Below, one piece after another: positions 1 through 64,000 of a stretch of 64,000 nt of DNA. The notes beneath the pieces were generated by a model. The model saw only the letters and a list, made by a program, of their open reading frames with translations. It was not told the origin of the DNA and made no database searches. This stretch comes from Celeribacter sp. HF31 (GTDB lineage: Bacteria > Pseudomonadota > Alphaproteobacteria > Rhodobacterales > Rhodobacteraceae): the NCBI RefSeq assembly GCF_011806455.1, contig NZ_JAATOT010000008.1, positions 62,001 through 126,000 of the forward strand, given 5' to 3'. The stretch's first letter is position 1. Each line of letters opens with the position of its first letter. The position numbers were made by a program, and so were the translations under genes.

Positions 1-1098
1 TGCGATCCGGGCCTCCTCATCAAGCCGGTTACGGAACACCACGGTTTCCAACTCCGTCCTGATCCCGGTGCGTTTCTCGAACTCTTCCGCCAGCGCCTGA
101 AGCGCGGGCCCAAGGCCCAGATCGTCCAACACCCCCGGCCGCAGATCGCGCGAGATGCGGCGCACTTCGGTCAAGGCGCCGCCCAGCATGTCGAAACTGC
201 GATCCAGACTGGCGGGCGCCTTCGGGTCGCCGGCTTTCAACTGCCGCCGCGCCAGCTCCATCGCGTAACGCACACCGACCAGAATCTGGCTGATCCCGTC
301 ATGCAATTCGCGCGCGACGCGGCCGCGCTCTTCTTCTTGCGTGTCGAAAATCCTCTGGGTCAGTTCCTTGAGTTTCGCGTCGGCCAACCGTCGTTCGCGG
401 ATCGTGATCGTCACACCGGACATGAAAACCAACAGGACCGCCGCCATGGTGATCGCACCGATATAGGCAAAGGTCCGGCGCACGCGGGTCTGGACTTCGG
501 CGCGGGCGGCGGCGACGGATCTCAGCACATCGTCGATGAACACGCCCGTGCCGATCGCCCATTGCCAGTCCTGCAAGCCGATCACATAGCTGATCATCTG
601 TGCCTCCTCATTGGTCGAGGGTTTCGGCCAGAGAAACTCGTGGTAGCCGCCGCCTTGGCGCGCCAGGCGGATCAACTCATCGACGATGGGCGTGCCTGCG
701 CTGTCGGTGAGACCGGCCCAGTTGCGGGTGATCAGATCGGTCTGGCGGGGGGCGACGAGATTGGTGCCGTCATAGTCATAGACGAAAAAATACCCCTCCG
801 TGCCATAGGTCATCGCGGCGAGCGTCTGCGTGACCTTGAGCTTGGCCGCTTCGTCATCGGGAGGGGCGGGGCTATAGTCCGCCGTGATCGAGTTGCGTGC
901 CAGTTGCAGGTAATTCTGAAGCTCTTGACGCTTGGCTTTGAGGATTTGATCCTCCAGTTCCGCGATTTCGCGTTCGGCCATGGTTTTGGACTGATGCGCC
1001 ACCACAAGCGCGATCGCGGCCACCGAGAGGATCAGCGGCAGCGTGGCGAGCAGGAACAATTTGTGCGCGTAGGTCAACTCGGGTCGCAGTCGCATCAT
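1..1098 (-). CDS. Sensor histidine kinase, Cache-type, NarL family (3' end outside window)
   Basis: Inner-membrane histidine kinase; the visible 366 residues run off the left edge before the ATPase domain. The order is a first membrane segment at about residues 12-32, a periplasmic single-Cache sensor domain (with GYFFVYDYDG and a later WQWAIGTGVFIDD), a second membrane segment at about 207-228, and a HisKA_3 dimerisation box EEERGRVARELHDG with phospho-acceptor His266. This H-box type pairs with LuxR-type response regulators, so the regulator is expected beyond the left edge. The ATG at 1098 (MMRLRPEL) is chosen because it sits just before the first membrane segment; a GTG upstream near 1155 is possible. 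It diverges from a TRAP transporter operon, and Cache kinases next to TRAP genes commonly sense the transported organic acid. Domain assignment is firm; the ligand is inferred. Confidence 0.9.
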   Translation of the reverse strand, partial: MMRLRPELTYAHKLFLLATLPLILSVAAIALVVAHQSKTMAEREIAELEDQILKAKRQELQNYLQLARNSITADYSPAPPDDEAAKLKVTQTLAAMTYGTEGYFFVYDYDGTNLVAPRQTDLITRNWAGLTDSAGTPIVDELIRLARQGGGYHEFLWPKPSTNEEAQMISYVIGLQDWQWAIGTGVFIDDVLRSVAAARAEVQTRVRRTFAYIGAITMAAVLLVFMSGVTITIRERRLADAKLKELTQRIFDTQEEERGRVARELHDGISQILVGVRYAMELARRQLKAGDPKAPASLDRSFDMLGGALTEVRRISRDLRPGVLDDLGLGPALQALAEEFEKRTGIRTELETVVFRNRLDEEARIA

Positions 1099-1190
1099 CG
1101 GGTCGGTGTCGGGCTTTCGGGGGTTGATAGCAGAGGAGCGTGAAGGCTTTTGCACCTGCGGAGGATAGCGGCGACTGGGGGCGCGTCAAT

Positions 1191-1213
1191 CATAGGATAT
1201 AGGCATAGGATAT
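1191..1213. repeat. Two tandem copies of CATAGGATAT
   Basis: CATAGGATAT occurs at 1191-1200 and again at 1204-1213, giving a 13-bp period directly upstream of the histidine kinase gene. Function unknown. Confidence 0.6.
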
Positions 1214-1230
1214 GGGATGGCTGCACAGTC

Positions 1231-1269
1231 GTTCCGTAGTAAAGTTACAATATTGACCGCTAACGGAAC
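1231..1269. promoter_or_regulatory. Candidate operator of the TRAP operon
   Basis: GTTCCGT (1231-1237) is inverted as ACGGAAC (1263-1269). A related GTAAAGTT element follows at about 1288 and repeats the AGTAAAGTT at 1238-1246. The dyad lies between the divergent kinase and TRAP genes, where a LuxR-type response regulator would be expected to bind. Inference from position and symmetry only. Confidence 0.35.
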
Positions 1270-1545
1270 ATAAAAAATGCGGAACTGCGTAAAGTTGGGT
1301 ATTTCCTCGCGGCATCGTGAGCGGTAACGTTAACCCACGATCTGGTCCGGTTTTGGCCTGTCCTTTGACGTGTGCATGCTGATTTGCCCAAATATTTCCA
1401 AGGGTTTTGTCTCTGCCGACGTCGTATTCGTGTCGAGAGGCGAAAGATGCAGGAGGCGTCTTGCGCCTTTTGGACCGGGTGAGGGGGGAAGGGGCTGCGG
1501 GATCGGTATAAGAAAACCATAGACCATCTTGGGAGGAAATTATCT

Positions 1546-2643
1546 ATGGATCGTCGTTCTTTTCTGAAAACGTCCGCTCTGGGCGGGGCCTCTGCCGCTG
1601 CTGCGTCCACTTTGGCGGCGCCGATGTATGCACAGGGCAAGCGGACCCTGACCATGGTCACCACCTGGCCGCGCGGTCTGGCGGGCGTTTGGGATTCCGT
1701 TGAGCGTTTTGCCGCCAATGTCGATGCGCTGACCGATGGCCAGCTGACCATCGACGCGAAAGCTGCGGGCGAGCTCGTCGGCGGGCTTGAGGTGTTTGAT
1801 GCCGTGACCGCCGGTCAGGCCGATCTCTATCATGGTTGCGAATATTACTTCACCGGCCAACACCCGGCGCTGGCCTATTTCACCACCGTGCCCTTCGGCA
1901 TGACCGCGCCCGAGATGATGGTGTGGTACTATTCCATGGGCGGTATGGAGCTTCATCACAAACTGGGCGAAATCTTTGGTCTCAAAGGCTTTATTGCCGG
2001 TCAGACCGGCGGTCAGGGCGGCGGTTGGTTCCGCAAGGAGATCACCTCTCCCTCCGACTTCCAGGGTCTGAAGTTCCGCATGCCGGGTCTCGGCGGCGAA
2101 ACCGTGTCGAAACTCGGCGCCTCCGTGCAGGTGCTTCCGGGTGGCGAGATTTACCAAGCGCTGTCTTCCGGCGCGCTCGACGGCACCGAGTGGATCGGCC
2201 CGTGGTCGGACGAGAAACTCGGCCTGCAAGAGGTCTGTGACTTCTACTATCCGGCGGGCTTCCACGAACCCGGCGCGGCGCTTTGCGTGACCTCGAACCT
2301 CGAAGTGTTCGAAAGCCTGAGCCCGATGCAGCAAAAGGCCATCGAGATTGCTGCAGGCGAGTGCCACCAGCACAACTATGCACTCTTTGTGTCGAACAAC
2401 GGCCCCGCTTTGCAGCGACTCATTCAGGGCGGCACCCAGCTCAAGGAATTCTCCGACGATATCTGGTCCGCCTTCGGCAATGCCGCCAAAGAGGTGCTCG
2501 ACGGCTATATGGGGGACGAGATTTTCGCGGAAATCCGGACCTCTTATGAGAGCGCAATGGCGCAGACCTCCGCTTGGATCGGTCGCTCCGACGGTAACTA
2601 CACGCCGCAGCGTGACCGCGTCATGGCGGCTCAGGCCGAATGA
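1546..2643 (+). CDS. TRAP transporter substrate-binding protein, DctP family (TakP-like)
   Basis: Periplasmic solute-binding subunit of a tripartite ATP-independent transporter, 365 residues. It begins with a Tat-type signal (RRSFLK at residues 3-8, then an Ala-rich hydrophobic stretch and a cleavage-like site before QGKRTL), consistent with export of a folded protein. The family signature around the ligand-binding arginine is visible as KFRMPGLGGE, and the hinge region GEIYQALSSGALDGTEW is typical. Sequence style and the long membrane subunits that follow resemble the TakP alpha-keto-acid transporter of Rhodobacter. First gene of the dctP-Q-M order, with a strong Shine-Dalgarno GGAGG nine bases before the ATG. 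The substrate (2-oxo acid or other organic acid) is inferred, not shown. Confidence 0.93.
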   Translation: MDRRSFLKTSALGGASAAAASTLAAPMYAQGKRTLTMVTTWPRGLAGVWDSVERFAANVDALTDGQLTIDAKAAGELVGGLEVFDAVTAGQADLYHGCEYYFTGQHPALAYFTTVPFGMTAPEMMVWYYSMGGMELHHKLGEIFGLKGFIAGQTGGQGGGWFRKEITSPSDFQGLKFRMPGLGGETVSKLGASVQVLPGGEIYQALSSGALDGTEWIGPWSDEKLGLQEVCDFYYPAGFHEPGAALCVTSNLEVFESLSPMQQKAIEIAAGECHQHNYALFVSNNGPALQRLIQGGTQLKEFSDDIWSAFGNAAKEVLDGYMGDEIFAEIRTSYESAMAQTSAWIGRSDGNYTPQRDRVMAAQAE

Positions 2644-2670
2644 TTTTTTCGCAAGATCGCTAAAAACACG

Positions 2671-2697
2671 AAATGCGCGCGGGTTTCGCGCGCATTT
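2671..2697 (+). terminator. GC-rich hairpin between binding-protein and permease genes
   Basis: An 11-bp perfect stem, AAATGCGCGCG (2671-2681) with CGCGCGCATTT (2687-2697), and a 5-base loop follow the binding-protein stop codon. Only a short T stretch follows, so it probably stabilises the upstream message or causes partial termination, giving excess binding protein over permease. Confidence 0.65.
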
Positions 2698-2834
2698 TCG
2701 GCCTTATCACAGGGGTGTCCGGGGTTGTCGTCCGGGGCGCAGGGGCGTAAAGCAGCGCCACAACAAAATACACGAAAACAATACATTCTGGGAACGGGCC
2801 GCAGACCTCGCGGGCCGGGAAGGGGACAGACGAG

Positions 2835-3764
2835 ATGGAAGAACAGACCGGCACGTCTTTCTTCGGGCTCATGGTGGACGCGGTGGTGAGCCTCGTCGTG
2901 AACCTCGGGCTCGGGTTCTGGCATATCATCTATGCGCTCACGCATCCGGGGCTTTGGCTCGATTGGTCGAATAAGGAAAGCCTGTTGCGCTTTGTTTATT
3001 ATGGCGGCTCGAAGGAGCTTTTGTTCGTGTTCTTCGATGTGGTGATCGTGGTCACGGTGATCGGCTTTCTCTATCGGCCTTTGCTCTGGGCGCTGGTGCG
3101 CGGGCTTGAGAAAATCGCCAACACGGCGGGCCGTGTCGCCGCCTGGGCCGGTCTCTTGATGGTGCTGCAACAGATCATGGTGGTGTTCCTTCAGTCGATC
3201 TTCCGTCAGGGCGAGATCACCCTTTCGCCCTTCGGTGGCGGTTTTACCCAATCTGTCGGCTGGTTCTCCGAGAGCCTCAAATTCGAGAACGCCCTCGTCG
3301 TCGCGCTCTGCGTCTCCTACGCGTTCGTACAAGGCAGCCACGTGCGCGTGGACCTCGTCTACGCGGGCGTCAAACACCGCACCAAACGTGTGATCGACAT
3401 GTTCGGGGCGCTATTTTTCATGCTGCCGGTGGCTTTGCTGACCTGGATGTACGCCTGGTTCTTCCTCTGGCGGCACCTGATCACGCCGAAGGTCTCGGCC
3501 TCCGACGCGCTCGACCGTATGCTGATGAAGGCCCGGATCGTGAAGTGGAATGTCGAAACCGTGTCCTTCTCGGCCAACGGGTTCAACGGGTATTTCCTCT
3601 TCAAAATCCTGCTCCTGTGCTTTCTCGTGCTGGTGATCCTTCAGGCGCTGGCCTTCTTCTACCGCTCTTTCCTGGAATTCGTCGAAGGCGAAGACAGCGC
3701 GGGCAAATATCTCGACAAAGACACGCTCGGCGAAGGCGAAGAAGCCTTTGAAGGCACGCATTAA
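2835..3764 (+). CDS. TRAP transporter small permease, DctQ family (long form)
   Basis: Small integral membrane subunit linking the periplasmic binding protein to the large permease. At 309 residues it is clearly longer than the common DctQ subunits of about 160-200 residues. The extra length is an N-terminal part with additional hydrophobic segments (around residues 15-35, 60-90 and 105-125), before the DctQ core containing GSHVRVDLVYAG. It is followed 21 bp later by the large permease gene. The C-terminus is acidic and soluble (EGEDSAGKYLDKDTLGEGEE). The same elongated architecture is known for TakQ-type transporters, which supports the keto-acid assignment for the operon. Confidence 0.88.
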   Translation: MEEQTGTSFFGLMVDAVVSLVVNLGLGFWHIIYALTHPGLWLDWSNKESLLRFVYYGGSKELLFVFFDVVIVVTVIGFLYRPLLWALVRGLEKIANTAGRVAAWAGLLMVLQQIMVVFLQSIFRQGEITLSPFGGGFTQSVGWFSESLKFENALVVALCVSYAFVQGSHVRVDLVYAGVKHRTKRVIDMFGALFFMLPVALLTWMYAWFFLWRHLITPKVSASDALDRMLMKARIVKWNVETVSFSANGFNGYFLFKILLLCFLVLVILQALAFFYRSFLEFVEGEDSAGKYLDKDTLGEGEEAFEGTH

Positions 3765-3785
3765 TTCGGGCGAAGGACCAGACAC

Positions 3786-6140
3786 ATGCTTTTCGGACTT
3801 GATGGCGTAGAAATCGGCCTCATCATCGTATTCCTTTGCCTCTTCGGCGGCATTCTCACCGGCTTTCCGGTGGCCTTCGCCATCGGCGGCGCGGGGCTCA
3901 TGGCTTTCGGCATCATCGCCGCTTTGGACAGCGCGGGCATCCTCGTGCATGAGGCCATCGACACCGGCTCGCAGGCCTACCGCGATCTTGTGAATTCCGG
4001 CGTCAACCCCGCGAACATATCGCATTTCAGGTATCCCGACTTGCCGGTCTACCCTGAGGCGCTCTTCCCCGGCGGTTGGGAGCAGGCGGTGGATCGCAAC
4101 CTGTCCTTCATCGTCAACCGGATGAACGAACGCGTCTTCGCGGGTGCCTCCATCGAGACGCTTCTCGCGGTTCTGATGTTCGTGATGATGGGCATCGTGT
4201 TGGAACGCTCCAAGATTGCCAACGACCTTCTGACCACCATGGCGCGCGTCTTCGGTCCGCTTCCGGGTGGTCTTGCGGTCTCCGTGGTTATCGTCGGCGC
4301 CTTCCTCGCGGCCTCCACCGGCATCGTGGGCGCCACCGTGGTGACCATGGGTCTTTTGTCCCTGCCGACCATGCTGCGTCACGGCTATTCGCCGCAGCTC
4401 GCCACCGGTGTGATCGCCGCCTCGGGCACATTGGGTCAGATCATTCCGCCCTCCATCGTCATCGTGCTTTTGGGCACTCTCGCGGGCGACATCTATTCCG
4501 CCGCCCAAGAAGCCCGCGCGCAGGCCGCCGGTTGTACCGATGCGCTGACCTATCTGGGTGAGCCCGCCGTGGTCTCGGTCGGCACGCTGTTCCAGGCGGC
4601 GATGCTGCCGGGCGTGTTCCTTGCCGGTCTCTACGCGCTCTATGCCTTCGGCTACGCGATGTTCAACCCGTCCAAGGCCCCGCCTGTGCATCTTGAGCAC
4701 ACGAGCCACGAGACCATGACCCGTCGTGACGGTCTGTTGTGGATGCTGGCCGTGCCGGTGCTTCTGATCGGCGCGGCTGTCTTCTCCGGCCAGTTCGGTC
4801 TTGCCGGGTCTCAACAGATTCAGGTGTCCGAGTTCACCGAAGCGGGCGCGACCGCCAGCCTGCGCACCAATGTCTCGGACCAATGTCAGGCCGCGATGAT
4901 TGAGCTGCATGGTCAGCCCGCCTGGGACACCGCCGTCGCTGAACAGGCCGCGATCGAAGCCTCTGGCGGCGCGCAAGGCTCTGTCCAGCGCACGCCGGAA
5001 CAGATCGAGGCCCTGACACTGGACGCCATCGCCAATGCGCCGCTCTTGGGCTCCGGCCTTTTGACCGTCATGGTGCTTTTGGCGATCACCCTGGCCTTTG
5101 GCCGTGGCGTCGCACCGCTGGCCAACCCGGCGCCGCTTTTGATCGGGGCGGGGGGCATTGCCGCTGTGCTGCTGCTCGATGCGCTTCTGGTCGGGCCGTT
5201 GACCAGCTCCGGCACCGCCTTCGTGATCTATCTGATCCCCTTCCTGGCGCTGGCCTACGGGTTGAAATATGCGGCTCTTCATCTCGCCAAGAACGAGCTG
5301 TTCCGCGTCGTCTTCCCGCCGCTGGTGCTGATCGTGGCTGTGCTCGGATCCATCTTGGGCGGTGTGACCAACCCGACTCCGGCCGCCGGTCTCGGTGCGG
5401 GCGGTGCGCTGCTCTTGGCGGCCTACCGCAAGCTCGCGGATCATCACAAGACCAGCAAGATCATCCTCGGTGCCGCTTTCGCCGTCATCGTGATGATCCT
5501 GATCGGGTCGAATTTCGACCTGCGTCTGGGGCGTGGCGATGTGCCGTTTGAGGATTGGGTCGCCTATATCGTGGCCCTCGGCGCCTATTACTTTGCCATG
5601 TTCGGCATTCTCTATGCCTGCTGGGTGCTGTTCTCCGATGGCACTCTGGGCATCGTGGTGCGCGAAACGGCCAAGGTCACCTCCATGGTCTTCACCATCC
5701 TCATCGGCTCGCAGCTTTTGAACCTCGTGGTGATTTCCTTCGGCGGCGAGCATTACATCCAGAGCTTCCTGCGCAGCTTCGACAATGAGTTCACCGTCTT
5801 CTTGCTGGTGATGCTGGTGCTGTTCATTCTGGGCTTTGTGCTCGACTTCCTGGAGATCATCTACATCGTCGTGCCCATCGTCGGCCCGGTGATCTACGGC
5901 GGCACGATGGACCCGAAATGGGTGACGATCATGATCGCCGTGAACCTCCAGACCTCCTTCCTGACACCGCCCTTCGGCTTTGCGCTCTTCTACCTGCGCG
6001 GTGTCGCGCCGCCGTCGGTCACCACCGGGCACATCTACAAGGGCATCATTCCCTTCGTGCTCATTCAGGTGATCGGGCTAGGCATCCTCTGGACCTTCCC
6101 GGATATCGTCACCATCGTGCCGAACCTTCTGGCGAAATAA
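3786..6140 (+). CDS. TRAP transporter large permease, DctM family (long TakM-like form)
   Basis: Sodium-coupled transport channel subunit, 784 residues against about 430 for a standard DctM. The first conserved part (GGILTGFPVAFAIGG) is followed by an insertion of about 80 residues before the conserved helices with STGIVGATVVTMG and GTLGQIIPPSIVIVLLG. A second large insertion, including a polar non-membrane stretch at about residues 340-415, precedes the C-terminal half ending with FLDFLEIIYIVVPI and SFLTPPFGFALFYLRG. All helices carrying the family motifs are present, so it appears intact. It ends the operon and is followed by a strong terminator. Confidence 0.92.
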   Translation: MLFGLDGVEIGLIIVFLCLFGGILTGFPVAFAIGGAGLMAFGIIAALDSAGILVHEAIDTGSQAYRDLVNSGVNPANISHFRYPDLPVYPEALFPGGWEQAVDRNLSFIVNRMNERVFAGASIETLLAVLMFVMMGIVLERSKIANDLLTTMARVFGPLPGGLAVSVVIVGAFLAASTGIVGATVVTMGLLSLPTMLRHGYSPQLATGVIAASGTLGQIIPPSIVIVLLGTLAGDIYSAAQEARAQAAGCTDALTYLGEPAVVSVGTLFQAAMLPGVFLAGLYALYAFGYAMFNPSKAPPVHLEHTSHETMTRRDGLLWMLAVPVLLIGAAVFSGQFGLAGSQQIQVSEFTEAGATASLRTNVSDQCQAAMIELHGQPAWDTAVAEQAAIEASGGAQGSVQRTPEQIEALTLDAIANAPLLGSGLLTVMVLLAITLAFGRGVAPLANPAPLLIGAGGIAAVLLLDALLVGPLTSSGTAFVIYLIPFLALAYGLKYAALHLAKNELFRVVFPPLVLIVAVLGSILGGVTNPTPAAGLGAGGALLLAAYRKLADHHKTSKIILGAAFAVIVMILIGSNFDLRLGRGDVPFEDWVAYIVALGAYYFAMFGILYACWVLFSDGTLGIVVRETAKVTSMVFTILIGSQLLNLVVISFGGEHYIQSFLRSFDNEFTVFLLVMLVLFILGFVLDFLEIIYIVVPIVGPVIYGGTMDPKWVTIMIAVNLQTSFLTPPFGFALFYLRGVAPPSVTTGHIYKGIIPFVLIQVIGLGILWTFPDIVTIVPNLLAK

Positions 6141-6148
6141 CGCCTCTC

Positions 6149-6180
6149 AAAACCCCGCCCCATCGGCGGGGTTTTTCTTT
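6149..6180 (+). terminator. Rho-independent terminator of the TRAP operon
   Basis: An 11-bp stem AAAACCCCGCC / GGCGGGGTTTT with loop CCATC (6149-6175) runs into a T-rich tail. Confidence 0.93.
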
Positions 6181-6263
6181 GTGTGAAAAGAATCCCTTGC
6201 GTCAGATGAAATGTCTTATAAAAAGACTAAGGTATTTATCCCTCGCCCCGCAAAGGAGCCCCC

Positions 6264-6710
6264 ATGTCTTTCCAATCCGCCCGCGCCATCGACCAGATCA
6301 CTGAAGACACCCTTGAGGGCGCGCAGCCGGTGGGGAAGCTGTCGCAACTGAATGAACAGGGCCGGGTGGTCGTCACCCTGTTTCGCGGTTCTGAGGCGAT
6401 GCGAGGCAACGGCGATCTGGGCAAGATCTTTTCGCAGATGATGCTGGTGTTCGAACGCCACGCCCGCCGTCCTCTGGTGAGCCATGGCATGCGCTGTGAT
6501 TGCCTTGGCGCCGACGAGGCGGTGCTGGCGCAATTCGTCCGCCTTGCCGCACGCGGCAAACGTGAGGACGCGACGCTCATGGCCATGCTGATGCTGCGCG
6601 CCGATATTGCGCCGCTGGCTGTCTCCATGGCCGAACAATTGGGCCTTCTGATCGACGCCACGCTGAGGACCGACCCGCGTGCCATGATGGGGACGGTGAA
6701 GGTGCATTGA
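6264..6710 (+). CDS. Conserved hypothetical protein, 148 aa
   Basis: Soluble protein with no signal peptide or membrane segment. I do not recognise a family. The ATG at 6264 follows a good ribosome binding site (AAAGGAG). The sequence looks like a compact mixed alpha/beta or helical protein with one Cys pair, CDC, at the middle (GMRCDCLGADEAV). It is a single-gene unit between two terminators, so it is probably transcribed alone. The codon pattern fits its neighbours, which argues for a real gene. Confidence 0.75.
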   Translation: MSFQSARAIDQITEDTLEGAQPVGKLSQLNEQGRVVVTLFRGSEAMRGNGDLGKIFSQMMLVFERHARRPLVSHGMRCDCLGADEAVLAQFVRLAARGKREDATLMAMLMLRADIAPLAVSMAEQLGLLIDATLRTDPRAMMGTVKVH

Positions 6711-6733
6711 GCCGATCCGGTGATCTCAAAAAC

Positions 6734-6766
6734 AAACGCGGCTATTTGGGCCGCGTTTTTGTTTTA
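6734..6766. terminator. Bidirectional terminator between convergent genes
   Basis: Stem AAACGCGGC (6734-6742) / GCCGCGTTT (6750-6758), with T-run downstream on the plus strand and A-run upstream, serves the 6264 gene and the convergent bpt gene. Confidence 0.88.
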
Positions 6767-7627
6767 AAACTCTGTCGTTGTACGTCCCGAGCCCGGCATA
6801 TTGGGCCCCTGCATATCCGGCAGATCGATCTTCGCCACCTGCTGCGCGATTGGCTCGCTTTCCAGAGGATGGGTGTCTTGGGCAAATTCTTCGGGGTCTT
6901 TCAGGTCGATCCATTGCCCGCCTTGGTAGACTTCAAGCGCCGAGAACCGCGCCTTGTAGCCCATTTTCGGCGACCCCGGCACCCAATAGCCGAGGTAGAC
7001 ATAGGGCAGACCCGCCTCGCGCGCGATCTCGATATGGTCGAGGATCACATAGGTGCCAAGGCTGTCCTTGATCAGATCGGGTTTGTAAAACGAATAGACC
7101 ATCGACAAGCCGTCATCCAAGAGGTCCGTTAGACAGGTTGCGGCCAGCTCGCGCGGACGGCCAGACTCGCCTGGGATGTAATATTCGATGACGCGGGTGC
7201 GGATCGGGGTTTCCTCGATCATCGCGGCGAATTCGAACACATCCATATCGGCCATGCCGCCATCGGCGTGGCGCGTCTCGAGATACTCCCGAAACAGCTC
7301 ATATTGCGCCTCGGTGGCCCAAGGCGAGGTGGCACCGCGTTTCAGGTATTTGTTCTTGTTGATCGCCCGACGCTGCGATTTCGAGGGTTTGAAATCGGCG
7401 ACTCGGATGCGCGCCGAGAGGCAGGCACTGCAATCGGCGCAGGTCGGGCGGTAGAGTACGTTTTGCGACCGGCGAAACCCCTGTTTCGACAGGCTGTCAT
7501 TGAGTTGGTTGGCATTCTCGCCCTGTAAGGAGGTGAACAGCTTTCGCTCCATCCGCCCCTCGAGATAGGGGCAGGGTTGCGGAGCCGTCACGTAAAACTG
7601 CGGCGCTAGGGGGAGGGAGTGACGCAT
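6764..7627 (-). CDS. bpt: Aspartate/glutamate leucyltransferase (arginyltransferase family)
   Basis: Leucyl/phenylalanyl-type aminoacyl-tRNA-protein transferase of the N-end rule pathway. Bacterial Bpt adds leucine to proteins with N-terminal Asp or Glu, marking them for ClpAP. The 287 residues carry the family landmarks in order: [15 protein letters not shown] near residues 19-33, the Cys cluster [11 protein letters not shown] near 59-69, and [16 protein letters not shown] near 222-237. Length is normal. No clear Shine-Dalgarno sequence precedes the ATG at 7627. The older name in Rhodobacteraceae genomes is ate. Confidence 0.93.
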
Positions 7628-7713
7628 GGGGTGGACTTACGATGAATTCACAAAGGACGGGTTAACAGCTTGATCAAAAAGGTAGCAACTCAACCGCCAT
7701 TCGCCAAGGGGGA

Positions 7714-7761
7714 CATGTGGAAAAGCCACATGGATGCGACAAAGGGGACCGAACGGCCCCC
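7714..7761 (-). terminator. Hairpins downstream of the RDD gene
   Basis: Reading the minus strand after the RDD gene, GGGG.CCG / CGG.CCCC (7744-7761) is followed by TTTGT, then by a second perfect hairpin CATGTGG / CCACATG (7714-7732). The first is the likelier terminator; its T-run is weak. Confidence 0.5.
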
Positions 7762-7805
7762 ATTTGCCTCAATTTTGAAACTCTTTGGGCGCTATCAGAC
7801 GCGCT

Positions 7806-8294
7806 TTAGTAGCTCGACGGGCGGTTGATCGCCGCAGAGCCAAGCACCAGATCCGACAGGCCTTGGCCGCGCGCCGTGGTGGCCATCAGGACGACGGAGA
7901 CGACTTGCAAAATGCCGGTCGAACACCAGACGGTGAAGAGCAGGGTGTGCAAAACCGCCATGCCGAGATCGAAGCGCGCGCCATTGCGGTCGCGGAACTC
8001 GATCCCCATGAGCCGCATGCCCCAGGTCGCCGATCCGTTGGCGATAGTGATCACGCGATACGCGAAACTCACCACGGCGACGAGGAAGGGGAAAAAGAAG
8101 ATGCCGGTGAAGGCGGTGAACGGAACGATCAGCGCGGCGATGATCACGATCAGGATGAAATCGACCACAAAGGCCAAGGCGCGTTTGGTCGCCACCATAT
8201 CGTAAAAGGCGGGCTGGCGGTCGGGATCGGGAAGGCCCCAGTAGCCATCGTCGTGGCTGTCGGTATATCTGTCTTCTGGCATCATCATACTCAT
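7806..8294 (-). CDS. RDD family membrane protein, 162 aa
   Basis: Polytopic inner-membrane protein of the RDD family, named for conserved Arg-Asp-Asp residues. Here the pattern is KRALAFVVDFILI in the first membrane segment; a second and third follow (VPFTAFTGIFFFPFLVAVVSFAY and AVLHTLLFTVWC), with GSATWGMRLMGIEFRDRNG between them. The biochemical role of most RDD proteins is unknown; some are cation antiporters. It lies 69 bp downstream of the DUF2852 gene on the same strand, so the two may be cotranscribed. Start at 8294 has AGGAGACAGGACA upstream. Confidence 0.85.
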   Translation of the reverse strand: MSMMMPEDRYTDSHDDGYWGLPDPDRQPAFYDMVATKRALAFVVDFILIVIIAALIVPFTAFTGIFFFPFLVAVVSFAYRVITIANGSATWGMRLMGIEFRDRNGARFDLGMAVLHTLLFTVWCSTGILQVVSVVLMATTARGQGLSDLVLGSAAINRPSSY

Positions 8295-8363
8295 TGTCCT
8301 GTCTCCTATGTGGGCCAGCCCCGCCTGCGTTGCAAGGGGACTGGCCGGAGGATTGTCTGAGGA

Positions 8364-8840
8364 TTACGCGTCCTCTTTTTTGTCCGAGCTGTCGTCGTCG
8401 GGCTGCACCTCTGCGGCGCGTTTGGTGCGGTCGTCCATGAACTGGTCGAACTCGGCCTTGTCCTTCGCGGCGCGCAGGCGCTCGAGGAAGGTTTCGAATT
8501 GATCCTGTTCCTCTTCGAGGCGGCGCAGGGTTTCTTCTTTGTAGGCGTCGAACGCCGTGTTGCCGGAGGACCGCGTCGCAGCATGCGCCGCGCGGAAGCG
8601 GTTGCGGGACATGTGGCGACCACGCGGGCCGAATTCAGAACGGTGTTTGCAAGCGAACATTCTTTTGCTCCAGATCATATAAGCGAGAAGGGCGAGGCCG
8701 ACGGGCCAGACAAAGATAAAGCCAAGGACCATAGCCGCGATCCAGGCGCCTTTGCCCTTGTCGTCGAGCCAGGCCTCAGCGCGGCGAAACCAGCTTTGGC
8801 CGGTCCCGGCGGGGGCGTAAGTAGAGGCGACTTGGGTCAT
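8364..8840 (-). CDS. DUF2852 domain protein, 158 aa
   Basis: Small membrane-anchored protein with one hydrophobic segment (AAMVLGFIFVWPVGLALLAYMIW, about residues 35-57), then a soluble, charged, helical tail. The tail includes a coiled-coil-like stretch around ETLRRLEEEQDQFETFLERL and an acidic end. This membrane-plus-coil layout is that of DUF2852 proteins, which are common and uncharacterised in alphaproteobacteria. The gene is read away from a regulatory region that holds two near-identical dyads (8881-8961), so it is probably under specific transcriptional control. Confidence 0.8.
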   Translation of the reverse strand: MTQVASTYAPAGTGQSWFRRAEAWLDDKGKGAWIAAMVLGFIFVWPVGLALLAYMIWSKRMFACKHRSEFGPRGRHMSRNRFRAAHAATRSSGNTAFDAYKEETLRRLEEEQDQFETFLERLRAAKDKAEFDQFMDDRTKRAAEVQPDDDSSDKKEDA

Positions 8841-8880
8841 TTGGGGTTCCCTTTCGAACTGATAACTCTCGTGTTTCGGT

Positions 8881-8961
8881 TGATGTGAATGCTTTTCACA
8901 TTACAAAGATGGGGCGATGGGCCGTGCCGCGCAAGGGGTGATGTGAATGTTTTTTACATTA
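8881..8961. promoter_or_regulatory. Two 23-bp operator-like dyads, 58 bp apart
   Basis: Site A (8881-8903) has arms ATGTGAA and TTCACAT around a 5-base centre. Site B (8939-8961) repeats the same sequence with arms ATGTGAA and TTTACAT. The flanking bases TG and TA are also shared. A further perfect dyad, ACATTAT / ATAATGT, overlaps site B at 8956-8973. All lie between the divergent DUF2852 and GFA genes. The regulator is not identified; the half-site resembles a CRP half-site, but the spacing is 7 rather than 6. Confidence 0.6.
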
Positions 8962-9098
8962 TTTTGATAATGTATTTTAAAACAGTATGTTGCTGGTTTT
9001 TATTGCGGTGAATTCCGACGTTTCACCGGAGCCGTGAGGCTGGATTTGCCTCCTGGTATGTGCCAGAAAGGCCCGGACAAATGCAAAGGATGGCACCA

Positions 9099-9572
9099 AT
9101 GACCCTCATAACTTCTCCCCAGACCGGCACCTGCCGCTGCGGTGCTGTCGAGATTGAGGTGTCAAAAGCCCCCGTGATGACCGCCGCCTGCCATTGCTCG
9201 GGCTGTCAGAAAATGAGCGCCAGCGCCTTTTCCCTCACGGCCATGGTGCCTGCCGAGGGGGTGCGCGTTGCAAAGGGCGAAGTGGTCAAGGGCGGGGCCA
9301 AAGGGCCCGATCTCGACCATTACTTCTGTCCGAAGTGCATGACATGGATGTTCACCCGCATCACAGGGTTCGAGGCGCTGGTGAACATTCGCCCGACGAT
9401 GTTCGATCTGACGGACGCGGAGGTGGCGGGCTGGGCCACGCCCTTTATCGAAACCATGGTGGAGAACAAGCTGCCCTGGGCCGACACGCCCGCGCCGCAT
9501 AAATTCGACGCTATGCCGGATATGGACAGCTTTCCCCAGTTGCTCGCCGCCTTCGCTCAGCGGGCCCTCTGA
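9099..9572 (+). CDS. GFA (CENP-V/glutathione-dependent formaldehyde-activating) family protein
   Basis: Small zinc protein of 157 residues with the GFA fold. The zinc ligands are visible as GTCRCGAVE near the N-terminus, CHCSGCQ after one strand, and FCPKCMTWMF in the second half, giving the usual three Cys pairs. Reactions of this family are mostly unknown, and few members really act on formaldehyde. The ATG at 9099 is preferred because AAGGA lies eight bases upstream; the frame is open back to an ATG at 9060 that lacks a ribosome binding site. A decayed member of the same family lies at 32557-32856. Confidence 0.87.
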   Translation: MTLITSPQTGTCRCGAVEIEVSKAPVMTAACHCSGCQKMSASAFSLTAMVPAEGVRVAKGEVVKGGAKGPDLDHYFCPKCMTWMFTRITGFEALVNIRPTMFDLTDAEVAGWATPFIETMVENKLPWADTPAPHKFDAMPDMDSFPQLLAAFAQRAL

Positions 9573-9590
9573 CGGCGACGAGGGAGGGGA

Positions 9591-10841
9591 TCAGCCCTCG
9601 GCTGCCAATCCCACCAGCTCAAGGCACAGTTCCGTCGCCAGCGCCATATCCTGCACCGAAATCCACTCCAACGGCCCGTGGATGTTCTGCATGCCGGTAA
9701 AGATATTCGGCGTCGGCACCCCCATTTCGGTGAGCCGCGAACCATCCGTCCCGCCCCGGATCGGCACCGACAAGGGCGCGATCCCAAGTTTGCGACAGGC
9801 GTCGCGCGCCAGATCGACGGGCGTCATATCCTCCTCCAGCCAATAGCGCATGTTGCGATATTGCGGCGTGATTTTACAGGTGATCTCGGCCCGCGGCTCG
9901 GTGGCGGCGACGGCCTCGCAGACCTTGCGGACGATCTCACCTTTCTCCGCCAATCCCTCGCGTTCGAAATCGCGTAGGATCAGGGTGATTTTCATCTCGG
10001 ACGAGCCGCCCACCATATCGGTGGCATGGATAAAGCCTTCGGTTCCGTCGGTGGTCTCCGGCACCATGACCGATTGCGGCAGGGTCTGAATGATTTTCGA
10101 GGCCAGATGAATGGCATTCACCAACTTGTCCTTGGCCTGACCGGGGTGGATTGAGACACCTTTGACGATAATCTCGGCGCCATCGGCGGAGAAGGTCTCA
10201 TAGACAATCTCGCCCACCTCACCACCGTCGAACGTATAGGCGAAATCGGCGGCCAGATCTTTCGGCAGCGCCGCGTCCACCCCGCGCCCGATCTCTTCGT
10301 CGGGCGTAAAGGCGATGCGCAGCGGTGGGTGTTGGATTTCAGGGTTGGCCAACAAATGCTTCGCCGCCGTCATGATGATCGCCACGCCCGCCTTGTCATC
10401 GCCACCCAAAAGCGTGGTGCCGGAGGCGGTGATGATGTCGTGGCCCTGTTTTTCCGCCAAATAGGGAAATTCGTCAGGTGAAAGGATCAGCTCCGCATTG
10501 TCGGGATAGGTGATGTCGCCGCCGTTATAGCCCTTGATCACGCGGGGTTTGACGCCTGTGGCGTTGAACTGCGGCGCGGTGTCGACATGGGCCAGAAGCC
10601 CGACGGTCGGTCCGGGGGCTGTGCCGGGAAGGGTCGCCAAAACCGTGCCGTAGTCGGTGATTTCCACATCCTCGGCGCCGATGTCTTTCAATTCTGCCTC
10701 CAACAGCCGCAGCATGTCATATTGCCGCTCTGTGCTGGGAGACGTGGGGGAATTCGCATCGCTCTGGCTGTCGATCGCGGCATAGCGCATCAGACGGGTT
10801 TCAAGTTCGTCATCAAAGCGGGTTTTGCTGTCCTGTGGCAT
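9591..10841 (-). CDS. pepT: Peptidase T (tripeptide aminopeptidase), M20B
   Basis: Cytosolic zinc aminopeptidase releasing N-terminal residues from tripeptides. Metal-ligand motifs of the M20B family are all visible: LLAHVDTAP (first His/Asp), LLGGDDKAGVA (bridging Asp), FTPDEEIGRG (catalytic Glu pair), YTFDGG, and RGGTDGSRLTEMG near the end (GGTDG, a PepT hallmark). The 416 residues match the family length. The start at 10841 has AAAGGACAGCCG just upstream. Convergent with the GFA gene and divergent from glnE. Confidence 0.95.
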   Translation of the reverse strand: MPQDSKTRFDDELETRLMRYAAIDSQSDANSPTSPSTERQYDMLRLLEAELKDIGAEDVEITDYGTVLATLPGTAPGPTVGLLAHVDTAPQFNATGVKPRVIKGYNGGDITYPDNAELILSPDEFPYLAEKQGHDIITASGTTLLGGDDKAGVAIIMTAAKHLLANPEIQHPPLRIAFTPDEEIGRGVDAALPKDLAADFAYTFDGGEVGEIVYETFSADGAEIIVKGVSIHPGQAKDKLVNAIHLASKIIQTLPQSVMVPETTDGTEGFIHATDMVGGSSEMKITLILRDFEREGLAEKGEIVRKVCEAVAATEPRAEITCKITPQYRNMRYWLEEDMTPVDLARDACRKLGIAPLSVPIRGGTDGSRLTEMGVPTPNIFTGMQNIHGPLEWISVQDMALATELCLELVGLAAEG

Positions 10842-10996
10842 CGGCTGTCCTTTGTCTTTGCGACCAGAGGGCGCGTCTCGGGCCCGAGAGTCAAGACACA
10901 CCCCCGCGCAGCCCCTTTGCCGTCGTGAACACACGTCGAATGCACTTGCACTTCGGGTGAAAAATCCGCTCTTTTAAGACAGTTGGAGGAGCAGCC

Positions 10997-13777
10997 ATGA
11001 CGTTTGAATCCCGGATCACCCGAAGCCCGCGCGCCTATGACCCGGAGCGCGGCGCCGAAGCCCGCATGGCCCTGCCGGAGCTCTCGGGCGCCGTGGCGGA
11101 GGTGATCGAAGGCGCGGCCGGATCGGCGCCCTATCTGCATGGCTTGATCCTGAAAGAGGCGGACTGGCTGGCCGGCGCGCTGGACGATCCTGAGGCGGCG
11201 CTCACGGCGGAAATCACCAGGATCGAAGCGCTGCCCTTCGACCAAATTAACGGCGGGCTGCGACAAGCCAAACGCCGCGTGGCGCTCTTGTCCGCGCTTT
11301 GCGATCTGGGGGGCGTCTGGGGCCTCTTCGAGGTCACCGGCGCGCTGTCACTCTTGGCGGACCGCGCCACCCATGTGGCGATCCGGGCGCATGTGGCGCG
11401 CGAGATCACCCGTGGCAAAATCCCCGGCCAGACCGAAGACGACATCGAGAGCTGTGGCGGCATGTTCGCGCTCGCCATGGGCAAACATGGGGCAGGGGAG
11501 CTGAACTATTCCTCTGACATCGACCTCATCTGCCTGTTTGACGAAAGCCGTTTCGACGGTGTCGACCAGATGGAGGCGCGCGCCGGATTCATCCGTGCCA
11601 CGCGCAAGGCGATGGCCTCTTTGTCCGATCTGACCGGCGAAGGGTACGTGTTCCGCACCGACCTGCGCCTGCGGCCCGACCCGTCGGTGACGCCCGTCTG
11701 TTTCGCCATGGAGGCCGCGGAGCGCTATTATGAAAGCGTCGGGCGCACCTGGGAGCGCGCGGCCTATATCAAGGCCCGCACCTGCGCCGGCGACATGGCG
11801 GCGGGCGCGCGGTTTCTCAAGGATCTGACACCCTTCGTTTGGCGCAAACACCTCGATTTCAACGCCATTCGTGAGACCCACGACATGCGGTTGAAAATCC
11901 GCGCGCATAAAGGACTTGGCGGCGCGCTTTGCCTCGAAGGTCACAATATGAAACTGGGCTATGGCGGCATTCGCGAGATCGAGTTTTTCGCCCAGACCCG
12001 GCAGTTGATCGCGGGCGGGCGCGACCCCGATCTGCGGCTGCGCGAAACCGTGCCCGCGCTCAAGGTGCTCGCGGAAAAGGGCTGGGTGGAGGCCGAGGTC
12101 GCCGCGACTTTGGGCACCGATTACATGGCGCATCGCGAGGTCGAACACCGGCTTCAGATGCTGCGCGATCAACAGACCCATAGTTTGCCGACGGCGCCTG
12201 AAGAATTCGACCGCCTGGCCGCGCTCATGGGCACCACAGTGCCCGAGATGCGCGCCGAGATCGCCGAGCGCTGCGAACGGGTCAACGCGTTGACCGAGGA
12301 TTTTTTTGCGCCCGGGGAGGCCGCACCCGCGCCGGAGCTCACGTCAGAAGAGGCCGAAATCGCCGCGCGCTGGTCGACCTATCCCTGTCTGCGCACCCCG
12401 CGCGCGCAGGAGATTTTCACCCGGCTCAAACCCGAGCTTTTGCACCGCATCCAAAACCTCGACAAACCCTCGGAGGCGCTCACCCATCTCGACGGGTTTC
12501 TCAAAGGACTGCCCTCCGGCGTGCAGCTTTTCGCGCTCTTCGAAGCCAATCCGCAGCTCATTGACCTGATTCTCGACATCGTCTCCACAGCCCCCCATCT
12601 GGCGCGCTACCTGTCGCGCAACGCGAGTGTGCTGGATGCGGTGATCGGCGGCGGGTTCTTTGCGCCTTGGCCGGGACGCGAGACCCTGGCGGAGGAGTTG
12701 GCCGCGCATCTGGAAGCTTCGGGCGATTATGAGCGCCAACTCGATGCCTGTCGCCGCTGGGCCAAGGAATGGCACTTCCGCGTCGGTGTCCATCAGCTGC
12801 GCGATCTGATCACCGCCGATCAGGCGGGCGCGCAATATTGCGATGTTGCGGCGGCCTGTGTGGCGGCGCTTTACCCGCCGGTCGTGGCGGAATTTTCCCG
12901 CAAACATGGCACACCGCCGGGGCGCGGCGCGATGGTTCTGGGCATGGGCTCTCTGGGCGCAGGGCGGCTGACCGCGGCCTCCGATCTCGACATGATCGTG
13001 ATCTATGACGCGGGCGGCGTGGAGGCTTCTGAGGGGCGTAAACCCCTGCCGTCGCGGACTTATTACGCGCGTCTGACGCAAGCGCTGATCACCGCGATCA
13101 CCGCCCAGACCGCCGAAGGGCGGCTCTATGAGGTCGATATGCGGCTCCGCCCGTCCGGCAAACAGGGGCCTGTGGCGACCTCATTCGAAAGCTTCATGAG
13201 CTATCAGATGAAGGAGGCCTGGGTCTGGGAACATCTGGCGCTCACGCGCGGACATCCGATTGCGGGCGATCCGGATCTTTGCCGTGCGGTGGATGATTTC
13301 CGCAGCGATCTCATTGCGGGGCCCAAAGACGAATCCCGCATCCGTCAGGAAACCCGCGAGATGCGCGCGCGTCTGGCGGAGGCTAAACCGGGCAGCGATT
13401 GGGATCCGAAAAACGGCCCCGGTCGGATGATGGACATCGAGCTTCTGGCCGAATCCGCCGCGCTTTTGGCGGGCAGTGCAGAGCAGGACATTTATGCCCA
13501 ACTGGGCGCCGGGCGGGCGACGGAGTGGCTGTCGGGCGATGACTATGCGTTGCTGGTCGAGACCTATCGGCTGATGTGGCGGCTGCAATCGGCGGCGCGG
13601 CTGTTGACCGGCGAAAAGCTCGATCCTGAAGCGATCGGTGCGGGCGGGCGTGAGTTCCTGCGCCGCTCGAACGGGGCGGTGTCGATGGAGGCGCTGTCAG
13701 AAGAACTGCGCAGCCGGTCCGAAGCTGCCGCCCGCGCGATTGCGGAGATTTTGGCGCGCCCGGTGTCGGGGGGGTGA
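10997..13777 (+). CDS. glnE: Bifunctional glutamine synthetase adenylyltransferase/deadenylase
   Basis: Adds or removes AMP on glutamine synthetase in response to nitrogen status through PII. The 926 residues contain the two repeated nucleotidyltransferase halves expected. The N-terminal deadenylase site is GELNYSSDIDLICLFD around residue 170; the C-terminal adenylase site is GMGSLGAGRLTAASDLDM around residue 650. Each is followed by a helical domain. Both halves keep their Asp pairs, so both activities should be intact. ATG at 10997 is preceded by TTGGAGGAGCAGCC. A short gene follows almost without gap. Confidence 0.96.
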   Translation: MTFESRITRSPRAYDPERGAEARMALPELSGAVAEVIEGAAGSAPYLHGLILKEADWLAGALDDPEAALTAEITRIEALPFDQINGGLRQAKRRVALLSALCDLGGVWGLFEVTGALSLLADRATHVAIRAHVAREITRGKIPGQTEDDIESCGGMFALAMGKHGAGELNYSSDIDLICLFDESRFDGVDQMEARAGFIRATRKAMASLSDLTGEGYVFRTDLRLRPDPSVTPVCFAMEAAERYYESVGRTWERAAYIKARTCAGDMAAGARFLKDLTPFVWRKHLDFNAIRETHDMRLKIRAHKGLGGALCLEGHNMKLGYGGIREIEFFAQTRQLIAGGRDPDLRLRETVPALKVLAEKGWVEAEVAATLGTDYMAHREVEHRLQMLRDQQTHSLPTAPEEFDRLAALMGTTVPEMRAEIAERCERVNALTEDFFAPGEAAPAPELTSEEAEIAARWSTYPCLRTPRAQEIFTRLKPELLHRIQNLDKPSEALTHLDGFLKGLPSGVQLFALFEANPQLIDLILDIVSTAPHLARYLSRNASVLDAVIGGGFFAPWPGRETLAEELAAHLEASGDYERQLDACRRWAKEWHFRVGVHQLRDLITADQAGAQYCDVAAACVAALYPPVVAEFSRKHGTPPGRGAMVLGMGSLGAGRLTAASDLDMIVIYDAGGVEASEGRKPLPSRTYYARLTQALITAITAQTAEGRLYEVDMRLRPSGKQGPVATSFESFMSYQMKEAWVWEHLALTRGHPIAGDPDLCRAVDDFRSDLIAGPKDESRIRQETREMRARLAEAKPGSDWDPKNGPGRMMDIELLAESAALLAGSAEQDIYAQLGAGRATEWLSGDDYALLVETYRLMWRLQSAARLLTGEKLDPEAIGAGGREFLRRSNGAVSMEALSEELRSRSEAAARAIAEILARPVSGG

Positions 13778-13782
13778 GCGAG

Positions 13783-14076
13783 ATGACAGAGACAAATCCC
13801 TTTCCTCTGGATTTCCCCGCCGTGGACCTGGCCATTGACCCGGAGGGCATGATCCTTGCCGCCTATCGCAATGAGGCGATGGGGATCGATGAGGCGCGGA
13901 CGATCTATCTCGACTGGGCGTTCCGACTTGGCCCACGCGTCTCGACGAGCACGGCGATCCGGCGGCTCTTGGCGCTTTATGCGCCGCAGGTCGGGCCAGG
14001 GCATCCGATGACCCATGTGCTGCGCGAGGGGCTAAAACGCACGCAGCAGGCGGTGCCGCGCGCCTGGGAAGGATGA
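13783..14076 (+). CDS. Conserved hypothetical protein downstream of glnE, 97 aa
   Basis: Short soluble protein that begins within a few bases of the glnE stop codon, so it is surely cotranscribed and probably translationally coupled. ATG 13783 is preferred, with the G-rich stretch ending at 13773 as ribosome binding site; a GTG at 13774 that overlaps the glnE stop is an alternative. The sequence (MILAAYRNEAMGIDEARTIY and LDWAFRLGPRVS) looks helical. No family recognised; short genes in this position are common behind glnE in Rhodobacteraceae. Confidence 0.75.
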   Translation: MTETNPFPLDFPAVDLAIDPEGMILAAYRNEAMGIDEARTIYLDWAFRLGPRVSTSTAIRRLLALYAPQVGPGHPMTHVLREGLKRTQQAVPRAWEG

Positions 14077-14245
14077 ATTTTCAAGAATAATCCTTCGATT
14101 TGTCTCGATTTGTCACAGAAATTGTCACATGCGCTGCCGGTTTCGTTCAGACCCTGTTCACCTTTGCGGCGGATCATCTGCGTTAAAAACCATTCAACGC
14201 CCAATGAACGCACAGCCTGAAATTTCGGGGACAAAGGATATTCGC

Positions 14246-14743
14246 ATGAGGATCAAACGTCTGAACGGCATGTTCACGGTGGCCACGCAGCTTGAGCCAT
14301 CCAAAATTCAAAAAGTCGCCGAAAAAGGCTATAAGACAATCATCTGCAATCGTCCCAACGGCGAGGGCGCCGACCAGCCGGGCTTTGACGAGATCACCCG
14401 CATCGCGTCGAAATTCGGGCTGAAAACCGTTTACATTCCGATCCAACTGGGCGGCGCCAGTGCGGCGGATCATGCCGCCTTTGCCCGCGCCATCGAAGAG
14501 ATGCCGAAACCGATCCTGGCTTATTGCCGGTCGGGCACCCGCTCCGCGACGCTCTGGTCGCATTGGGAGCAGGAGATGTCAGAGCATCAAGGTCGGGAAC
14601 AGCGTGTCGACGCCATGCAGGCCGGAGGGTTGGCCCCCGGCAACACCTCCATCGACGGCAGGCGCGCCCTGACACCGACGCGCGGCGGTGCGCCGCAGAG
14701 GCCGCGTGAGGGCGACGTCACCGAGATGCGCCGCCGGGCGTGA
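14246..14743 (+). CDS. DUF442/TIGR01244 family phosphatase-like sulfurtransferase-associated protein
   Basis: 165 residues with the cysteine-phosphatase-like fold of the TIGR01244/DUF442 family. The P-loop-like motif is ILAYCRSGTRSATLW, with the nucleophile Cys followed by Gly-Thr-Arg, and the family-typical VAEKGYKTIICNRPNGE near the start. Members are often linked to persulfide metabolism (Blh, part of ETHE1 fusions), but substrate is unknown here. The start at 14246 is favoured by AAAGGA six bases upstream. The last 50 residues (from about EHQGREQ) are a low-complexity basic tail rich in Arg, Gly and Pro, absent from the core family. Confidence 0.82.
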   Translation: MRIKRLNGMFTVATQLEPSKIQKVAEKGYKTIICNRPNGEGADQPGFDEITRIASKFGLKTVYIPIQLGGASAADHAAFARAIEEMPKPILAYCRSGTRSATLWSHWEQEMSEHQGREQRVDAMQAGGLAPGNTSIDGRRALTPTRGGAPQRPREGDVTEMRRRA

Positions 14744-14757
14744 TGAGGTCGTGAGCC

Positions 14758-15399
14758 TTAGCGGGGCAGGGCAGCCGCCTCGCGGGCCAGCTCCTCGATG
14801 GCTTTCCAATCGCCTTTCTCCACCAGATCGGCGGGCGCAACCCAGCTTCCGCCGACGCAGAGCGTGTTGGACAGCGACAGGTAGTCATTGGCATTTTTGA
14901 GCGAGACCCCCCCCGTCGGGCAGAATTTCATCTGCGGCAAAGGTGCGCCGATGGCCTTGAGCGCGGGGGCGCCGCCGTTGGCCTCCGCCGGAAAGAATTT
15001 CGCGACCGTGTAGCCGCGCTCCAATAGGCGCATGACGTCGGAGGCGGTCGAAGTCCCGGCCAAAAGCGGCAGATCAGCGGCCTCGCAGGCGTCCAAAAGC
15101 GTGTCGGTCGCACCGGGGGAGACACCGAAGGTCGCGCCCGCCGCGATGGCATCACTCACATCTTTGGGTGTCAAAAGCGTGCCCGCGCCGACCACGCCCC
15201 CCTCGACCTTGGCCATCTCACGGATCACGTCCAAGGCGACCGGCGTGCGCAGAGTGACCTCCAGCGCCGGCAGACCGCCCGCGACCAAAGCCTCGGCCAA
15301 GGGTCGGGCATGAGCCACGTCTTTGACGACGAGCACGGGGATGACGGGGGCGAGGCCACAGACCTCTGCGGATTTCAGGCTGGCGTCCTGCGGGGTCAT
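14758..15399 (-). CDS. eda: KDPG/KHG aldolase (2-dehydro-3-deoxyphosphogluconate aldolase)
   Basis: Class I aldolase that splits 2-keto-3-deoxy-6-phosphogluconate into pyruvate and glyceraldehyde-3-phosphate, the last step of the Entner-Doudoroff pathway. The Schiff-base lysine lies in AKFFPAE, the general-base glutamate in ALEVTLRT, and the phosphate-binding segment in CPTGGVSLKN. The 213 residues are the normal length. The start at 15399 has AGGAG five bases upstream. A TTAGCGCTAA palindrome lies 40 bp upstream; the same sequence precedes edd. Confidence 0.96.
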   Translation of the reverse strand: MTPQDASLKSAEVCGLAPVIPVLVVKDVAHARPLAEALVAGGLPALEVTLRTPVALDVIREMAKVEGGVVGAGTLLTPKDVSDAIAAGATFGVSPGATDTLLDACEAADLPLLAGTSTASDVMRLLERGYTVAKFFPAEANGGAPALKAIGAPLPQMKFCPTGGVSLKNANDYLSLSNTLCVGGSWVAPADLVEKGDWKAIEELAREAAALPR

Positions 15400-15438
15400 G
15401 GGGGCTCCTGTCGGCTGTTTGCAGTATCTCAATATTTG

Positions 15439-15448
15439 TTAGCGCTAA
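15439..15448. promoter_or_regulatory. TTAGCGCTAA operator upstream of eda
   Basis: A perfect 10-bp palindrome with a central CG, typical of LacI/GalR-family operators. It lies between divergent eda and the Old Yellow Enzyme gene, so it could act on both. The identical core occurs upstream of edd at 19401-19410. Confidence 0.7.
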
Positions 15449-15631
15449 AAGCGTTGCGGTGAAAGGCCTAACACGGGCCGCATTCTCTCAAAGCCTCTCA
15501 GCCTGAGCGATTTTGTCAAGCCACCCCCGCGGGGCTTGTCACATGTTTTCCCCCGCTTACATCAGCGCGACACTCTATTCGCCATCACGCACAGACCAAA
15601 CGCACCCTCCACAACGCTTAGGAGCGCAGAT

Positions 15632-16756
15632 ATGACTGCACCAAAAACATCAGCGACCGAAACGCTCTTTCGGCCCTTCACCCACAAAGGCCTCAGCCTC
15701 AAAAACCGCATCGTCATGGCGCCGATGACCCGAAGCATGACCGACGGCGGCATTCCGGGGCCTGAAAATGCCGCTTATTACGCCCGCCGCGCATCTCATG
15801 AGGTCGGGCTGATCCTCTCTGAGGGCACGGTGATCAACCGCCCGGCGTCGCGCAACGATCCGGGTATTCCGTTCTTTCACGGCCCTGAGGCGCTGTCGGG
15901 CTGGAACCGGGTGATCGAGGCGGTCCATGCCGAGGGCGGCAAGATGGGGCCGCAGATCTGGCACACCGGGTCGACCCGCGCAGGCAAATGGGAACCGGAG
16001 GCACCGGTGGAAAGCCCCTCCGCCCTTGTCGGTCCCGACGATCCGCGCGGTGTTGCGATGACGGAGGCCGACATCGAGGCCGCGATCGCCGCCTATGCAG
16101 AGGCCGCGAAGGCTGCCAAAGAGTTGGGCTTTGATGTGGCCGAGCTGCACGGCGCGCATGGCTATCTGATTGACCAGTTCTTCTGGGCGGGCACCAACCT
16201 GCGCGACGATCATTGGGGAGGGGCCACCATCGAAGAGCGGTCGCGCTTTGCCGTCGCCGTGGTTAAGGCCGTGCGCGCCGCCGTCGGTCCCGATTTTCCG
16301 ATCATTTTGCGTCTGAGCCAGTGGAAACAACAGGACTATGGTGTGAAACTGGCCGCCGATCCGGCGGAGATGGAGCGCTGGCTTGTGCCTCTGGTCGAAG
16401 CCGGCGTCGACATTCTGCACTGTTCGCAGCGTCGGTTCTGGGAGCCGGAATTCCCGGAGATCGACGGCGAAGAGGGGCTGAACTTTGCCGGTTGGGCCAA
16501 GAAAATCACCGGTGTGCCGACGATTTCCGTGGGCTCCGTCGGGCTGTCGGGCGAGTTCCTCGCGGCTTTCGGTGGCGAAAGCTCAAAGGTGACGCCGCTC
16601 GACAATCTGGTGAAACGGATGGAGGCGGAGGAGTTCGATCTGATCGCCGTGGGCCGCGCGCTTTTATCGGATTACGCCTGGGCCGAAAAAGTCAAACGCG
16701 GCGCGATGGATGAGCTGAGCGGGTTTGATCCGGCGGCTCTGGGGCAGTTGCTCTAA
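15632..16756 (+). CDS. Old Yellow Enzyme family NADH:flavin oxidoreductase
   Basis: FMN-containing TIM-barrel ene-reductase, 374 residues. It opens with LFRPFTHKGLSLKNRIVMAPMTRS, where the FMN is bound. The substrate-binding His pair is in ELHGAHGYLIDQFFW, followed by TNLRDDHWGG, and the C-terminal phosphate-binding part is GVPTISVGSVGLSG then LIAVGRALLSDYAW. Substrate is unknown; relatives reduce activated alkenes, nitro compounds or maleimides. ATG 15632 has AGGAG eight bases upstream; an in-frame upstream extension is less likely. It diverges from eda. Confidence 0.92.
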   Translation: MTAPKTSATETLFRPFTHKGLSLKNRIVMAPMTRSMTDGGIPGPENAAYYARRASHEVGLILSEGTVINRPASRNDPGIPFFHGPEALSGWNRVIEAVHAEGGKMGPQIWHTGSTRAGKWEPEAPVESPSALVGPDDPRGVAMTEADIEAAIAAYAEAAKAAKELGFDVAELHGAHGYLIDQFFWAGTNLRDDHWGGATIEERSRFAVAVVKAVRAAVGPDFPIILRLSQWKQQDYGVKLAADPAEMERWLVPLVEAGVDILHCSQRRFWEPEFPEIDGEEGLNFAGWAKKITGVPTISVGSVGLSGEFLAAFGGESSKVTPLDNLVKRMEAEEFDLIAVGRALLSDYAWAEKVKRGAMDELSGFDPAALGQLL

Positions 16757-16770
16757 TCCCACGTTGTCCT

Positions 16771-16811
16771 AAGCCTCCCCGGTTCTGATGTTATCGGGGA
16801 GGCTTTTCTTT
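16771..16811 (+). terminator. Rho-independent terminator after the Old Yellow Enzyme gene
   Basis: Stem AAGCCTCCCCG (16771-16781) / CGGGGAGGCTT (16795-16805), 11 bp perfect, followed by TTCTTT. Confidence 0.92.
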
Positions 16812-16897
16812 GCCGCAATTTCCTGCGACACTCAGCCTCTCGGGATAAGGAGATTTATGCGCAGAAAATCAGCAACGCCTTTTAGGGCATGACGCGT

Positions 16898-16950
16898 GAC
16901 CCACTTCACGAAACACAGTGGGTCGCATGATTTTCTATGCGCATATGCGC
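16898..16950. promoter_or_regulatory. Inverted repeat and 12-bp palindrome upstream of the GNAT gene
   Basis: GACCCACT / AGTGGGTC (16898-16905, 16917-16924) with an 11-base centre, then the perfect palindrome GCGCATATGCGC (16939-16950), both within 75 bp of the start codon at 16969. Likely protein-binding sites; regulator unknown. Confidence 0.45.
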
Positions 16951-16968
16951 TTTTTCTGAGAGTTTCTC

Positions 16969-17448
16969 ATGACACAGTTTATCACACAGACCGACATCAC
17001 CCTCCGCCCATTTGAGGCCGGAGACACCATGGCTTTGTCCGACATCTGGCGCAGAGCGTCTGAACGCGCACATCCGTTTTTCACCTCCGCCCAGCTCGAT
17101 GAGCAACAGGTTCAGGTGGAGCGAACCTACCTGCCCAAGGCCGAAACCTGGGTTGCGCTGCGTGGGGCGTCGCCGCTTGGCTTTATTGGTCTGTTGCCAG
17201 ACCCGGAAAGTACAGCGAAGGGCGCGATCATCGGCGGGCTGTTCGTCGCTCCAGAGGCGCAGGGGCAGGGCGTCGGGCGGTTGCTTGTCGACCATGCGCG
17301 CGGGCTGAAACATCACCTGAGCCTTGAGGTCTACGAGACCAATCTGGCGGCGTGTGGATTCTATGCCCGGCTCGGTTTTCACCAAGTCGGGCGTCGGGAG
17401 AGCGATGACAATGGTTTGCCTTTCCCGCTTTTGAAACTCGTGCTGTAA
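16969..17448 (+). CDS. GNAT family N-acetyltransferase, 159 aa
   Basis: Acetyl-CoA-dependent acetyltransferase of unknown substrate. The acetyl-CoA loop is visible as GLFVAPEAQGQGVGRLL (motif A, Q-x-x-G-x-G/A pattern), followed by motif B around YETNLAACGFYARLGF. The N-terminal region TLRPFEAGDTMALSDIWRRA is typical. Single-gene unit, convergent with edd. Confidence 0.9.
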   Translation: MTQFITQTDITLRPFEAGDTMALSDIWRRASERAHPFFTSAQLDEQQVQVERTYLPKAETWVALRGASPLGFIGLLPDPESTAKGAIIGGLFVAPEAQGQGVGRLLVDHARGLKHHLSLEVYETNLAACGFYARLGFHQVGRRESDDNGLPFPLLKLVL

Positions 17449-17467
17449 CGCGGGGCCGGGCGTGCGC

Positions 17468-19279
17468 TCAGAACAGGGAGCACGCCCCTTCGGTCGCGGG
17501 ACCGGCGTTGCGGCGGAAGGTCTCGAACAGCTCGCGGCCCATGCCGACGGTGTTGGCCGTCAAATCGACGGTGACCGCCTCGCGGGCGTCAAAGCCGTCT
17601 TCGAGCACTTCGAGCGTGCCGGAGGTGGCATCGACGCGGACCAGATCGCCGTCTTTGAGTTTCGCAATCGGACCGCCGGTGACGGCCTCCGGCGAGACGT
17701 GGATACAGGCGGGCACTTTGCCGGACGCGCCGGACATGCGCCCGTCGGTCACCAGCGCCACTTTCAATCCGCGATCCTGCAACACCGCAAGCGTGGGTGT
17801 CAGCGAATGCAGCTCCGGCATGCCATTGGCGCGCGGGCCTTGGAAGCGGACGACGACCACGGTGTCCTCGGTAAACTCGCCCTTTTGAAAGGCGGTTTTG
17901 ACGTCGTGTTGATCGTGGAAAATCCGCGCTTTCGCCTCGACCACATGGTGTTCGGATTTCACGGCGGAGACCTTCATCACGCCACGGCCCAGATTGCCTT
18001 TCAGCTCTTTGAGACCGCCTGACTTCTGGAACGGGTCAGACGCAGGGCGGACGATTTTATCGTTCACCGTCTCATGTTCGGGCTGTTCGAATGTGAGCAC
18101 ACCCTCGCGCAGTTTCGGCTCTTTGGTGTAAAGCGACAGGCCGGTGCCTGCGACGGTTTTGACGTCCTCGTGCAAGAGGCCCGCGGAGAGCAATTCCCCC
18201 ACAAGATAGCCAAGCCCGCCCGCGGCGTGGAAATGGTTCACATCGGCGAGACCGTTCGGGTAGACCTTCGCCAGCAAAGGCACCGCATCGGAAATCTCGG
18301 AGAAATCCTCAAGGTCGAGAATGATCCCGGCGGCGCGGGCCATGGCGGGCAGGTGCAGCACGAGATTGGTCGAGCCGCCCGTCGCCATCAATCCGACGAT
18401 GCCATTCACAAAGGCCTTCTCGTCCAAAATGGCGCCCACAGGCGTGTATTCATTGCCAAAAGCGGTGATCTGCAACGCCCGTTTGGTGGCTTCACGAGTC
18501 AGCGCATCGCGCAGTTCCGTGCCCGGATTGACGAAAGACGCACCGGGCAGGTGCAGCCCCATGATCTCCATCAGCATCTGGTTCGAATTCGCCGTCCCAT
18601 AGAAGGTGCAAGTGCCCTGGCCGTGATAGGCCTTCATCTCGCTGTCCATCAACTCGCGCCGGGTGATCTCTCCGGTGGCAAATTTCTGGCGCACCTTGGC
18701 TTTCTCGTCATTGGTGATGCCCGAGGTCATCGGACCCGCCGGAATGAACACCGTCGGCACATGGCCATAGGCGGCGGCGGCCATGATCAGCCCCGGCACG
18801 ATCTTGTCGCAGACGCCCATATAGAGAGCGGCGTCGAAACAGTTGTGCGACATGCCGATGGAGGCCGAGAGCGCGATGGTGTCGCGCGAAAACAGCGACA
18901 ATTCCATGCCGGTCTGACCCTGGGTGACGCCGTCACACATCGCCGGAACCCCGCCTGCGACCTGCGCTGTGGCGCCGGACGCGCGGGCGACCTCGCGGAT
19001 GATGTCGGGGTAGTGCTCATAGGGCTTATGCGCCGAGAGCATGTCGTTATAGGCGGTGATGATGCCGATATTGGGCGCGCGCCCGTCGGCCAGCACCTCT
19101 TTGTCATCGCCCATGGCGGCATAGGCGTGGGCCTGATTGCCGCAGGACAGATGCGCGCGCACCGGGCCCTGATCGGCGGCCTCAGTGATGCGGGCGAGAT
19201 AGGCCTCGCGGGTGGGTTTCGACCGTTCGATGATGCGTTGAGTGACTTGTGCGATCCGGGGGGCGATCTGGCTGTTCAC
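17468..19279 (-). CDS. edd: Phosphogluconate dehydratase
   Basis: Iron-sulfur dehydratase converting 6-phosphogluconate to 2-keto-3-deoxy-6-phosphogluconate, the first committed Entner-Doudoroff step. The 603 residues match the IlvD/Edd family. Visible are the cluster cysteines in VPAMCDGVTQGQTGM and SHNCFDA, plus GTCTFYGTANSNQ, MATGGSTNLVLHLPA and the C-terminal TDGRMSGASGKVPACIHV. Unusually it is not adjacent to eda, which lies 2 kb away on the same strand with two plus-strand genes in between. Both carry the same upstream palindrome. Confidence 0.97.
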   Translation of the reverse strand: MNSQIAPRIAQVTQRIIERSKPTREAYLARITEAADQGPVRAHLSCGNQAHAYAAMGDDKEVLADGRAPNIGIITAYNDMLSAHKPYEHYPDIIREVARASGATAQVAGGVPAMCDGVTQGQTGMELSLFSRDTIALSASIGMSHNCFDAALYMGVCDKIVPGLIMAAAAYGHVPTVFIPAGPMTSGITNDEKAKVRQKFATGEITRRELMDSEMKAYHGQGTCTFYGTANSNQMLMEIMGLHLPGASFVNPGTELRDALTREATKRALQITAFGNEYTPVGAILDEKAFVNGIVGLMATGGSTNLVLHLPAMARAAGIILDLEDFSEISDAVPLLAKVYPNGLADVNHFHAAGGLGYLVGELLSAGLLHEDVKTVAGTGLSLYTKEPKLREGVLTFEQPEHETVNDKIVRPASDPFQKSGGLKELKGNLGRGVMKVSAVKSEHHVVEAKARIFHDQHDVKTAFQKGEFTEDTVVVVRFQGPRANGMPELHSLTPTLAVLQDRGLKVALVTDGRMSGASGKVPACIHVSPEAVTGGPIAKLKDGDLVRVDATSGTLEVLEDGFDAREAVTVDLTANTVGMGRELFETFRRNAGPATEGACSLF

Positions 19280-19707
19280 GGGTCTGGCCTTTTTCTGGTG
19301 TGGCGGTCTGCTGTGTGAAAATCGTTTGGGTCTAAAAGAAAGCCTCTGTCGGGCATGATCTCCGCAGGTTTTGCGGTGCGCTTAAGCGCATCTGCGGGGG
19401 TTAGCGCTAACCTATCCGGTCTCCCCTAGAATGTCCACCTGTGACGCGCGGATGTCATGGAAAGATCATCCACCGCGTCTTGCGTTATGCTGCACAGGCA
19501 TGGGGTTGCTGCAAGTGCATAACGGGTCTTCCGCTTTGGCACTCGTCTGCGTCAGGTGTTTTGACCTATAATCAAGTCATCGGGAGGATCAACGCAAACC
19601 GGCTTTGTCACGACAGGCCAAAACAGAACGCGGCACACAAGGCCGCTCACAGAGCCAAGATGACAGGCACTCAGCCGAGAGGCTGAAGACAACGCAAAGG
19701 TGATCCT
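19280..19707. other. Intergenic region between edd and a short DUF1127-like gene
   Basis: No longer gene seen. It contains the edd operator (19399-19412), a TATAAT box at 19567-19572 without a good -35 at standard spacing, and a small GNRA-type hairpin TCAGCC-GAGA-GGCTGA at 19672-19687 shortly before the 19708 start. Confidence 0.5.
19399..19412. promoter_or_regulatory. GGTTAGCGCTAACC operator upstream of edd
   Basis: Perfect 14-bp palindrome about 120 bp upstream of edd, containing the same TTAGCGCTAA core as the site upstream of eda. LacI-family style symmetry. The repressor gene is not in this window. Confidence 0.72.
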
Positions 19708-19872
19708 ATGACCAACACGACGATTTACACGACCGAAGGCTTTATCGACATGACCGCCATCGAAAAAGAAGCCCGCCAAATGCGCGCTGAAGTCATGCGC
19801 TCCGCGTTTCGCGGGGCTGGTCAATGGCTGCGCGCGCGCTTTCACGGCCACCGTGCCGGCGAACTGGCCTGA
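19708..19872 (+). CDS. Short DUF1127-like/RSP_7527-type protein, 54 aa
   Basis: A 54-residue protein starting MTNTTIYTTEGFIDMTAIEK, with a basic amphipathic C-terminal part (RSAFRGAGQWLRARFHGHR). The order, a short acidic N-terminus then an Arg-rich helix with a conserved Trp-Leu, is that of the small arginine-rich DUF1127-like proteins that Rhodobacteraceae carry in many copies. Several of these are linked to RNA binding and small-RNA control in Rhodobacter. An AAAGG ribosome binding site lies upstream and a strong terminator downstream, both supporting a real independent gene. Family placement is from pattern only. Confidence 0.72.
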   Translation: MTNTTIYTTEGFIDMTAIEKEARQMRAEVMRSAFRGAGQWLRARFHGHRAGELA

Positions 19873-19936
19873 TCAAGGTTCGGACGCCGCTCGTGGTGTG
19901 ATTTGACGCCACGGTAAAACATTGTGAATGCATGTG

Positions 19937-19963
19937 AAATCCCGGAAATGTTCCGGGATTTTC
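19937..19963 (+). terminator. Rho-independent terminator of the short gene
   Basis: AAATCCCGGAA (19937-19947) pairs with TTCCGGGATTT (19951-19961) around a 3-base loop. Confidence 0.88.
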
Positions 19964-20028
19964 GCATTTTGGCCTCATTTGGATGGGATATTAACCATGA
20001 ATTGAGGGGAAAATCCCCGGAGGCCGTC

Positions 20029-20658
20029 ATGAAAAACATCGCTACAAAAAAGACACTTAAAATCGCAGCAGCTCTTCTGATCGCAGCCGCCACCAGTGCG
20101 TGCACGACAGAGTCCATTTCCCGCGCCACGCCTCTTGGGGCCACCTTCGGCGCAGCCGCTCCTTCGGATGCGGTGAGGATCGCGCCGGATTTCCGGGTCA
20201 CCAAGGTGAACGTCGTGGTCCCCGGTTCGCTCTCCGTCTCGGAAGACAACGGCATCAAACCGCGCGCAGATATCGTCTGGCGCGAAGATCCTTTTGGCAA
20301 CCGTTACGAGCAGGTCAAAGCGGTGATGGAGGCCGGTCTGACCTCGGGCACCCGCGCGCTCAAAGGTCACACGCCGGTCGTGCTCGACGTGCAAATGGTG
20401 CGTTTCCATGCGCAGACCGAGCGCGTGCGCTATTCCAACCTGCCGTCGAAACATGAGATTGAATTCCTGCTGACCGTGCGGGACGCCAACACCGGCGCCG
20501 TCCTCGTGCCGTCCCATATGGTCAACGCCACTTTCGATGCGCTCGGCGGCAATGCGGCCGTCGCGGCGGATCGCGCGGGCCTCACCCAGAAACAGCGGAT
20601 CGGTGAGCATCTTTCTACTGTGATCGTTTCCGAACTCTCGAAACCGATGGCTTTGTGA
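20029..20658 (+). CDS. Lipoprotein, DUF6778-like, 209 aa
   Basis: Predicted outer-membrane or periplasmic lipoprotein. The start at 20029 is set by GGAGG six bases upstream. It gives a signal peptide MKNIATKKTLK followed by an Ala-rich hydrophobic core and a lipobox ending ATSAC (Cys25). The mature part holds ADIVWREDPFGNRYEQV and later VLVPSHMVNATFDAL. It resembles the uncharacterised DUF6778 lipoproteins of Rhodobacteraceae; I am not certain of the family name. It precedes the methyltransferase gene by 54 bp on the same strand. Confidence 0.8.
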   Translation: MKNIATKKTLKIAAALLIAAATSACTTESISRATPLGATFGAAAPSDAVRIAPDFRVTKVNVVVPGSLSVSEDNGIKPRADIVWREDPFGNRYEQVKAVMEAGLTSGTRALKGHTPVVLDVQMVRFHAQTERVRYSNLPSKHEIEFLLTVRDANTGAVLVPSHMVNATFDALGGNAAVAADRAGLTQKQRIGEHLSTVIVSELSKPMAL

Positions 20659-20712
20659 TCCGCATCGCGATCCCTCTTTCTAAGAGGCCAGAACAGCGCT
20701 AAGAGGGCTCTC

Positions 20713-21930
20713 ATGACAGAGCCCACTTTTTCTTTTCCGACCATCCGCCTCAAACCCAAAGCCAACGCCCGGGCCATTCGCCACGGCGCCCCTTGGGTTT
20801 ATGACAACGAGCTGGTCACCGACCGCCGCACAAAATCCATCGCGCCGGGCACCATCGCCCGGCTCGAAGACAATGACCGAAATTTCCTCGCCCTTGTGGC
20901 CGTGAACCCGAACTCGCGCATCTTTGGCCGCGTGTTGGAGCGCGCCGAGGAGGCCGAAATCGACACGGAGTGGTTCGCGACCCGGATCGCCACCGCCTTG
21001 GCGCATCGCGAAACGCTCTTCGATCAGCCGTTCTACCGTCTGATCCATGCCGAGGCCGATGGCTTGCCGGGCGTGGTGATCGACCGTTTCGGCGACACCT
21101 GTGTGGTGCAACCCAATGCCGCCTGGGCCGATGTTCTGATCGAACCGCTCTCTGAAGCGCTGCGTCAGGTGACCGGCGTCAACACCGTTGTGATGAATGG
21201 CACAGGCCGGGCGCGTGGCCTTGAAGGGCTTGAAGAAAAAACAGAAATTCTTTGCGGTGCGGTCGAGGGCCTGATCCCCGTGCCGATGAATGGCGCGACC
21301 TATATGGCGGACCTGCTGGGCGGCCAGAAAACCGGGCTGTTCTACGATCAGCGTCCGAACCATGCCTTCGCTCAGCGTCTTGTCGCGGGCAAAAAGGTGC
21401 TCGATGTCTTCTCCCACGTCGGGGGTTTCGCTTTGGCGTCACTTGCGGGCGGTGCGGCCTCGGCCCTGTCGGTCGACAGCTCCGCCGCCGCTTTGGAGTT
21501 GGCCGAAAAAGGCGCTGCGGCCATGAATAAATCCGACGTCTTCGCGACCCGCAAAGGCGATGCCTTCGATGTGCTGGCCGCTTTGGCGGAGGAGGGCGAA
21601 AGTTTCGATGTGGTGATCTGCGATCCGCCCGCTTTTGCGCCCTCGAAACCGGCCTTGGAAAAAGGCCTTCGCGCCTATGAGCGGGTCGCGCGGATGGCCG
21701 CGCCTCTGGTGCGCGAAGGCGGTTACCTCGGCCTTTGCTCCTGTTCGCACGCCGCCGATCTCGACAGCTTCCGCACCGCCAGCAATCGCGGGATCGGGCG
21801 CGGCGTCGGTCATCTGGGCCGGTCTGCGCAGCTCATCCACACGGGCTTTGCCAGCGCCGATCATCCGCTCATGCCGCAGCTCGCGGAAAGCGGTTACCTC
21901 AAGGCGCTGTTCTACCGGATCCTGCCGTGA
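20713..21930 (+). CDS. Class I SAM-dependent rRNA methyltransferase, RlmI-like
   Basis: 405 residues with a PUA-type RNA-binding N-terminus (KPKANARAIRHGAPWVYDNEL) followed by a Rossmann methyltransferase. The SAM-binding motif is KVLDVFSHVGGFAL, the catalytic-pocket motif is VICDPPAFAPSK, and the Cys motif is LGLCSCSHAAD. This is the RlmI/RlmK_L layout, enzymes that make 5-methylcytosine in 23S rRNA; the target position is inferred. Its TGA stop overlaps the GTG start of the following PIN gene. Confidence 0.9.
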   Translation: MTEPTFSFPTIRLKPKANARAIRHGAPWVYDNELVTDRRTKSIAPGTIARLEDNDRNFLALVAVNPNSRIFGRVLERAEEAEIDTEWFATRIATALAHRETLFDQPFYRLIHAEADGLPGVVIDRFGDTCVVQPNAAWADVLIEPLSEALRQVTGVNTVVMNGTGRARGLEGLEEKTEILCGAVEGLIPVPMNGATYMADLLGGQKTGLFYDQRPNHAFAQRLVAGKKVLDVFSHVGGFALASLAGGAASALSVDSSAAALELAEKGAAAMNKSDVFATRKGDAFDVLAALAEEGESFDVVICDPPAFAPSKPALEKGLRAYERVARMAAPLVREGGYLGLCSCSHAADLDSFRTASNRGIGRGVGHLGRSAQLIHTGFASADHPLMPQLAESGYLKALFYRILP

Positions 21931-22466
21931 AAGTTCTGTTAGATGCCTGCGTGCTTTACCCGACGGTGATGCGCGAGGTGCTTTTGGGCGTCGCGAAACG
22001 CGGGCTTTACACGCCCTTGTGGTCGGCGCGCATTCTGGAAGAATGGGCCCGCGCGGCCCGCAAACTTGGCCCAGGGGGCGAAGCCCAGGCGCGGGGCGAA
22101 GTGGCCCTCACGCGCGCGGCCTTTCCAAAGGCAGAAGTCAAAGAACACAAAGGCTTGGAGGCGCGTCTTTACCTAAAAGACGAGAATGACATCCATGTGC
22201 TCTCCGCCGCAATCGCGGGCGGCGCCGAGGCGATTGTCACGATGAATGCGCAGGATTTTCCGCGTCATGTTCTGGCCGAGGAAGGGCTTGAACGCTGGGA
22301 CCCGGATGGGTTCCTCTGGCTGCTTTGGTCGGATCATCCCGAGGCTGTCTCGGCGGTGGTCGAGGAGGTGCGCCAAGAGGCGGAGCGGTTGTCGGGCGAG
22401 GCCTGGGATGTGCGGCGTCTGATGAAAAAGGCGCGGCTTCCGAGGCTGGGCAAGGCGCTCAGCTGA
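21927..22466 (+). CDS. PIN domain protein (RSP_2648-like), 179 aa
   Basis: Predicted PIN-fold ribonuclease. The start is a GTG (21927) overlapping the stop of the upstream methyltransferase as GTGA, so translation is coupled. Acidic active-site positions are visible: VLLDACVLYP (first Asp), ILEEWARAARK (Glu), LKDENDIHVLSAAIAGG (third acidic cluster) and VTMNAQDFP (last Asp). No antitoxin gene is present on either side, unlike VapC modules. The coupling to an rRNA methyltransferase suggests an RNA-processing role rather than a toxin. Confidence 0.86.
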   Translation: MKVLLDACVLYPTVMREVLLGVAKRGLYTPLWSARILEEWARAARKLGPGGEAQARGEVALTRAAFPKAEVKEHKGLEARLYLKDENDIHVLSAAIAGGAEAIVTMNAQDFPRHVLAEEGLERWDPDGFLWLLWSDHPEAVSAVVEEVRQEAERLSGEAWDVRRLMKKARLPRLGKALS

Positions 22467-22470
22467 GGGC

Positions 22471-22498
22471 TTTCTTGAGTATTTTTGCCAAGAAAAAG
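22471..22498. other. 3'-end element with GAGTATTTTTGCCAAG
   Basis: Between the convergent PIN and M48 genes lies TTTCTTG / CAAGAAA (7-bp stem) containing GAGTATTTTTGCCAAG. A related GAGTATTTT element follows the gene ending at 29981. Probably a transcription-end or RNA-processing signal recurring in this family. Confidence 0.45.
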
Positions 22499-22508
22499 AC
22501 GCGTGGTC

Positions 22509-23189
22509 TTACGACCATTTCGCCTCATTGGCCTCGATGGCTTTGATCCGCTCGTGGGTCTTCGGGTGGCTCATCAACCACGCGGGCGTCGAGGCGCCAT
22601 GCGCGCCGGTCAGCTTAGGCAGTTTTTCAAACAAAGATTTCTGCGGCCCGGTGCCGATCCCGGCCTTGATCAAAAGCGCGGTGGCATAGGCGTCGGCCTC
22701 ATATTCGTCGGAGCGCGACAGTTTGGCTGCGAGCATTTGTGTGAGCCAGGCGGCGATATAGCCGCCGATGACCGGGATGAAGCGCGACAGGATCATGGCC
22801 AGTGCAGTGCGCAGCGCATTCTGGCCGGAAAAGTCGATCATCCGGCGTTTGGAGTGACCCAGGGCGACATGGCCCAGCTCATGCGCCACGACGGAGGCCA
22901 TTTCCGCATCCGTGATCTGTCCACTGCGAAATTTCTCGTAAAACCCGCGGGTGATGTAGACCTTGCCATCGGGCGCGGCGAGGCCGTTCACAGGGTCGAT
23001 CTCGTAGAGAAACACCCGCACACGCGGCAGATCGAGCGCGTCGGCCAATTGGGCAAACACGCGGGTCAGCTTTGGGTCGGCCAGCTCCGAGGACTTCGCT
23101 TCCAGCTCCCGCACGGTGCGACGGGCGGAAAAATGGTACATCGCGAAGCCCAGCAGCAGGGCGAGGAGGATGGGGGTGAATCTCAGCAT
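22509..23189 (-). CDS. M48 family metallopeptidase (HtpX/BepA-like), 226 aa
   Basis: Membrane-anchored zinc peptidase. The start at 23189 gives an N-terminal anchor, MLRFTPILLALLLGFAMYHF; upstream in-frame sequence lacks membrane or family features. The zinc site is VVAHELGHVALGH, with the third ligand in SDEYEADAYA. A central hydrophobic part (MILSRFIPVIGGYIAAWLTQ) may dip into the membrane. It ends with SHPKTHERIKAIE, the usual M48 end motif. Role likely in envelope protein quality control. Confidence 0.9.
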   Translation of the reverse strand: MLRFTPILLALLLGFAMYHFSARRTVRELEAKSSELADPKLTRVFAQLADALDLPRVRVFLYEIDPVNGLAAPDGKVYITRGFYEKFRSGQITDAEMASVVAHELGHVALGHSKRRMIDFSGQNALRTALAMILSRFIPVIGGYIAAWLTQMLAAKLSRSDEYEADAYATALLIKAGIGTGPQKSLFEKLPKLTGAHGASTPAWLMSHPKTHERIKAIEANEAKWS

Positions 23190-23227
23190 GTTCTGAATAT
23201 GGGGGCTGGTGTGTGCTGCGCCAAGGT

Positions 23228-24412
23228 TTAACGACCAAGGAGTTTCATGCCGCGATCGAGGCCTTCGAGCGTCATCGGCACCATGCGGTCGTCGAAAATC
23301 TCGCGGATCATGGCGATGGATTGCGTGTAGGACCAATGGGTCTCCGGCACCGGATTGAGCCAAAGATGATCGGGCCAAGTCTCCCGCGCACGCGCCAGCC
23401 ATGTGGCACCCGCTTCCTCGTTCCAATGCTCATTGGCACCGCCGGGAATGGCGATTTCATAGGGCGACATCGAAGCATCGCCCACGAAAATCACTTTGTA
23501 ATCCTTGCCATAGGTGTTCATCACCTCGCGGGTCGGGATTTTCTCGCCCCAGCGCCGGACATTGTCGCGCCACACACCCTCATAGAGGCAATTGTGGAAA
23601 TAGTAATATTCGAGATGCTTGAATTCGCTGCGCGCGGCGGAAAACAGCTCTTCGACCACCTTGATATGATCGTCCATCGAACCGCCGACGTCGAAAAACA
23701 TCAGGACTTTCACCGCATTGTGCCGCTCGGGCCGGGTTTTGACGTCGAGATAGCCGTGTTCGGCGGTGGAGCGGATGGTGCCGTCGAGATCGAGCTCTTC
23801 ATGCGCGCCAGAGCGCGCCCATTTGCGCAGGCGTTTCATCGCCAGTTTGATGTTGCGGGTGCCGATCTCCACCGTGTCGTCGAGATTTCGAAATTCCCTT
23901 TTGTCCCAGACTTTTACGGCGCGACGATGACGTGACTCTTTTTGCCCGATCCGCACACCCTCGGGGTTGTAGCCATAGGCTCCGAAGGGCGAGGTGCCCC
24001 CCGTTCCGATCCATTTGTTGCCGCCCTGATGTCGGCCTTTCTGCTCTTCGAGACGCTGTTTGAGCGTCTCCATCAGCTTGTCGAAGCCGTCCAGGGCCTC
24101 GATCTCGGCCATTTCCTCGGGGGAGAGATGTTTCTCCATTTCTTTGCGGAGCCAGTCCTCTGGCAGATCGAGTGCATCTAACACTTCATCTGAAGAAATA
24201 TTATCAAGACCTTGGAAAGACTTGGAGAAAGCACGATCAAAGCGGTCGAGATGCCGCTCATCCTTGACCATGGTGACCCGCGCGAGCAGGTAGAACTCTT
24301 CGATGTCATAGGTCGCAAGACCGGCCTGCATCGCCTCCAGAAACGACAGGAACTCCCTCAAGGAGACCGGCACGCCTTCGTGGCGCAATGTCTCGAAGAA
24401 GGGCAGGAACAT
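23228..24412 (-). CDS. VWA domain protein, CoxE-like
   Basis: 394-residue cytosolic protein with a helical N-terminal region and a C-terminal von Willebrand A domain. The metal-ion site is degenerate but recognisable as MFFDVGGSMDDH (D-x-G-x-S). Further VWA parts are YYYFHNCLYEGVW and VIFVGDASMSPYEIA. CoxE-like VWA proteins work with MoxR/CoxD AAA ATPases in metal-cofactor insertion or chaperoning; the MoxR partner here lies 2.8 kb upstream at 27180-28022 rather than adjacent. The start at 24412 has no evident Shine-Dalgarno. It begins two bases after the stop of a small membrane-protein gene, so reinitiation is likely. Confidence 0.87.
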   Translation of the reverse strand: MFLPFFETLRHEGVPVSLREFLSFLEAMQAGLATYDIEEFYLLARVTMVKDERHLDRFDRAFSKSFQGLDNISSDEVLDALDLPEDWLRKEMEKHLSPEEMAEIEALDGFDKLMETLKQRLEEQKGRHQGGNKWIGTGGTSPFGAYGYNPEGVRIGQKESRHRRAVKVWDKREFRNLDDTVEIGTRNIKLAMKRLRKWARSGAHEELDLDGTIRSTAEHGYLDVKTRPERHNAVKVLMFFDVGGSMDDHIKVVEELFSAARSEFKHLEYYYFHNCLYEGVWRDNVRRWGEKIPTREVMNTYGKDYKVIFVGDASMSPYEIAIPGGANEHWNEEAGATWLARARETWPDHLWLNPVPETHWSYTQSIAMIREIFDDRMVPMTLEGLDRGMKLLGR

Positions 24413-24414
24413 GG

Positions 24415-24579
24415 TTACACCATACGGTCGAAAAGGACGCCGAAGAACAGGCCGAGGATGCCGAAGATCAGCGCGTAAACCACCATATATTGCAGCTTGT
24501 CGGCCCGGTCGCCACCGCGCTTGGTGGCCAGCCGCCAGCCCCAAATCCCCCCAAGGAGGGTCAATACCAACCCGATCAT
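24415..24579 (-). CDS. Small integral membrane protein, 54 aa
   Basis: Short gene encoding two hydrophobic segments, MIGLVLTLLGGIWGWRLA and YMVVYALIFGILGLFFGVLF, joined by a positively charged loop (TKRGGDRADKLQ). The stop lies two bases before the start of the VWA gene, which has no good ribosome binding site of its own, so the pair is almost certainly coupled. GGGAGCGAGAC precedes its ATG. Function unknown; it could anchor or regulate the VWA protein. Confidence 0.75.
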   Translation of the reverse strand: MIGLVLTLLGGIWGWRLATKRGGDRADKLQYMVVYALIFGILGLFFGVLFDRMV

Positions 24580-24614
24580 GTCTCGCTCCCTCGCATTCGG
24601 GGTCCGGTGCGCCG

Positions 24615-26039
24615 TTATTGCGCCAGAGAGGCGATTTCGGCGGCGCGGGTCCGGACCACGTCATCAGAGCCAAAGCCATAGCGTGCCCAGCCCAAACTGT
24701 CGAGCCGGACGCTGCGGGCCTCGCTAACGCGACCCAATTTGTCGAGGGCTTCGGCCTCGGTCAGCATGAGGGAGGCAAGCAGGGCTGCGTTCTCGGCATC
24801 GCGGGCGGCAGAGATGGCGCTGGCGGAGATGTCATAGGCGGCCTCATAGCGGCCTTCTGAGAGGGCCAACGCGGAGAGCTGCATTGCCACATGGGCGGAA
24901 TGAAAGCGGGTTTCCGGACGGGCATCGTAAATGCGTTTGGCCTCAGTCAGGGCCAGCTGGGCGCTCGCGCGATCTGTGGCAATCGAAAGCCGCCCCAATA
25001 GGAACCAGGAAAACCCGGCGCGCGTGTCGCTCCAGCCCTCAGCGCGCGCAATGGCGACAGCGGTTTTGGCGTCTTGCAGGCGAGACGTCAAAGACCCGTC
25101 GCCCATGGCTCCCATGGCGGCCTCGGTCCAGGCGCGCGGGGTTGGCTGAACGGGAGTTGTGTAGCCGGTGGCGCCAGCCGGATTGATCCGGGCGAGAATG
25201 CCGGGCAGGGCGCGGGCCACCTCCGCGCGGCTCATGCCGGAGCGCAGCTCGGGCGCATAGGTGGCACGCAGGATGAGCATGTCGAACGGCGTCAGCACCG
25301 AATGGATGTTGTCGTCATTGTAAACGGAATCCGGCAGGCGATAGAGATCGTTCAGCGGCCCCAAAGCCTGCGCCAGTTCTTCGTGCAGGCAATCGCGGAT
25401 TTCCTGCGGCGGGACATTGGTCGGGATGAAAATCGACAGGCGTTCGCGGGTCGTCACCTGAGTCCAACTGAGGGCGGCGCGGCGGGCATGTTTGAACTCA
25501 TCCCAGCCGGAAACGTTGGGCACCACGATACAGGCGGTGTTGGGCGCGCGGCGGGACAGCTCGGCCTGTGTCAGCGTTTCGATGGTGATCGCGGCCGGCT
25601 GATTGGCGGGCACGCGGGTGATCGATATTCCGGCCTCGCGGTCGAGCCGGGTCAGCAGCCGCGACAGATCGTGGGTCAAAGACACGGGTACCGTATCGCC
25701 GGTGACACGCAGCGTGATCGGGCCTTCGAACCGGGTGAACCGGTCGAGTGTAGCGCCGGTTTCAAGCGCGAAGCTCAAATCTAGAAAGTCACGTGTAATC
25801 GAGGTGTTGGAGCGCGAGGTTGGTGCGGCTTGGCCGTCAGAGAAGACCTTCATCGGCGGCAGGTCGAGCATGTCGGAAGACGCGCGCGCCGACGGGGGCA
25901 CAGTGCTTTGCGGCGCGCTCATGCAGGCGCTCAACACGGTCAGGCTGCACATCAGGGCGGCCAGCGGACGAAGACGGCCTTTGGTTTTCTTGCTGTGCGA
26001 AACAGTCGCGTGACGCGTCAATATCCTGACCCTTTTCAT
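24615..26039 (-). CDS. DUF2927 lipoprotein with helical repeats
   Basis: 474-residue secreted lipoprotein. A long basic N-terminus is followed by PLAALMCSLTVLSAC, the last Cys being the lipidation site. The middle is a DUF2927-type domain, with CLHEELAQALGPLNDLYRLPDSVYNDDN holding the HE motif and reminiscent of metalloprotease-like folds. The C-terminal 170 residues are Ala-rich helices with TPR-like spacing (GRYEAAYDISASAISAARDAENAALL). ATG 26039 is used, since the internal Met nearer the lipobox leaves too short a signal. It is read in the same direction as the small membrane-protein and VWA genes. Confidence 0.85.
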   Translation of the reverse strand: MKRVRILTRHATVSHSKKTKGRLRPLAALMCSLTVLSACMSAPQSTVPPSARASSDMLDLPPMKVFSDGQAAPTSRSNTSITRDFLDLSFALETGATLDRFTRFEGPITLRVTGDTVPVSLTHDLSRLLTRLDREAGISITRVPANQPAAITIETLTQAELSRRAPNTACIVVPNVSGWDEFKHARRAALSWTQVTTRERLSIFIPTNVPPQEIRDCLHEELAQALGPLNDLYRLPDSVYNDDNIHSVLTPFDMLILRATYAPELRSGMSRAEVARALPGILARINPAGATGYTTPVQPTPRAWTEAAMGAMGDGSLTSRLQDAKTAVAIARAEGWSDTRAGFSWFLLGRLSIATDRASAQLALTEAKRIYDARPETRFHSAHVAMQLSALALSEGRYEAAYDISASAISAARDAENAALLASLMLTEAEALDKLGRVSEARSVRLDSLGWARYGFGSDDVVRTRAAEIASLAQ

Positions 26040-26159
26040 CTGTCTCAATCTGACCTGATTAACCCTAAACCATTAAGCTTTGAACTGTGGCAATTCTAAG
26101 GCAGCTCCCCGGAGGCCGCCAAGCGGTTTCGAAGGTAAGCGCAGGTTTTCAGGGGTAAA

Positions 26160-26600
26160 TCAGCCGCGTTGATATTTGATGAAGGGCGTCAAGTCGCCGA
26201 TCCGGTCGTAGAGTTTGCGTGCGGTCTCGTTGAAATGCTGGGTCGTCCAATAGACATTCGGCGTGCCGTTTTCGTCGGCAACTTTATAGACTCCCTCGAT
26301 CAGCGCACGTCCCGCACCGGTGCCGCGGGCGGCCTCGCTGACATAGAGGTCCTGCAAATAACAGACGTCTTCGATGCGCCAGTTGTGGGCGTGGAAAATG
26401 TAATGCACAAGACCGATCAATTCCCCGTCTTTCTCCGCCACCAAAGCGCCGCGTTCCTTGGCCGCCGGGTCGGTGAGGCGCGCGAAGGTGGTGTCATAAA
26501 TCTCCGGGCTCAGCTCGCTTTCGTAAAACGTCAGATAGGCGCGCCAAAGCACGTCCCATTGCGCGCGGTCTTCGGGGGCGAGGGGGCGGATGGTCAGCAT
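26160..26600 (-). CDS. GNAT family N-acetyltransferase, 146 aa
   Basis: Acetyltransferase with the pattern TIRPLAPEDRAQWDVLWRAY at the start, LQDLYVSEAARGTGAGRAL as acetyl-CoA loop (R-G-T-G-A-G), and VYWTTQHFNETARKLYDRIG as motif B. This form resembles the diamine/spermidine-type acetyltransferase branch, but substrate cannot be told. AAGGAG lies eight bases before the ATG at 26600. Confidence 0.9.
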   Translation of the reverse strand: MLTIRPLAPEDRAQWDVLWRAYLTFYESELSPEIYDTTFARLTDPAAKERGALVAEKDGELIGLVHYIFHAHNWRIEDVCYLQDLYVSEAARGTGAGRALIEGVYKVADENGTPNVYWTTQHFNETARKLYDRIGDLTPFIKYQRG

Positions 26601-26853
26601 GAGCGGTCTCCTTGACGTTGACCCTGAGCTACGGCGAAGCGCGCCTTTGTGCAAGGTGCCAGGGTCTAGGATGAAAAAAACGATTGTGCCGATTTCCTGT
26701 CCGTTTCCAGGTCGGCACGCTTAAATTTCGGGCGCGTGGCGGGCAGGGCTGTGACGCTTTGACCCTCTCGATGCGTTTTTGGCAGACGCGGCATTTCATC
26801 AAACTGTTAAAATCAAACTGGAAGATACGCAGACGACTGCAACGGAGTTTAAG

Positions 26854-27177
26854 ATGACCCAAACCACCCCCAGTGACGCCCAGATCAGCGAAGCGGCCTA
26901 TTTCATGTGGCTCGAAGAGGGTATGCCCGAGGGGCGCGATGAAGCCCATTGGTTGATGGCCGTTGAGGCGCTGAGCGTGCCAGAGACGGCTCCCGCGAAG
27001 GCGCCGCGCAAACGTGCTGCCCCCAAAACCGCAACCAAAACCGCAACCAAAACAGCGGCGAAACCGGCGAGCAAAACCGCCGCCGCCAAGAAACCGGCCG
27101 CGAAAAAGCCCGCAGCCAAGACCACCACGGCCGCGAAGAAACCGCGCGCCACGAAGGCGGCTCCGAAAGCGGAGTAA
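26854..27177 (+). CDS. DUF2934 protein with histone-H1-like Lys/Ala-rich tail, 107 aa
   Basis: The first 45 residues are a DUF2934 domain (AYFMWLEEGMPEGRDEAHWLMA). The remaining 60 are a highly repetitive Lys-Ala-Pro-Thr tail (tandem KTAT, AAKKPAAKKPAAK and similar blocks), as in bacterial histone-H1-like proteins. Such tails bind DNA nonspecifically. The DNA reflects this with tandem AAAACCGCAACC units near 27030. The start at 26854 has GGAG upstream. Three bases separate its stop from the convergent MoxR gene's stop. Probable nucleoid or stress protein; function inferred. Confidence 0.85.
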   Translation: MTQTTPSDAQISEAAYFMWLEEGMPEGRDEAHWLMAVEALSVPETAPAKAPRKRAAPKTATKTATKTAAKPASKTAAAKKPAAKKPAAKTTTAAKKPRATKAAPKAE

Positions 27178-27179
27178 GA

Positions 27180-28022
27180 CTAGCGCCGCTGCCCGCGCGC
27201 CAGAAACGCCAGACGTTCGAACAGGGCGACGTCCTGTTCGTTCTTCAACAGCGCGCCATGGAGTTTCGGCAGGGCATTCACCCCATCGCGTTTCAAATCC
27301 TCGGGCGACAGGTCTTCGGCCAGCAAAAGTTTGAGCCAGTCCAACACCTCGGAGGTCGAGGGCTTCTTTTTCAGCCCCTGCGTGTCGCGGATGTCGTAGA
27401 ATTGCGTCAAAGCGGCCGTCAAAAGCTCTGATTTCAACCCCGGAAAATGCACCTCGACGATCTGTTTCATCGTCTCTTGATCGGGGAAGCGGATGTAGTG
27501 AAAGAAACAGCGGCGCAGGAAGGCGTCCGGCAGCTCCTTTTCATTGTTCGAAGTGATGATCACCACGGGGCGCTGGCGGGCGGAGACCGTCTCATTGGTC
27601 TCGTAGACATGAAACGCCATCTTGTCGAGTTCCTGCAACAGGTCGTTCGGAAACTCGATGTCCGCCTTGTCGATCTCGTCGATCAACAGCACCACTTTCC
27701 GATCCGCCTCGAAGGCCTGCCAAAGCTTGCCCTTCTTGATGTAATGGCGCACGTCCTCGACGCGCGGGTCGCCCAATTGGCTATCGCGCAGGCGTGACAC
27801 AGCGTCATATTCGTAAAGACCTTGCTGCGCGCGGGTGGTGGATTTGATGTTCCACTCGATCATCTCGAGCCCCAAAGAGGCCGCGACCTGACGCGCCAAC
27901 TCGGTCTTGCCGGTCCCCGGCTCGCCTTTCACAAGCAAAGGCCGCTCAAGCGCGATGGCGGCATTGACCGCGACGGTCAGGTCATTCGGGGCGACATAGC
28001 TTTCGGTGGATGCGAATTTCAT
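27180..28022 (-). CDS. MoxR/CoxD-type AAA ATPase
   Basis: 280-residue AAA+ ATPase. Walker A is GEPGTGKT (residues 33-40), Walker B VVLLIDEIDKAD, sensor 1 VIITSNNEKELPDAFLRRC with the arginine finger, then the MoxR C-terminal lid. These ATPases act as chaperones with VWA partners; the CoxE-like gene at 23228-24412 on the same strand is the probable partner. The start MKFASTESYV at 28022 is chosen by family alignment. It diverges from dksA. Confidence 0.93.
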   Translation of the reverse strand: MKFASTESYVAPNDLTVAVNAAIALERPLLVKGEPGTGKTELARQVAASLGLEMIEWNIKSTTRAQQGLYEYDAVSRLRDSQLGDPRVEDVRHYIKKGKLWQAFEADRKVVLLIDEIDKADIEFPNDLLQELDKMAFHVYETNETVSARQRPVVIITSNNEKELPDAFLRRCFFHYIRFPDQETMKQIVEVHFPGLKSELLTAALTQFYDIRDTQGLKKKPSTSEVLDWLKLLLAEDLSPEDLKRDGVNALPKLHGALLKNEQDVALFERLAFLARGQRR

Positions 28023-28156
28023 CGGGAAATAACCCCTGTTGTTCTGAGATTGAGCGAGATCATAACGTGAGGGGGGAAAGGTGCAATACGACAGAGATTG
28101 TGACGTGACATCCCCGATCAAAAGGGGTAAACGAACCCCGAATTGGAGGGCGCCTG

Positions 28157-28630
28157 ATGGCTGACAATACTGAGACTGCGGCCGAGGGCACGACAGAGGT
28201 GAGCACGATGAAGGCTGAGGTTTTTTTGGCTGATGATTACCGTCCCGCAGAGGGCGAACCGTTTATGAACGAGCGTCAGCTCGAATATTTCCGTCGCAAA
28301 CTTTTGGCCTGGAAAGCAGAGCTTTTGGACGAAAGCCGCCATACCATCGAAGGCCTGCAAGACAGCACCCGCAACATCCCGGACATCACCGACCGTGCGT
28401 CGGAGGAAACCGACCGGGCGCTGGAGCTGCGCACCCGCGACCGTCAACGCAAACTGGTGACGAAAATCGATGCCGCACTGCGCCGGATCGACGAGGGCGA
28501 ATATGGCTATTGCGAAGTGACCGGCGAGCCGATCTCTCTCAAACGCCTCGACGCCCGCCCGATCGCCACGATGACCCTGGAGGCGCAGGAGCGTCACGAG
28601 CGTCGTGAGAAAGTTCATCGGGACGATTGA
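28157..28630 (+). CDS. dksA: RNA polymerase-binding transcription factor DksA (single-cysteine form)
   Basis: 157-residue secondary-channel regulator that works with ppGpp on rRNA and amino-acid promoters. The coiled-coil tip keeps the key acidic residues in DITDRASEE (Asp76, Asp79, Ala81). The zinc finger is degenerate: Cys119 is kept, but the other three ligand positions are Thr122, Thr140 and Ala143 (YCEVTG then ATMTLEAQ). This matches the Zn-independent DksA of Rhodobacter, reported to be functional. GGAGG precedes the ATG by seven bases. Confidence 0.94.
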   Translation: MADNTETAAEGTTEVSTMKAEVFLADDYRPAEGEPFMNERQLEYFRRKLLAWKAELLDESRHTIEGLQDSTRNIPDITDRASEETDRALELRTRDRQRKLVTKIDAALRRIDEGEYGYCEVTGEPISLKRLDARPIATMTLEAQERHERREKVHRDD

Positions 28631-28739
28631 GCGCTCTTGCGCTCGGGGGGGATGATTGATCCCTCCGGGATCCTGTGACGATTGAGGCTGGTTCGCCTCG
28701 CGGCAAAATGCTCCGGTGATCTGAGGGCAGAAATGTGAG

Positions 28740-28768
28740 AAACACCGGGGGCAACTCTGGTGTTTTTT
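28740..28768 (+). terminator. Terminator downstream of dksA
   Basis: AAACACC (28740-28746) pairs with GGTGTTT (28759-28765), followed by a run of T. Smaller hairpins GAGCGC/GCGCTC and GATCCC/GGGATC precede it just after the dksA stop. Confidence 0.7.
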
Positions 28769-28817
28769 GTTTACAGGTTTTTGCGTGTTGCGACATGCGG
28801 ATGAAGGGGAACACATC

Positions 28818-29981
28818 ATGCTGATCGGTCAGGACATTGCGGTTTTGGGCGCCGGTGTGGCCGGTCTTTCGGTGGCGCAGGCCCTAGCGCTGCGCGGCGC
28901 CTCTGTCACGCTCTATGAGCAGGCGGATGAGATCACCGAAGTGGGCGCGGGGCTCCAGATCAGCCCCAATGGTGCGCGGGTCTTGACCGCTCTGGGCTTA
29001 GACGCGCCGTCGCGCGCGATGCGGGCAAAAGGCGTCAAGCTGATGGACGGCTATTCGGGGCGCGAGGTGCTGCACCTCGATTTCACCGCCACACGTCCCG
29101 ATGCCGATTTTCTCCTGATGCACCGCGCCGATCTGATCGGACTGTTGGAAGAGGGCGTCCGCGCGCTCGACATCGACATCCGCCTGTCTCATACCATCGA
29201 CAGCATCCATGGCGATGCCGATGGCGTGACCTTGCAGTTTGCCGATGGTTCCGAGGTGCGGCATGCGATTGTGCTGGGCGCCGACGGGCTTCATTCGAAA
29301 CTCCGCCCGATGCTCAACGGTCCTGCAAAGCCGTTCTTCACCGGACAGACCGCCTGGCGCGCCACCGTTCCGGCCATTGGGAATGAAGAGCCCATCGCGA
29401 TGGTCCATATGGCGGCGGGGCGGCATGTGGTGAGCTATCCGTTGCGCGGCGGCAGTCTGATCAACATCGTTGCCGTCGAGGAGCGGTCCGATTGGGTGGA
29501 CGAGGGCTGGCATCATGCGGGCGATCCGGCGGAGTTGATGCGCAATTTCGCCAACTTCGGCCCCGGTGTGAAAGGTCTTTTGAGCCGGGTCGAAGAGGTC
29601 TCGCGTTGGGGCCTGTTCCGGCACCCGGTGGCGCTGCGCTGGCATTCGGACCGCACGGCCTTGCTGGGCGATGCGGCCCATCCGACCCTGCCATTTCTGG
29701 CGCAGGGCGCGAATATGGCGCTTGAGGATGCCTGGGTCCTGGCCGATTGCCTCGCGACGCTTCCGCTGGAGGAGGCTTTGCCGGCCTATCAGGCGCTCCG
29801 CCGCCCGCGCGTCACCCGCGTGATCGATGCCGCGAATGCCAATGCGAAGAACTACCACATGAAAGGCCCGAAACGGTTTCTGGGCCATGCCGCGCTGCGG
29901 GTGGCCGGACATCTGGCGCCGAAACAGGCGGTGGAGCGGTTTGCCTGGCTTTATGATTTCGATGTGACCAAGGGCGTATGA
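28818..29981 (+). CDS. FAD-dependent aromatic-ring monooxygenase (group A, salicylate-hydroxylase/UbiH-like)
   Basis: 387-residue flavoprotein hydroxylase. Three FAD/NADH motifs are present: GAGVAGLSVAQALALRG (dinucleotide fold), VLGADGLHSKLRP (DG motif) and ALLGDAAHPTLPFLAQGANMALED (GD motif). A ring-hydroxylating role on an aromatic acid is likely; the exact substrate is unknown and the neighbours give no pathway. ATG 28818 is preceded by AAGGGGA. Confidence 0.88.
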   Translation: MLIGQDIAVLGAGVAGLSVAQALALRGASVTLYEQADEITEVGAGLQISPNGARVLTALGLDAPSRAMRAKGVKLMDGYSGREVLHLDFTATRPDADFLLMHRADLIGLLEEGVRALDIDIRLSHTIDSIHGDADGVTLQFADGSEVRHAIVLGADGLHSKLRPMLNGPAKPFFTGQTAWRATVPAIGNEEPIAMVHMAAGRHVVSYPLRGGSLINIVAVEERSDWVDEGWHHAGDPAELMRNFANFGPGVKGLLSRVEEVSRWGLFRHPVALRWHSDRTALLGDAAHPTLPFLAQGANMALEDAWVLADCLATLPLEEALPAYQALRRPRVTRVIDAANANAKNYHMKGPKRFLGHAALRVAGHLAPKQAVERFAWLYDFDVTKGV

Positions 29982-30012
29982 GCGCCTCCGGCGGGAGTAT
30001 TTTCCGCAGCAA
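29982..30012 (+). other. 3'-end hairpin with GAGTATTTT tail
   Basis: CGCC-TCC-GGCG hairpin directly after the monooxygenase stop, followed by GAGTATTTTCCGCAGCAAAG. The element resembles the one at 22471-22498 and probably ends transcripts. Confidence 0.5.
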
Positions 30013-30043
30013 AGGAAATATATCAAAGCAACTGTAGGCGCGA

Positions 30044-30757
30044 TCAGGCGATGAAGGCGCCGTCTTGCAGCTGCGGGGCGGTAGTCGAGACGTTGAGGGC
30101 AGAGGCCATGTCGACGTCTTGTGGAAAGCCGTAGTCGGTTAATTCGCGGCCAGAGACGGAGGTGCTGAGCGTGTCCGGAAGTGTGGCCGCAAGGAAGGCT
30201 GCACGGGCGATCTGGGATTCCGCGGAGAGAATTGCACCATGTGCGCAGGCCAGACGGTCAGCGATGGCCCCTGCGCCGATCTGGTCTTCGATGGCGGGGC
30301 GCAGGCTGCCGTCGGGCCATGTTTCACCGGCGGGGACCAGGGCGATGTTGCCATCAAGGCCTGTGAGTTTGGCCGCGAGATCTGCCACGGCGGCGGCGTT
30401 GCGCAGGCATCCGGCCAGCACGGGGCGCCCCAGATCGCGGGCGGCAAAGGAGATCCGCGCACCGTTGGGCGAGGGGAGGACGAGGGCCGCACCCGAAGGC
30501 AGGGATGTGAGCGTGTCGGGAGAGAGGGAATAGCCGGAGTCGCTGCGTTTTCCGGCGAGCTCCGCGCTGAGGCGGCGGGCTTCGGTTGCGGCGGCACTGC
30601 GGTCGCGGCTCGGGTAAGGGTAAACCCGCGCGTCGCGGGAGGTGGCGACATCGACGCAGGTCGAGAAGGACAGCACGTCGATGACCACAAGAACGTTGGC
30701 CTCGGGCACGAGTCTGTGCGCGCCCGAAAGGCCCCATTCGCAGAGGATGCGGATCAC
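30044..30757 (-). CDS. comB: 2-phosphosulfolactate phosphatase family protein
   Basis: ComB-fold phosphatase, 237 residues. Motifs VVIDVLSFSTCVDVA, VLPSPNGARIS and LVPAGETWPDGSLRPAIEDQIGAGAI are those of the Mg-dependent ComB family, which hydrolyses 2-phosphosulfolactate to sulfolactate in coenzyme M synthesis. Other coenzyme M genes are absent, and bacteria of this group have no coenzyme M, so the real substrate is unclear. The GTG start (30757) overlaps the tpiA stop as GTGA, so the two are translated together. Confidence 0.88.
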   Translation of the reverse strand: MIRILCEWGLSGAHRLVPEANVLVVIDVLSFSTCVDVATSRDARVYPYPSRDRSAAATEARRLSAELAGKRSDSGYSLSPDTLTSLPSGAALVLPSPNGARISFAARDLGRPVLAGCLRNAAAVADLAAKLTGLDGNIALVPAGETWPDGSLRPAIEDQIGAGAIADRLACAHGAILSAESQIARAAFLAATLPDTLSTSVSGRELTDYGFPQDVDMASALNVSTTAPQLQDGAFIA

Positions 30758-31512
30758 GCTTCTTCCAGCGCTTTCACGATGCCGGAGAAATCCGCGGCCT
30801 TGAGAGAGGCGCCGCCCACGAGCGCACCATCGACGTTGGATGTGGCGAAAATTTCAGCTGCATTGCCGGGTTTCACGGAACCGCCGTAGAGGAGCGGAAT
30901 GCCGTTGGCGCCATCGCCGTAGCGGGCAATCAAAGTGGCGCGCATGTCGTCATGCACCTCGGCGATCTGGTCAAGGGTGGGGATCTTGCCGGTGCCGATG
31001 GCCCAGACCGGCTCATAGGCGATCACCAGTTTGGCCAGATCCACGGCGTCGGGCAGGGAGCCGGACAGTTGTTTACGGATCACGGCGAGGGTCTCGCCCG
31101 CTTCGCGCTGATCCAGCGTTTCGCCGACACAGACCACAGGCGCAAGCCCGGCCATGGTGGCGGCGAGGGTTTTCTCGGCCACCATGTGATCCGTCTCGCC
31201 GTGATCGGCGCGGCGTTCGGAATGGCCGAGGATGACGTAATCTGCGCCCGCGTCGACCAGCATCTCGGCGGAAATGTCGCCGGTGTGTGCGCCCGAGGAC
31301 TTCATATGGCAATCCTGGCCACCCACATCGACTTTCGCGCCAAAGAGCGCCGCGGCCATCGGCGCCACGAGCGTGGCGGGCGGGCAGAGGAGGATGTCGA
31401 CCTTCGGTTCGGGGAACATCTCGGCCAGCGCGGTGGCCTCCGCGAGGCTGGCCTTGACGCCGTTCATTTTCCAATTTCCTGCCGCCAGTTTGCGGGCCTT
31501 TTGGGCGCTCAT
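30754..31512 (-). CDS. tpiA: Triosephosphate isomerase
   Basis: Glycolytic/gluconeogenic isomerase, 252 residues. Active-site residues are visible: AAGNWKMNG (Lys), VILGHSERR (His95-type), VIAYEPVWAIGTG (catalytic Glu and loop 6) and LLYGGSVKPGNAAE (phosphate loop). The upstream stretch has GGAGGATTCCGC before the ATG. Followed by comB with overlap. Confidence 0.97.
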   Translation of the reverse strand: MSAQKARKLAAGNWKMNGVKASLAEATALAEMFPEPKVDILLCPPATLVAPMAAALFGAKVDVGGQDCHMKSSGAHTGDISAEMLVDAGADYVILGHSERRADHGETDHMVAEKTLAATMAGLAPVVCVGETLDQREAGETLAVIRKQLSGSLPDAVDLAKLVIAYEPVWAIGTGKIPTLDQIAEVHDDMRATLIARYGDGANGIPLLYGGSVKPGNAAEIFATSNVDGALVGGASLKAADFSGIVKALEEA

Positions 31513-31644
31513 GCGGAATCCTCCTTATGCAAATTCCCCTGCATCATTGCAGCCTTGCGGGTGCAGTCAAGCGCGGGGTTGCGCATCGGGGCCAGAGGTC
31601 GCAGAAAAGGGGGAAGCGCTGACAAAGTTCCCAAAGGAGAGCTT

Positions 31645-32556
31645 ATGAAGATCCCGCATATTGATCTGTCTGCCGTGATGCGCGGCGAGGAGGAGGCTCT
31701 CTCTGCCCTGCGCGCGGGGGTTTTGGAGGTCGGCTTTTTGACCGTGAGCGGGACAGGCCTGTCGCAGGCGGAGATCGACCATGTGCTGTCCGCCTATCGC
31801 GGGTTTTTCAAACAGCCTGAGCCGGTGAAAGCTCAGGTCGATATGGCGCGCACCGGTGCCAATCGCGGCTGGGGCGGGCCGAAAAGCGAACAAGTCGACC
31901 CCAAGGCCAACCCCGATTACAAGGAGGTCTTCGATTGCGGCTATGAGGTGACGGGCTCGGAGCTTTCGGTCTATGCGCCCAATCTCTGGCCCGCCGCGCC
32001 CGAGGGCTTCGAGGCCGCCGTAACCGCGTACCGCGACAAGGCGATGGGGGTGGCGATGGAGATTTTGCGCGCCATTGCGCGGGTGATCGGTGAAGATGAC
32101 AGCTATTTCGCGGATAAATTCGACCGGCCCATGGCCTTGCTGCGCGGGAACTTTTACCCGCAGCGCCCGAGTTGGGCCGGGGACAAGGATTTCGGCATTG
32201 CGGCCCATACCGATTATGGCTGTGTCACGCTTTTGGCCACCGATGGCGTGCCGGGGCTTGAGGTTCTGGGGCTTGACGGCACATGGGTGCCGGTGACGGT
32301 GGAGCCGGGCGTGTTCGTGGTGAATTTCGGCGAAATGCTCGAGATGTGGACCGGCGGGCGGGTGAGGGCGACGCTGCACCGCGTGAAAGGTTCCGCCGAG
32401 GAACGCCTCTCCGTGCCGCTGTTCTTCAACCCGAATTATGAGACCAATGTGGCGCCGATCGGGGCGGGCCTGAAGTCTTGCGAGGTGATCCGCGCAGGCG
32501 ATCACCTGACGAAACGTTTCGCCGAGACCTATGTGCATCTGCAAAACGGGTCATAA
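31645..32556 (+). CDS. 2-oxoglutarate/Fe(II)-dependent dioxygenase (isopenicillin-N-synthase-like)
   Basis: 303 residues, with the N-terminal DIOX_N region (IPHIDLSAVMRGEEEAL) and a jelly-roll core. Iron ligands are His and Asp in IAAHTDYGCVTLL and His in RATLHRVKG; the 2-oxoglutarate arginine is in ERLSVPLFFNPN. Substrate unknown. AAAGGAG lies six bases before the ATG. Divergent from tpiA; the open frame upstream of this start is antisense to tpiA and not coding. Confidence 0.9.
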   Translation: MKIPHIDLSAVMRGEEEALSALRAGVLEVGFLTVSGTGLSQAEIDHVLSAYRGFFKQPEPVKAQVDMARTGANRGWGGPKSEQVDPKANPDYKEVFDCGYEVTGSELSVYAPNLWPAAPEGFEAAVTAYRDKAMGVAMEILRAIARVIGEDDSYFADKFDRPMALLRGNFYPQRPSWAGDKDFGIAAHTDYGCVTLLATDGVPGLEVLGLDGTWVPVTVEPGVFVVNFGEMLEMWTGGRVRATLHRVKGSAEERLSVPLFFNPNYETNVAPIGAGLKSCEVIRAGDHLTKRFAETYVHLQNGS

Positions 32557-32856
32557 CGTTCGATCAGGGGCGCGTCTGTGGGGCGGTCGTACTAATCGCC
32601 CTTGTCCTTGAGGAAGATATGTTGGCCGATGTGCAGGCCCGTGGGTATGTCCAGACAGCCCGCCGCGATGCCGAGGCCGTCCTCGTCGTTCCTCCGGTAG
32701 AACAGGCTCGATCCGCAAAACCTGCAAAACCCGCGCGCGTTGCGGCCCCAAAATGCCCGCTGATGCGGCGGCATTGGCTACATAGACGGTCACGCTGTCG
32801 CGCACCTCCGGCAGTTCAAACGTCACCTTGCCGCACTCGCATCGTCCTGTGATCAT
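32557..32856 (-). pseudogene. Decayed GFA family gene
   Basis: Remnant of a small zinc GFA gene in two frames. Frame one begins at 32856 with MITGRCECGKVTFELPEV, the typical first Cys pair. The second half is in another frame from about 32774, with FCRFCGSSLFYRRNDEDGLG and later LHIGQHIFLKDKGD, and is broken by a TAG (32592-32594) before YDRPTDAPLIERY. The CHCxxC middle and roughly 30 residues between the halves are missing, so there is an internal deletion, a frameshift and a nonsense codon. Confidence 0.83.
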
Positions 32857-32867
32857 CTTTGGGGTCT

Positions 32868-33179
32868 TTATAGGGCGTCGATGGCGCGGCGGGCCCAGGC
32901 GCCAGCCTCTTGCGGATCATCCAAAGCGGCATCGGGCAGGGTCCAGTAGTTCATGCCGCGCCCGTTCTCCATCTCGAACTTCACGCTGCCCTCTGCGGCC
33001 AGCGCTTGGGCGAAATCGCCTGAAGCCTTGAGGTAAACCCGCCCTTCGGATGACAGGATCGCGAAAATCTGCCCGTCCGAATAGATCGACAGCCCGCCCA
33101 TCATCTTGCGATGGCTGAGCCCGCCCAAGGGTCCGAAGAGATCATAGATAAAGGCGATGTCTTCGTCTGTGACGGCCAT
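32868..33179 (-). CDS. TfoX/Sxy N-terminal domain protein, 103 aa
   Basis: Small protein with the TfoX_N pattern: DLFGPLGGLSHRKMMGGLSIY, then FAILSSEGRVYLKAS and MNYWTLPDAALDDPQEAGAW. Full-length TfoX regulates competence, but stand-alone N-domain proteins like this are widespread and of unknown role. Its ATG overlaps the stop of the upstream IscA-like gene (TAATG), so they are coupled. Confidence 0.87.
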   Translation of the reverse strand: MAVTDEDIAFIYDLFGPLGGLSHRKMMGGLSIYSDGQIFAILSSEGRVYLKASGDFAQALAAEGSVKFEMENGRGMNYWTLPDAALDDPQEAGAWARRAIDAL

Positions 33180-33541
33180 TATTTACTGGCGAGGCTTTCG
33201 TCGAATTTGATCGACTCGCCACAGCCGCATTCATCGACCACATTCGGGTTCTTGAACTTGAACCCGGATTCCAAAAGTGACACCTGATAGTCGATTTCGG
33301 TGCCAAACAGGAACATCTGGGCCATGGGCGCGATCATCACCCGCGCGCCGTCCTGTTCGACCAGCTCGTCCAGAGGGTCGATCTCGGAGACGTAGTCCAT
33401 GGTGTATTCCATGCCCGCGCAGCCGCCTTTTTTGACGCCGATGCGCAGGCCCATGGAGCCGTCCTTCTCCATCAGTTTCGCGATTTGCGTGGCCGCGGCG
33501 GGGGTGATGGTCACCGCTTGTTTTCCGGGGATGCCGAACAT
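33179..33541 (-). CDS. Iron-sulfur cluster assembly accessory protein, IscA/SufA/ErpA type
   Basis: A-type Fe-S carrier of 120 residues. The three conserved cysteines are in KKGGCAGMEYTM and DECGCGES at the C-terminus. ITPAAATQIAKLM and FLFGTEIDYQVSLLESGFKFKNPN are family parts. It hands clusters to apoproteins. sufT lies 2.6 kb away, but no core suf operon is in the window. Confidence 0.94.
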   Translation of the reverse strand: MFGIPGKQAVTITPAAATQIAKLMEKDGSMGLRIGVKKGGCAGMEYTMDYVSEIDPLDELVEQDGARVMIAPMAQMFLFGTEIDYQVSLLESGFKFKNPNVVDECGCGESIKFDESLASK

Positions 33542-33574
33542 ATGCGCGCTTCCTTTCGCTGTCTTACCTGTAAC

Positions 33575-34291
33575 CTAGTCGTTCAGGGCCGAAATTCCAA
33601 GCAGGGGAAGCTGTGCGGCGATGAACAGCACCGCCAGCGTCACCGCGATGGCCCAGCCGAAGGACGCCAGCGTGCCGATGATCACCCATTCGGCCTTTTT
33701 GCCCTCCTGCGCGGCCTCGAACCGCAACACGGATTTCGCGGCGACCAGAAAGCCGATGCCGCCGGGCATCTGGCCAATGAGCAACAGAAAAATCAACCCA
33801 CGTTCCAGAAGTCCGATCCAATAGCCGCCCTTGTCGAGGCTCTCGCCGATGGGGTTGGGCCCGAACTGCGCCATGAGCTTGCCCACCGCAAAGCCGCCCG
33901 CGCGGGTGGCGTAGATCGCGCCTGCGGTGAAAAGCATGGCTTTCGGCAGCCACGTCAGGCTGGCATAGGCGCCGGTTTGGAACAGGTCGGGGACCAGAAG
34001 GGCCGTGACCACGAGGGTCGCCAGATGCAGCGCCTGATCGGTAAGGTGCGGCAGGATCGTATCGGAGAAGAACCGGACCTTGATCGTGTCGATGGCGATA
34101 TGGGAGAGCGCGAGCGCATAGATCGCGGGGGAGGCGACTTGGCCGGTGGTCGCCATGGCGGTGAGGGCGACCGCGAGGAAATGCAGAAACAGGGTCTCGG
34201 GCCGGGATTTTTCTTCGACCATCCAGCCGGGTTGGAAGACGTAATCGGCGAGGACATGGGCGAGGAAGAGGGCGGCGAGGGTTTCAGGCAT
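33575..34291 (-). CDS. DUF3307 polytopic membrane protein, 238 aa
   Basis: Inner-membrane protein with six or seven hydrophobic helices. The family-typical polar residues inside helices are LAHVLADYVFQP, LHFLAVALTAM and ALSHIAIDTIKV, with repeated His and Asp reminiscent of membrane metal-dependent hydrolases of the YdjM type. ATG 34291 overlaps the satD stop by eight bases (ATGCCTGA), so the two are coupled. SatD and DUF3307 genes often occur as a pair, and their joint role is unknown. Confidence 0.88.
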   Translation of the reverse strand: MPETLAALFLAHVLADYVFQPGWMVEEKSRPETLFLHFLAVALTAMATTGQVASPAIYALALSHIAIDTIKVRFFSDTILPHLTDQALHLATLVVTALLVPDLFQTGAYASLTWLPKAMLFTAGAIYATRAGGFAVGKLMAQFGPNPIGESLDKGGYWIGLLERGLIFLLLIGQMPGGIGFLVAAKSVLRFEAAQEGKKAEWVIIGTLASFGWAIAVTLAVLFIAAQLPLLGISALND

Positions 34292-34925
34292 TTGATTGCG
34301 CTCCATCCAGTGTCTCAAGCGCTAAGATAACATGCTCGTAGCTTGCTGCTTTAAGGGTTTTTGTAACTGTTTGACGGGATTTTTTTAGGATTTCTGATAT
34401 TTGTGAAAAGCTCATGGCCTCTGGAGACATTGCCAGTTTCATTGTCTCTGCTTGTGTCGGAGTCCAATTTTGAAATATTGAGTCAGCTAGAATTATGGCG
34501 GCATCAATGGCTTGCAAGCTGTGATGAGCCATCCTGAAGTGTCTGCTCGTTTTCAAATCTTCGAGTTCTTCGCCGGATTGCGCAAAGACCGTAGCTGTCT
34601 CCTCATTCAAATCCGGCCCAATCTCGCCCTCAACATCCCCCTCGGCGATCCCAATATAGCTGTCAAACTCTTCCCCCAGCGCCCGCAAGGCCGCCCGAAA
34701 ACACAGCGCCGACCTGAGCGCATATTTCGGCTCGGCCAAGGCCACCTGCCAGCCATCGCCACGGTGCCGTGTGAAGTGGAGGCTCTGACCGCCCATCCAC
34801 TCCGCCTGCATCTCGGCGCAGTCTTCCAGCGCCATAAAGGCGCGCTCCACTTTTTCGGGCCCAAGCCCGGTGGAATTGACCAGATCGCCGGTGAGGACGG
34901 CTATTTTGCGGGTTTTATCGCTCAT
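34284..34925 (-). CDS. SatD family protein with C-terminal helix-turn-helix
   Basis: 213 residues. The N-terminal half contains VLTGDLVNSTGL (Asp14) and RGDGWQVAL (Asp57), 43 residues apart, followed by YALRSALCFRAALRAL and SYIGIAEGDVEGE. This is the order and spacing of the two metal aspartates and following helix in class III nucleotidyl cyclases, although the usual catalytic Asn-x3-Arg is not obvious. The C-terminal part (about 165-205, with ISEILKKSRQTVTKTLK) is a helix-turn-helix. By hand count the DNA of 34321-34500 is 40% GC, far below its surroundings, suggesting recent acquisition of that half. Its promoter holds three dyads. Function is not established. Confidence 0.85.
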   Translation of the reverse strand: MSDKTRKIAVLTGDLVNSTGLGPEKVERAFMALEDCAEMQAEWMGGQSLHFTRHRGDGWQVALAEPKYALRSALCFRAALRALGEEFDSYIGIAEGDVEGEIGPDLNEETATVFAQSGEELEDLKTSRHFRMAHHSLQAIDAAIILADSIFQNWTPTQAETMKLAMSPEAMSFSQISEILKKSRQTVTKTLKAASYEHVILALETLDGAQSNA

Positions 34926-34928
34926 GAT

Positions 34929-35006
34929 GCAACCAATATAGGGTGCGAAGCGTATTTCGCAACCATTTTAGGATGCATTATTCATTTCGCACCCAAAAAA
35001 GGCTGC
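34929..35006. repeat. Three operator-like dyads with exact 30-bp period upstream of satD
   Basis: Pattern GCAnCC-N6-GGnTGC at 34929-34946, 34959-34976 and 34989-35006. The half-sites are GCAACC/GGGTGC, GCAACC/GGATGC and GCACCC/GGCTGC, with A/T-only centres. The set fills the whole 83-bp gap between satD and the LysR gene. A 30-bp step is close to three helical turns, so proteins bound at all three would lie on one face of the DNA. Confidence 0.82.
34935..34962 (-). promoter_or_regulatory. Candidate satD promoter inside the dyads
   Basis: On the minus strand TTGCGA (34957-34962) and TATATT (34935-34940) are 16 bp apart. The -10 is the centre of dyad 1 and the -35 lies in dyad 2. Transcription would start at about 34928, only a few bases before the ATG at 34925, which has no Shine-Dalgarno, so the message would be leaderless. 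Confidence 0.5.
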
Positions 35007-35008
35007 GC

Positions 35009-35845
35009 TCATCCGAACCGTGCCTCTGTCGTCAGCAACTCCGCCAAGACCTCAAGTGCTGCGCGCACCGGCGGGTCGTGGCGGGCGTCGTGGTGGCTCA
35101 CCAGCCATTCGTCATGGGTGAGCGCCTCGATCACGGGGGAGACCTGCATCAGCCCCATGATCTCGCGCCCGGCAAAACACGGCAGGATCGCGCGTCCCAC
35201 GCCCGACACGGCCATGTCTGCGACGGAGCGGGCATCAGACGCGGTGGCGATGATCGCGTCGGGGTGATTGGCGCGCAGCCAGCGTTCCGAGGGCGTGGTC
35301 GCTTGCCCCGCGTGCAGCGTGACATAGCCCGAGATGCGCGGATGGGCGGCGTATTCGGCGTAGGTGATCTGCGACAGTTTGCGCCCGGCGAGCCAGCTTT
35401 GCTCCGGGCGACGGTTGCGGATACCGATGTCGGCCTCACGCCGCGCGATGTCGACGTTGGAATTCGAGGCCAAAAGCGCGGGGCGCCAAGGGCTGGCGGG
35501 CGTCCAAATCTCCGACAGGTGTCGCGCCACATAGCGCGTGGTCCAGCGCCCGGCGGTGATGCGCACTTTGGGGGCGTGGTCGCGGTGCTGAAAGCGGGAC
35601 AACCGTGTGGCGGCCTCGCGCAGCGGTTCGGCTTCTTGCAAAAGCGCGCGGCCTTCTGCGGTCAGGGTGTAGCCCCGGTTGCCGCGCTCGAACAGGCGTT
35701 TATTGAGGGCGCGCTCCAGCTCCGCCATGCGCCGCGACAGGGTCGGAAGCGACACGCCAGTCACCTGTTCCGCGCCCGACAATCCACCCGCATCGGCCAC
35801 GGCCAGAAACAGCGCATAGTCGTCAAGTTTGGGTGCATCTTTCAT
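35009..35845 (-). CDS. LysR family transcriptional regulator
   Basis: 278 residues. The N-terminal winged helix is LDDYALFLAVADAGGLSGAEQ then SLPTLSRRMAELERALNKRLFERGNRGYTLTAEG. The substrate-binding domain follows but is short and lacks strong markers. The gene upstream is divergent (35938), a usual target arrangement; satD follows downstream with 83 bp between. Ligand unknown. Confidence 0.9.
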   Translation of the reverse strand: MKDAPKLDDYALFLAVADAGGLSGAEQVTGVSLPTLSRRMAELERALNKRLFERGNRGYTLTAEGRALLQEAEPLREAATRLSRFQHRDHAPKVRITAGRWTTRYVARHLSEIWTPASPWRPALLASNSNVDIARREADIGIRNRRPEQSWLAGRKLSQITYAEYAAHPRISGYVTLHAGQATTPSERWLRANHPDAIIATASDARSVADMAVSGVGRAILPCFAGREIMGLMQVSPVIEALTHDEWLVSHHDARHDPPVRAALEVLAELLTTEARFG

Positions 35846-35937
35846 TTTTGAAAATACCCTTGCGCGATCAGTCAGTATTTTGACCCTTTTTCAGGGGTAT
35901 TCTGCTCTTGTTTTTCAATATTGCAAGAGGGGGCGCC

Positions 35938-36105
35938 GTGGTGCCGTTCTTTCCGATCAACCTGCCAAGGATCGATCCGCAGACCAAAAGCCTCTATCGA
36001 GACGAGTGCGACCACTATCAGGCGGCGTTGCAACGCCTCTGCGCCGCGCGTCCACCATGGTGGCGGCGGTTGGGGCTATGGCTGAGACCAGAGGACGCGC
36101 CATAA
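35938..36105 (+). CDS. Small protein, 55 aa
   Basis: Short frame starting at GTG 35938 (or the next GTG, 35941) with AGAGGGGG upstream. It encodes VPFFPINLPRIDPQTKSLY, then DECDHYQAALQRLCAARPP and a Trp/Arg-rich end (WWRRLGLWLRPEDAP). Divergent from the LysR gene and closed by a hairpin. No family recognised; the ribosome binding site and the non-random composition make it plausible. Confidence 0.5.
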   Translation: MVPFFPINLPRIDPQTKSLYRDECDHYQAALQRLCAARPPWWRRLGLWLRPEDAP

Positions 36106-36108
36106 AAA

Positions 36109-36132
36109 AAAGCGGCCCGAGTGAGCCGCTTT
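36109..36132 (-). terminator. Terminator of sufT (minus strand)
   Basis: AAAGCGGC / GCCGCTTT (36109-36116, 36125-36132). On the minus strand the stem is followed by a run of eight T. It may also stop the convergent short gene. Confidence 0.85.
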
Positions 36133-36154
36133 CAACATCGTTTTCGAGGCTTTA

Positions 36155-36529
36155 TCACATAAAGCCAAGCTCAAGCCGGGCTTCGTCCGACATCATCTCC
36201 ATGCCCCAGGGCGGGTTCCATGTCAGTTCGACATCGACCTGTTTGACACCGGGCAGGGGCTCGATCGCATCGGCCAGCCAACCGGGCATTTCGCCCGCCA
36301 CAGGACAGCCGGGTGCGGTCAGGGTCAAAAGCACCAGAACCTCGTTTTCGTCATTGATCTCAATCGTATAGACGAGGCCAAGATCATAGATGTTGACCGG
36401 AATTTCCGGGTCATAGACGGTGCGACAGGCCTCGACGACCGCTTCGTGCAGCGGGTGATCGGTGCTCGACGGTTTGATCAGAGGCGCCCCTTCGACAGGG
36501 CCGTCCTGGGAGTGTGCTTCTTCGCTCAT
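36155..36529 (-). CDS. sufT: SUF system Fe-S assembly factor (DUF59/MIP18 family)
   Basis: 124-residue SufT-like maturation factor. The DUF59 core is visible: ACRTVYDPEIPVNIYDLGLVY, TLTAPGCPVAGEMPGWL with the conserved Cys, and VDVELTWNPPWGMEMMSDEARLELG. SufT helps mature Fe-S proteins under high demand. It follows the pyruvate-kinase-like gene's region on the same strand and has its own terminator. Confidence 0.9.
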   Translation of the reverse strand: MSEEAHSQDGPVEGAPLIKPSSTDHPLHEAVVEACRTVYDPEIPVNIYDLGLVYTIEINDENEVLVLLTLTAPGCPVAGEMPGWLADAIEPLPGVKQVDVELTWNPPWGMEMMSDEARLELGFM

Positions 36530-36593
36530 GCGCGCTTCCTCTATTTCTGAGGGAACATATAAGGAATGTGGCGCAAAACGTCCAGTGCCTGAC

Positions 36594-38093
36594 TTATAAA
36601 CTCAGAGATCCGCGCCAGGACCGCAGCGGTGCAAGGCGTGCGGATTTCTTTGACATATGGCGATCCATCCGCCCGAGGATGCGTGACAGGAAATGAATGG
36701 TCTCCAAAACATAAGGCCCTTTGTTGAGCATCACGCAATCGGCACGCTGCGCCATGGCGGCGTCGGTGGTTTCGGCGCGGGTGGCAAGACCTTGTTTCAT
36801 CAGGCCTTCGAGCACCTGCGTCGCCCAAACCACCGGCGTATGCGCCGCTTCGCAGAGCCAAAGCACCTCTTCCTGAATCTCGCTCATCCGTTCCAACCCG
36901 ATCTCCACCGCCAGATCGCCCCGCGCGATCATCACGGCGGTCTCGGTCAGAGCACCCGCCTGCACGATCAAACGCGGCAGGTTGCGCACGGCGAGGCCGG
37001 TTTCGATCTTGAGCACGAGAGCCGGGCGCGCACCGTCAGGCGCGAGACGTTTGTCCACTTCTTCGGCCAAAAGCCGGATGTCTTCGGGCGTCTGGACAAA
37101 GGAATAGCCGATCATATCGGCGCGCCCGACCACGAAATCGAGCGCCACGCGATCCTCTTCGGTCAGGGCCGGAATGTCGATCTCGACGGCGGGCAGGTTA
37201 AAGCCTTTCTCGGGCTTGACCTTCACCCCGTCCGGCCCTGCGCGAATGACGCGCAGTTTTGCGCCTTTCTGTGTGATTTCAATCACCTCTGCGCCGATCT
37301 TCCCATCATCAATAAAAACCTGCATGCCGGGGATCAGCCGGTCGATCAGATCGGGATGGCTGAGCGTGGTGGTCACATGTTTGACCTTAGGCCCCGGAGC
37401 GTCGCGGCGAATGTCGAGACGATCGCCGACGAAAACGCGCTGCTTGTTCGGGCCCGCAACAGGCCCCGTGCGCAGTTTCGGCCCGGCGAGATCCATCAGC
37501 ACCGGCACATAGCGCCCGATCTCCTCGCCCGCCGCGCGAATACGGTCGATCATCGCCTGCCAGACCTCCGGCCCGTCATGGGCACAGTTGATGCGCATGG
37601 CGTCGGCGCCCGCACGGATCATGCCGGGGATGAGATCGGAGTCTGTGGCGGCCTCGGTCGGCAGGGTCAGGAGAATGCGCGAGCGCGGCGCGCCGGAGGC
37701 GCCGGTGCCAAAGAGCGTGTCACGCCGGGCGGCGAGGCGGGCGGGGCCTTCGGTGAATGCCTTGGGGTCTGGATACTCATCAGAGATCTTGCCGGAGAGC
37801 CGGGACAGCGTTGCCACCACGGCATCGAGAGAGGCACGGGCATGCGGCTCGGCACGGCCCAGGGTCGAGAGGCCCAGCGCGGCGAGGTCGGGCTGAATGG
37901 CGCTCAGATCGGCGTGGCGCAGGGCCAGATAATTGGCCAGATTTTCGGCCGAAGGACGAAACGCCGGGCGAATTTCGGCGGTTTCCGTCCAGGCGGCGGT
38001 GATCGCCTCTGCCTCTTGCGTGATCTTCTCGCGCAGGAGGTTGAGTTCAATCGACAGGCGGGTCGGATCGGGGGGCAATGGGCAGAAGGACAT
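36594..38093 (-). CDS. Atypical pyruvate kinase
   Basis: 499 residues. About 130 N-terminal residues are a helical extension of unknown role. The catalytic barrel follows with MRINCAHDG (usually MRLNFSHG), LMDLAGPKLRTG, VLKIETGLAVRNL (catalytic Lys), MIARGDLAVEIGLERM and VVWATQVLEGLMKQG. It ends shortly after VMLNKGPYVLETI and lacks the C-terminal allosteric domain of ordinary pyruvate kinases. Catalytic residues are kept, so it is probably active but regulated differently. The start at 38093 is by context; the ribosome binding site is weak and a GTG at 38132 is possible. Confidence 0.85.
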   Translation of the reverse strand: MSFCPLPPDPTRLSIELNLLREKITQEAEAITAAWTETAEIRPAFRPSAENLANYLALRHADLSAIQPDLAALGLSTLGRAEPHARASLDAVVATLSRLSGKISDEYPDPKAFTEGPARLAARRDTLFGTGASGAPRSRILLTLPTEAATDSDLIPGMIRAGADAMRINCAHDGPEVWQAMIDRIRAAGEEIGRYVPVLMDLAGPKLRTGPVAGPNKQRVFVGDRLDIRRDAPGPKVKHVTTTLSHPDLIDRLIPGMQVFIDDGKIGAEVIEITQKGAKLRVIRAGPDGVKVKPEKGFNLPAVEIDIPALTEEDRVALDFVVGRADMIGYSFVQTPEDIRLLAEEVDKRLAPDGARPALVLKIETGLAVRNLPRLIVQAGALTETAVMIARGDLAVEIGLERMSEIQEEVLWLCEAAHTPVVWATQVLEGLMKQGLATRAETTDAAMAQRADCVMLNKGPYVLETIHFLSRILGRMDRHMSKKSARLAPLRSWRGSLSL

Positions 38094-38283
38094 GGGCGCA
38101 CCTGAAAAACTTGTGTCCCCTTGTCTTTCCACGGGCTTTGTAACAGCGCTATGGCAGAGTTCAAATCTGGCTCAAAATGCCACAGTTTCGGCGGAGAATG
38201 GTCGATAAGAGCGGTTAAAGGTTGCTTTGCAAAAACAAGACCCTACAGGGTCGATCCGTGATTTTGAGCCTGTGGGGAGTGAG

Positions 38284-38955
38284 ATGTTTCGCGACAGCCA
38301 AGCCATTTTCGAATTTCGCGGTCCCTGGGGCGTGCCCGTCCGCATCGGGGCCAGCATTCTTTTGATGTTTCTCCTGTTCGTGTCGACCTCTGGCTCGGGG
38401 ACGGACATTCTTTATGATCTGGGCTTTGTGGCGATGCTGATCGTCTCGGTGTTTTTGCATGAAATGGGCCACGCCTGGGGTGCTTTGATCCAGAGAATTC
38501 CGGTGCGCGGCGTGACGATCTACGGCTTTGGCGGCTATTGCGAACAGGCGCGCACCTCGACGCCGCGCGAGAGCGAGTTGATCGTCGCCATGGGGCCGAT
38601 TGTGACGCTCACGCTTTGGGCGGTCAGCCGCCTTGTCGCCAATGCGATGTGGGCGGCGGGGCATGAGTATGACACGGTGCTGTGGTTCTTCGAGACCATG
38701 GCCTGGCTCAACGGCTATCTGGCGATTTTCAACCTTTTGCCCATCGCGCCGCTCGATGGGGGCAAGCTGTTCGAACTGATCCTGTTGCGCTTTATGCGGG
38801 GCACCAGTGCGTCGATCGTGACGGGCTATATCGGTCTCGCGCTGTTGGCGCTTTTGATCCCATACCTCGTGTTTGGCCTGCACATGTATATCTTTGTGCT
38901 GTTTTTCCTGCCCGCCGTAATGGAAAACTGGAACCGGATGCGCGGGCAGGCCTAA
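38284..38955 (+). CDS. Site-2-protease family (M50) metallopeptidase
   Basis: 223-residue membrane protease. The zinc motif is VFLHEMGHAWGA inside the third hydrophobic segment; the second motif NLLPIAPLDGGKLFE supplies the Asp ligand. There is no PDZ or CBS domain, so this is the minimal rhomboid-like-size form. Substrate unknown. ATG 38284 has GGGGAGTGAG upstream. Confidence 0.9.
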   Translation: MFRDSQAIFEFRGPWGVPVRIGASILLMFLLFVSTSGSGTDILYDLGFVAMLIVSVFLHEMGHAWGALIQRIPVRGVTIYGFGGYCEQARTSTPRESELIVAMGPIVTLTLWAVSRLVANAMWAAGHEYDTVLWFFETMAWLNGYLAIFNLLPIAPLDGGKLFELILLRFMRGTSASIVTGYIGLALLALLIPYLVFGLHMYIFVLFFLPAVMENWNRMRGQA

Positions 38956-38970
38956 AGCCAGCCCCATGAA

Positions 38971-40395
38971 TCACGCTTTGGCGCGCGCTTTGCGCGCGGG
39001 TGTCGGGCGGACGCGTTTTTCGATTGTGTCGAACAGAGCGCCTGCGAGGTCTTTGCCGGTCGCATTTTCCGCGCCTTCAAACCCCGGCGAGGAGTTCACC
39101 TCCAAGACCTTCGGCCCGTCCTCGGCGCGCAACAGGTCCACCCCCGCCATCCGAAGCCCAAAGGCCTTGGCCGAGCGCAGCGCGGTTTCGCGTTCCGCCT
39201 TGGTGATCCGCACCGGGCTGGCGGTGCCACCCAGATGGAGGTTCGACCGAAAATCGCCGCCAGAGGAGGTGCGTTTGATCGCCGCCACCACCTTGCCATC
39301 GATCACCACACAGCGGATGTCGACACCGGCGGCTTCTTTGACGAAATGCTGGACGAGGAAATTGGCCTTGAGACCGCGAAAGGCGGAAATCACCGATTGC
39401 GCGGCTTTCTTGGTCTCGGCCAAAACGACACCACGGCCTTGGGTCGACTCCAAAAGCTTGACGATCAAAGGCGCCTGACCCGCCAAAGCGATCAGGTTGT
39501 CCGTGTCTTTCGGAGAGGCGGCAAAGGCGGTCGTCGGCATGCCGATGCGATGACGGGCCAGCACCTGATGCGCCTGCAATTTATCGCGCGATTTGGTGAT
39601 GCCCTCGGAGCCGTTGACGCAGAACGTGCCGATGGTCTCGAACTGGCGGATCACGGCGGTGCCATAGGAGGTCACGGAGGCGCCGATGCGCGGGATCACC
39701 GCGTCGTAGCGGGGCAGGCGCTTGCCGTCGTAGTAGATTTCCGGCGCCATGGCGTTGATCGCCATGTAGCAGCGTGTGGTGTCGATCACCTCGACCACAT
39801 GGCCACGCGCTTCGCCCTCGTCGATCAACCGGCGGGTGGAATAATTGTCGGGCTCGCGTGACAGAACCGCGATGCGCAGGGGCCGCGCGGGTGTGGCCGT
39901 GCGGATGGCGGTGGTGAAATAGACCGTGTCATCGCGCTCCGGCTGGCAGAAGCTCTCGGTCGGCTGCACGATCATGTCGTCCTGAATGGCCTGACGCCCC
40001 AAAAGCATCCGGTAGGTCATATTGGTGCGGTTGGTGAGCGTGATCTCGATGGGCCAGCACCGATCGCCCATCTCGATCTCCGTCGCGATCACATAGCGCA
40101 GCTCGGTTTCGCCATTCGACGAGGTCACTTCGCGCCGGTCTACCACATCGGCGGAGCAGGAAATCGTGATGTCCTCGCGCCCCGGCACAGGATTGATGTT
40201 GAACCGTACTTTGGGCGCATCCGCCTTGCCGAAAGGTTCGATGTCAAAAGCATGCAGCGCCGAGGTCTTGGCGCCGGTGTCCACCTTGATTTTGAGCGCA
40301 GGCAGGCCCAGCGCCGGCAGCGCCGCCCATTCTTCCCAGCCGAGGGCAAAGCCAAAACTCTGGCCAGACGTCGTACCCGTGTTCGTGCCCGTCAT
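38971..40395 (-). CDS. Fusion of RimB-like retropepsin protease and RimK-like ATP-grasp glutamate ligase
   Basis: 474 residues with two enzymes in one chain. Residues about 15-150 are a retropepsin-like peptidase of the RimB/ATP-dependent zinc protease family: [20 protein letters not shown] then [12 protein letters not shown], with the catalytic DTG at 39-41, and [13 protein letters not shown] at the end. Residues about 170-460 are a RimK ATP-grasp ligase ([31 protein letters not shown] and [12 protein letters not shown]). RimK adds glutamates to the C-terminus of ribosomal protein S6; RimB, a separate gene in pseudomonads, cleaves such tails. The chain therefore pairs synthesis and removal. 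Confidence 0.9.
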
Positions 40396-40801
40396 ATCCG
40401 TGCCCGTCCTCTTTTATCTCTCGTTTGGAAGAGAGGGTGCGCGCGGGGCTCCAACCGGAAACATCCAAAGCGTCCTCTTGCGCGCCCAATGTCATTGTTG
40501 CGTGAGTCTCGCAAGGGGATTTGTGGGTTTTGTGACAGGCGACAGGATGACTCCCGGTTTCGACCCACATCTGGCCTCTCTATGCCGCTCACTCGGTTAT
40601 TTCCTGTCCTGAGCCGGGGCGAAGCCGGGAAAACTGCATGTTTCTTGGGCGTTTTGCGCCCTCCGCGCCAGTCGGGCGCCACAGGGCACGCAGGTAAAGC
40701 TTTTGTTAATGCCTCCGTCGCCGCAGGCTTGGGGCAGGGACACAAGACCCGGACAGGCCAATCTGGCGTGCATCCGGGCGATCAATTCAGGGGAAGATAG
40801 A
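40396..40801. other. Intergenic region before the NCS2 permease
   Basis: A 406-bp region holding both divergent promoters. I see only short hairpins (GGGCG-TTTTG-CGCCC near 40650) and no recognisable riboswitch, gene or repeat beyond the ACGGGCACG echo around the rimBK start. Confidence 0.5.
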
Positions 40802-42163
40802 ATGAGCCAAGAAGAGTTTATGCCACTGGTCTACAAACTGGACGATGTGCCGCCGCCACCCAAGGCCGCGCTGGCCGCGATCCAGCACGTTTTGGCCTCC
40901 ATCGTCGGCATCGCCACGCCCTCACTGATCATCGGCGGCGCTTTGGGGTTGGGCGCCTATATCCCCTACCTCATCGCCATGGCGTTTTTCGTCTCGGGTG
41001 TGGCGACCTTTATCCAGTGTAAAACCATTGGCCCCGTCGGCTCGGGGCTTTTGTCGTTGCAAGGCACGTCTTTTGCTTTCCTCGGCGCTATTCTGGCCGC
41101 AGGGTTCGCGGTCAAAGGCCGGGGCGGCAGCGAGGAAGACATTCTGGCGATGATCTTCGGGCTCTGCCTCGTCGGTTCGATGGTGGAAATCATCCTGTCG
41201 CAATTCCTCGACAAGCTGAAACGCATCATCACGCCCACGGTGACCGGCATCGTGATCACCGTCATCGGCCTGTCGCTGATCAAGGCGGGGTTCACCGATT
41301 TCGCCGGTGGCGCGCGGGCCGGTGAAGACCTCGGCAAGCCGCTTTATCTTTTGCTGGGCACTCTGGTGGTGGCGATCATTTTGGTGATGACCTTCATCGG
41401 CAAACCGATGCTGCGCATCTCTGCGATCATGATTGGCCTCATTGTCGGCACCATCGTTGCGAGCTTCTTTGGTCTGGTGAATTTCGGCATGCTCAGCTCA
41501 GCGCAGCTCTTTGCCCTGCCGGTGCCGTTCAAATATGGCTTTGATTTCGACTTCGGGCTCTTCATCCCGCTGGCCTTTCTCTATCTGGTGACCGCCATCG
41601 AGACCTCAGGCGATCTGACCGCCAACTCGGTGATCTCCGGTGAGCCGGTCGAGGGTCCGGTCTATATGAAACGCATCAAGGGCGGGGTTCTGGGCGATGG
41701 GGTCAACTCCGCCATCGCCGCCGTGTTCAACACCTTCCCCAACACCACGTTCTCGCAAAACAACGGCGTGATCCAGATGACCGGCGTCGCCTCGCGCCAT
41801 GTCGGGATGTATATGGGCGGGTTTCTGGTGCTTTTGGGCCTGTTTCCCGTGCTTGGCACCTTCTTTCTGATCATCCCAAAGCCGGTTCTGGGCGGAGCGA
41901 CCCTGGTGTTGTTCTCGACCATCGCGGTGGCGGGCATTCGCATCCTGTCGTCAGAGGAGATGACCCTGCGCCGGGTTTACATCATGGCGGTGTCCTTTGG
42001 CCTCGCGCTTGGGGTCACGCTGGTGCCCGACGCGACGCAAAACCTGCCGACCTTCCTGAAACAGGTCTTTGCCGCGCCGATCACCCTTGCGGGGCTCTCG
42101 GCGATCATCCTGTCACTGGCGATCCCCGAAGACGCCAAGGCGACCATCGAGGCGGCGGAGTAA
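40802..42163 (+). CDS. NCS2 family nucleobase (xanthine/uracil) permease
   Basis: 453-residue proton symporter with 14 predicted membrane segments. The family signature is SQNNGVIQMTGVASRHVG, the NAT motif in membrane segment 10, and the substrate-binding glutamate lies in TAIETSGDLTA in segment 8. The sequence after the N-terminal PPPPKAALAAIQHVLAS is closer to xanthine/urate permeases than to UraA, but substrate is not certain. A GGGGAAGATAGA ribosome binding site supports ATG 40802. Confidence 0.92.
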   Translation: MSQEEFMPLVYKLDDVPPPPKAALAAIQHVLASIVGIATPSLIIGGALGLGAYIPYLIAMAFFVSGVATFIQCKTIGPVGSGLLSLQGTSFAFLGAILAAGFAVKGRGGSEEDILAMIFGLCLVGSMVEIILSQFLDKLKRIITPTVTGIVITVIGLSLIKAGFTDFAGGARAGEDLGKPLYLLLGTLVVAIILVMTFIGKPMLRISAIMIGLIVGTIVASFFGLVNFGMLSSAQLFALPVPFKYGFDFDFGLFIPLAFLYLVTAIETSGDLTANSVISGEPVEGPVYMKRIKGGVLGDGVNSAIAAVFNTFPNTTFSQNNGVIQMTGVASRHVGMYMGGFLVLLGLFPVLGTFFLIIPKPVLGGATLVLFSTIAVAGIRILSSEEMTLRRVYIMAVSFGLALGVTLVPDATQNLPTFLKQVFAAPITLAGLSAIILSLAIPEDAKATIEAAE

Positions 42164-42165
42164 TC

Positions 42166-43005
42166 TCAACGCGGTGCGCGAAGAGGGGCAGAGGCAAACT
42201 CTTGCCCCTGTCTCATCGTCCATCCCGTTCCGCCCTGCATATAACTGTGGGGCGGGCCGGGCAGAAACCCATCCCCTTCGGTCGCGCTCCACACCGTCAC
42301 GGACAGCGTACCGTCGGGTTTCAGGTCGATCTGATTAAACGTGTTGGGTGTGCCCCGCGTGCGGGTCGACAGCGCCGTGCCGGCCTGCACGAACAAGACG
42401 CCGGGGACCTGCGTAAAGGGGACGGCCTGGGCATTATGCAAATGTCCCGAAAGCACCAGATCGGCGCCCGCCGCCGAGAGCGCGGCAAGGGCCGCCTTGG
42501 CGCCACGGGTTTTCGGCTTGTCCAAGGTGGGCGGTTGTTGCAACGGGTGGTGCAACACAGCGACGCGCAGGCGCCCGTCATCTTCGCCGAAATGCTCCAT
42601 CGCGCGGGTGATGTGGCGGGCGGAGAGCTTGCCGCTTTGCCAGGCAAAGGGATTGACCGTGTTGATGCCCACGACACGCATCTCCGGGGTCTCGAACGTC
42701 GGTTCCAGATCGCGCGAAATTGCCCGTTTGTAGCGCGCATAGGGCATGAGCCAGCGCATGAAGAGGTTATAGAGCGGCGTGTCGTGATTGCCGGGGACTG
42801 ACAGCACAGGGGTCTCAGTCGCCTCGATGGCCGCGACAAAGGCCTTGGCTTTCTCGAACTGGCCGGGGCGCGCGCGCTGGGTGAAATCGCCGGAAATCAC
42901 CACCAAGGTGGGCTCTTGCCGGGCAATGGTGCGCAAGAGAGGTCCGGCCAGCGCCGGGTCGGTGCGGCCGAAATGCAGATCGGAGAGATGGATCAGTCGG
43001 GTCAT
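42166..43005 (-). CDS. Calcineurin-like metallophosphoesterase
   Basis: 279-residue dinuclear metal phosphoesterase. Motifs in order are LIHLSDLHFG, VVISGDFTQRA, SVPGNHDTPLYN, AVLHHPL and LVLSGHLHNAQ. Relatives include CpdA-type cyclic-nucleotide and lipid phosphoesterases. Its ATG overlaps the stop of the upstream lipid-kinase-like gene (ATGA), suggesting a joint role in lipid or nucleotide turnover. It ends three bases from the convergent permease gene. Confidence 0.92.
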   Translation of the reverse strand: MTRLIHLSDLHFGRTDPALAGPLLRTIARQEPTLVVISGDFTQRARPGQFEKAKAFVAAIEATETPVLSVPGNHDTPLYNLFMRWLMPYARYKRAISRDLEPTFETPEMRVVGINTVNPFAWQSGKLSARHITRAMEHFGEDDGRLRVAVLHHPLQQPPTLDKPKTRGAKAALAALSAAGADLVLSGHLHNAQAVPFTQVPGVLFVQAGTALSTRTRGTPNTFNQIDLKPDGTLSVTVWSATEGDGFLPGPPHSYMQGGTGWTMRQGQEFASAPLRAPR

Positions 43006-43928
43006 GCGGCGATTTGGTCCTCCGTTTTTTGGGGCGTACTCTTGGGGGTCAGAATGCGCAAAGGCGCCTCGCTCATCGACAGGGTCAGGGGCGCCGAAAG
43101 CCGTGCCTTTTCGCCGTCAAAGGCGGTGAGAAAGGGAGGCTGCGCCTTGCCCTGATGTTCGATCACCACTTCATGCGCGCGAATGAGGGTGAAATCCTGT
43201 CGCGGCGGCATTTTACGTGCGGCGAGTGTTATGGCGAGGCGCATGAGGTCCATGCGAGACCGCGCGTGAATGACAAAGGTCGCAAACCCGTCCTCCGAGA
43301 TGGTCTCGGCGCCATCGAGGCCGAAGACATCGAGCTGATAGGCAGAGCGCGCGATGAAGACCAAAGGCGTTTTGACCTCATGCGTCGTGCCATCCGCCGT
43401 GATCGACAATTTCATGCGGTGCTGGGTCTGAAGGATCGTCTTGATCACCGACCAATAAGCCACCACGCGGTGCCGCCCCCAGCGATCATAGATTGCCTCG
43501 CGTTTCTTGAGGATCGCGGGGTAGACGCCCAGAGAGGCATTGTTGAGAAAGGCGCGGCCATTGACCTGTCCGATGCGAATGTCGTGGGTCTCGCCGTCGC
43601 GAAGCTGGGCGGCGGCCTCTTCGGGCACCTCGGAGAGGCCCAGCCCGCGGGTGAAATAGTTGAAGGTGCCCATCGGCAGAACGCCCATCGGTACGTCGCG
43701 GCCCAGCATGGCATTGGCGATCGCCATGGCCGTGCCGTCGCCGCCCGCAGAGATCACCGCCTCGGCGCCCTCGCTGATTTTATGGTCGATCAGATCGCTC
43801 AGATCGGTGTCCGGGTCGAGCGTGATGAGCTCACAACCCTCGCCGAAGGCGGCACAAGCCCGCTCAAGCGCCTCCGCATCTTGGCGGTTGGTGCCGGACT
43901 GGCGATTGGCAAGGATGACGGCGCGCAT
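43002..43928 (-). CDS. Diacylglycerol kinase family lipid kinase
   Basis: 308 residues. The catalytic-domain motif is [19 protein letters not shown] (GGDGT, ATP site) followed by [18 protein letters not shown] (PxGTxN). The C-terminal domain [22 protein letters not shown] is typical. Family members phosphorylate diacylglycerol, ceramide or sphingosine; the lipid is unknown. ATG 43928 has GGAG five bases upstream. It is followed with overlap by the metallophosphoesterase. Confidence 0.9.
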
Positions 43929-44022
43929 GGGGTCTCCAAAGCAAGGGATGCATTTTTCAACGCGCCAGTGCTGGAATGGTTGCATCTGGCCTGAAAGCGC
44001 GTTTGGCGCTAAAGCCTCCGCC

Positions 44023-45168
44023 ATGACCCAGAACACCACACCCGAACGATTCTCATTCTCCCTCAACGCGACCGACGGCAAGGCGCGCACCGGCGTGATC
44101 TCGACGCCGCGGGGCGAGATCCGCACGCCGGCCTTCATGCCGGTGGGGACGGCCGCGACCGTCAAGGCGATGTTGCCCGAAAGCGTGCGCGCGACGGGCG
44201 CCGACATTCTCTTGGGCAACACTTACCACCTGATGCTGCGGCCCACGGCGGAACGGATTGCGCGACTGGGCGGGCTGCACAAGTTCATGAATTGGGAGCG
44301 GCCCATTCTGACGGACAGCGGCGGATTTCAGGTCATGAGCCTCGCCGACCTGCGTAAGCTGACCGAAAAGGGCGTGACGTTTCGCTCGCATGTCGATGGC
44401 TCCAAACACGAGCTGACGCCGGAGCGGTCGATGGAGATTCAAAAGCTTCTGGGTTCCGACATCGTGATGTGTTTCGACGAATGCCCCGCACTGCCCGCGG
44501 ATCGCGACCGGATCGCGGAGTCGATGCGACTGTCGATGCGGTGGGCGGCCCGGTCCAAGGATGCCTTTGGCGACCGTCCGGGGCATGCGCTGTTCGGCAT
44601 TCAGCAGGGCGGTTTGGAGCGGGATTTCCGCGAAGAGAGCGCCGAGGCTCTCAAAGAGATCGGGTTCGATGGCTATGCATTGGGCGGTCTTGCGGTCGGC
44701 GAGGGGCAGGAGGCGATGTTCCAGACGCTGGATTTCGCGCCCGATATGTTGCCGACGGACAAGCCGCGGTATCTGATGGGCGTGGGCAAACCCGATGACA
44801 TCGTCGGCGCCGTGAAACGCGGCATCGACATGATGGATTGCGTGTTGCCCTCGCGCTCTGGCCGCACGGGCCAGGCCTGGACCCGTCGCGGTCAGGTCAA
44901 CATCAAGAACGCGCGCCACGCCGATGACCCGCGTCCGCTGGATGAACAGTGCACATGCCCGGCGTGTTCGAATTATTCGCGCGCCTATCTGCACCATGTC
45001 TTCCGCAGCCACGAGATGATCTCCGGCATGCTTTTGACCTGGCACAACCTGCATTATTTCCAGGAAATCATGCAGGGCATGCGCGACGCGATTGCGGGGG
45101 GCACATTTGAGGCCTGGGAAGCTGACTTCCACGCCAAGCGTGCCGAGGGCGATATAGAGCCGCTTTGA
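44023..45168 (+). CDS. tgt: tRNA-guanine transglycosylase
   Basis: Exchanges G34 for the queuine precursor in tRNAs with GUN anticodons. 381 residues. Substrate pocket [29 protein letters not shown], nucleophile region [15 protein letters not shown], and zinc site [13 protein letters not shown] followed by the His of RSHEM. The start [10 protein letters not shown] at 44023 fits the family; the frame is open further upstream but is antisense to the lipid kinase there. Divergent from the lipid-kinase gene. Confidence 0.96.
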
Positions 45169-45545
45169 GAGAATCAACCTTGGGTTGTTTTTGGGCCTCT
45201 GCGTGGTTGTCCACAGCATCTTGATTGCCCGTGATCTTTCCTGTGATCTGTCTTGCGGGAAAAACAGGCAGGAAATAGGGCGGGGATAACCCCTCCATTT
45301 TCTTGCGTTTTCTGTAAAACAACCGCTTTTAAAGCCATTTTTGCGTATTTTGGCGAGAAAAACCCGCGCTTTGGGGGCAATTCTGCCCTTGCGAGAGGCG
45401 CAGATGAGGGGCACACTCATTATCAGCCGCAACTTGACTTGGTTGAAATCCCGGGGACAGGCCCCCAGATATTGTTACCAAGACAGGAAAGAGCCAATGG
45501 CTGCCGCTTTGGGGCCCGGCTCTTTTGCCAAGATAAGGAATGACA
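45169..45545. other. Intergenic region between tgt and lon
   Basis: Begins with a weak terminator, CAACC-TTG-GGTTG plus five T (45175-45192). It holds the sigma-32-like lon promoter (45443-45470) and a hairpin AAAGAGCC / GGCTCTTT (45488-45525) in the lon leader. No gene seen. Confidence 0.6.
45443..45470 (+). promoter_or_regulatory. Heat-shock (RpoH) type promoter of lon
   Basis: TTGAAA (45443-45448), 14-bp spacer, CCCCAGAT (45463-45470). This is very near the sigma-32 consensus TTGAAA-N13/14-CCCCATNT. Predicted start about 45477, 70 bp before lon. lon is a classical sigma-32 gene. Confidence 0.8.
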
Positions 45546-47951
45546 ATGCACGAGCAACTCCAATCCTATCCCGTCCTGCCGCTGCGCGACATTGTGGTGT
45601 TTCCGCATATGGTCGTGCCGCTGTTCGTGGGACGCGAAAAATCCGTGAAAGCGCTCGAAGAGGTCATGGCGCAGGACAAGCAAATTCTCTTGTCCGCCCA
45701 GATCGATCCGGCCGTGGACGACCCGGACACCGATGGCATCTACCGCGTCGGCGTGCTGGCCAATGTGCTGCAACTTCTGAAACTGCCGGATGGCACCGTC
45801 AAAGTGCTGGTCGAGGGCGAGCGCAGGGTGAAACTGACGCGCTTTCTCGATAATGACAGCCATTTCGAGGCCGAGATTTCGCCGCTCGACGAGAGCGAAG
45901 GCGATGCGGAAGCCGTGGCCGCACTCTTGCGCTCCGTGCGCGAAGAGTTCGAACATTATGCCAAGGTGAAAAAGAACGTGCCCGAAGAAGCTCTGGTCGC
46001 CGTCTCCGAGACGCGCGAACCGGCGAAGCTGGCCGATCTCGTGGCCGGTCATCTGGGTGTCGAAGTCGAACAGAAACAGAAACTTCTGGAAACGCTGGCG
46101 GTCGATGAGCGCCTCGAGGCGGTCTATGGCCTGATGCAGGGCGAAATGTCCGTCTTGCAGGTCGAGAAAAAGATCAAGACCCGCGTCAAATCCCAGATGG
46201 AGCGCACCCAGCGCGAATACTATCTGAATGAGCAGATGAAGGCCATTCAGAAGGAGCTGGGCGATGGCGACGATGGGGCCGGCGAAATTGCCGAGCTCGA
46301 AGAGAAGATCAAAGCGACCAAACTGTCGAAAGAGGCCGCAGAGAAGGCCGAGGCCGAGCTCAAAAAGCTCAAGAACATGTCGCCGATGTCGGCGGAGGCC
46401 ACGGTGGTGCGCAACTATCTCGACTGGATGCTGTCGATCCCGTGGGGCACGAAATCGCGTGTGAAAAAGGATCTTGGCCGGGCCGAAGAAATCCTCGACA
46501 CCGATCACTACGGGCTTGAGAAGGTCAAGGAACGCATTGTCGAATATCTCGCGGTCCAGCAGCGTTCGAAAAAGCTGAAAGGCCCGATCATGTGCCTCGT
46601 CGGCCCCCCGGGCGTGGGCAAAACCTCCTTGGGCAAATCGGTCGCCAAAGCCACGGGGCGCGAGTTCATCCGCATCTCTTTGGGCGGCGTGCGTGACGAG
46701 TCCGAGATCCGCGGTCACCGCCGGACTTATATTGGCTCCATGCCGGGCAAGATCATCCAGGCCTTGAAAAAGGCGAAGACGACGAACCCGCTGATCCTCT
46801 TGGACGAGATCGACAAGATGGGGCAGGACTTCCGGGGCGACCCTGCCTCGGCGATGCTCGAAGTGCTTGATCCGGAACAGAATTCCACCTTCGTGGATCA
46901 CTATATGGAGGTCGAATACGATCTCTCCAACGTGATGTTCCTGACCACGTCCAACAGCTACAACATGCCGGGGCCGCTTCTCGACCGGATGGAGATCATT
47001 CCGCTTTCGGGCTACACCGAAGAGGAAAAGGCCGAGATCGCGAAACAGCATTTGCTGCCGAAACAGGTGAAAAACCATGGCCTCAAAGCCAAGGAATTCT
47101 CTGTCACGGATGAGGCGATCATGGATGTGATCCGCTACTACACCCGTGAGGCTGGCGTGCGGAATCTGGAGCGGGAATTCGCCAAGATCGCCCGCAAGGC
47201 GGTGACGAAGATCATCAAGAAAGAGGTCGAAAGCGTGCAGGTCACGCCGGAAAACCTCGAAGATTACCTTGGTGTGAGAAAGTTCCGCTATGGTCTGGCC
47301 GAGAAAGAGGATCAGATCGGTGTTGTGACCGGCTTGGCCTACACCTCAGTGGGTGGCGATCTGTTGCAGATCGAGGCGCTGAAACTGCCCGGCAAAGGGC
47401 GGATGAAGACCACCGGGAAACTGGGCGATGTGATGAAGGAATCCATCGACGCGGCCAGTTCCTATGTGCGCTCGATTGCGCCTTCGATCGGGGTGAAACC
47501 GCCGCTCTTTGACACGATGGACATCCACGTCCACGTCCCGGATGGTGCGACGCCGAAGGACGGACCCTCCGCGGGTCTGGCGATGGTCACCACCATTGTC
47601 TCCGTCCTGACGCAAATCCCGGTGCGCAAAGACATCGCCATGACCGGCGAGGTGAGCTTGCGCGGCAATGCAACGGCCATCGGCGGGCTCAAGGAGAAAC
47701 TCCTTGCCGCGCTGCGGGGCGGGATCAAAACCGTGCTCATCCCGGAGGAGAACGTCAAGGATCTGGCGGACATCCCGGACAACGTCAAAGAGGGGCTGGA
47801 CATCATCCCCGTGACCCATGTGTCCGAGGTGCTCAAACACGCGCTGGTGCGACAGCCTGAGCCGATCGAATGGGACGATGCCGCAGAAGAAGCCGCGCGT
47901 CTGGCCAAGATTTCCTCGACGGGTGAAGGGCAGGGCGCAGTCGCGCACTGA
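45546..47951 (+). CDS. lon: ATP-dependent serine protease Lon
   Basis: 801-residue hexameric protease degrading misfolded and regulatory proteins. N-terminal substrate domain ([22 protein letters not shown]), AAA module with Walker [14 protein letters not shown] and Walker [12 protein letters not shown], and protease domain with catalytic Ser in [12 protein letters not shown] and Lys in [17 protein letters not shown] 45546 is chosen over ATG 45540 because AAGGA would be only two bases from the earlier codon. It sits behind a heat-shock promoter. Confidence 0.98.
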
Positions 47952-47977
47952 TCCCGATCTGGAAACAATAACACTGC

Positions 47978-48008
47978 GAAAGCCGGCCTTCGGGTCGGCT
48001 TTCTTCGT
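47978..48008 (+). terminator. Terminator of lon with UUCG tetraloop
   Basis: GAAAGCCGGCC (47978-47988), TTCG loop, GGTCGGCTTTC (47993-48003): 11 bp with one G-U pair, then a T-rich tail. Confidence 0.92.
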
Positions 48009-48130
48009 TCTGCGCGGTCAATCGAGGCGCTGGGATTTTCTTTTGGTGGCTTAAGGTGTTTTTCGTTTCATCTGAATCGGATCGAGCGAAAAACATTGCC
48101 ACACTGAATTGATATTTCTGCGTTTATCAG

Positions 48131-48153
48131 AACTTGAGAGCCTCAAGTTTTTT
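48131..48153 (+). terminator. Orphan terminator hairpin
   Basis: AACTTGAG (48131-48138), loop AGC, CTCAAGTT (48142-48149), then TTTT. It lies 120 bp after the lon terminator with no gene between them, so it may end a small RNA. Confidence 0.6.
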
Positions 48154-48286
48154 GAGAAACGCTTTGGCTCAGGCATGCCTTCACAAGGCGCATCTTGCGC
48201 TGACCAAAGGCGCATTTGGCCGTTGCACTTGAGGGGCGGCGAGCGCTAAGGTTTCCGCAAATGCAACATTGTCCAGTGAGGGTTCC

Positions 48287-48790
48287 ATGGCAGCGCGGAC
48301 ATCCGCCACTCCGAAAAAGACGACATCTCCCAAAAAGACCACGACCGCGCGCAAGGCAAAAAGCCGCGCCGCGCAACGGACGGACAAGACCAAAAGGACA
48401 ACTCCTGTGACATCGACCCCCAAAAAGACTGCAACACCGAAGAAAACCGTGCCCGCGACGACAGAGCCCGCGCCGGTTGCCGCGCCCGAAACGACCCTCG
48501 TGACCGAAATGAAGAAAAAAGACCTGATCGCCAAGGTGACCGAAGCCTCCGGCGTCAAGCGATCTGAGGCGAAAAAGGTGATCGAGGCGACATTGAAAGA
48601 GCTGGGCGATGCGCTTCAGCGTGAAGAGGAGCTGAACCTGCCGCCTCTGGGCAAAATGAGCGTCAATCGCGTGCGTGAGGCCACGGGCGCACATATCGTT
48701 ATTGCCAAATTGCGTCGTCCCAAGGCGATGTTGGAGAGCAGCGTCAAGGATGATGTGTCTTCTGAAGAGGGCGACAACGACGCCGCCTGA
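48287..48790 (+). CDS. HU family DNA-binding protein with S/TPKK-rich histone-H1-like N-tail
   Basis: 167 residues. The first about 75 are a Lys/Thr/Pro-rich tail with four S/T-P-K-K motifs (ATPKKTTSPKKTT and TSTPKKTATPKKT), the minor-groove-binding motif of eukaryotic histone H1. The C-terminal 90 residues are an HU-type fold: MKKKDLIAKVTEASGVKRSE, LGDALQREEELNLPPLGKMSV and KLRRPKAM. The end is acidic (SSEEGDNDAA). ATG 48287 is preferred, with GAGGG upstream, over a non-ATG start at 48269. Likely a nucleoid protein that compacts or bridges DNA. Confidence 0.9.
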   Translation: MAARTSATPKKTTSPKKTTTARKAKSRAAQRTDKTKRTTPVTSTPKKTATPKKTVPATTEPAPVAAPETTLVTEMKKKDLIAKVTEASGVKRSEAKKVIEATLKELGDALQREEELNLPPLGKMSVNRVREATGAHIVIAKLRRPKAMLESSVKDDVSSEEGDNDAA

Positions 48791-48871
48791 ACAGGTTTCG
48801 AGGAAAGCGGAATTTTCTCGGAAAAACCTCTTGCATCGGTTTGGGGCAACGGCTAAACACCGCGCCACGGC

Positions 48872-48946
48872 GGGTGATTAGCTCAGTGGTAGAGCGCTTC
48901 GTTCACATCGAAGATGTCAGGAGTTCAAATCTCTTATCACCCACCA
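48872..48946 (+). tRNA. tRNA-Val(CAC)
   Basis: Cloverleaf fits fully. Acceptor GGGTGAT/ATCACCC, D-arm GCTC-AGTGGTA-GAGC, anticodon arm CTTCG-TTCACAT-CGAAG with anticodon CAC, variable ATGTC, T-arm AGGAG-TTCAAAT-CTCTT, and an encoded CCA after discriminator A. 75 bases. Confidence 0.96.
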
Positions 48947-49007
48947 TCCAGATTTCAGGGCGTCTCTTTGGAGGCGCCCTTTTTCGATGGTGATCGGGCG
49001 ACTGGTC

Positions 49008-52000
49008 TCAGGTGTCGACCAGCATGACATCCGAAATGCGCTGCGCATACAACCTATTGGCCTCGGACACCGGCATGGGGCGGGCGTGTAGAAAGCCCTG
49101 ATGCAGGGTGAGCCCAAGGCTCAGGAGCATGTCGCGTTGTGCGGGCATCTCGACCCCTTCGGCGATGATTTCGAACTCCAGCGCCTCGGCCAGATGGATG
49201 ATCGAGCGCAGCGCTTCGCGCGATCTCCGATCCGTCACGATCCGGTCGATCAGCGATTTGTCGATCTTGACGATGTCGATCGGCAGGTTGGTCAGGCGAT
49301 TGAGGTTCGAGGCTTCCTTGCCGAAATCATCCAAAGCAATCCGAATGCCATGACCGCGCAGGATCGCAATCTCCATCATCGCCTGATCCATGTCGATCCG
49401 GTCGGTGATCGCATCCTCGCAAATTTCGATGACGATGTCGTGTCGATGCAGCTTCAGCGCGCCGAAACTGCGCAGCAATTTCAACGCGGCACCGGGAAAC
49501 GCCAAGGCTTCCAAACGTGTGTTGAAACTCACGAACGCGCCGGGGCAGGCTGTCAGGTTGGACAGCAGTGTCGCGCGCATTTGCTGGGGAACGTCGGCAT
49601 AATCAGCGCTCAAAAGAACATTTTGAAGCTGTGGCAGGAACTGGCGCGGTGACACCACCTGCCCGTCCTTCCGTTCCCAGCGCATTAGCGCCTCGAACCC
49701 GACCACGCGTCGCTGCGCGGCATCGAAAATGGGCTGGACGTATTTCTTTATCTCGTTTTTCTCCAAGGCCTGCACGATGTCCTGATGGCTCGTGAGCTTG
49801 CCCTGACGTCGCAGCTTTTCGGAAAATCTCTCATCGGCCACGACCACCGTGTTGCGCCCGTTTTCCTTGGCATCGCGCAACGCCCAGTCGGCCCATTTGA
49901 CCGCCGTTTCAAGCCGGTCCGTGCGGTTCAGCCGCGTCAGGCCGACCGAGATCGTGCGCGAGACAGGCCCCGAGGGTGTATGCAGCACCGTCGCGGCAAT
50001 TTCGCGGATCAGCTCCTCTGCAAACTGCTGATTGGCTTCATGGCGGGTGGCGGGTCGCAACAGGGCGAATTCTTCGCCGCCGATCCGGCTGGCGCTGCCC
50101 AAAGGTTTGGCCATGTCTTTCAAAACCTTGGAGATTTTACGCAGCAATTCGTCACCGACCTCATGGCCATAGGCGTCGTTGACGCTTTTGAAATGGTCGA
50201 CGTCGATCAGGAACAGATCGTAATCGCGCAGCCGTTTGCCATCCGCATGCTGGGTGTTGAAGCCGCGCCGTGACAGCAGCCCGGTCAGCTCATCATGGGC
50301 AACAAGATGTTCGAGTTTCTGGCGCGCCAGTGAGACCTCAGTGATATCGACGACCATGATGATATTGAGCCATTGCTCTTCTGTGTGTTCAATCACACTG
50401 CGCAGCTCGACGATCCGACGTTCTCCGGATTTCGTGAGCAATGTCAGTGTGTTGGAGATCGTTTCCTTGTCTTTGACCTGCGATAGGACATGGCGACGGA
50501 AGCTTTTGGATTTGGCCCGGTCGAGTTCCGGCAGGAAGTCGAGCAGGTCGCGTCCCAGTGTCTCTTCGCGGCTATAGCCGAAATGCGAGCTCCAGGCGTC
50601 AGAGGCGGATTGAATGCGCCAGTTGCGGTCCTGGGACAGGACAATGGCCGCATTTCGGTTGAGCAGCGTTTCGGTCAGGCTGCGTTGGGCTTCGAGCTCG
50701 GTGACATCGGTGAAAAGCGTGATGTATTTCGGCTGTTCGCCATGAGCGATCGGATCGATGATTTGACGCTCCGCCGTCATTTTGCGCAGCTTTCCGGATT
50801 TCGTGGTGAACTCGAGCACCTTGTTCGGAAAAGGGTTCACACTGTCGCCCAAAACGCGCGTCTCATCGATGAATTTGCGTGTCCGACAGGAGGTAAGCTG
50901 CGCAAGGTCCTGTCCAATGAGTTCTGCGCGAGTGTAGCCCAGAAGGTTGCACAGGGCCGGCGCGATATCGAGCGTTTTACGGTTGGCATCCTGCACCATC
51001 AAAAGCGCGGGACCTTCCTCGAGAGTGAGTTTGTAAAGACGGCTGTTACGGTTCAGCTCCGTCGTGTCGGTGATCTGGATCAGATAGTGATAGGGCACAT
51101 TTGGCGCGATGGATTTATGGATGGCTGCCAAGGCTTTGCCCAGGGTGCCATCGCGCAGGCGGATGTCGATTTCGAGGGTAAAATCCACGGCAGGGGTCTC
51201 GCGAATGAACTGCCGCATATTTTGCAGCGTGCTCTCCGGCAGGCGCAGGAAACCCGCAGTCGAAGGGGTGTTGCCGATGATCTCTTCGCGGGGTGCTCCG
51301 ATATACGCGCAAAACCGCTCTGAGGCCGTCGTGATGCGGAATTGCGCATCCATCGTGACCAGCATCGCCGGGCTGTTTTCCAAAACTTCGTTGCGCAGGA
51401 GCCGGTCGCGGCTGTGCTGATGTTTATAGATGCCGGCCACGGTGATCAGATTGGAGGCCAAAAGCACGAGGACGAGGGCTTCGCTATAGGTCTGCGACGA
51501 ATTTAGCGCGGCCCCGGTCAGAAGGGTCACGGAGGTGATAATATTGGCCAGGCTGATCGCCAACATGGAGGGCAGGATGAGGGTTACCAACAGCAGCATC
51601 ATGCCCATGATGATCGGAAAGGTTGCGGAAAACCCGTAGTCTTCGAACGGCAACCGTCCGACAATGAAAGCCAAGCCACAGAGCATCAAGATCAGCGGCA
51701 AGGCCGGGATCACCGGCTCGTCCGACCGAGACAGACCAAAGTGCAGTTTCCAGATCAGGCCGAAGAGCAAGGGGGTCAACAGGCTCAGGCCCGCGACATT
51801 CGAGAGCCAAAGATGTTGAAAATCAAAGGCAGAAGGGCCGTCTGTGACCGCAGCGATCAGGTTTTGCGTGATAAGGGCAAAGAAGGCATTGACGAAGAGG
51901 CTGGACAGCAAGAATCCGATGACCGCTTGTGGCGTTGTACGCATATGTCGAACCTGACGGCCACGCAGGGTGAGCGTCAGCAATTTTACCGCGAGCTCTG

Positions 52001-53348
52001 AAATGAAAAACGCGCTTAAACCCATTCCTAATGTCGACAAAAGCGCAGAAGACCAGGCGGTGCCCAAGACCAAACTGGACAGGATCAACGCCAGCCCGCC
52101 AGTCACCAGCATGGTTTTCTTGCCGTGATCATTGTGTAAAATTAACAGATAGGCCCAAATCGCCGTACCGGTCCAAATCACGGGGAGCCCAGGGGCAATC
52201 TGTGAAAAAAGGGTTTGGAAGAGGAGAGTGACCGCGAAGAGAAACAGCCCGGCCATGAGGCTGCGCTGTTTCAGGCTGGCATGGAAAGTGGCCCAATGAT
52301 GCAGTCGAAGACCTCGCGGAGCGCGTCCTCTGTCCGATGCATCGAATTGCGTGGTTGGCCCCCAGAACCCATCGATTGAATGTTTCAAATGACCCATCGG
52401 CCGAGACGGCGAAGGCGTGATTTCGAGAGGCGAGTGGGGGCTTTGGTTCAGCTTTTCCAGAGGGCGTAAATACCGTTCTGCAACAAAGACGATCAGACCG
52501 CTGATGGCCACAAAAATCGTAATATCGTAGGGTGTCCAGACGCGCCGGTAGACATTGGTCAAAAGATGCAAGCTCAGAACGAAAAGGCTGAGGAAAAGGA
52601 CAAGGTTGATCTTCGGCGTCGCCGGATCGATCAATAGGTTTCTTGCTTTCGTGAGCGGGATAGAGAGGCTGGCAAGTCCAATGAATAAAAGAGCCTCCGT
52701 CGTGGAGCTCTTTGATAATAATAAAAAATCTGGCGAATTGCCTAAAATGTCATGGCTGATTTTCGACAGGGAAAAGGCGATGATCGTGGTGAAAATCGCG
52801 AGGCTGATCCATGGCCCCGTACGGTGCAGTCGCCCAAGCAGGGGCAGGAAGGACAAAAGAAGAAATCCGCCCAACGACACGAGATTGAGTGTAAGCGTCA
52901 CCCCTCTGGCATCCACCAGAGTAAGCCCTCGGCCAATCGGGGTTTCATGCGCTTCCGCCAAACGCAAAATGATAAAAACAAGGACCAGAGGCGCGGCATA
53001 GGCAAAATAACGGGCTTTGCGGGGGCGACCTTTTTTCACGATGAGCAACTGTTGAAGCAAGTCGAGCATGATCATGGTCGTGACGATCAGCACAATCGGA
53101 TGCACCCGTCCAAGCAGCTGTGGCGGGGCGGGAAGTTGGGGAAAAAATGACAGGGTTTGCACCAGCAGGAGGGCGCTCATCCAGGCGATGCAACTCCAAA
53201 GAGCCTGCCCAGCTCTGCTATGTAAGTTCAGGCCCGGTGCGCCGTTTTCTGACCGTTTCAATTGGAATGTCTGCCTGTTTTGCGTGCCAAATCTTTGTTC
53301 AGACCGGTCGTTTGCGTGCGGTCCATAAGCGTTGGGAGGTATTTTCAT
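49008..53348 (-). CDS. Giant membrane diguanylate cyclase/phosphodiesterase (two membrane modules, PAS x3, GGDEF, EAL)
   Basis: 1446 residues. Residues about 50-300 carry some eight membrane helices; residues about 360-625 carry a second, MASE1-like block of roughly nine. Three PAS-type domains follow at about 645-770, 785-900 and 900-1015, then GGDEF (SRIGGEEFALL, intact) near 1085 and EAL (GFEALMRWERK, DDFG, VKIDKSLI and EGVE, all intact) near 1215-1440. No RxxD inhibitory site is visible before GGEEF. The enzyme can probably both make and break c-di-GMP under membrane and PAS control. The ATG at 53348 lacks a ribosome binding site. Divergent from an MCP operon. Confidence 0.93.
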   Translation of the reverse strand: MKIPPNAYGPHANDRSEQRFGTQNRQTFQLKRSENGAPGLNLHSRAGQALWSCIAWMSALLLVQTLSFFPQLPAPPQLLGRVHPIVLIVTTMIMLDLLQQLLIVKKGRPRKARYFAYAAPLVLVFIILRLAEAHETPIGRGLTLVDARGVTLTLNLVSLGGFLLLSFLPLLGRLHRTGPWISLAIFTTIIAFSLSKISHDILGNSPDFLLLSKSSTTEALLFIGLASLSIPLTKARNLLIDPATPKINLVLFLSLFVLSLHLLTNVYRRVWTPYDITIFVAISGLIVFVAERYLRPLEKLNQSPHSPLEITPSPSRPMGHLKHSIDGFWGPTTQFDASDRGRAPRGLRLHHWATFHASLKQRSLMAGLFLFAVTLLFQTLFSQIAPGLPVIWTGTAIWAYLLILHNDHGKKTMLVTGGLALILSSLVLGTAWSSALLSTLGMGLSAFFISELAVKLLTLTLRGRQVRHMRTTPQAVIGFLLSSLFVNAFFALITQNLIAAVTDGPSAFDFQHLWLSNVAGLSLLTPLLFGLIWKLHFGLSRSDEPVIPALPLILMLCGLAFIVGRLPFEDYGFSATFPIIMGMMLLLVTLILPSMLAISLANIITSVTLLTGAALNSSQTYSEALVLVLLASNLITVAGIYKHQHSRDRLLRNEVLENSPAMLVTMDAQFRITTASERFCAYIGAPREEIIGNTPSTAGFLRLPESTLQNMRQFIRETPAVDFTLEIDIRLRDGTLGKALAAIHKSIAPNVPYHYLIQITDTTELNRNSRLYKLTLEEGPALLMVQDANRKTLDIAPALCNLLGYTRAELIGQDLAQLTSCRTRKFIDETRVLGDSVNPFPNKVLEFTTKSGKLRKMTAERQIIDPIAHGEQPKYITLFTDVTELEAQRSLTETLLNRNAAIVLSQDRNWRIQSASDAWSSHFGYSREETLGRDLLDFLPELDRAKSKSFRRHVLSQVKDKETISNTLTLLTKSGERRIVELRSVIEHTEEQWLNIIMVVDITEVSLARQKLEHLVAHDELTGLLSRRGFNTQHADGKRLRDYDLFLIDVDHFKSVNDAYGHEVGDELLRKISKVLKDMAKPLGSASRIGGEEFALLRPATRHEANQQFAEELIREIAATVLHTPSGPVSRTISVGLTRLNRTDRLETAVKWADWALRDAKENGRNTVVVADERFSEKLRRQGKLTSHQDIVQALEKNEIKKYVQPIFDAAQRRVVGFEALMRWERKDGQVVSPRQFLPQLQNVLLSADYADVPQQMRATLLSNLTACPGAFVSFNTRLEALAFPGAALKLLRSFGALKLHRHDIVIEICEDAITDRIDMDQAMMEIAILRGHGIRIALDDFGKEASNLNRLTNLPIDIVKIDKSLIDRIVTDRRSREALRSIIHLAEALEFEIIAEGVEMPAQRDMLLSLGLTLHQGFLHARPMPVSEANRLYAQRISDVMLVDT

Positions 53349-56843
<3,495 letters not shown>

Positions 56844-56903
56844 AGTGGGAATGACGAGAGAGCTAAGACGGTTGAAGCGGATGTTTAGGAAAGGGAGTTC
56901 GGT

Positions 56904-57938
56904 GTGAACCCGTTACGTGTTTTGATTGTTGATGACTCTGCCACAATGCGACGTCTTATTCGGTCCATTCTCGAAGCAGATCACCGACTAGAGGTTGTCG
57001 CCGAAGCCGGCACTGCACGAGAGGCGCGCGATGCAGTAAATGCTCATCGTCCAGACGTGATGACGCTTGATGTGGAGATGCCCAATATGAGTGGCCTGGA
57101 ATTCCTCCAGCGGCTCATGAAGCATCGCCCGATGCCTGTGGTCATGGTGTCCACATTGACGCGCAGAGGGAGCGATGTGGCTGTCGAGGCCATGGCGCTT
57201 GGCGCAGTGGATTGTGTCGAGAAGCCCAAATTGGGCGGGGGCACCGACAATTTCGCCAAATTGGCTGATACGGTCGCACTGGCAGCGCGCGCGCGCGTGA
57301 GTGTGTCCCGTCCGGTCCGAAGTGCCATTGCGCCTCAGAAAAACAGACGGTTTCGCCGTGTTTGCTTGATCGGGGGATCGACAGGGGCTGTCGATGCGAT
57401 CGAACGAATTTTGCAGAGTTTCCCTGCGGATTGCCCACCGACCTTGATCACACAGCACATGCCGGAACCTTTCTTGGTCAGTTTCGCGGCACGTCTGGAT
57501 CCCTTGGTGCAGCCCAAAGTCTGCCTGGCGCAGGACGGTGCGGTTTTACGCCCGGGCCTGGTGATGATCGCCCCCGGGGGAGAGTATCATCTAAATGTCA
57601 CCGGCAAAACCGAGCTCAGGGTCAAGTTACACAAAGGCCCTCTTGTGTCCGGCCATCGTCCTTCGGTGGATTCGATGTTTCTTTCTGCGGTCGCCCACGC
57701 CCCCAAAATCGTAGCCGGTATTTTGACCGGGATGGGGGGCGATGGTGCGGCGGGCATGAAGGCTCTCCGGGATGCCGGTGCGAAAACACTGGGTCAGAGT
57801 CAGCAAACCTGCGTTGTGTTCGGAATGCCGCGTGTTGCGGCGGAAATGGGCGGCGTCGAGGAATGGGCCGATTTGGACAAGGTTGGCGATGAACTGCTGC
57901 GCTTGTGTGAAACTCCGGTACAGATGAGGGTCACATGA
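56904..57938 (+). CDS. cheB: Chemotaxis response regulator protein-glutamate methylesterase
   Basis: Removes methyl groups from, and deamidates, chemoreceptors. 344 residues. Receiver domain with phospho-Asp in VMTLDVEMPNMSG; methylesterase domain with catalytic Ser in LIGGSTGAVDAI, His in ITQHMPEPF and Asp in LTGMGGDGAAGM. Starts at GTG 56904 with AAAGGGAG upstream. cheD overlaps its stop as ATGA. Kinase CheA and methyltransferase CheR are not in the window. Confidence 0.96.
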   Translation: MNPLRVLIVDDSATMRRLIRSILEADHRLEVVAEAGTAREARDAVNAHRPDVMTLDVEMPNMSGLEFLQRLMKHRPMPVVMVSTLTRRGSDVAVEAMALGAVDCVEKPKLGGGTDNFAKLADTVALAARARVSVSRPVRSAIAPQKNRRFRRVCLIGGSTGAVDAIERILQSFPADCPPTLITQHMPEPFLVSFAARLDPLVQPKVCLAQDGAVLRPGLVMIAPGGEYHLNVTGKTELRVKLHKGPLVSGHRPSVDSMFLSAVAHAPKIVAGILTGMGGDGAAGMKALRDAGAKTLGQSQQTCVVFGMPRVAAEMGGVEEWADLDKVGDELLRLCETPVQMRVT

Positions 57939-58468
57939 CAGCAATCCTTCAAAAACGCAGTGGTGGTCTCCGCACCTATATCGCCCAGGGAGAATATGCG
58001 ATTGCTGATGTGGAAGAGGCTGTGATCTCAACCATTTTGGGATCATGCGTGGCGACCTGTCTATGGGACCCAGTGGCCAAGATCGGCGGCATGAACCATT
58101 TTCTGTTACCGGAAGGTCCACCCTCCAGAAGCGATGTGAGTTCTTTCGGGGCCAATGCCATGGAGCTTTTGATCAATGCGCTCATTCGAGCCGGAGCGGT
58201 TCGGGAGAGATTGCGCGCCAAAGTGTTCGGCGGTGCGGAAATGTACAAAGGGCTGACCAATGCCGGCAATCAAAACGGGTTGTTCGTCCTGTCTTATCTC
58301 GAGCGCGAGAATATTCCTTGCGATGGTCAAAGCCTAGGTGGTGGTCAGGCGCGGCGGGTTGAATTTTTCCCGGCACAGGGAAAAGCACGACAAAAACTCG
58401 TGGAAGATCCGCATATCGTTGAAAAACGGCCCGTTGCCAAAACAGCAAACGATCTCGAGCTATTCTAG
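57935..58468 (+). CDS. cheD: Chemoreceptor glutamine deamidase CheD
   Basis: Deamidates receptor glutamines. 177 residues. Catalytic Cys in TILGSCVATCLWDP and His in GGMNHFLLPEG, plus KVFGGAEMYKGL. Coupled to cheB by a 4-base overlap. The MCP-cheB-cheD order suggests dedicated adaptation of this receptor. Confidence 0.95.
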   Translation: MTAILQKRSGGLRTYIAQGEYAIADVEEAVISTILGSCVATCLWDPVAKIGGMNHFLLPEGPPSRSDVSSFGANAMELLINALIRAGAVRERLRAKVFGGAEMYKGLTNAGNQNGLFVLSYLERENIPCDGQSLGGGQARRVEFFPAQGKARQKLVEDPHIVEKRPVAKTANDLELF

Positions 58469-58598
58469 TCTTTGCAGTGGTTTGCTGCTCTTGTCGAGGG
58501 ATCATATGTACGGCAGGAGCAGTTTCAGACCATGTGATAGCCTGATCTGTGATGGCCTGATGGTTCTAGAAGAGACCGGGATGTAGGACTGAGGGCGT

Positions 58599-58621
58599 GT
58601 GGCCTCTTGGCGAGAGGCCAC
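58599..58621 (+). other. Hairpin between cheD and a small membrane-protein gene
   Basis: GTGGCCTCT (58599-58607) / AGAGGCCAC (58613-58621), perfect 9-bp stem, 5-base loop, no T-run. It ends 20 bases before the next start codon, so it may act on the leader of that gene rather than terminate cheD. Confidence 0.55.
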
Positions 58622-58641
58622 GAAAAAGGCAGGACTGGGAT

Positions 58642-58878
58642 ATGAAATTTATCGATTCCCTGCCGCTTTCGACATTAATCTTTGCGTCTTTGACCTTAGG
58701 TCTGGCGCCTTTCGTTCCAGAACCGCATGTCTGGGAGAAGCTCAAGATGCTTTTCTCGGGCACGCTCGTCTCTCCCATAGATATCTTCGACTTGCTGCTT
58801 CATGGATTGCCCTGGTTGCTTTTGATCCTCAAACTGTGGCGGGAGTATCGCTCCGTTAAAGGCGCGTCCGAGGATTGA
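58642..58878 (+). CDS. Small two-helix membrane protein, 78 aa
   Basis: Two hydrophobic stretches, LSTLIFASLTLGLAPFVP and PIDIFDLLLHGLPWLLLI, joined by a polar loop with HVWEKLKMLFSGTL. Similar short proteins are found in alphaproteobacteria under the misleading label RND transporter; function unknown. The ATG at 58642 is preferred over an upstream in-frame one. Confidence 0.75.
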   Translation: MKFIDSLPLSTLIFASLTLGLAPFVPEPHVWEKLKMLFSGTLVSPIDIFDLLLHGLPWLLLILKLWREYRSVKGASED

Positions 58879-58952
58879 ACTCGCGATTTCGGCAGGCTGG
58901 AACCAGGACTGCCCTTTGCATGATCGACTGCTGAATCCAATCGGATCGAAAA

Positions 58953-58979
58953 GCCCCACGCGGCATGGCCGCGCGGGGC
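58953..58979 (-). terminator. Terminator of the M20 peptidase gene (minus strand)
   Basis: 12-base arms (58953-58964 and 58968-58979) with one mismatch around an ATG loop; on the minus strand the stem is followed by TTTTC. Confidence 0.8.
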
Positions 58980-59003
58980 GTCAGACACCTGAGACTTTGA
59001 ACG

Positions 59004-60389
59004 TCAGGCCTTAGAGACGGCGTCGAGAATACGCGCCCAGGAGCGGATTCCCTTGTGGAAGTTTTTGAGCCCGTATTTCTCATTGGGCGAGTGGATGCGG
59101 TCATCGTCATCGGCATAGCCGACCAGCATGGAATCCAGTCCCAAGATGGTGGTGAAGAACCCGGCAATCGGGATCGACCCGCCCATGCCCGCAAACACTG
59201 CCTCGCGGTCCCATTCGGCAGAGAGCGCTTGACGCGCGGCTTCGAATTCCGGGCGCGCGGTGTTCATCACGGCGGCGGGGGAGCCGTCCAAGTCCTGATT
59301 CCAGGTGACTTTCGCATCCACCGGCAGACGGCTTTCGACATGGGCGCGCAGGTTCTCGCGGATCGCATCCGGGTCTTGCGTGCCGACCAGACGACAGGTG
59401 ATTTTGCAATGCGCCTCCGACGGGATCACGGTTTTCGTGCCCGGACCCTGATAGCCGCCCCACATGCCGTTGATCTCTAAAGTCGGGCGGGACCATTGCT
59501 GTTCCAGGGTGGAATAGCCCGCTTCGCCATGCGACTCGGTCATGCCGACGCCGGAGAGATACTCCTCCTCGTCAAAGCCGCAGCCCTTCCATTGTTCGAG
59601 GATGTCGGCAGGCACCTCCTGGACGCCCTCGTAGAAATCCTTGACCGTGACGCGGCCCTGATCGTCGTGAAAACTCGCGACAATTTTAGAGATTTCGCGC
59701 AGAGGATTGAGGGCCGGGCCACCGTAATGCCCGGAGTGCAGGTCCATCACCGGGCCGGTGAGGGTGAACTCATCCTTCAACATGCCGCGCAGTTGCGAAC
59801 AGATCGACGGCACGCCGGGCGCCACCATGGAAGTGTCGCAAATCAGCGCCAGATCGGCGGAAAGCCTGTCCTTATTGGCCTCCATGAAGGGGATGAGCGA
59901 GGGCGAGCCGCTTTCCTCTTCGCCTTCAAAGAAAAACGTGATGGTGCAGGGCAGGGTGCCGTGTTCCGCAATCCAGGCGCGGCAGGCCTCGACGAAGGTC
60001 ATGAGCTGGCCCTTGTCGTCGGAGGCGCCGCGGCCACGGATCACCTTGCCGGTCTCGCGCTCTTCAATGAAGGGCGCAAAGGGATCGTGATCCCACAGAT
60101 CAAGCGGATCGACAGGCTGCACATCGTAATGCCCGTAGAACAACAGATGCGGACCGCCGGAACCGATCTTGCCATAGACCATCGGGTGACCGGGTGTCTC
60201 GCACAATTCGGCTTCAGCGCCCAGAGATTTCAAATCCTCCACAAGCCACTCTGCGGCCTTGAGACAATCGGCCTTATGCGCCGGGTCGGTGGAGATCGAC
60301 GGAATGCGCAGCAGGTCCATCAAACGGTCGAGTGTGGCGTCGAGGTCGGAATCGATGCGGGACAGCACCGGGTCGAGACGGGTGTTCAT
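59004..60389 (-). CDS. M20/M25/M40 family metallo-hydrolase (dipeptidase-like)
   Basis: 461-residue zinc hydrolase. Metal-site motifs are LLFYGHYDVQPVDP, RGASDDKGQLMTF, FFEGEEESGSPS and LICDTSM; the dimerisation domain begins around LRGMLKDEFTLTG. This is the carnosinase-like M20 branch that cleaves dipeptides or acylated amino acids. The start MNTRLDPVLSR at 60389 is chosen by family; AAAGG lies ten bases upstream. Confidence 0.92.
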   Translation of the reverse strand: MNTRLDPVLSRIDSDLDATLDRLMDLLRIPSISTDPAHKADCLKAAEWLVEDLKSLGAEAELCETPGHPMVYGKIGSGGPHLLFYGHYDVQPVDPLDLWDHDPFAPFIEERETGKVIRGRGASDDKGQLMTFVEACRAWIAEHGTLPCTITFFFEGEEESGSPSLIPFMEANKDRLSADLALICDTSMVAPGVPSICSQLRGMLKDEFTLTGPVMDLHSGHYGGPALNPLREISKIVASFHDDQGRVTVKDFYEGVQEVPADILEQWKGCGFDEEEYLSGVGMTESHGEAGYSTLEQQWSRPTLEINGMWGGYQGPGTKTVIPSEAHCKITCRLVGTQDPDAIRENLRAHVESRLPVDAKVTWNQDLDGSPAAVMNTARPEFEAARQALSAEWDREAVFAGMGGSIPIAGFFTTILGLDSMLVGYADDDDRIHSPNEKYGLKNFHKGIRSWARILDAVSKA

Positions 60390-60470
60390 TATAGGAAACC
60401 TTTGATCATCTTTGGATGTTTTGTCGCAGCTTACGCCGATCACATCTGGTGTCCAGAGCCTGTTGCCGGG

Positions 60471-60484
60471 TTGACATAGATCAT
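60471..60484. promoter_or_regulatory. FNR/FnrL-like site upstream of hemA
   Basis: TTGACATAGATCAT matches eight of ten defined bases of the FNR consensus TTGAT-N4-ATCAA and lies about 190 bp before hemA. In Rhodobacter sphaeroides FnrL regulates hemA. It could also act on the divergent M20 gene. Confidence 0.6.
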
Positions 60485-60515
60485 TCTGAAAGGGTTTTTA
60501 GTCATCCTAAAAGGG
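60481..60515. repeat. Imperfect 14-bp direct repeat, 21-bp step
   Basis: TCATTCTGAAAGGG at 60481-60494 and TCATCCTAAAAGGG at 60502-60515 (two differences), two helical turns apart, next to the FNR-like site upstream of hemA. Confidence 0.55.
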
Positions 60516-60674
60516 CAGGGCATGTGGGTTGCGATCACAGACCGAACCTGAGACCCGCCCATGCGAAAGGTGGTCTAGCCAAAAGGTATTATCTTGCGAA
60601 ATGTGAATATGAGTCGCAATTTTCGTTTGATGCCGCTAAAACAGGCAGACTTGAGACGCGCGAAAGGACAAAAA

Positions 60675-61904
60675 GTGGACTATACGGCGAAGCTGGACGA
60701 GGCGATTCAACGTTTGCACGACGAAGGGCGTTATCGCACCTTCATCGACATCGAGCGTAAGCGCGGGCAATTTCCCCACGCCACATGGACGCGCCCCGAC
60801 GGCACAGAGCAGCCCGTAACGGTCTGGTGCGGCAACGATTATCTCGGCATGGGCCAACACCCCGCCGTGCTCGACGCCATGAAAGAGGCGGTCGATGCCA
60901 CGGGCGCCGGCTCGGGCGGAACGCGCAATATCTCGGGCACGACGGTCTACCACAAACGTCTCGAAGCCGAACTTGCCGATCTGCATGGCAAAGAGGGCGC
61001 GCTCGTGTTCTCCTCGGCCTACATCGCCAATGACGCCACGCTTTCGACGCTGCCGACGCTGTTTCCGGGGCTGATCATCTATTCCGACGAGCTGAACCAC
61101 GCCTCCATGATTGAGGGCATTCGTCGCAACGGCGGCGCCAAGCGCATCTTCCGCCATAATGATCTCGATCATTTGCGCGAGTTGCTGGCCGCCGACGATC
61201 CTGAGGCGCCAAAGCTGATCGCTTTTGAGTCCGTCTATTCCATGGACGGCGATTTCGGCCCGATCAAAGAGCTTTGCGACATCGCCGAGGAATTCAACGC
61301 ATTGACCTATCTCGACGAGGTGCACGCGGTCGGCATGTACGGCCCGCGCGGCGGCGGTGTGGCCGAGCGTGACGGTCTGATGGGCCGTGTCGACATCATC
61401 AACGGCACGCTGGGCAAAGCCTTCGGCGTGTTCGGCGGCTATATCGCGGCGAGTGCGAAAATGTGTGACGCCGTGCGCTCTTACGCGCCGGGCTTCATCT
61501 TCACGACTTCGATTCCGCCGGCGGTCGCGGCGGGCGCTGCGGCCTCCATCGCTTTCCTGAAAGGCGAGGGCGGCGTGAAACTGCGCGAGGCGCATCAGAC
61601 CCAGGCCAAAATCCTGAAAACCCGGCTTAAGGGCCTCGGCCTGCCGATCACCGACAATGGCTCGCACATCGTCCCGCTGATCGTCGGCGATCCGAAACAC
61701 ACGAAATTGATGTCGGACATGATGCTGGAGCACTACGGAATCTACGTGCAGCCGGTCAATTTCCCGACCGTGCCACGCGGCACCGAGCGCCTGCGGTTTA
61801 CACCGTCGCCAGTGCACGGGCCCAATGAAATGGATCACCTGATCAAGGCGCTGGACGCCCTCTGGAGCCATTGTGCGCTGAATCGTGCCGAAATGGCCGG
61901 ATGA
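60675..61904 (+). CDS. hemA: 5-aminolevulinate synthase
   Basis: Condenses glycine and succinyl-CoA to 5-aminolevulinate (Shemin pathway), the first step of heme and bacteriochlorophyll synthesis in alphaproteobacteria. 409 residues, PLP-dependent. [18 protein letters not shown] opens the protein; [30 protein letters not shown] and the PLP lysine in [15 protein letters not shown] follow. The GTG at 60675 ([10 protein letters not shown]) is the likely start: it aligns with the known N-terminus and has AAGGA six bases upstream. Confidence 0.97.
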
Positions 61905-62019
61905 CGCGCATAACCCCTGTGCGCCCGGTTTGAGCATGTGGTAACACTGTTTCCAAGAGCTTAAGACGAATCGTCTATAGGCTCATGGGGACAGGACCAA
62001 CTTAGGGCGGCACACAGGC

Positions 62020-63225
62020 ATGATCAGGCGGTGGAGCAAACCACCCGTCGAGGAACAGGAACAGCCTCGCGGGTTTGATGACTTCGAGTTGCGGCTCGGA
62101 GATGTCATGCGTGGTGAACGTGCGACCATCGGAAAATCGCTTTTGGACGTCCAGCGCGAGCTGAAGATCAAGGCGACTTACATTGCCGCCATTGAGAATG
62201 CCGACCCCTCCGTGTTCGAGACCCAGGGCTTTATCGCCGGTTACGTGCGCTCCTATGCGCGCTATCTCGATCTCGATCCCGATTGGGCCTTCGCGCGTTT
62301 TTGTCAGGAAAGCGGATTTGCCGTCGCGCACGGCATGTCGCCACAGGCCTCGACCAAACGCAGCCCCGCGACCGCGCAAAAACAATCCCCTGTCAAAGAT
62401 CCCTTTGCCGATCCGAACGCCACTTTCGTGCCGCGCGGCCAAGGGTTTATGGCCCGTATCGAACCTGGCGCGCTCGGGTCCACCGCGGTGCTTCTCGCGC
62501 TTTTGGGCGTGATCGGATATGGCGGCTGGTCGGTGTTGCAAGAGGTGCAAAAGGTCAAGCTGGCGCCGGTCGATCAGACCCCCGGCATGATCTCCGAAGT
62601 TGCGCCGCTCGATGCCGAGACCACCACGATGGCGTCTTTGGACGAGAGCGTCGGCCTCGCCACGCCCTCCGCCGAAGCGCTGGATCGCCTCTATCGTCCG
62701 CAGGCTTTGGACGTGCCGGTTTTGGTGCCGCGCGATGGTCCGATTGCCACGCTCGATCCGCGCACCGTCGGCGCCTTGACGGCGGAAAGCCAGGCCGAAG
62801 AGCGCGAAGATATTCTGAACGACATGTCCAATCTGATTGCCCAAGCGGCGCTCTCGGAAGATGGCGACTCGCCGATTCAGGTCACCGCAGAGGGTGCGCC
62901 GGAACTGGCCATCGTCGCCGTGCTGCCGTCCTGGGTCCGGGTTCAGGCCGCCGATGGTTCTGTCTTGTTCGAGAAGATTCTCGACGCGGGCGAACGCTAC
63001 GTCGTGCCCGCCATGGACAAGGCGCCCCTGTTGCGCACTGGCAATGGTGGCGGCGTCTATTTCGCGGTGAACGGTCAGGCTTACGGCCCGGTCGGGTCCT
63101 CCGGCTCTGTCGTCAAAAACGTCGCGCTCTCTGTCGCTGACGTCTCTGACGTGTTCACCCCGGTCGATCTGGCGGCGAACACTTCGGTCGCGGAAATGTT
63201 CCGCGTCGCGGAAAACGCCGAATAA
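62020..63225 (+). CDS. RodZ-like helix-turn-helix membrane protein with DUF4115 domain
   Basis: 401 residues. N-terminal Xre-type helix-turn-helix at about 25-90 (LRLGDVMRGERATIGKSL and YIAAIENADPSVFETQGFIA, typical of RodZ), a linker, one membrane segment at about 155-175 (STAVLLALLGVIGYGG), a long acidic periplasmic linker, and a C-terminal DUF4115 domain (SWVRVQAADGSVLFEKIL). RodZ links MreB to cell-wall synthesis. The gene directly upstream of ispG is a common arrangement. Confidence 0.88.
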   Translation: MIRRWSKPPVEEQEQPRGFDDFELRLGDVMRGERATIGKSLLDVQRELKIKATYIAAIENADPSVFETQGFIAGYVRSYARYLDLDPDWAFARFCQESGFAVAHGMSPQASTKRSPATAQKQSPVKDPFADPNATFVPRGQGFMARIEPGALGSTAVLLALLGVIGYGGWSVLQEVQKVKLAPVDQTPGMISEVAPLDAETTTMASLDESVGLATPSAEALDRLYRPQALDVPVLVPRDGPIATLDPRTVGALTAESQAEEREDILNDMSNLIAQAALSEDGDSPIQVTAEGAPELAIVAVLPSWVRVQAADGSVLFEKILDAGERYVVPAMDKAPLLRTGNGGGVYFAVNGQAYGPVGSSGSVVKNVALSVADVSDVFTPVDLAANTSVAEMFRVAENAE

Positions 63226-63347
63226 GCCACGCTGTATAATCCAAAGCCAAGAGGTCGCAGGTCGGCAATCGGGTCAGACCGCTTGCCCCTCGCGCCCCTT
63301 AGGCCTATCTAGGGCAGGACCCCGTGTTTCGCACCAAAGAGGCTCTC

Positions 63348-64000
63348 ATGTCCCACAATCCCATCCGTCCCTGGCGCAACATCGACCGTCGTGTGAGCCG
63401 CAAGATTTGGGTCGGGAATGTGCCCGTGGGCGGCGATGCGCCGATTTCCGTGCAGACGATGACCAACACACTGACCCATGACGTCAAAGCCACGCTGGAT
63501 CAGATCATCCGCGCTGCCGAGGCCGGAGCTGACATCGTGCGGGTTTCCGTGCCGGACAAGGAAAGCTCTGCGGCCCTGAAAGAAATCTGCCGCGAAAGCC
63601 CGGTGCCGATCGTCGCTGACATCCATTTCCACTACATGCGTGGCATCGAGGCTGCAGAGGCCGGTGCGGCGTGTCTTCGTATCAACCCCGGCAACATCGG
63701 CGATGAGGCGCGGGTCAAAGAGGTGCTGAAAGCCGCGCGCGACCACAATTGCTCGATCCGCATCGGCGTGAACGCAGGCTCTTTGGAAAAGCATCTCCTT
63801 GAAAAATATGGCGAACCATGCCCCGACGCGATGGTCGAGAGCGGCATGGATCACATCAAAATCCTCGAAGATAACGACTTCCACAATTTCAAAATCTCGG
63901 TGAAAGCCTCCGACGTCTTCATGGCCTCCGCCGCGTATCAGCAACTGGCGGAGGCCACCGACGCGCCTATTCACCTCGGCATCACCGAGGCGGGCGGGCT
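63348..64000 (+). CDS. ispG: 4-hydroxy-3-methylbut-2-enyl-diphosphate synthase (3' end outside window)
   Basis: Fe-S enzyme of the MEP isoprenoid pathway (GcpE). The first 217 codons are visible: [57 protein letters not shown] and [12 protein letters not shown], then [19 protein letters not shown]. The Fe-S cysteines lie further downstream. AAAGAGG precedes the ATG at 63348. Confidence 0.95.

Follow-up and report, generated by a model that had tools for sequence, protein, structure and literature searches.

This locus raises the question of why a small protein with a nucleotidyl cyclase-like metal site carries a helix-turn-helix (HTH) domain and is encoded together with a membrane protein, and whether the two genes form a Pycsar-type signalling or defence module, as the original prediction suggested. 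The window, which is the whole stretch of 64,000 nucleotides from Celeribacter sp. HF31 that was analysed, contains the pair on the minus strand. The satD-like gene (34284-34925) encodes 213 amino acids, with a cyclase-homology domain at about residues 5-125 and an HTH domain at about residues 137-211. It is followed in the same direction by the gene of a DUF3307 membrane protein (33575-34291, 238 amino acids), and the predicted overlap of eight bases holds if this gene starts at the ATG at 34291; an alternative TTG start at 34318 gives a gene of 247 amino acids (33575-34318), the start codons having been picked manually. According to the reading frames, the minus-strand order is a DUF59-type gene, a LysR-type regulator gene, satD, DUF3307, a HesB/IscA-type gene and a TfoX-like gene; the names DUF59/SufT, HesB/IscA and TfoX are putative and were given on the look of the sequences. 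The DUF59/SufT-like gene (36155-36529) and the HesB/IscA-type gene (33179-33541) serve as upstream and downstream markers of the position of the pair, and in the window the LysR-type gene (35009-35845) lies between the DUF59-type gene and satD.

Distribution of the gene pair

Going by the named Celeribacter and Pacificibacter relatives, the window's family was taken as Roseobacteraceae/Rhodobacteraceae of the class Alphaproteobacteria. A SatD-like protein is encoded by 38 of its 198 genomes, and six named genomes of Celeribacter and Pacificibacter have one as well. Of the 38, the thirty available as loci, including the window's own, make up the 36 rows of alignment A1 together with the six named ones. 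A DUF3307-type membrane protein was recognised by eye from its motifs downstream of satD in all 36 A1 loci, 31 of the partners having been picked by script and five on reading frames. L013 is truncated by its contig, and the partner in L017 (2109-2816) has degenerated and no longer has the conserved His and Asp residues, with satD and the dyad array described below retained. In the wider phylum, PF11750 (DUF3307) matched in 37 of 398 genomes, and 30 of these were turned into loci. Here satD lies upstream of DUF3307 in 10/10 loci outside the window's class (L050-L059) and is present in eight of the 12 family loci whose DUF3307 is of the long form (L037-L039, L060-L068). The long form occurs without satD in L062, L064, L065 and L067, and shorter forms without satD make up eight of the 30 loci (L043, L069-L075). 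SatD-DUF3307 pairs are also found on plasmids of Sphingomonas, Vibrio, Salinivibrio and Segatella and in the haloarchaeon Haloplanus. A SatD-looking frame overlapping DUF3307 was seen by eye in Fusobacterium (L222), which the SatD profile does not reach at E 1e-3, and the alignment found no viral relative that would indicate a phage-borne SatD.

The cyclase-homology domain of SatD

In class III cyclases the purine-binding residue is a Lys, or a Glu in guanylyl cyclases, and the transition-state residues are an Asn and an Arg. The elements from which a relation to the metal-binding half of these enzymes had been predicted, two Asp residues 43 positions apart, an Ala-rich stretch and IGIAEGDVE, are all present in the window protein. 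Asp14 (TGDLVNST) and Asp57 (RGDGWQ) are identical in 51/51 aligned homologues, the window protein counted, so the motif pattern is not due to chance. Direct scans with Pfam, NCBIfam and PADLOC gave no match for the cyclase part of the window proteins, and a profile of the whole family was therefore needed to see the relation. The best PDB matches of the 36-row SatD profile were to the cyclase Ma1120 (E 5e-6 to 3.9e-5), in an alignment that spans profile positions 5-99 and in which both Asp residues are aligned. A Foldseek search with the SatD model placed Ma1120, Cya2 and Rv1900c in the top rows, two rows having an E value below 1e-3. The profile search and the structure prediction both returned the cyclase fold, and on the strength of profile and model the N-terminal half of SatD very probably shares ancestry with class III nucleotidyl cyclases.

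The residues of catalysis give a different picture from the metal site. At position 53, the equivalent of the purine-binding Lys by HMM alignment with a cyclase, Lys is not conserved; the residues listed for the 51 homologues are Arg in 38, Ile in five, Val in three, Leu in two and Gln in one. The catalytic Asn is not conserved either, its place at position 115 being taken mainly by V, T or I in the manual alignment of the 51 homologues, and Arg at position 119 is present in 31/51 and replaced by Glu in the window protein. Judged by sequence, the predicted cyclase relation holds for ancestry and probably not for activity. SatD might nevertheless be an unconventional active cyclase whose product gates or activates DUF3307 in a Pycsar-like manner, with the HTH as an added feedback loop. 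The retained fold and the two metal Asp residues would suit such an enzyme, but the catalytic Asn and the purine Lys are not conserved and Arg119 is patchy, and we consider this reading unlikely.

SatD is also not simply a receptor for a class III cyclase, since 27 of the 38 genomes with satD, including that of the window, have no such cyclase at E 1e-10. An HMM built from four cyclases adjacent to DUF3307 in other genomes had no match in the window or in L031-L036, indicating that no extra cyclase lies near these satD loci; this HMM fails to detect the SatD domain too.

The HTH domain and the family name

The HTH domain that had been noted is supported by the model, in which the C-terminal residues 141-210 are all-helical with block pLDDT values of 77-93, and by weak matches of SatD family members to many HTH families. 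No wing strands are predicted in the model of this domain. The name SatD is a more complicated case. PF16264 (SatD; gathering score 29 bits) does not match the window protein up to E 1 and matches one of the 36 window-family members, at E 0.052. It gave no match in the own genome, a result that carries no information because the control genomes likewise gave none, and a search of ten genomes of another class gave 0/10 above the cut-off. Of nine relatives from another class, on the other hand, six reach E 0.1 or better against PF16264, the best of them 4.8e-8, and a profile of 45 relatives retrieves, at E 6.6e-17, a haloarchaeal protein that is itself a clear PF16264 member (E 8.5e-32). Alignments A1 and A4 match each other in hhalign with E 2.2e-44. 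The window protein shares with the accepted family the order SatD-DUF3307 and these relatives, and differs from it in lacking a match of its own. The predicted name is thus supported indirectly, through homology to accepted members via relatives, and not by a direct Pfam match.

A phased operator array upstream of satD

The gap of 83 bp between the LysR-type gene and satD contains the pattern GCAnCC-N6-GGnTGC three times, exactly 30 bp apart. Each dyad is 18 bp long. Dyad 1 (34929-34946, GCAACCAATATAGGGTGC) lies 3 bp from the satD start and has the likely -10 box in its centre; 30 bp further on, dyad 2 (34959-34976, GCAACCATTTTAGGATGC) partly coincides with the likely -35 box, and dyad 3 (34989-35006, GCACCCAAAAAAGGCTGC) follows after another 30 bp. 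The likely promoter (34935-34962, minus strand) was identified by eye and consists of a -35 box TTGCGA (34962-34957) and a -10 box TATATT (34940-34935) separated by 16 bp. A -10 box inside dyad 1 and a -35 box overlapping dyad 2 represent the layout of a repressor. The satD transcript is likely to start near 34928, about 3 nt before the ATG, which would make it an almost leaderless mRNA.

Exact copies of the pattern, between one and four per locus, are present in 11 of the 36 (L001-L004, L008 and L031-L036, the window's included), in steps of 30 bp except in L034 (120 bp) and L003 (a single dyad). In distant relatives the dyad itself varies (GCAAGC..., TCAAGC..., GAAAGC...), with place and spacing constant. 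Tested against mononucleotide shuffles (200 for each of the 36 family loci, 40 for the other class, 60 for the plasmid loci), an array was detected at p 0.01 or less in 32/36 family upstream regions, the window's included, of which 31 beat all shuffles; the period was 29 bp in 20 of the 32 loci, 30 bp in 11 and 28 bp in one. In another class, five of nine upstream regions (L086, L087, L089, L094, L095) beat 40 shuffles, and so did three of the five named plasmid loci with 60 shuffles, at periods of 28-29 bp (L106 of Haloplanus, L220 of Vibrio, L221 of Salinivibrio); L104 and L105 had no array beyond the 60 shuffles. In the own genome, the exact dyad pattern is present at 14 places, as opposed to three for the reversed control, and an array is formed only by the three dyads upstream of satD.

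The sequence of the half-site varies together with that of the recognition helix. Among the 32 loci with an array, Arg184 goes with G as the first base of the half-site in 24/25, and a residue other than Arg at this position with T in 7/7. The one exception, L034, was scored in a slipped register and its own proximal dyad begins with G; the register of L016 also looks slipped, its first base being T either way, and in L021 T comes first in three of four half-sites. The three proteins with Gln184 (L006, L019, L029) are among the four loci without a detectable array, the fourth being L026 (p 0.02). Over the 32 rows, the distance between operators correlates with that between recognition helices when the distance between N-terminal domains is controlled for (partial Mantel r 0.35, p 2e-4). 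No array was found at the satD-less DUF3307 loci L062, L064 and L065 (p 0.58-0.99). These three loci, with DUF3307 kept and satD absent, are a natural control for the dyad array.

Covariation with the HTH, together with a sequence that changes while period and position are kept, speaks against reading the dyads as a terminator, a CRISPR or iterons, and these readings were rejected. The original prediction missed both the phased array and the way in which it covaries with the HTH; these point to a transcriptional autoregulator, and on these grounds SatD very probably regulates its own operon through the dyad ladder.

The DUF3307 membrane protein and its links to cyclic-nucleotide genes

The partner had been described as a membrane protein with conserved His and Asp residues, and this description stands: it matches PF11750 with 55.3 bits and E 8.9e-15 (gathering score 23 bits), has an all-helical model and shows invariant columns. 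The first ~110 residues of the model form four main helices with a block pLDDT of 79-95, the remainder being lower. Asp, His, Lys and Gln columns are invariant in 37 aligned DUF3307 rows, which do not include the L017 partner, and H12, D16, H64, D68, K71, D85, Q86 and H89 are invariant in a set of 51 DUF3307 rows, 44 of them from 76 viral loci after near-duplicates and three others had been dropped. We infer from the spacing of three to four residues within helices that they are arranged as expected of a polar or metal site inside the membrane. No relative of DUF3307 with a solved structure was found. Up to E 1, the partner has no Pfam match other than DUF3307; PycTM is absent, which argues against the active-cyclase reading of SatD.

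Short DUF3307 proteins are also carried by phages (phrog_2470), with 193 cases in 50,697 phage records and 76 IMG/VR loci, and the SatD profile had no match in the IMG/VR DUF3307 loci. In the Salmonella phage fuchur (L107, 1607-3345), a DUF3307-type protein is encoded directly after the dihydrofolate reductase and thymidylate synthase genes. Small plasmids of Klebsiella and E. coli (3.8-4.4 kb; hits H39, H44-H49) likewise have a DUF3307-like gene.

Away from satD, DUF3307 is repeatedly found beside cyclic-nucleotide genes. A sample of 59 neighbouring proteins was drawn from 18 loci in which DUF3307 is of a shorter form and SatD has no match; 17 of these loci belong to the window's class and one, L100, to another. 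Eight of the proteins have a cyclic-nucleotide (cNMP)-binding domain and six a cyclase catalytic domain. The cyclase gene lies directly upstream of DUF3307 in L076 and L077, directly downstream in L082, and directly beside it in convergent orientation in L080; in L078 (574-3995) and L081 (6430-9875) a class III cyclase gene is followed by the gene of an MscS-cNMP channel, convergent with DUF3307. A class III cyclase thus lies within 3 kb of a satD-free DUF3307 gene in 6/17 alphaproteobacterial genomes, as opposed to about 0.17 expected from the genome cyclase counts (Poisson 3e-8), in a sample of genomes with a DUF3307 match, with the 3-kb distance chosen after the first cases had been seen and with L078 and L081 of the six sharing their gene order. 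The plasmid sample comprised six of 27 records with a short DUF3307, one of them picked for a cyclase already in its listing, and in the four Rhizobiaceae plasmids among them (L214, L215, L217, L218) a cyclase gene directly precedes DUF3307. The Rhizobium plasmids L214, L215 and L217 have a conserved row of DoxX, FAD oxidoreductase, cyclase and DUF3307 genes, and no cyclase directly precedes DUF3307 in the plasmids L216 (Ruegeria) and L219 (Cupriavidus). A phage-like contig (L108, 2989-6362) has a short DUF3307 and, 2.5 kb from it, a class III cyclase frame extending as far as the locus end. On the Ruegeria megaplasmid (L216, 185-3154), the gene divergent from DUF3307 is that of an ABC transporter and matches a cNMP-binding domain weakly, and weak cNMP-binding matches also occur near DUF3307 in L079 and L101.

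The proximity of DUF3307 to real cyclases elsewhere speaks for the active-cyclase reading, and it also upholds part of the predicted Pycsar-like pairing, namely the tie of the DUF3307 family to cyclic-nucleotide genes. For DUF3307 itself, the odds are about even that it is a membrane enzyme or transporter with a link to signalling.

Genomic position and defence context

In the window's family, an IscA-type gene is present in 61/61 genomes. Among the best 30 of the 61 IscA loci, the satD-DUF3307 pair lies just upstream of IscA in six, and the end motif of DUF59 is upstream of IscA in 16 and within 300 bp of it in 11, while eight of the 30 could not be assigned; the 11 loci with the short distance look like empty pair sites. 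The DUF59 end motif is found no more than 420 bp upstream of satD in 29/36 loci, and L062, L064, L065 and L067 have the order DUF59, DUF3307, IscA without satD. In this family the pair, present or absent between DUF59 and IscA, is thus a cassette that is gained or lost at a housekeeping position. Judged by these gene orders, the window locus is at a fixed housekeeping position and apparently not in a defence island, which is a further argument against an active cyclase in a defence pair.

The closeness of DUF59 in 29/36 loci and of IscA downstream in the six pair-bearing loci could also mean that the pair serves the iron-sulphur genes next to it as a housekeeping accessory. We regard this as very unlikely, since the five plasmid pairs (Sphingomonas, Segatella, Haloplanus, Vibrio and Salinivibrio) have annotated neighbours other than DUF59 and IscA and since the pair is set off from its upstream gene by its own array.

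An addiction unit resembling a toxin-antitoxin system, in which overproduced DUF3307 would be harmful and SatD the safeguarding repressor, would agree with the overlapping genes and the autoregulation-type operator. It would also agree with a published transposon analysis in Streptococcus pyogenes, in which satD was called essential in the emm1, emm28 and emm49 strains studied (PMC11323703). The same study gives satD as carried by 178/249 S. pyogenes genomes and cites a link of SatD to acid tolerance in Streptococcus mutans (PMC11323703). However, satD is missing from four family loci that have DUF3307 between DUF59 and IscA, and the IMG/VR contigs carry DUF3307 with no SatD match near it, so that an addiction unit appears improbable.

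The defence context differs on one plasmid. On the Sphingomonas insulae plasmid (L104, 3201-7652), the pair is convergent with genes for a Pycsar effector, an E2-associated protein and a cyclase, with a TIR gene near; the effector matches PycTM at E 2.9e-14, and this is the single such case. It counts in favour of an active cyclase. With this plasmid pair, and with PADLOC matches among neighbours in another class, a link to defence may hold in some lineages. At E 1e-10, the 69 neighbours of nine pairs from that class gave matches to 40 PADLOC families, including PDC-S15 (5.5e-47), mad3 (1.6e-33) and mREase_IV (3.5e-32); the families listed (25 of 40) each occur in one or two proteins, are not placed by locus and were counted neither for nor against a defence island. 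Of ten chosen neighbours, one had a PADLOC match (GlgB type).

Proposed mechanism and relation to known systems

We propose, with a probability of about 0.62, that SatD is a one-component transcriptional autoregulator which would sense a ligand with its pseudo-cyclase domain and through which the dose of DUF3307 would be set. SatD dimers would bind neighbouring dyads cooperatively and thereby repress satD-DUF3307. At its retained metal site the cyclase-like domain would hold, without cyclising it, a metal-nucleotide or some other small ligand, and this would alter DNA binding; that SatD senses a nucleotide or metal non-catalytically is a proposal for and against which the odds are about equal. 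DUF3307 would be a membrane enzyme or transporter with a His/Asp/Lys site inside the membrane, whose activity may, in other lineages, be tied to genuine cyclases or to proteins that bind cNMPs, while in the window's lineage its dose would be controlled through SatD.

The class III cyclases Ma1120, Cya2 and Rv1900c share with SatD the ferredoxin-like cyclase-homology fold and the two aligned metal Asp residues. Unlike them, SatD lacks a conserved Asn and purine Lys and has a small HTH fused directly to the domain, and it would act on DNA. Pycsar consists of the PycC cyclase and the PycTM effector and resembles the pair in having a cyclase-fold gene next to that of a small membrane protein. It differs in that the partner in the window is DUF3307 and not PycTM, catalytic residues are absent, an HTH and an operator array are present and the place is a housekeeping one. 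Of the predicted Pycsar-like pairing, an active cyclase-effector defence pair is what finds no support. Actinobacterial cyclase-LuxR proteins likewise join a cyclase-homology domain to an HTH; they are large and multi-domain and contain an ATPase portion besides the LuxR HTH, whereas SatD has about 210 amino acids and one small HTH domain.

In the open-access literature searched, no mechanism for SatD or DUF3307 was found, and titles and abstract openings contained no description of SatD as a cyclase-fold regulator. SatD is mentioned for Fusobacterium in PMC10326533 and also in PMC5786311; within this literature DUF3307 is named in a single paper, PMC8504454, and the expression 'SatD family' likewise occurs in one. 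New here is the phased dyad ladder upstream of satD, which covaries with the recognition helix, and predicted operators with a residue-base rule are supplied at 32 loci. DUF3307, which is found in phages too, is linked to cyclic-nucleotide signalling. A testable mechanism is thereby offered for a gene type which PMC11323703 reports as an essential accessory gene, with the proposal that a small DNA-binding repressor has taken over the cyclase fold as its sensor. More tentatively, and at somewhat less than even odds, SatD may stand for a class of one-component transcription factors in Bacteria and haloarchaea, in which a pseudo-cyclase domain would sense a nucleotide or metal for an HTH repressor acting on a helically phased ladder, and DUF3307 for a membrane enzyme or transporter of nucleotide signalling that would be wired, depending on the lineage, either to cyclases and cNMP channels or to SatD.
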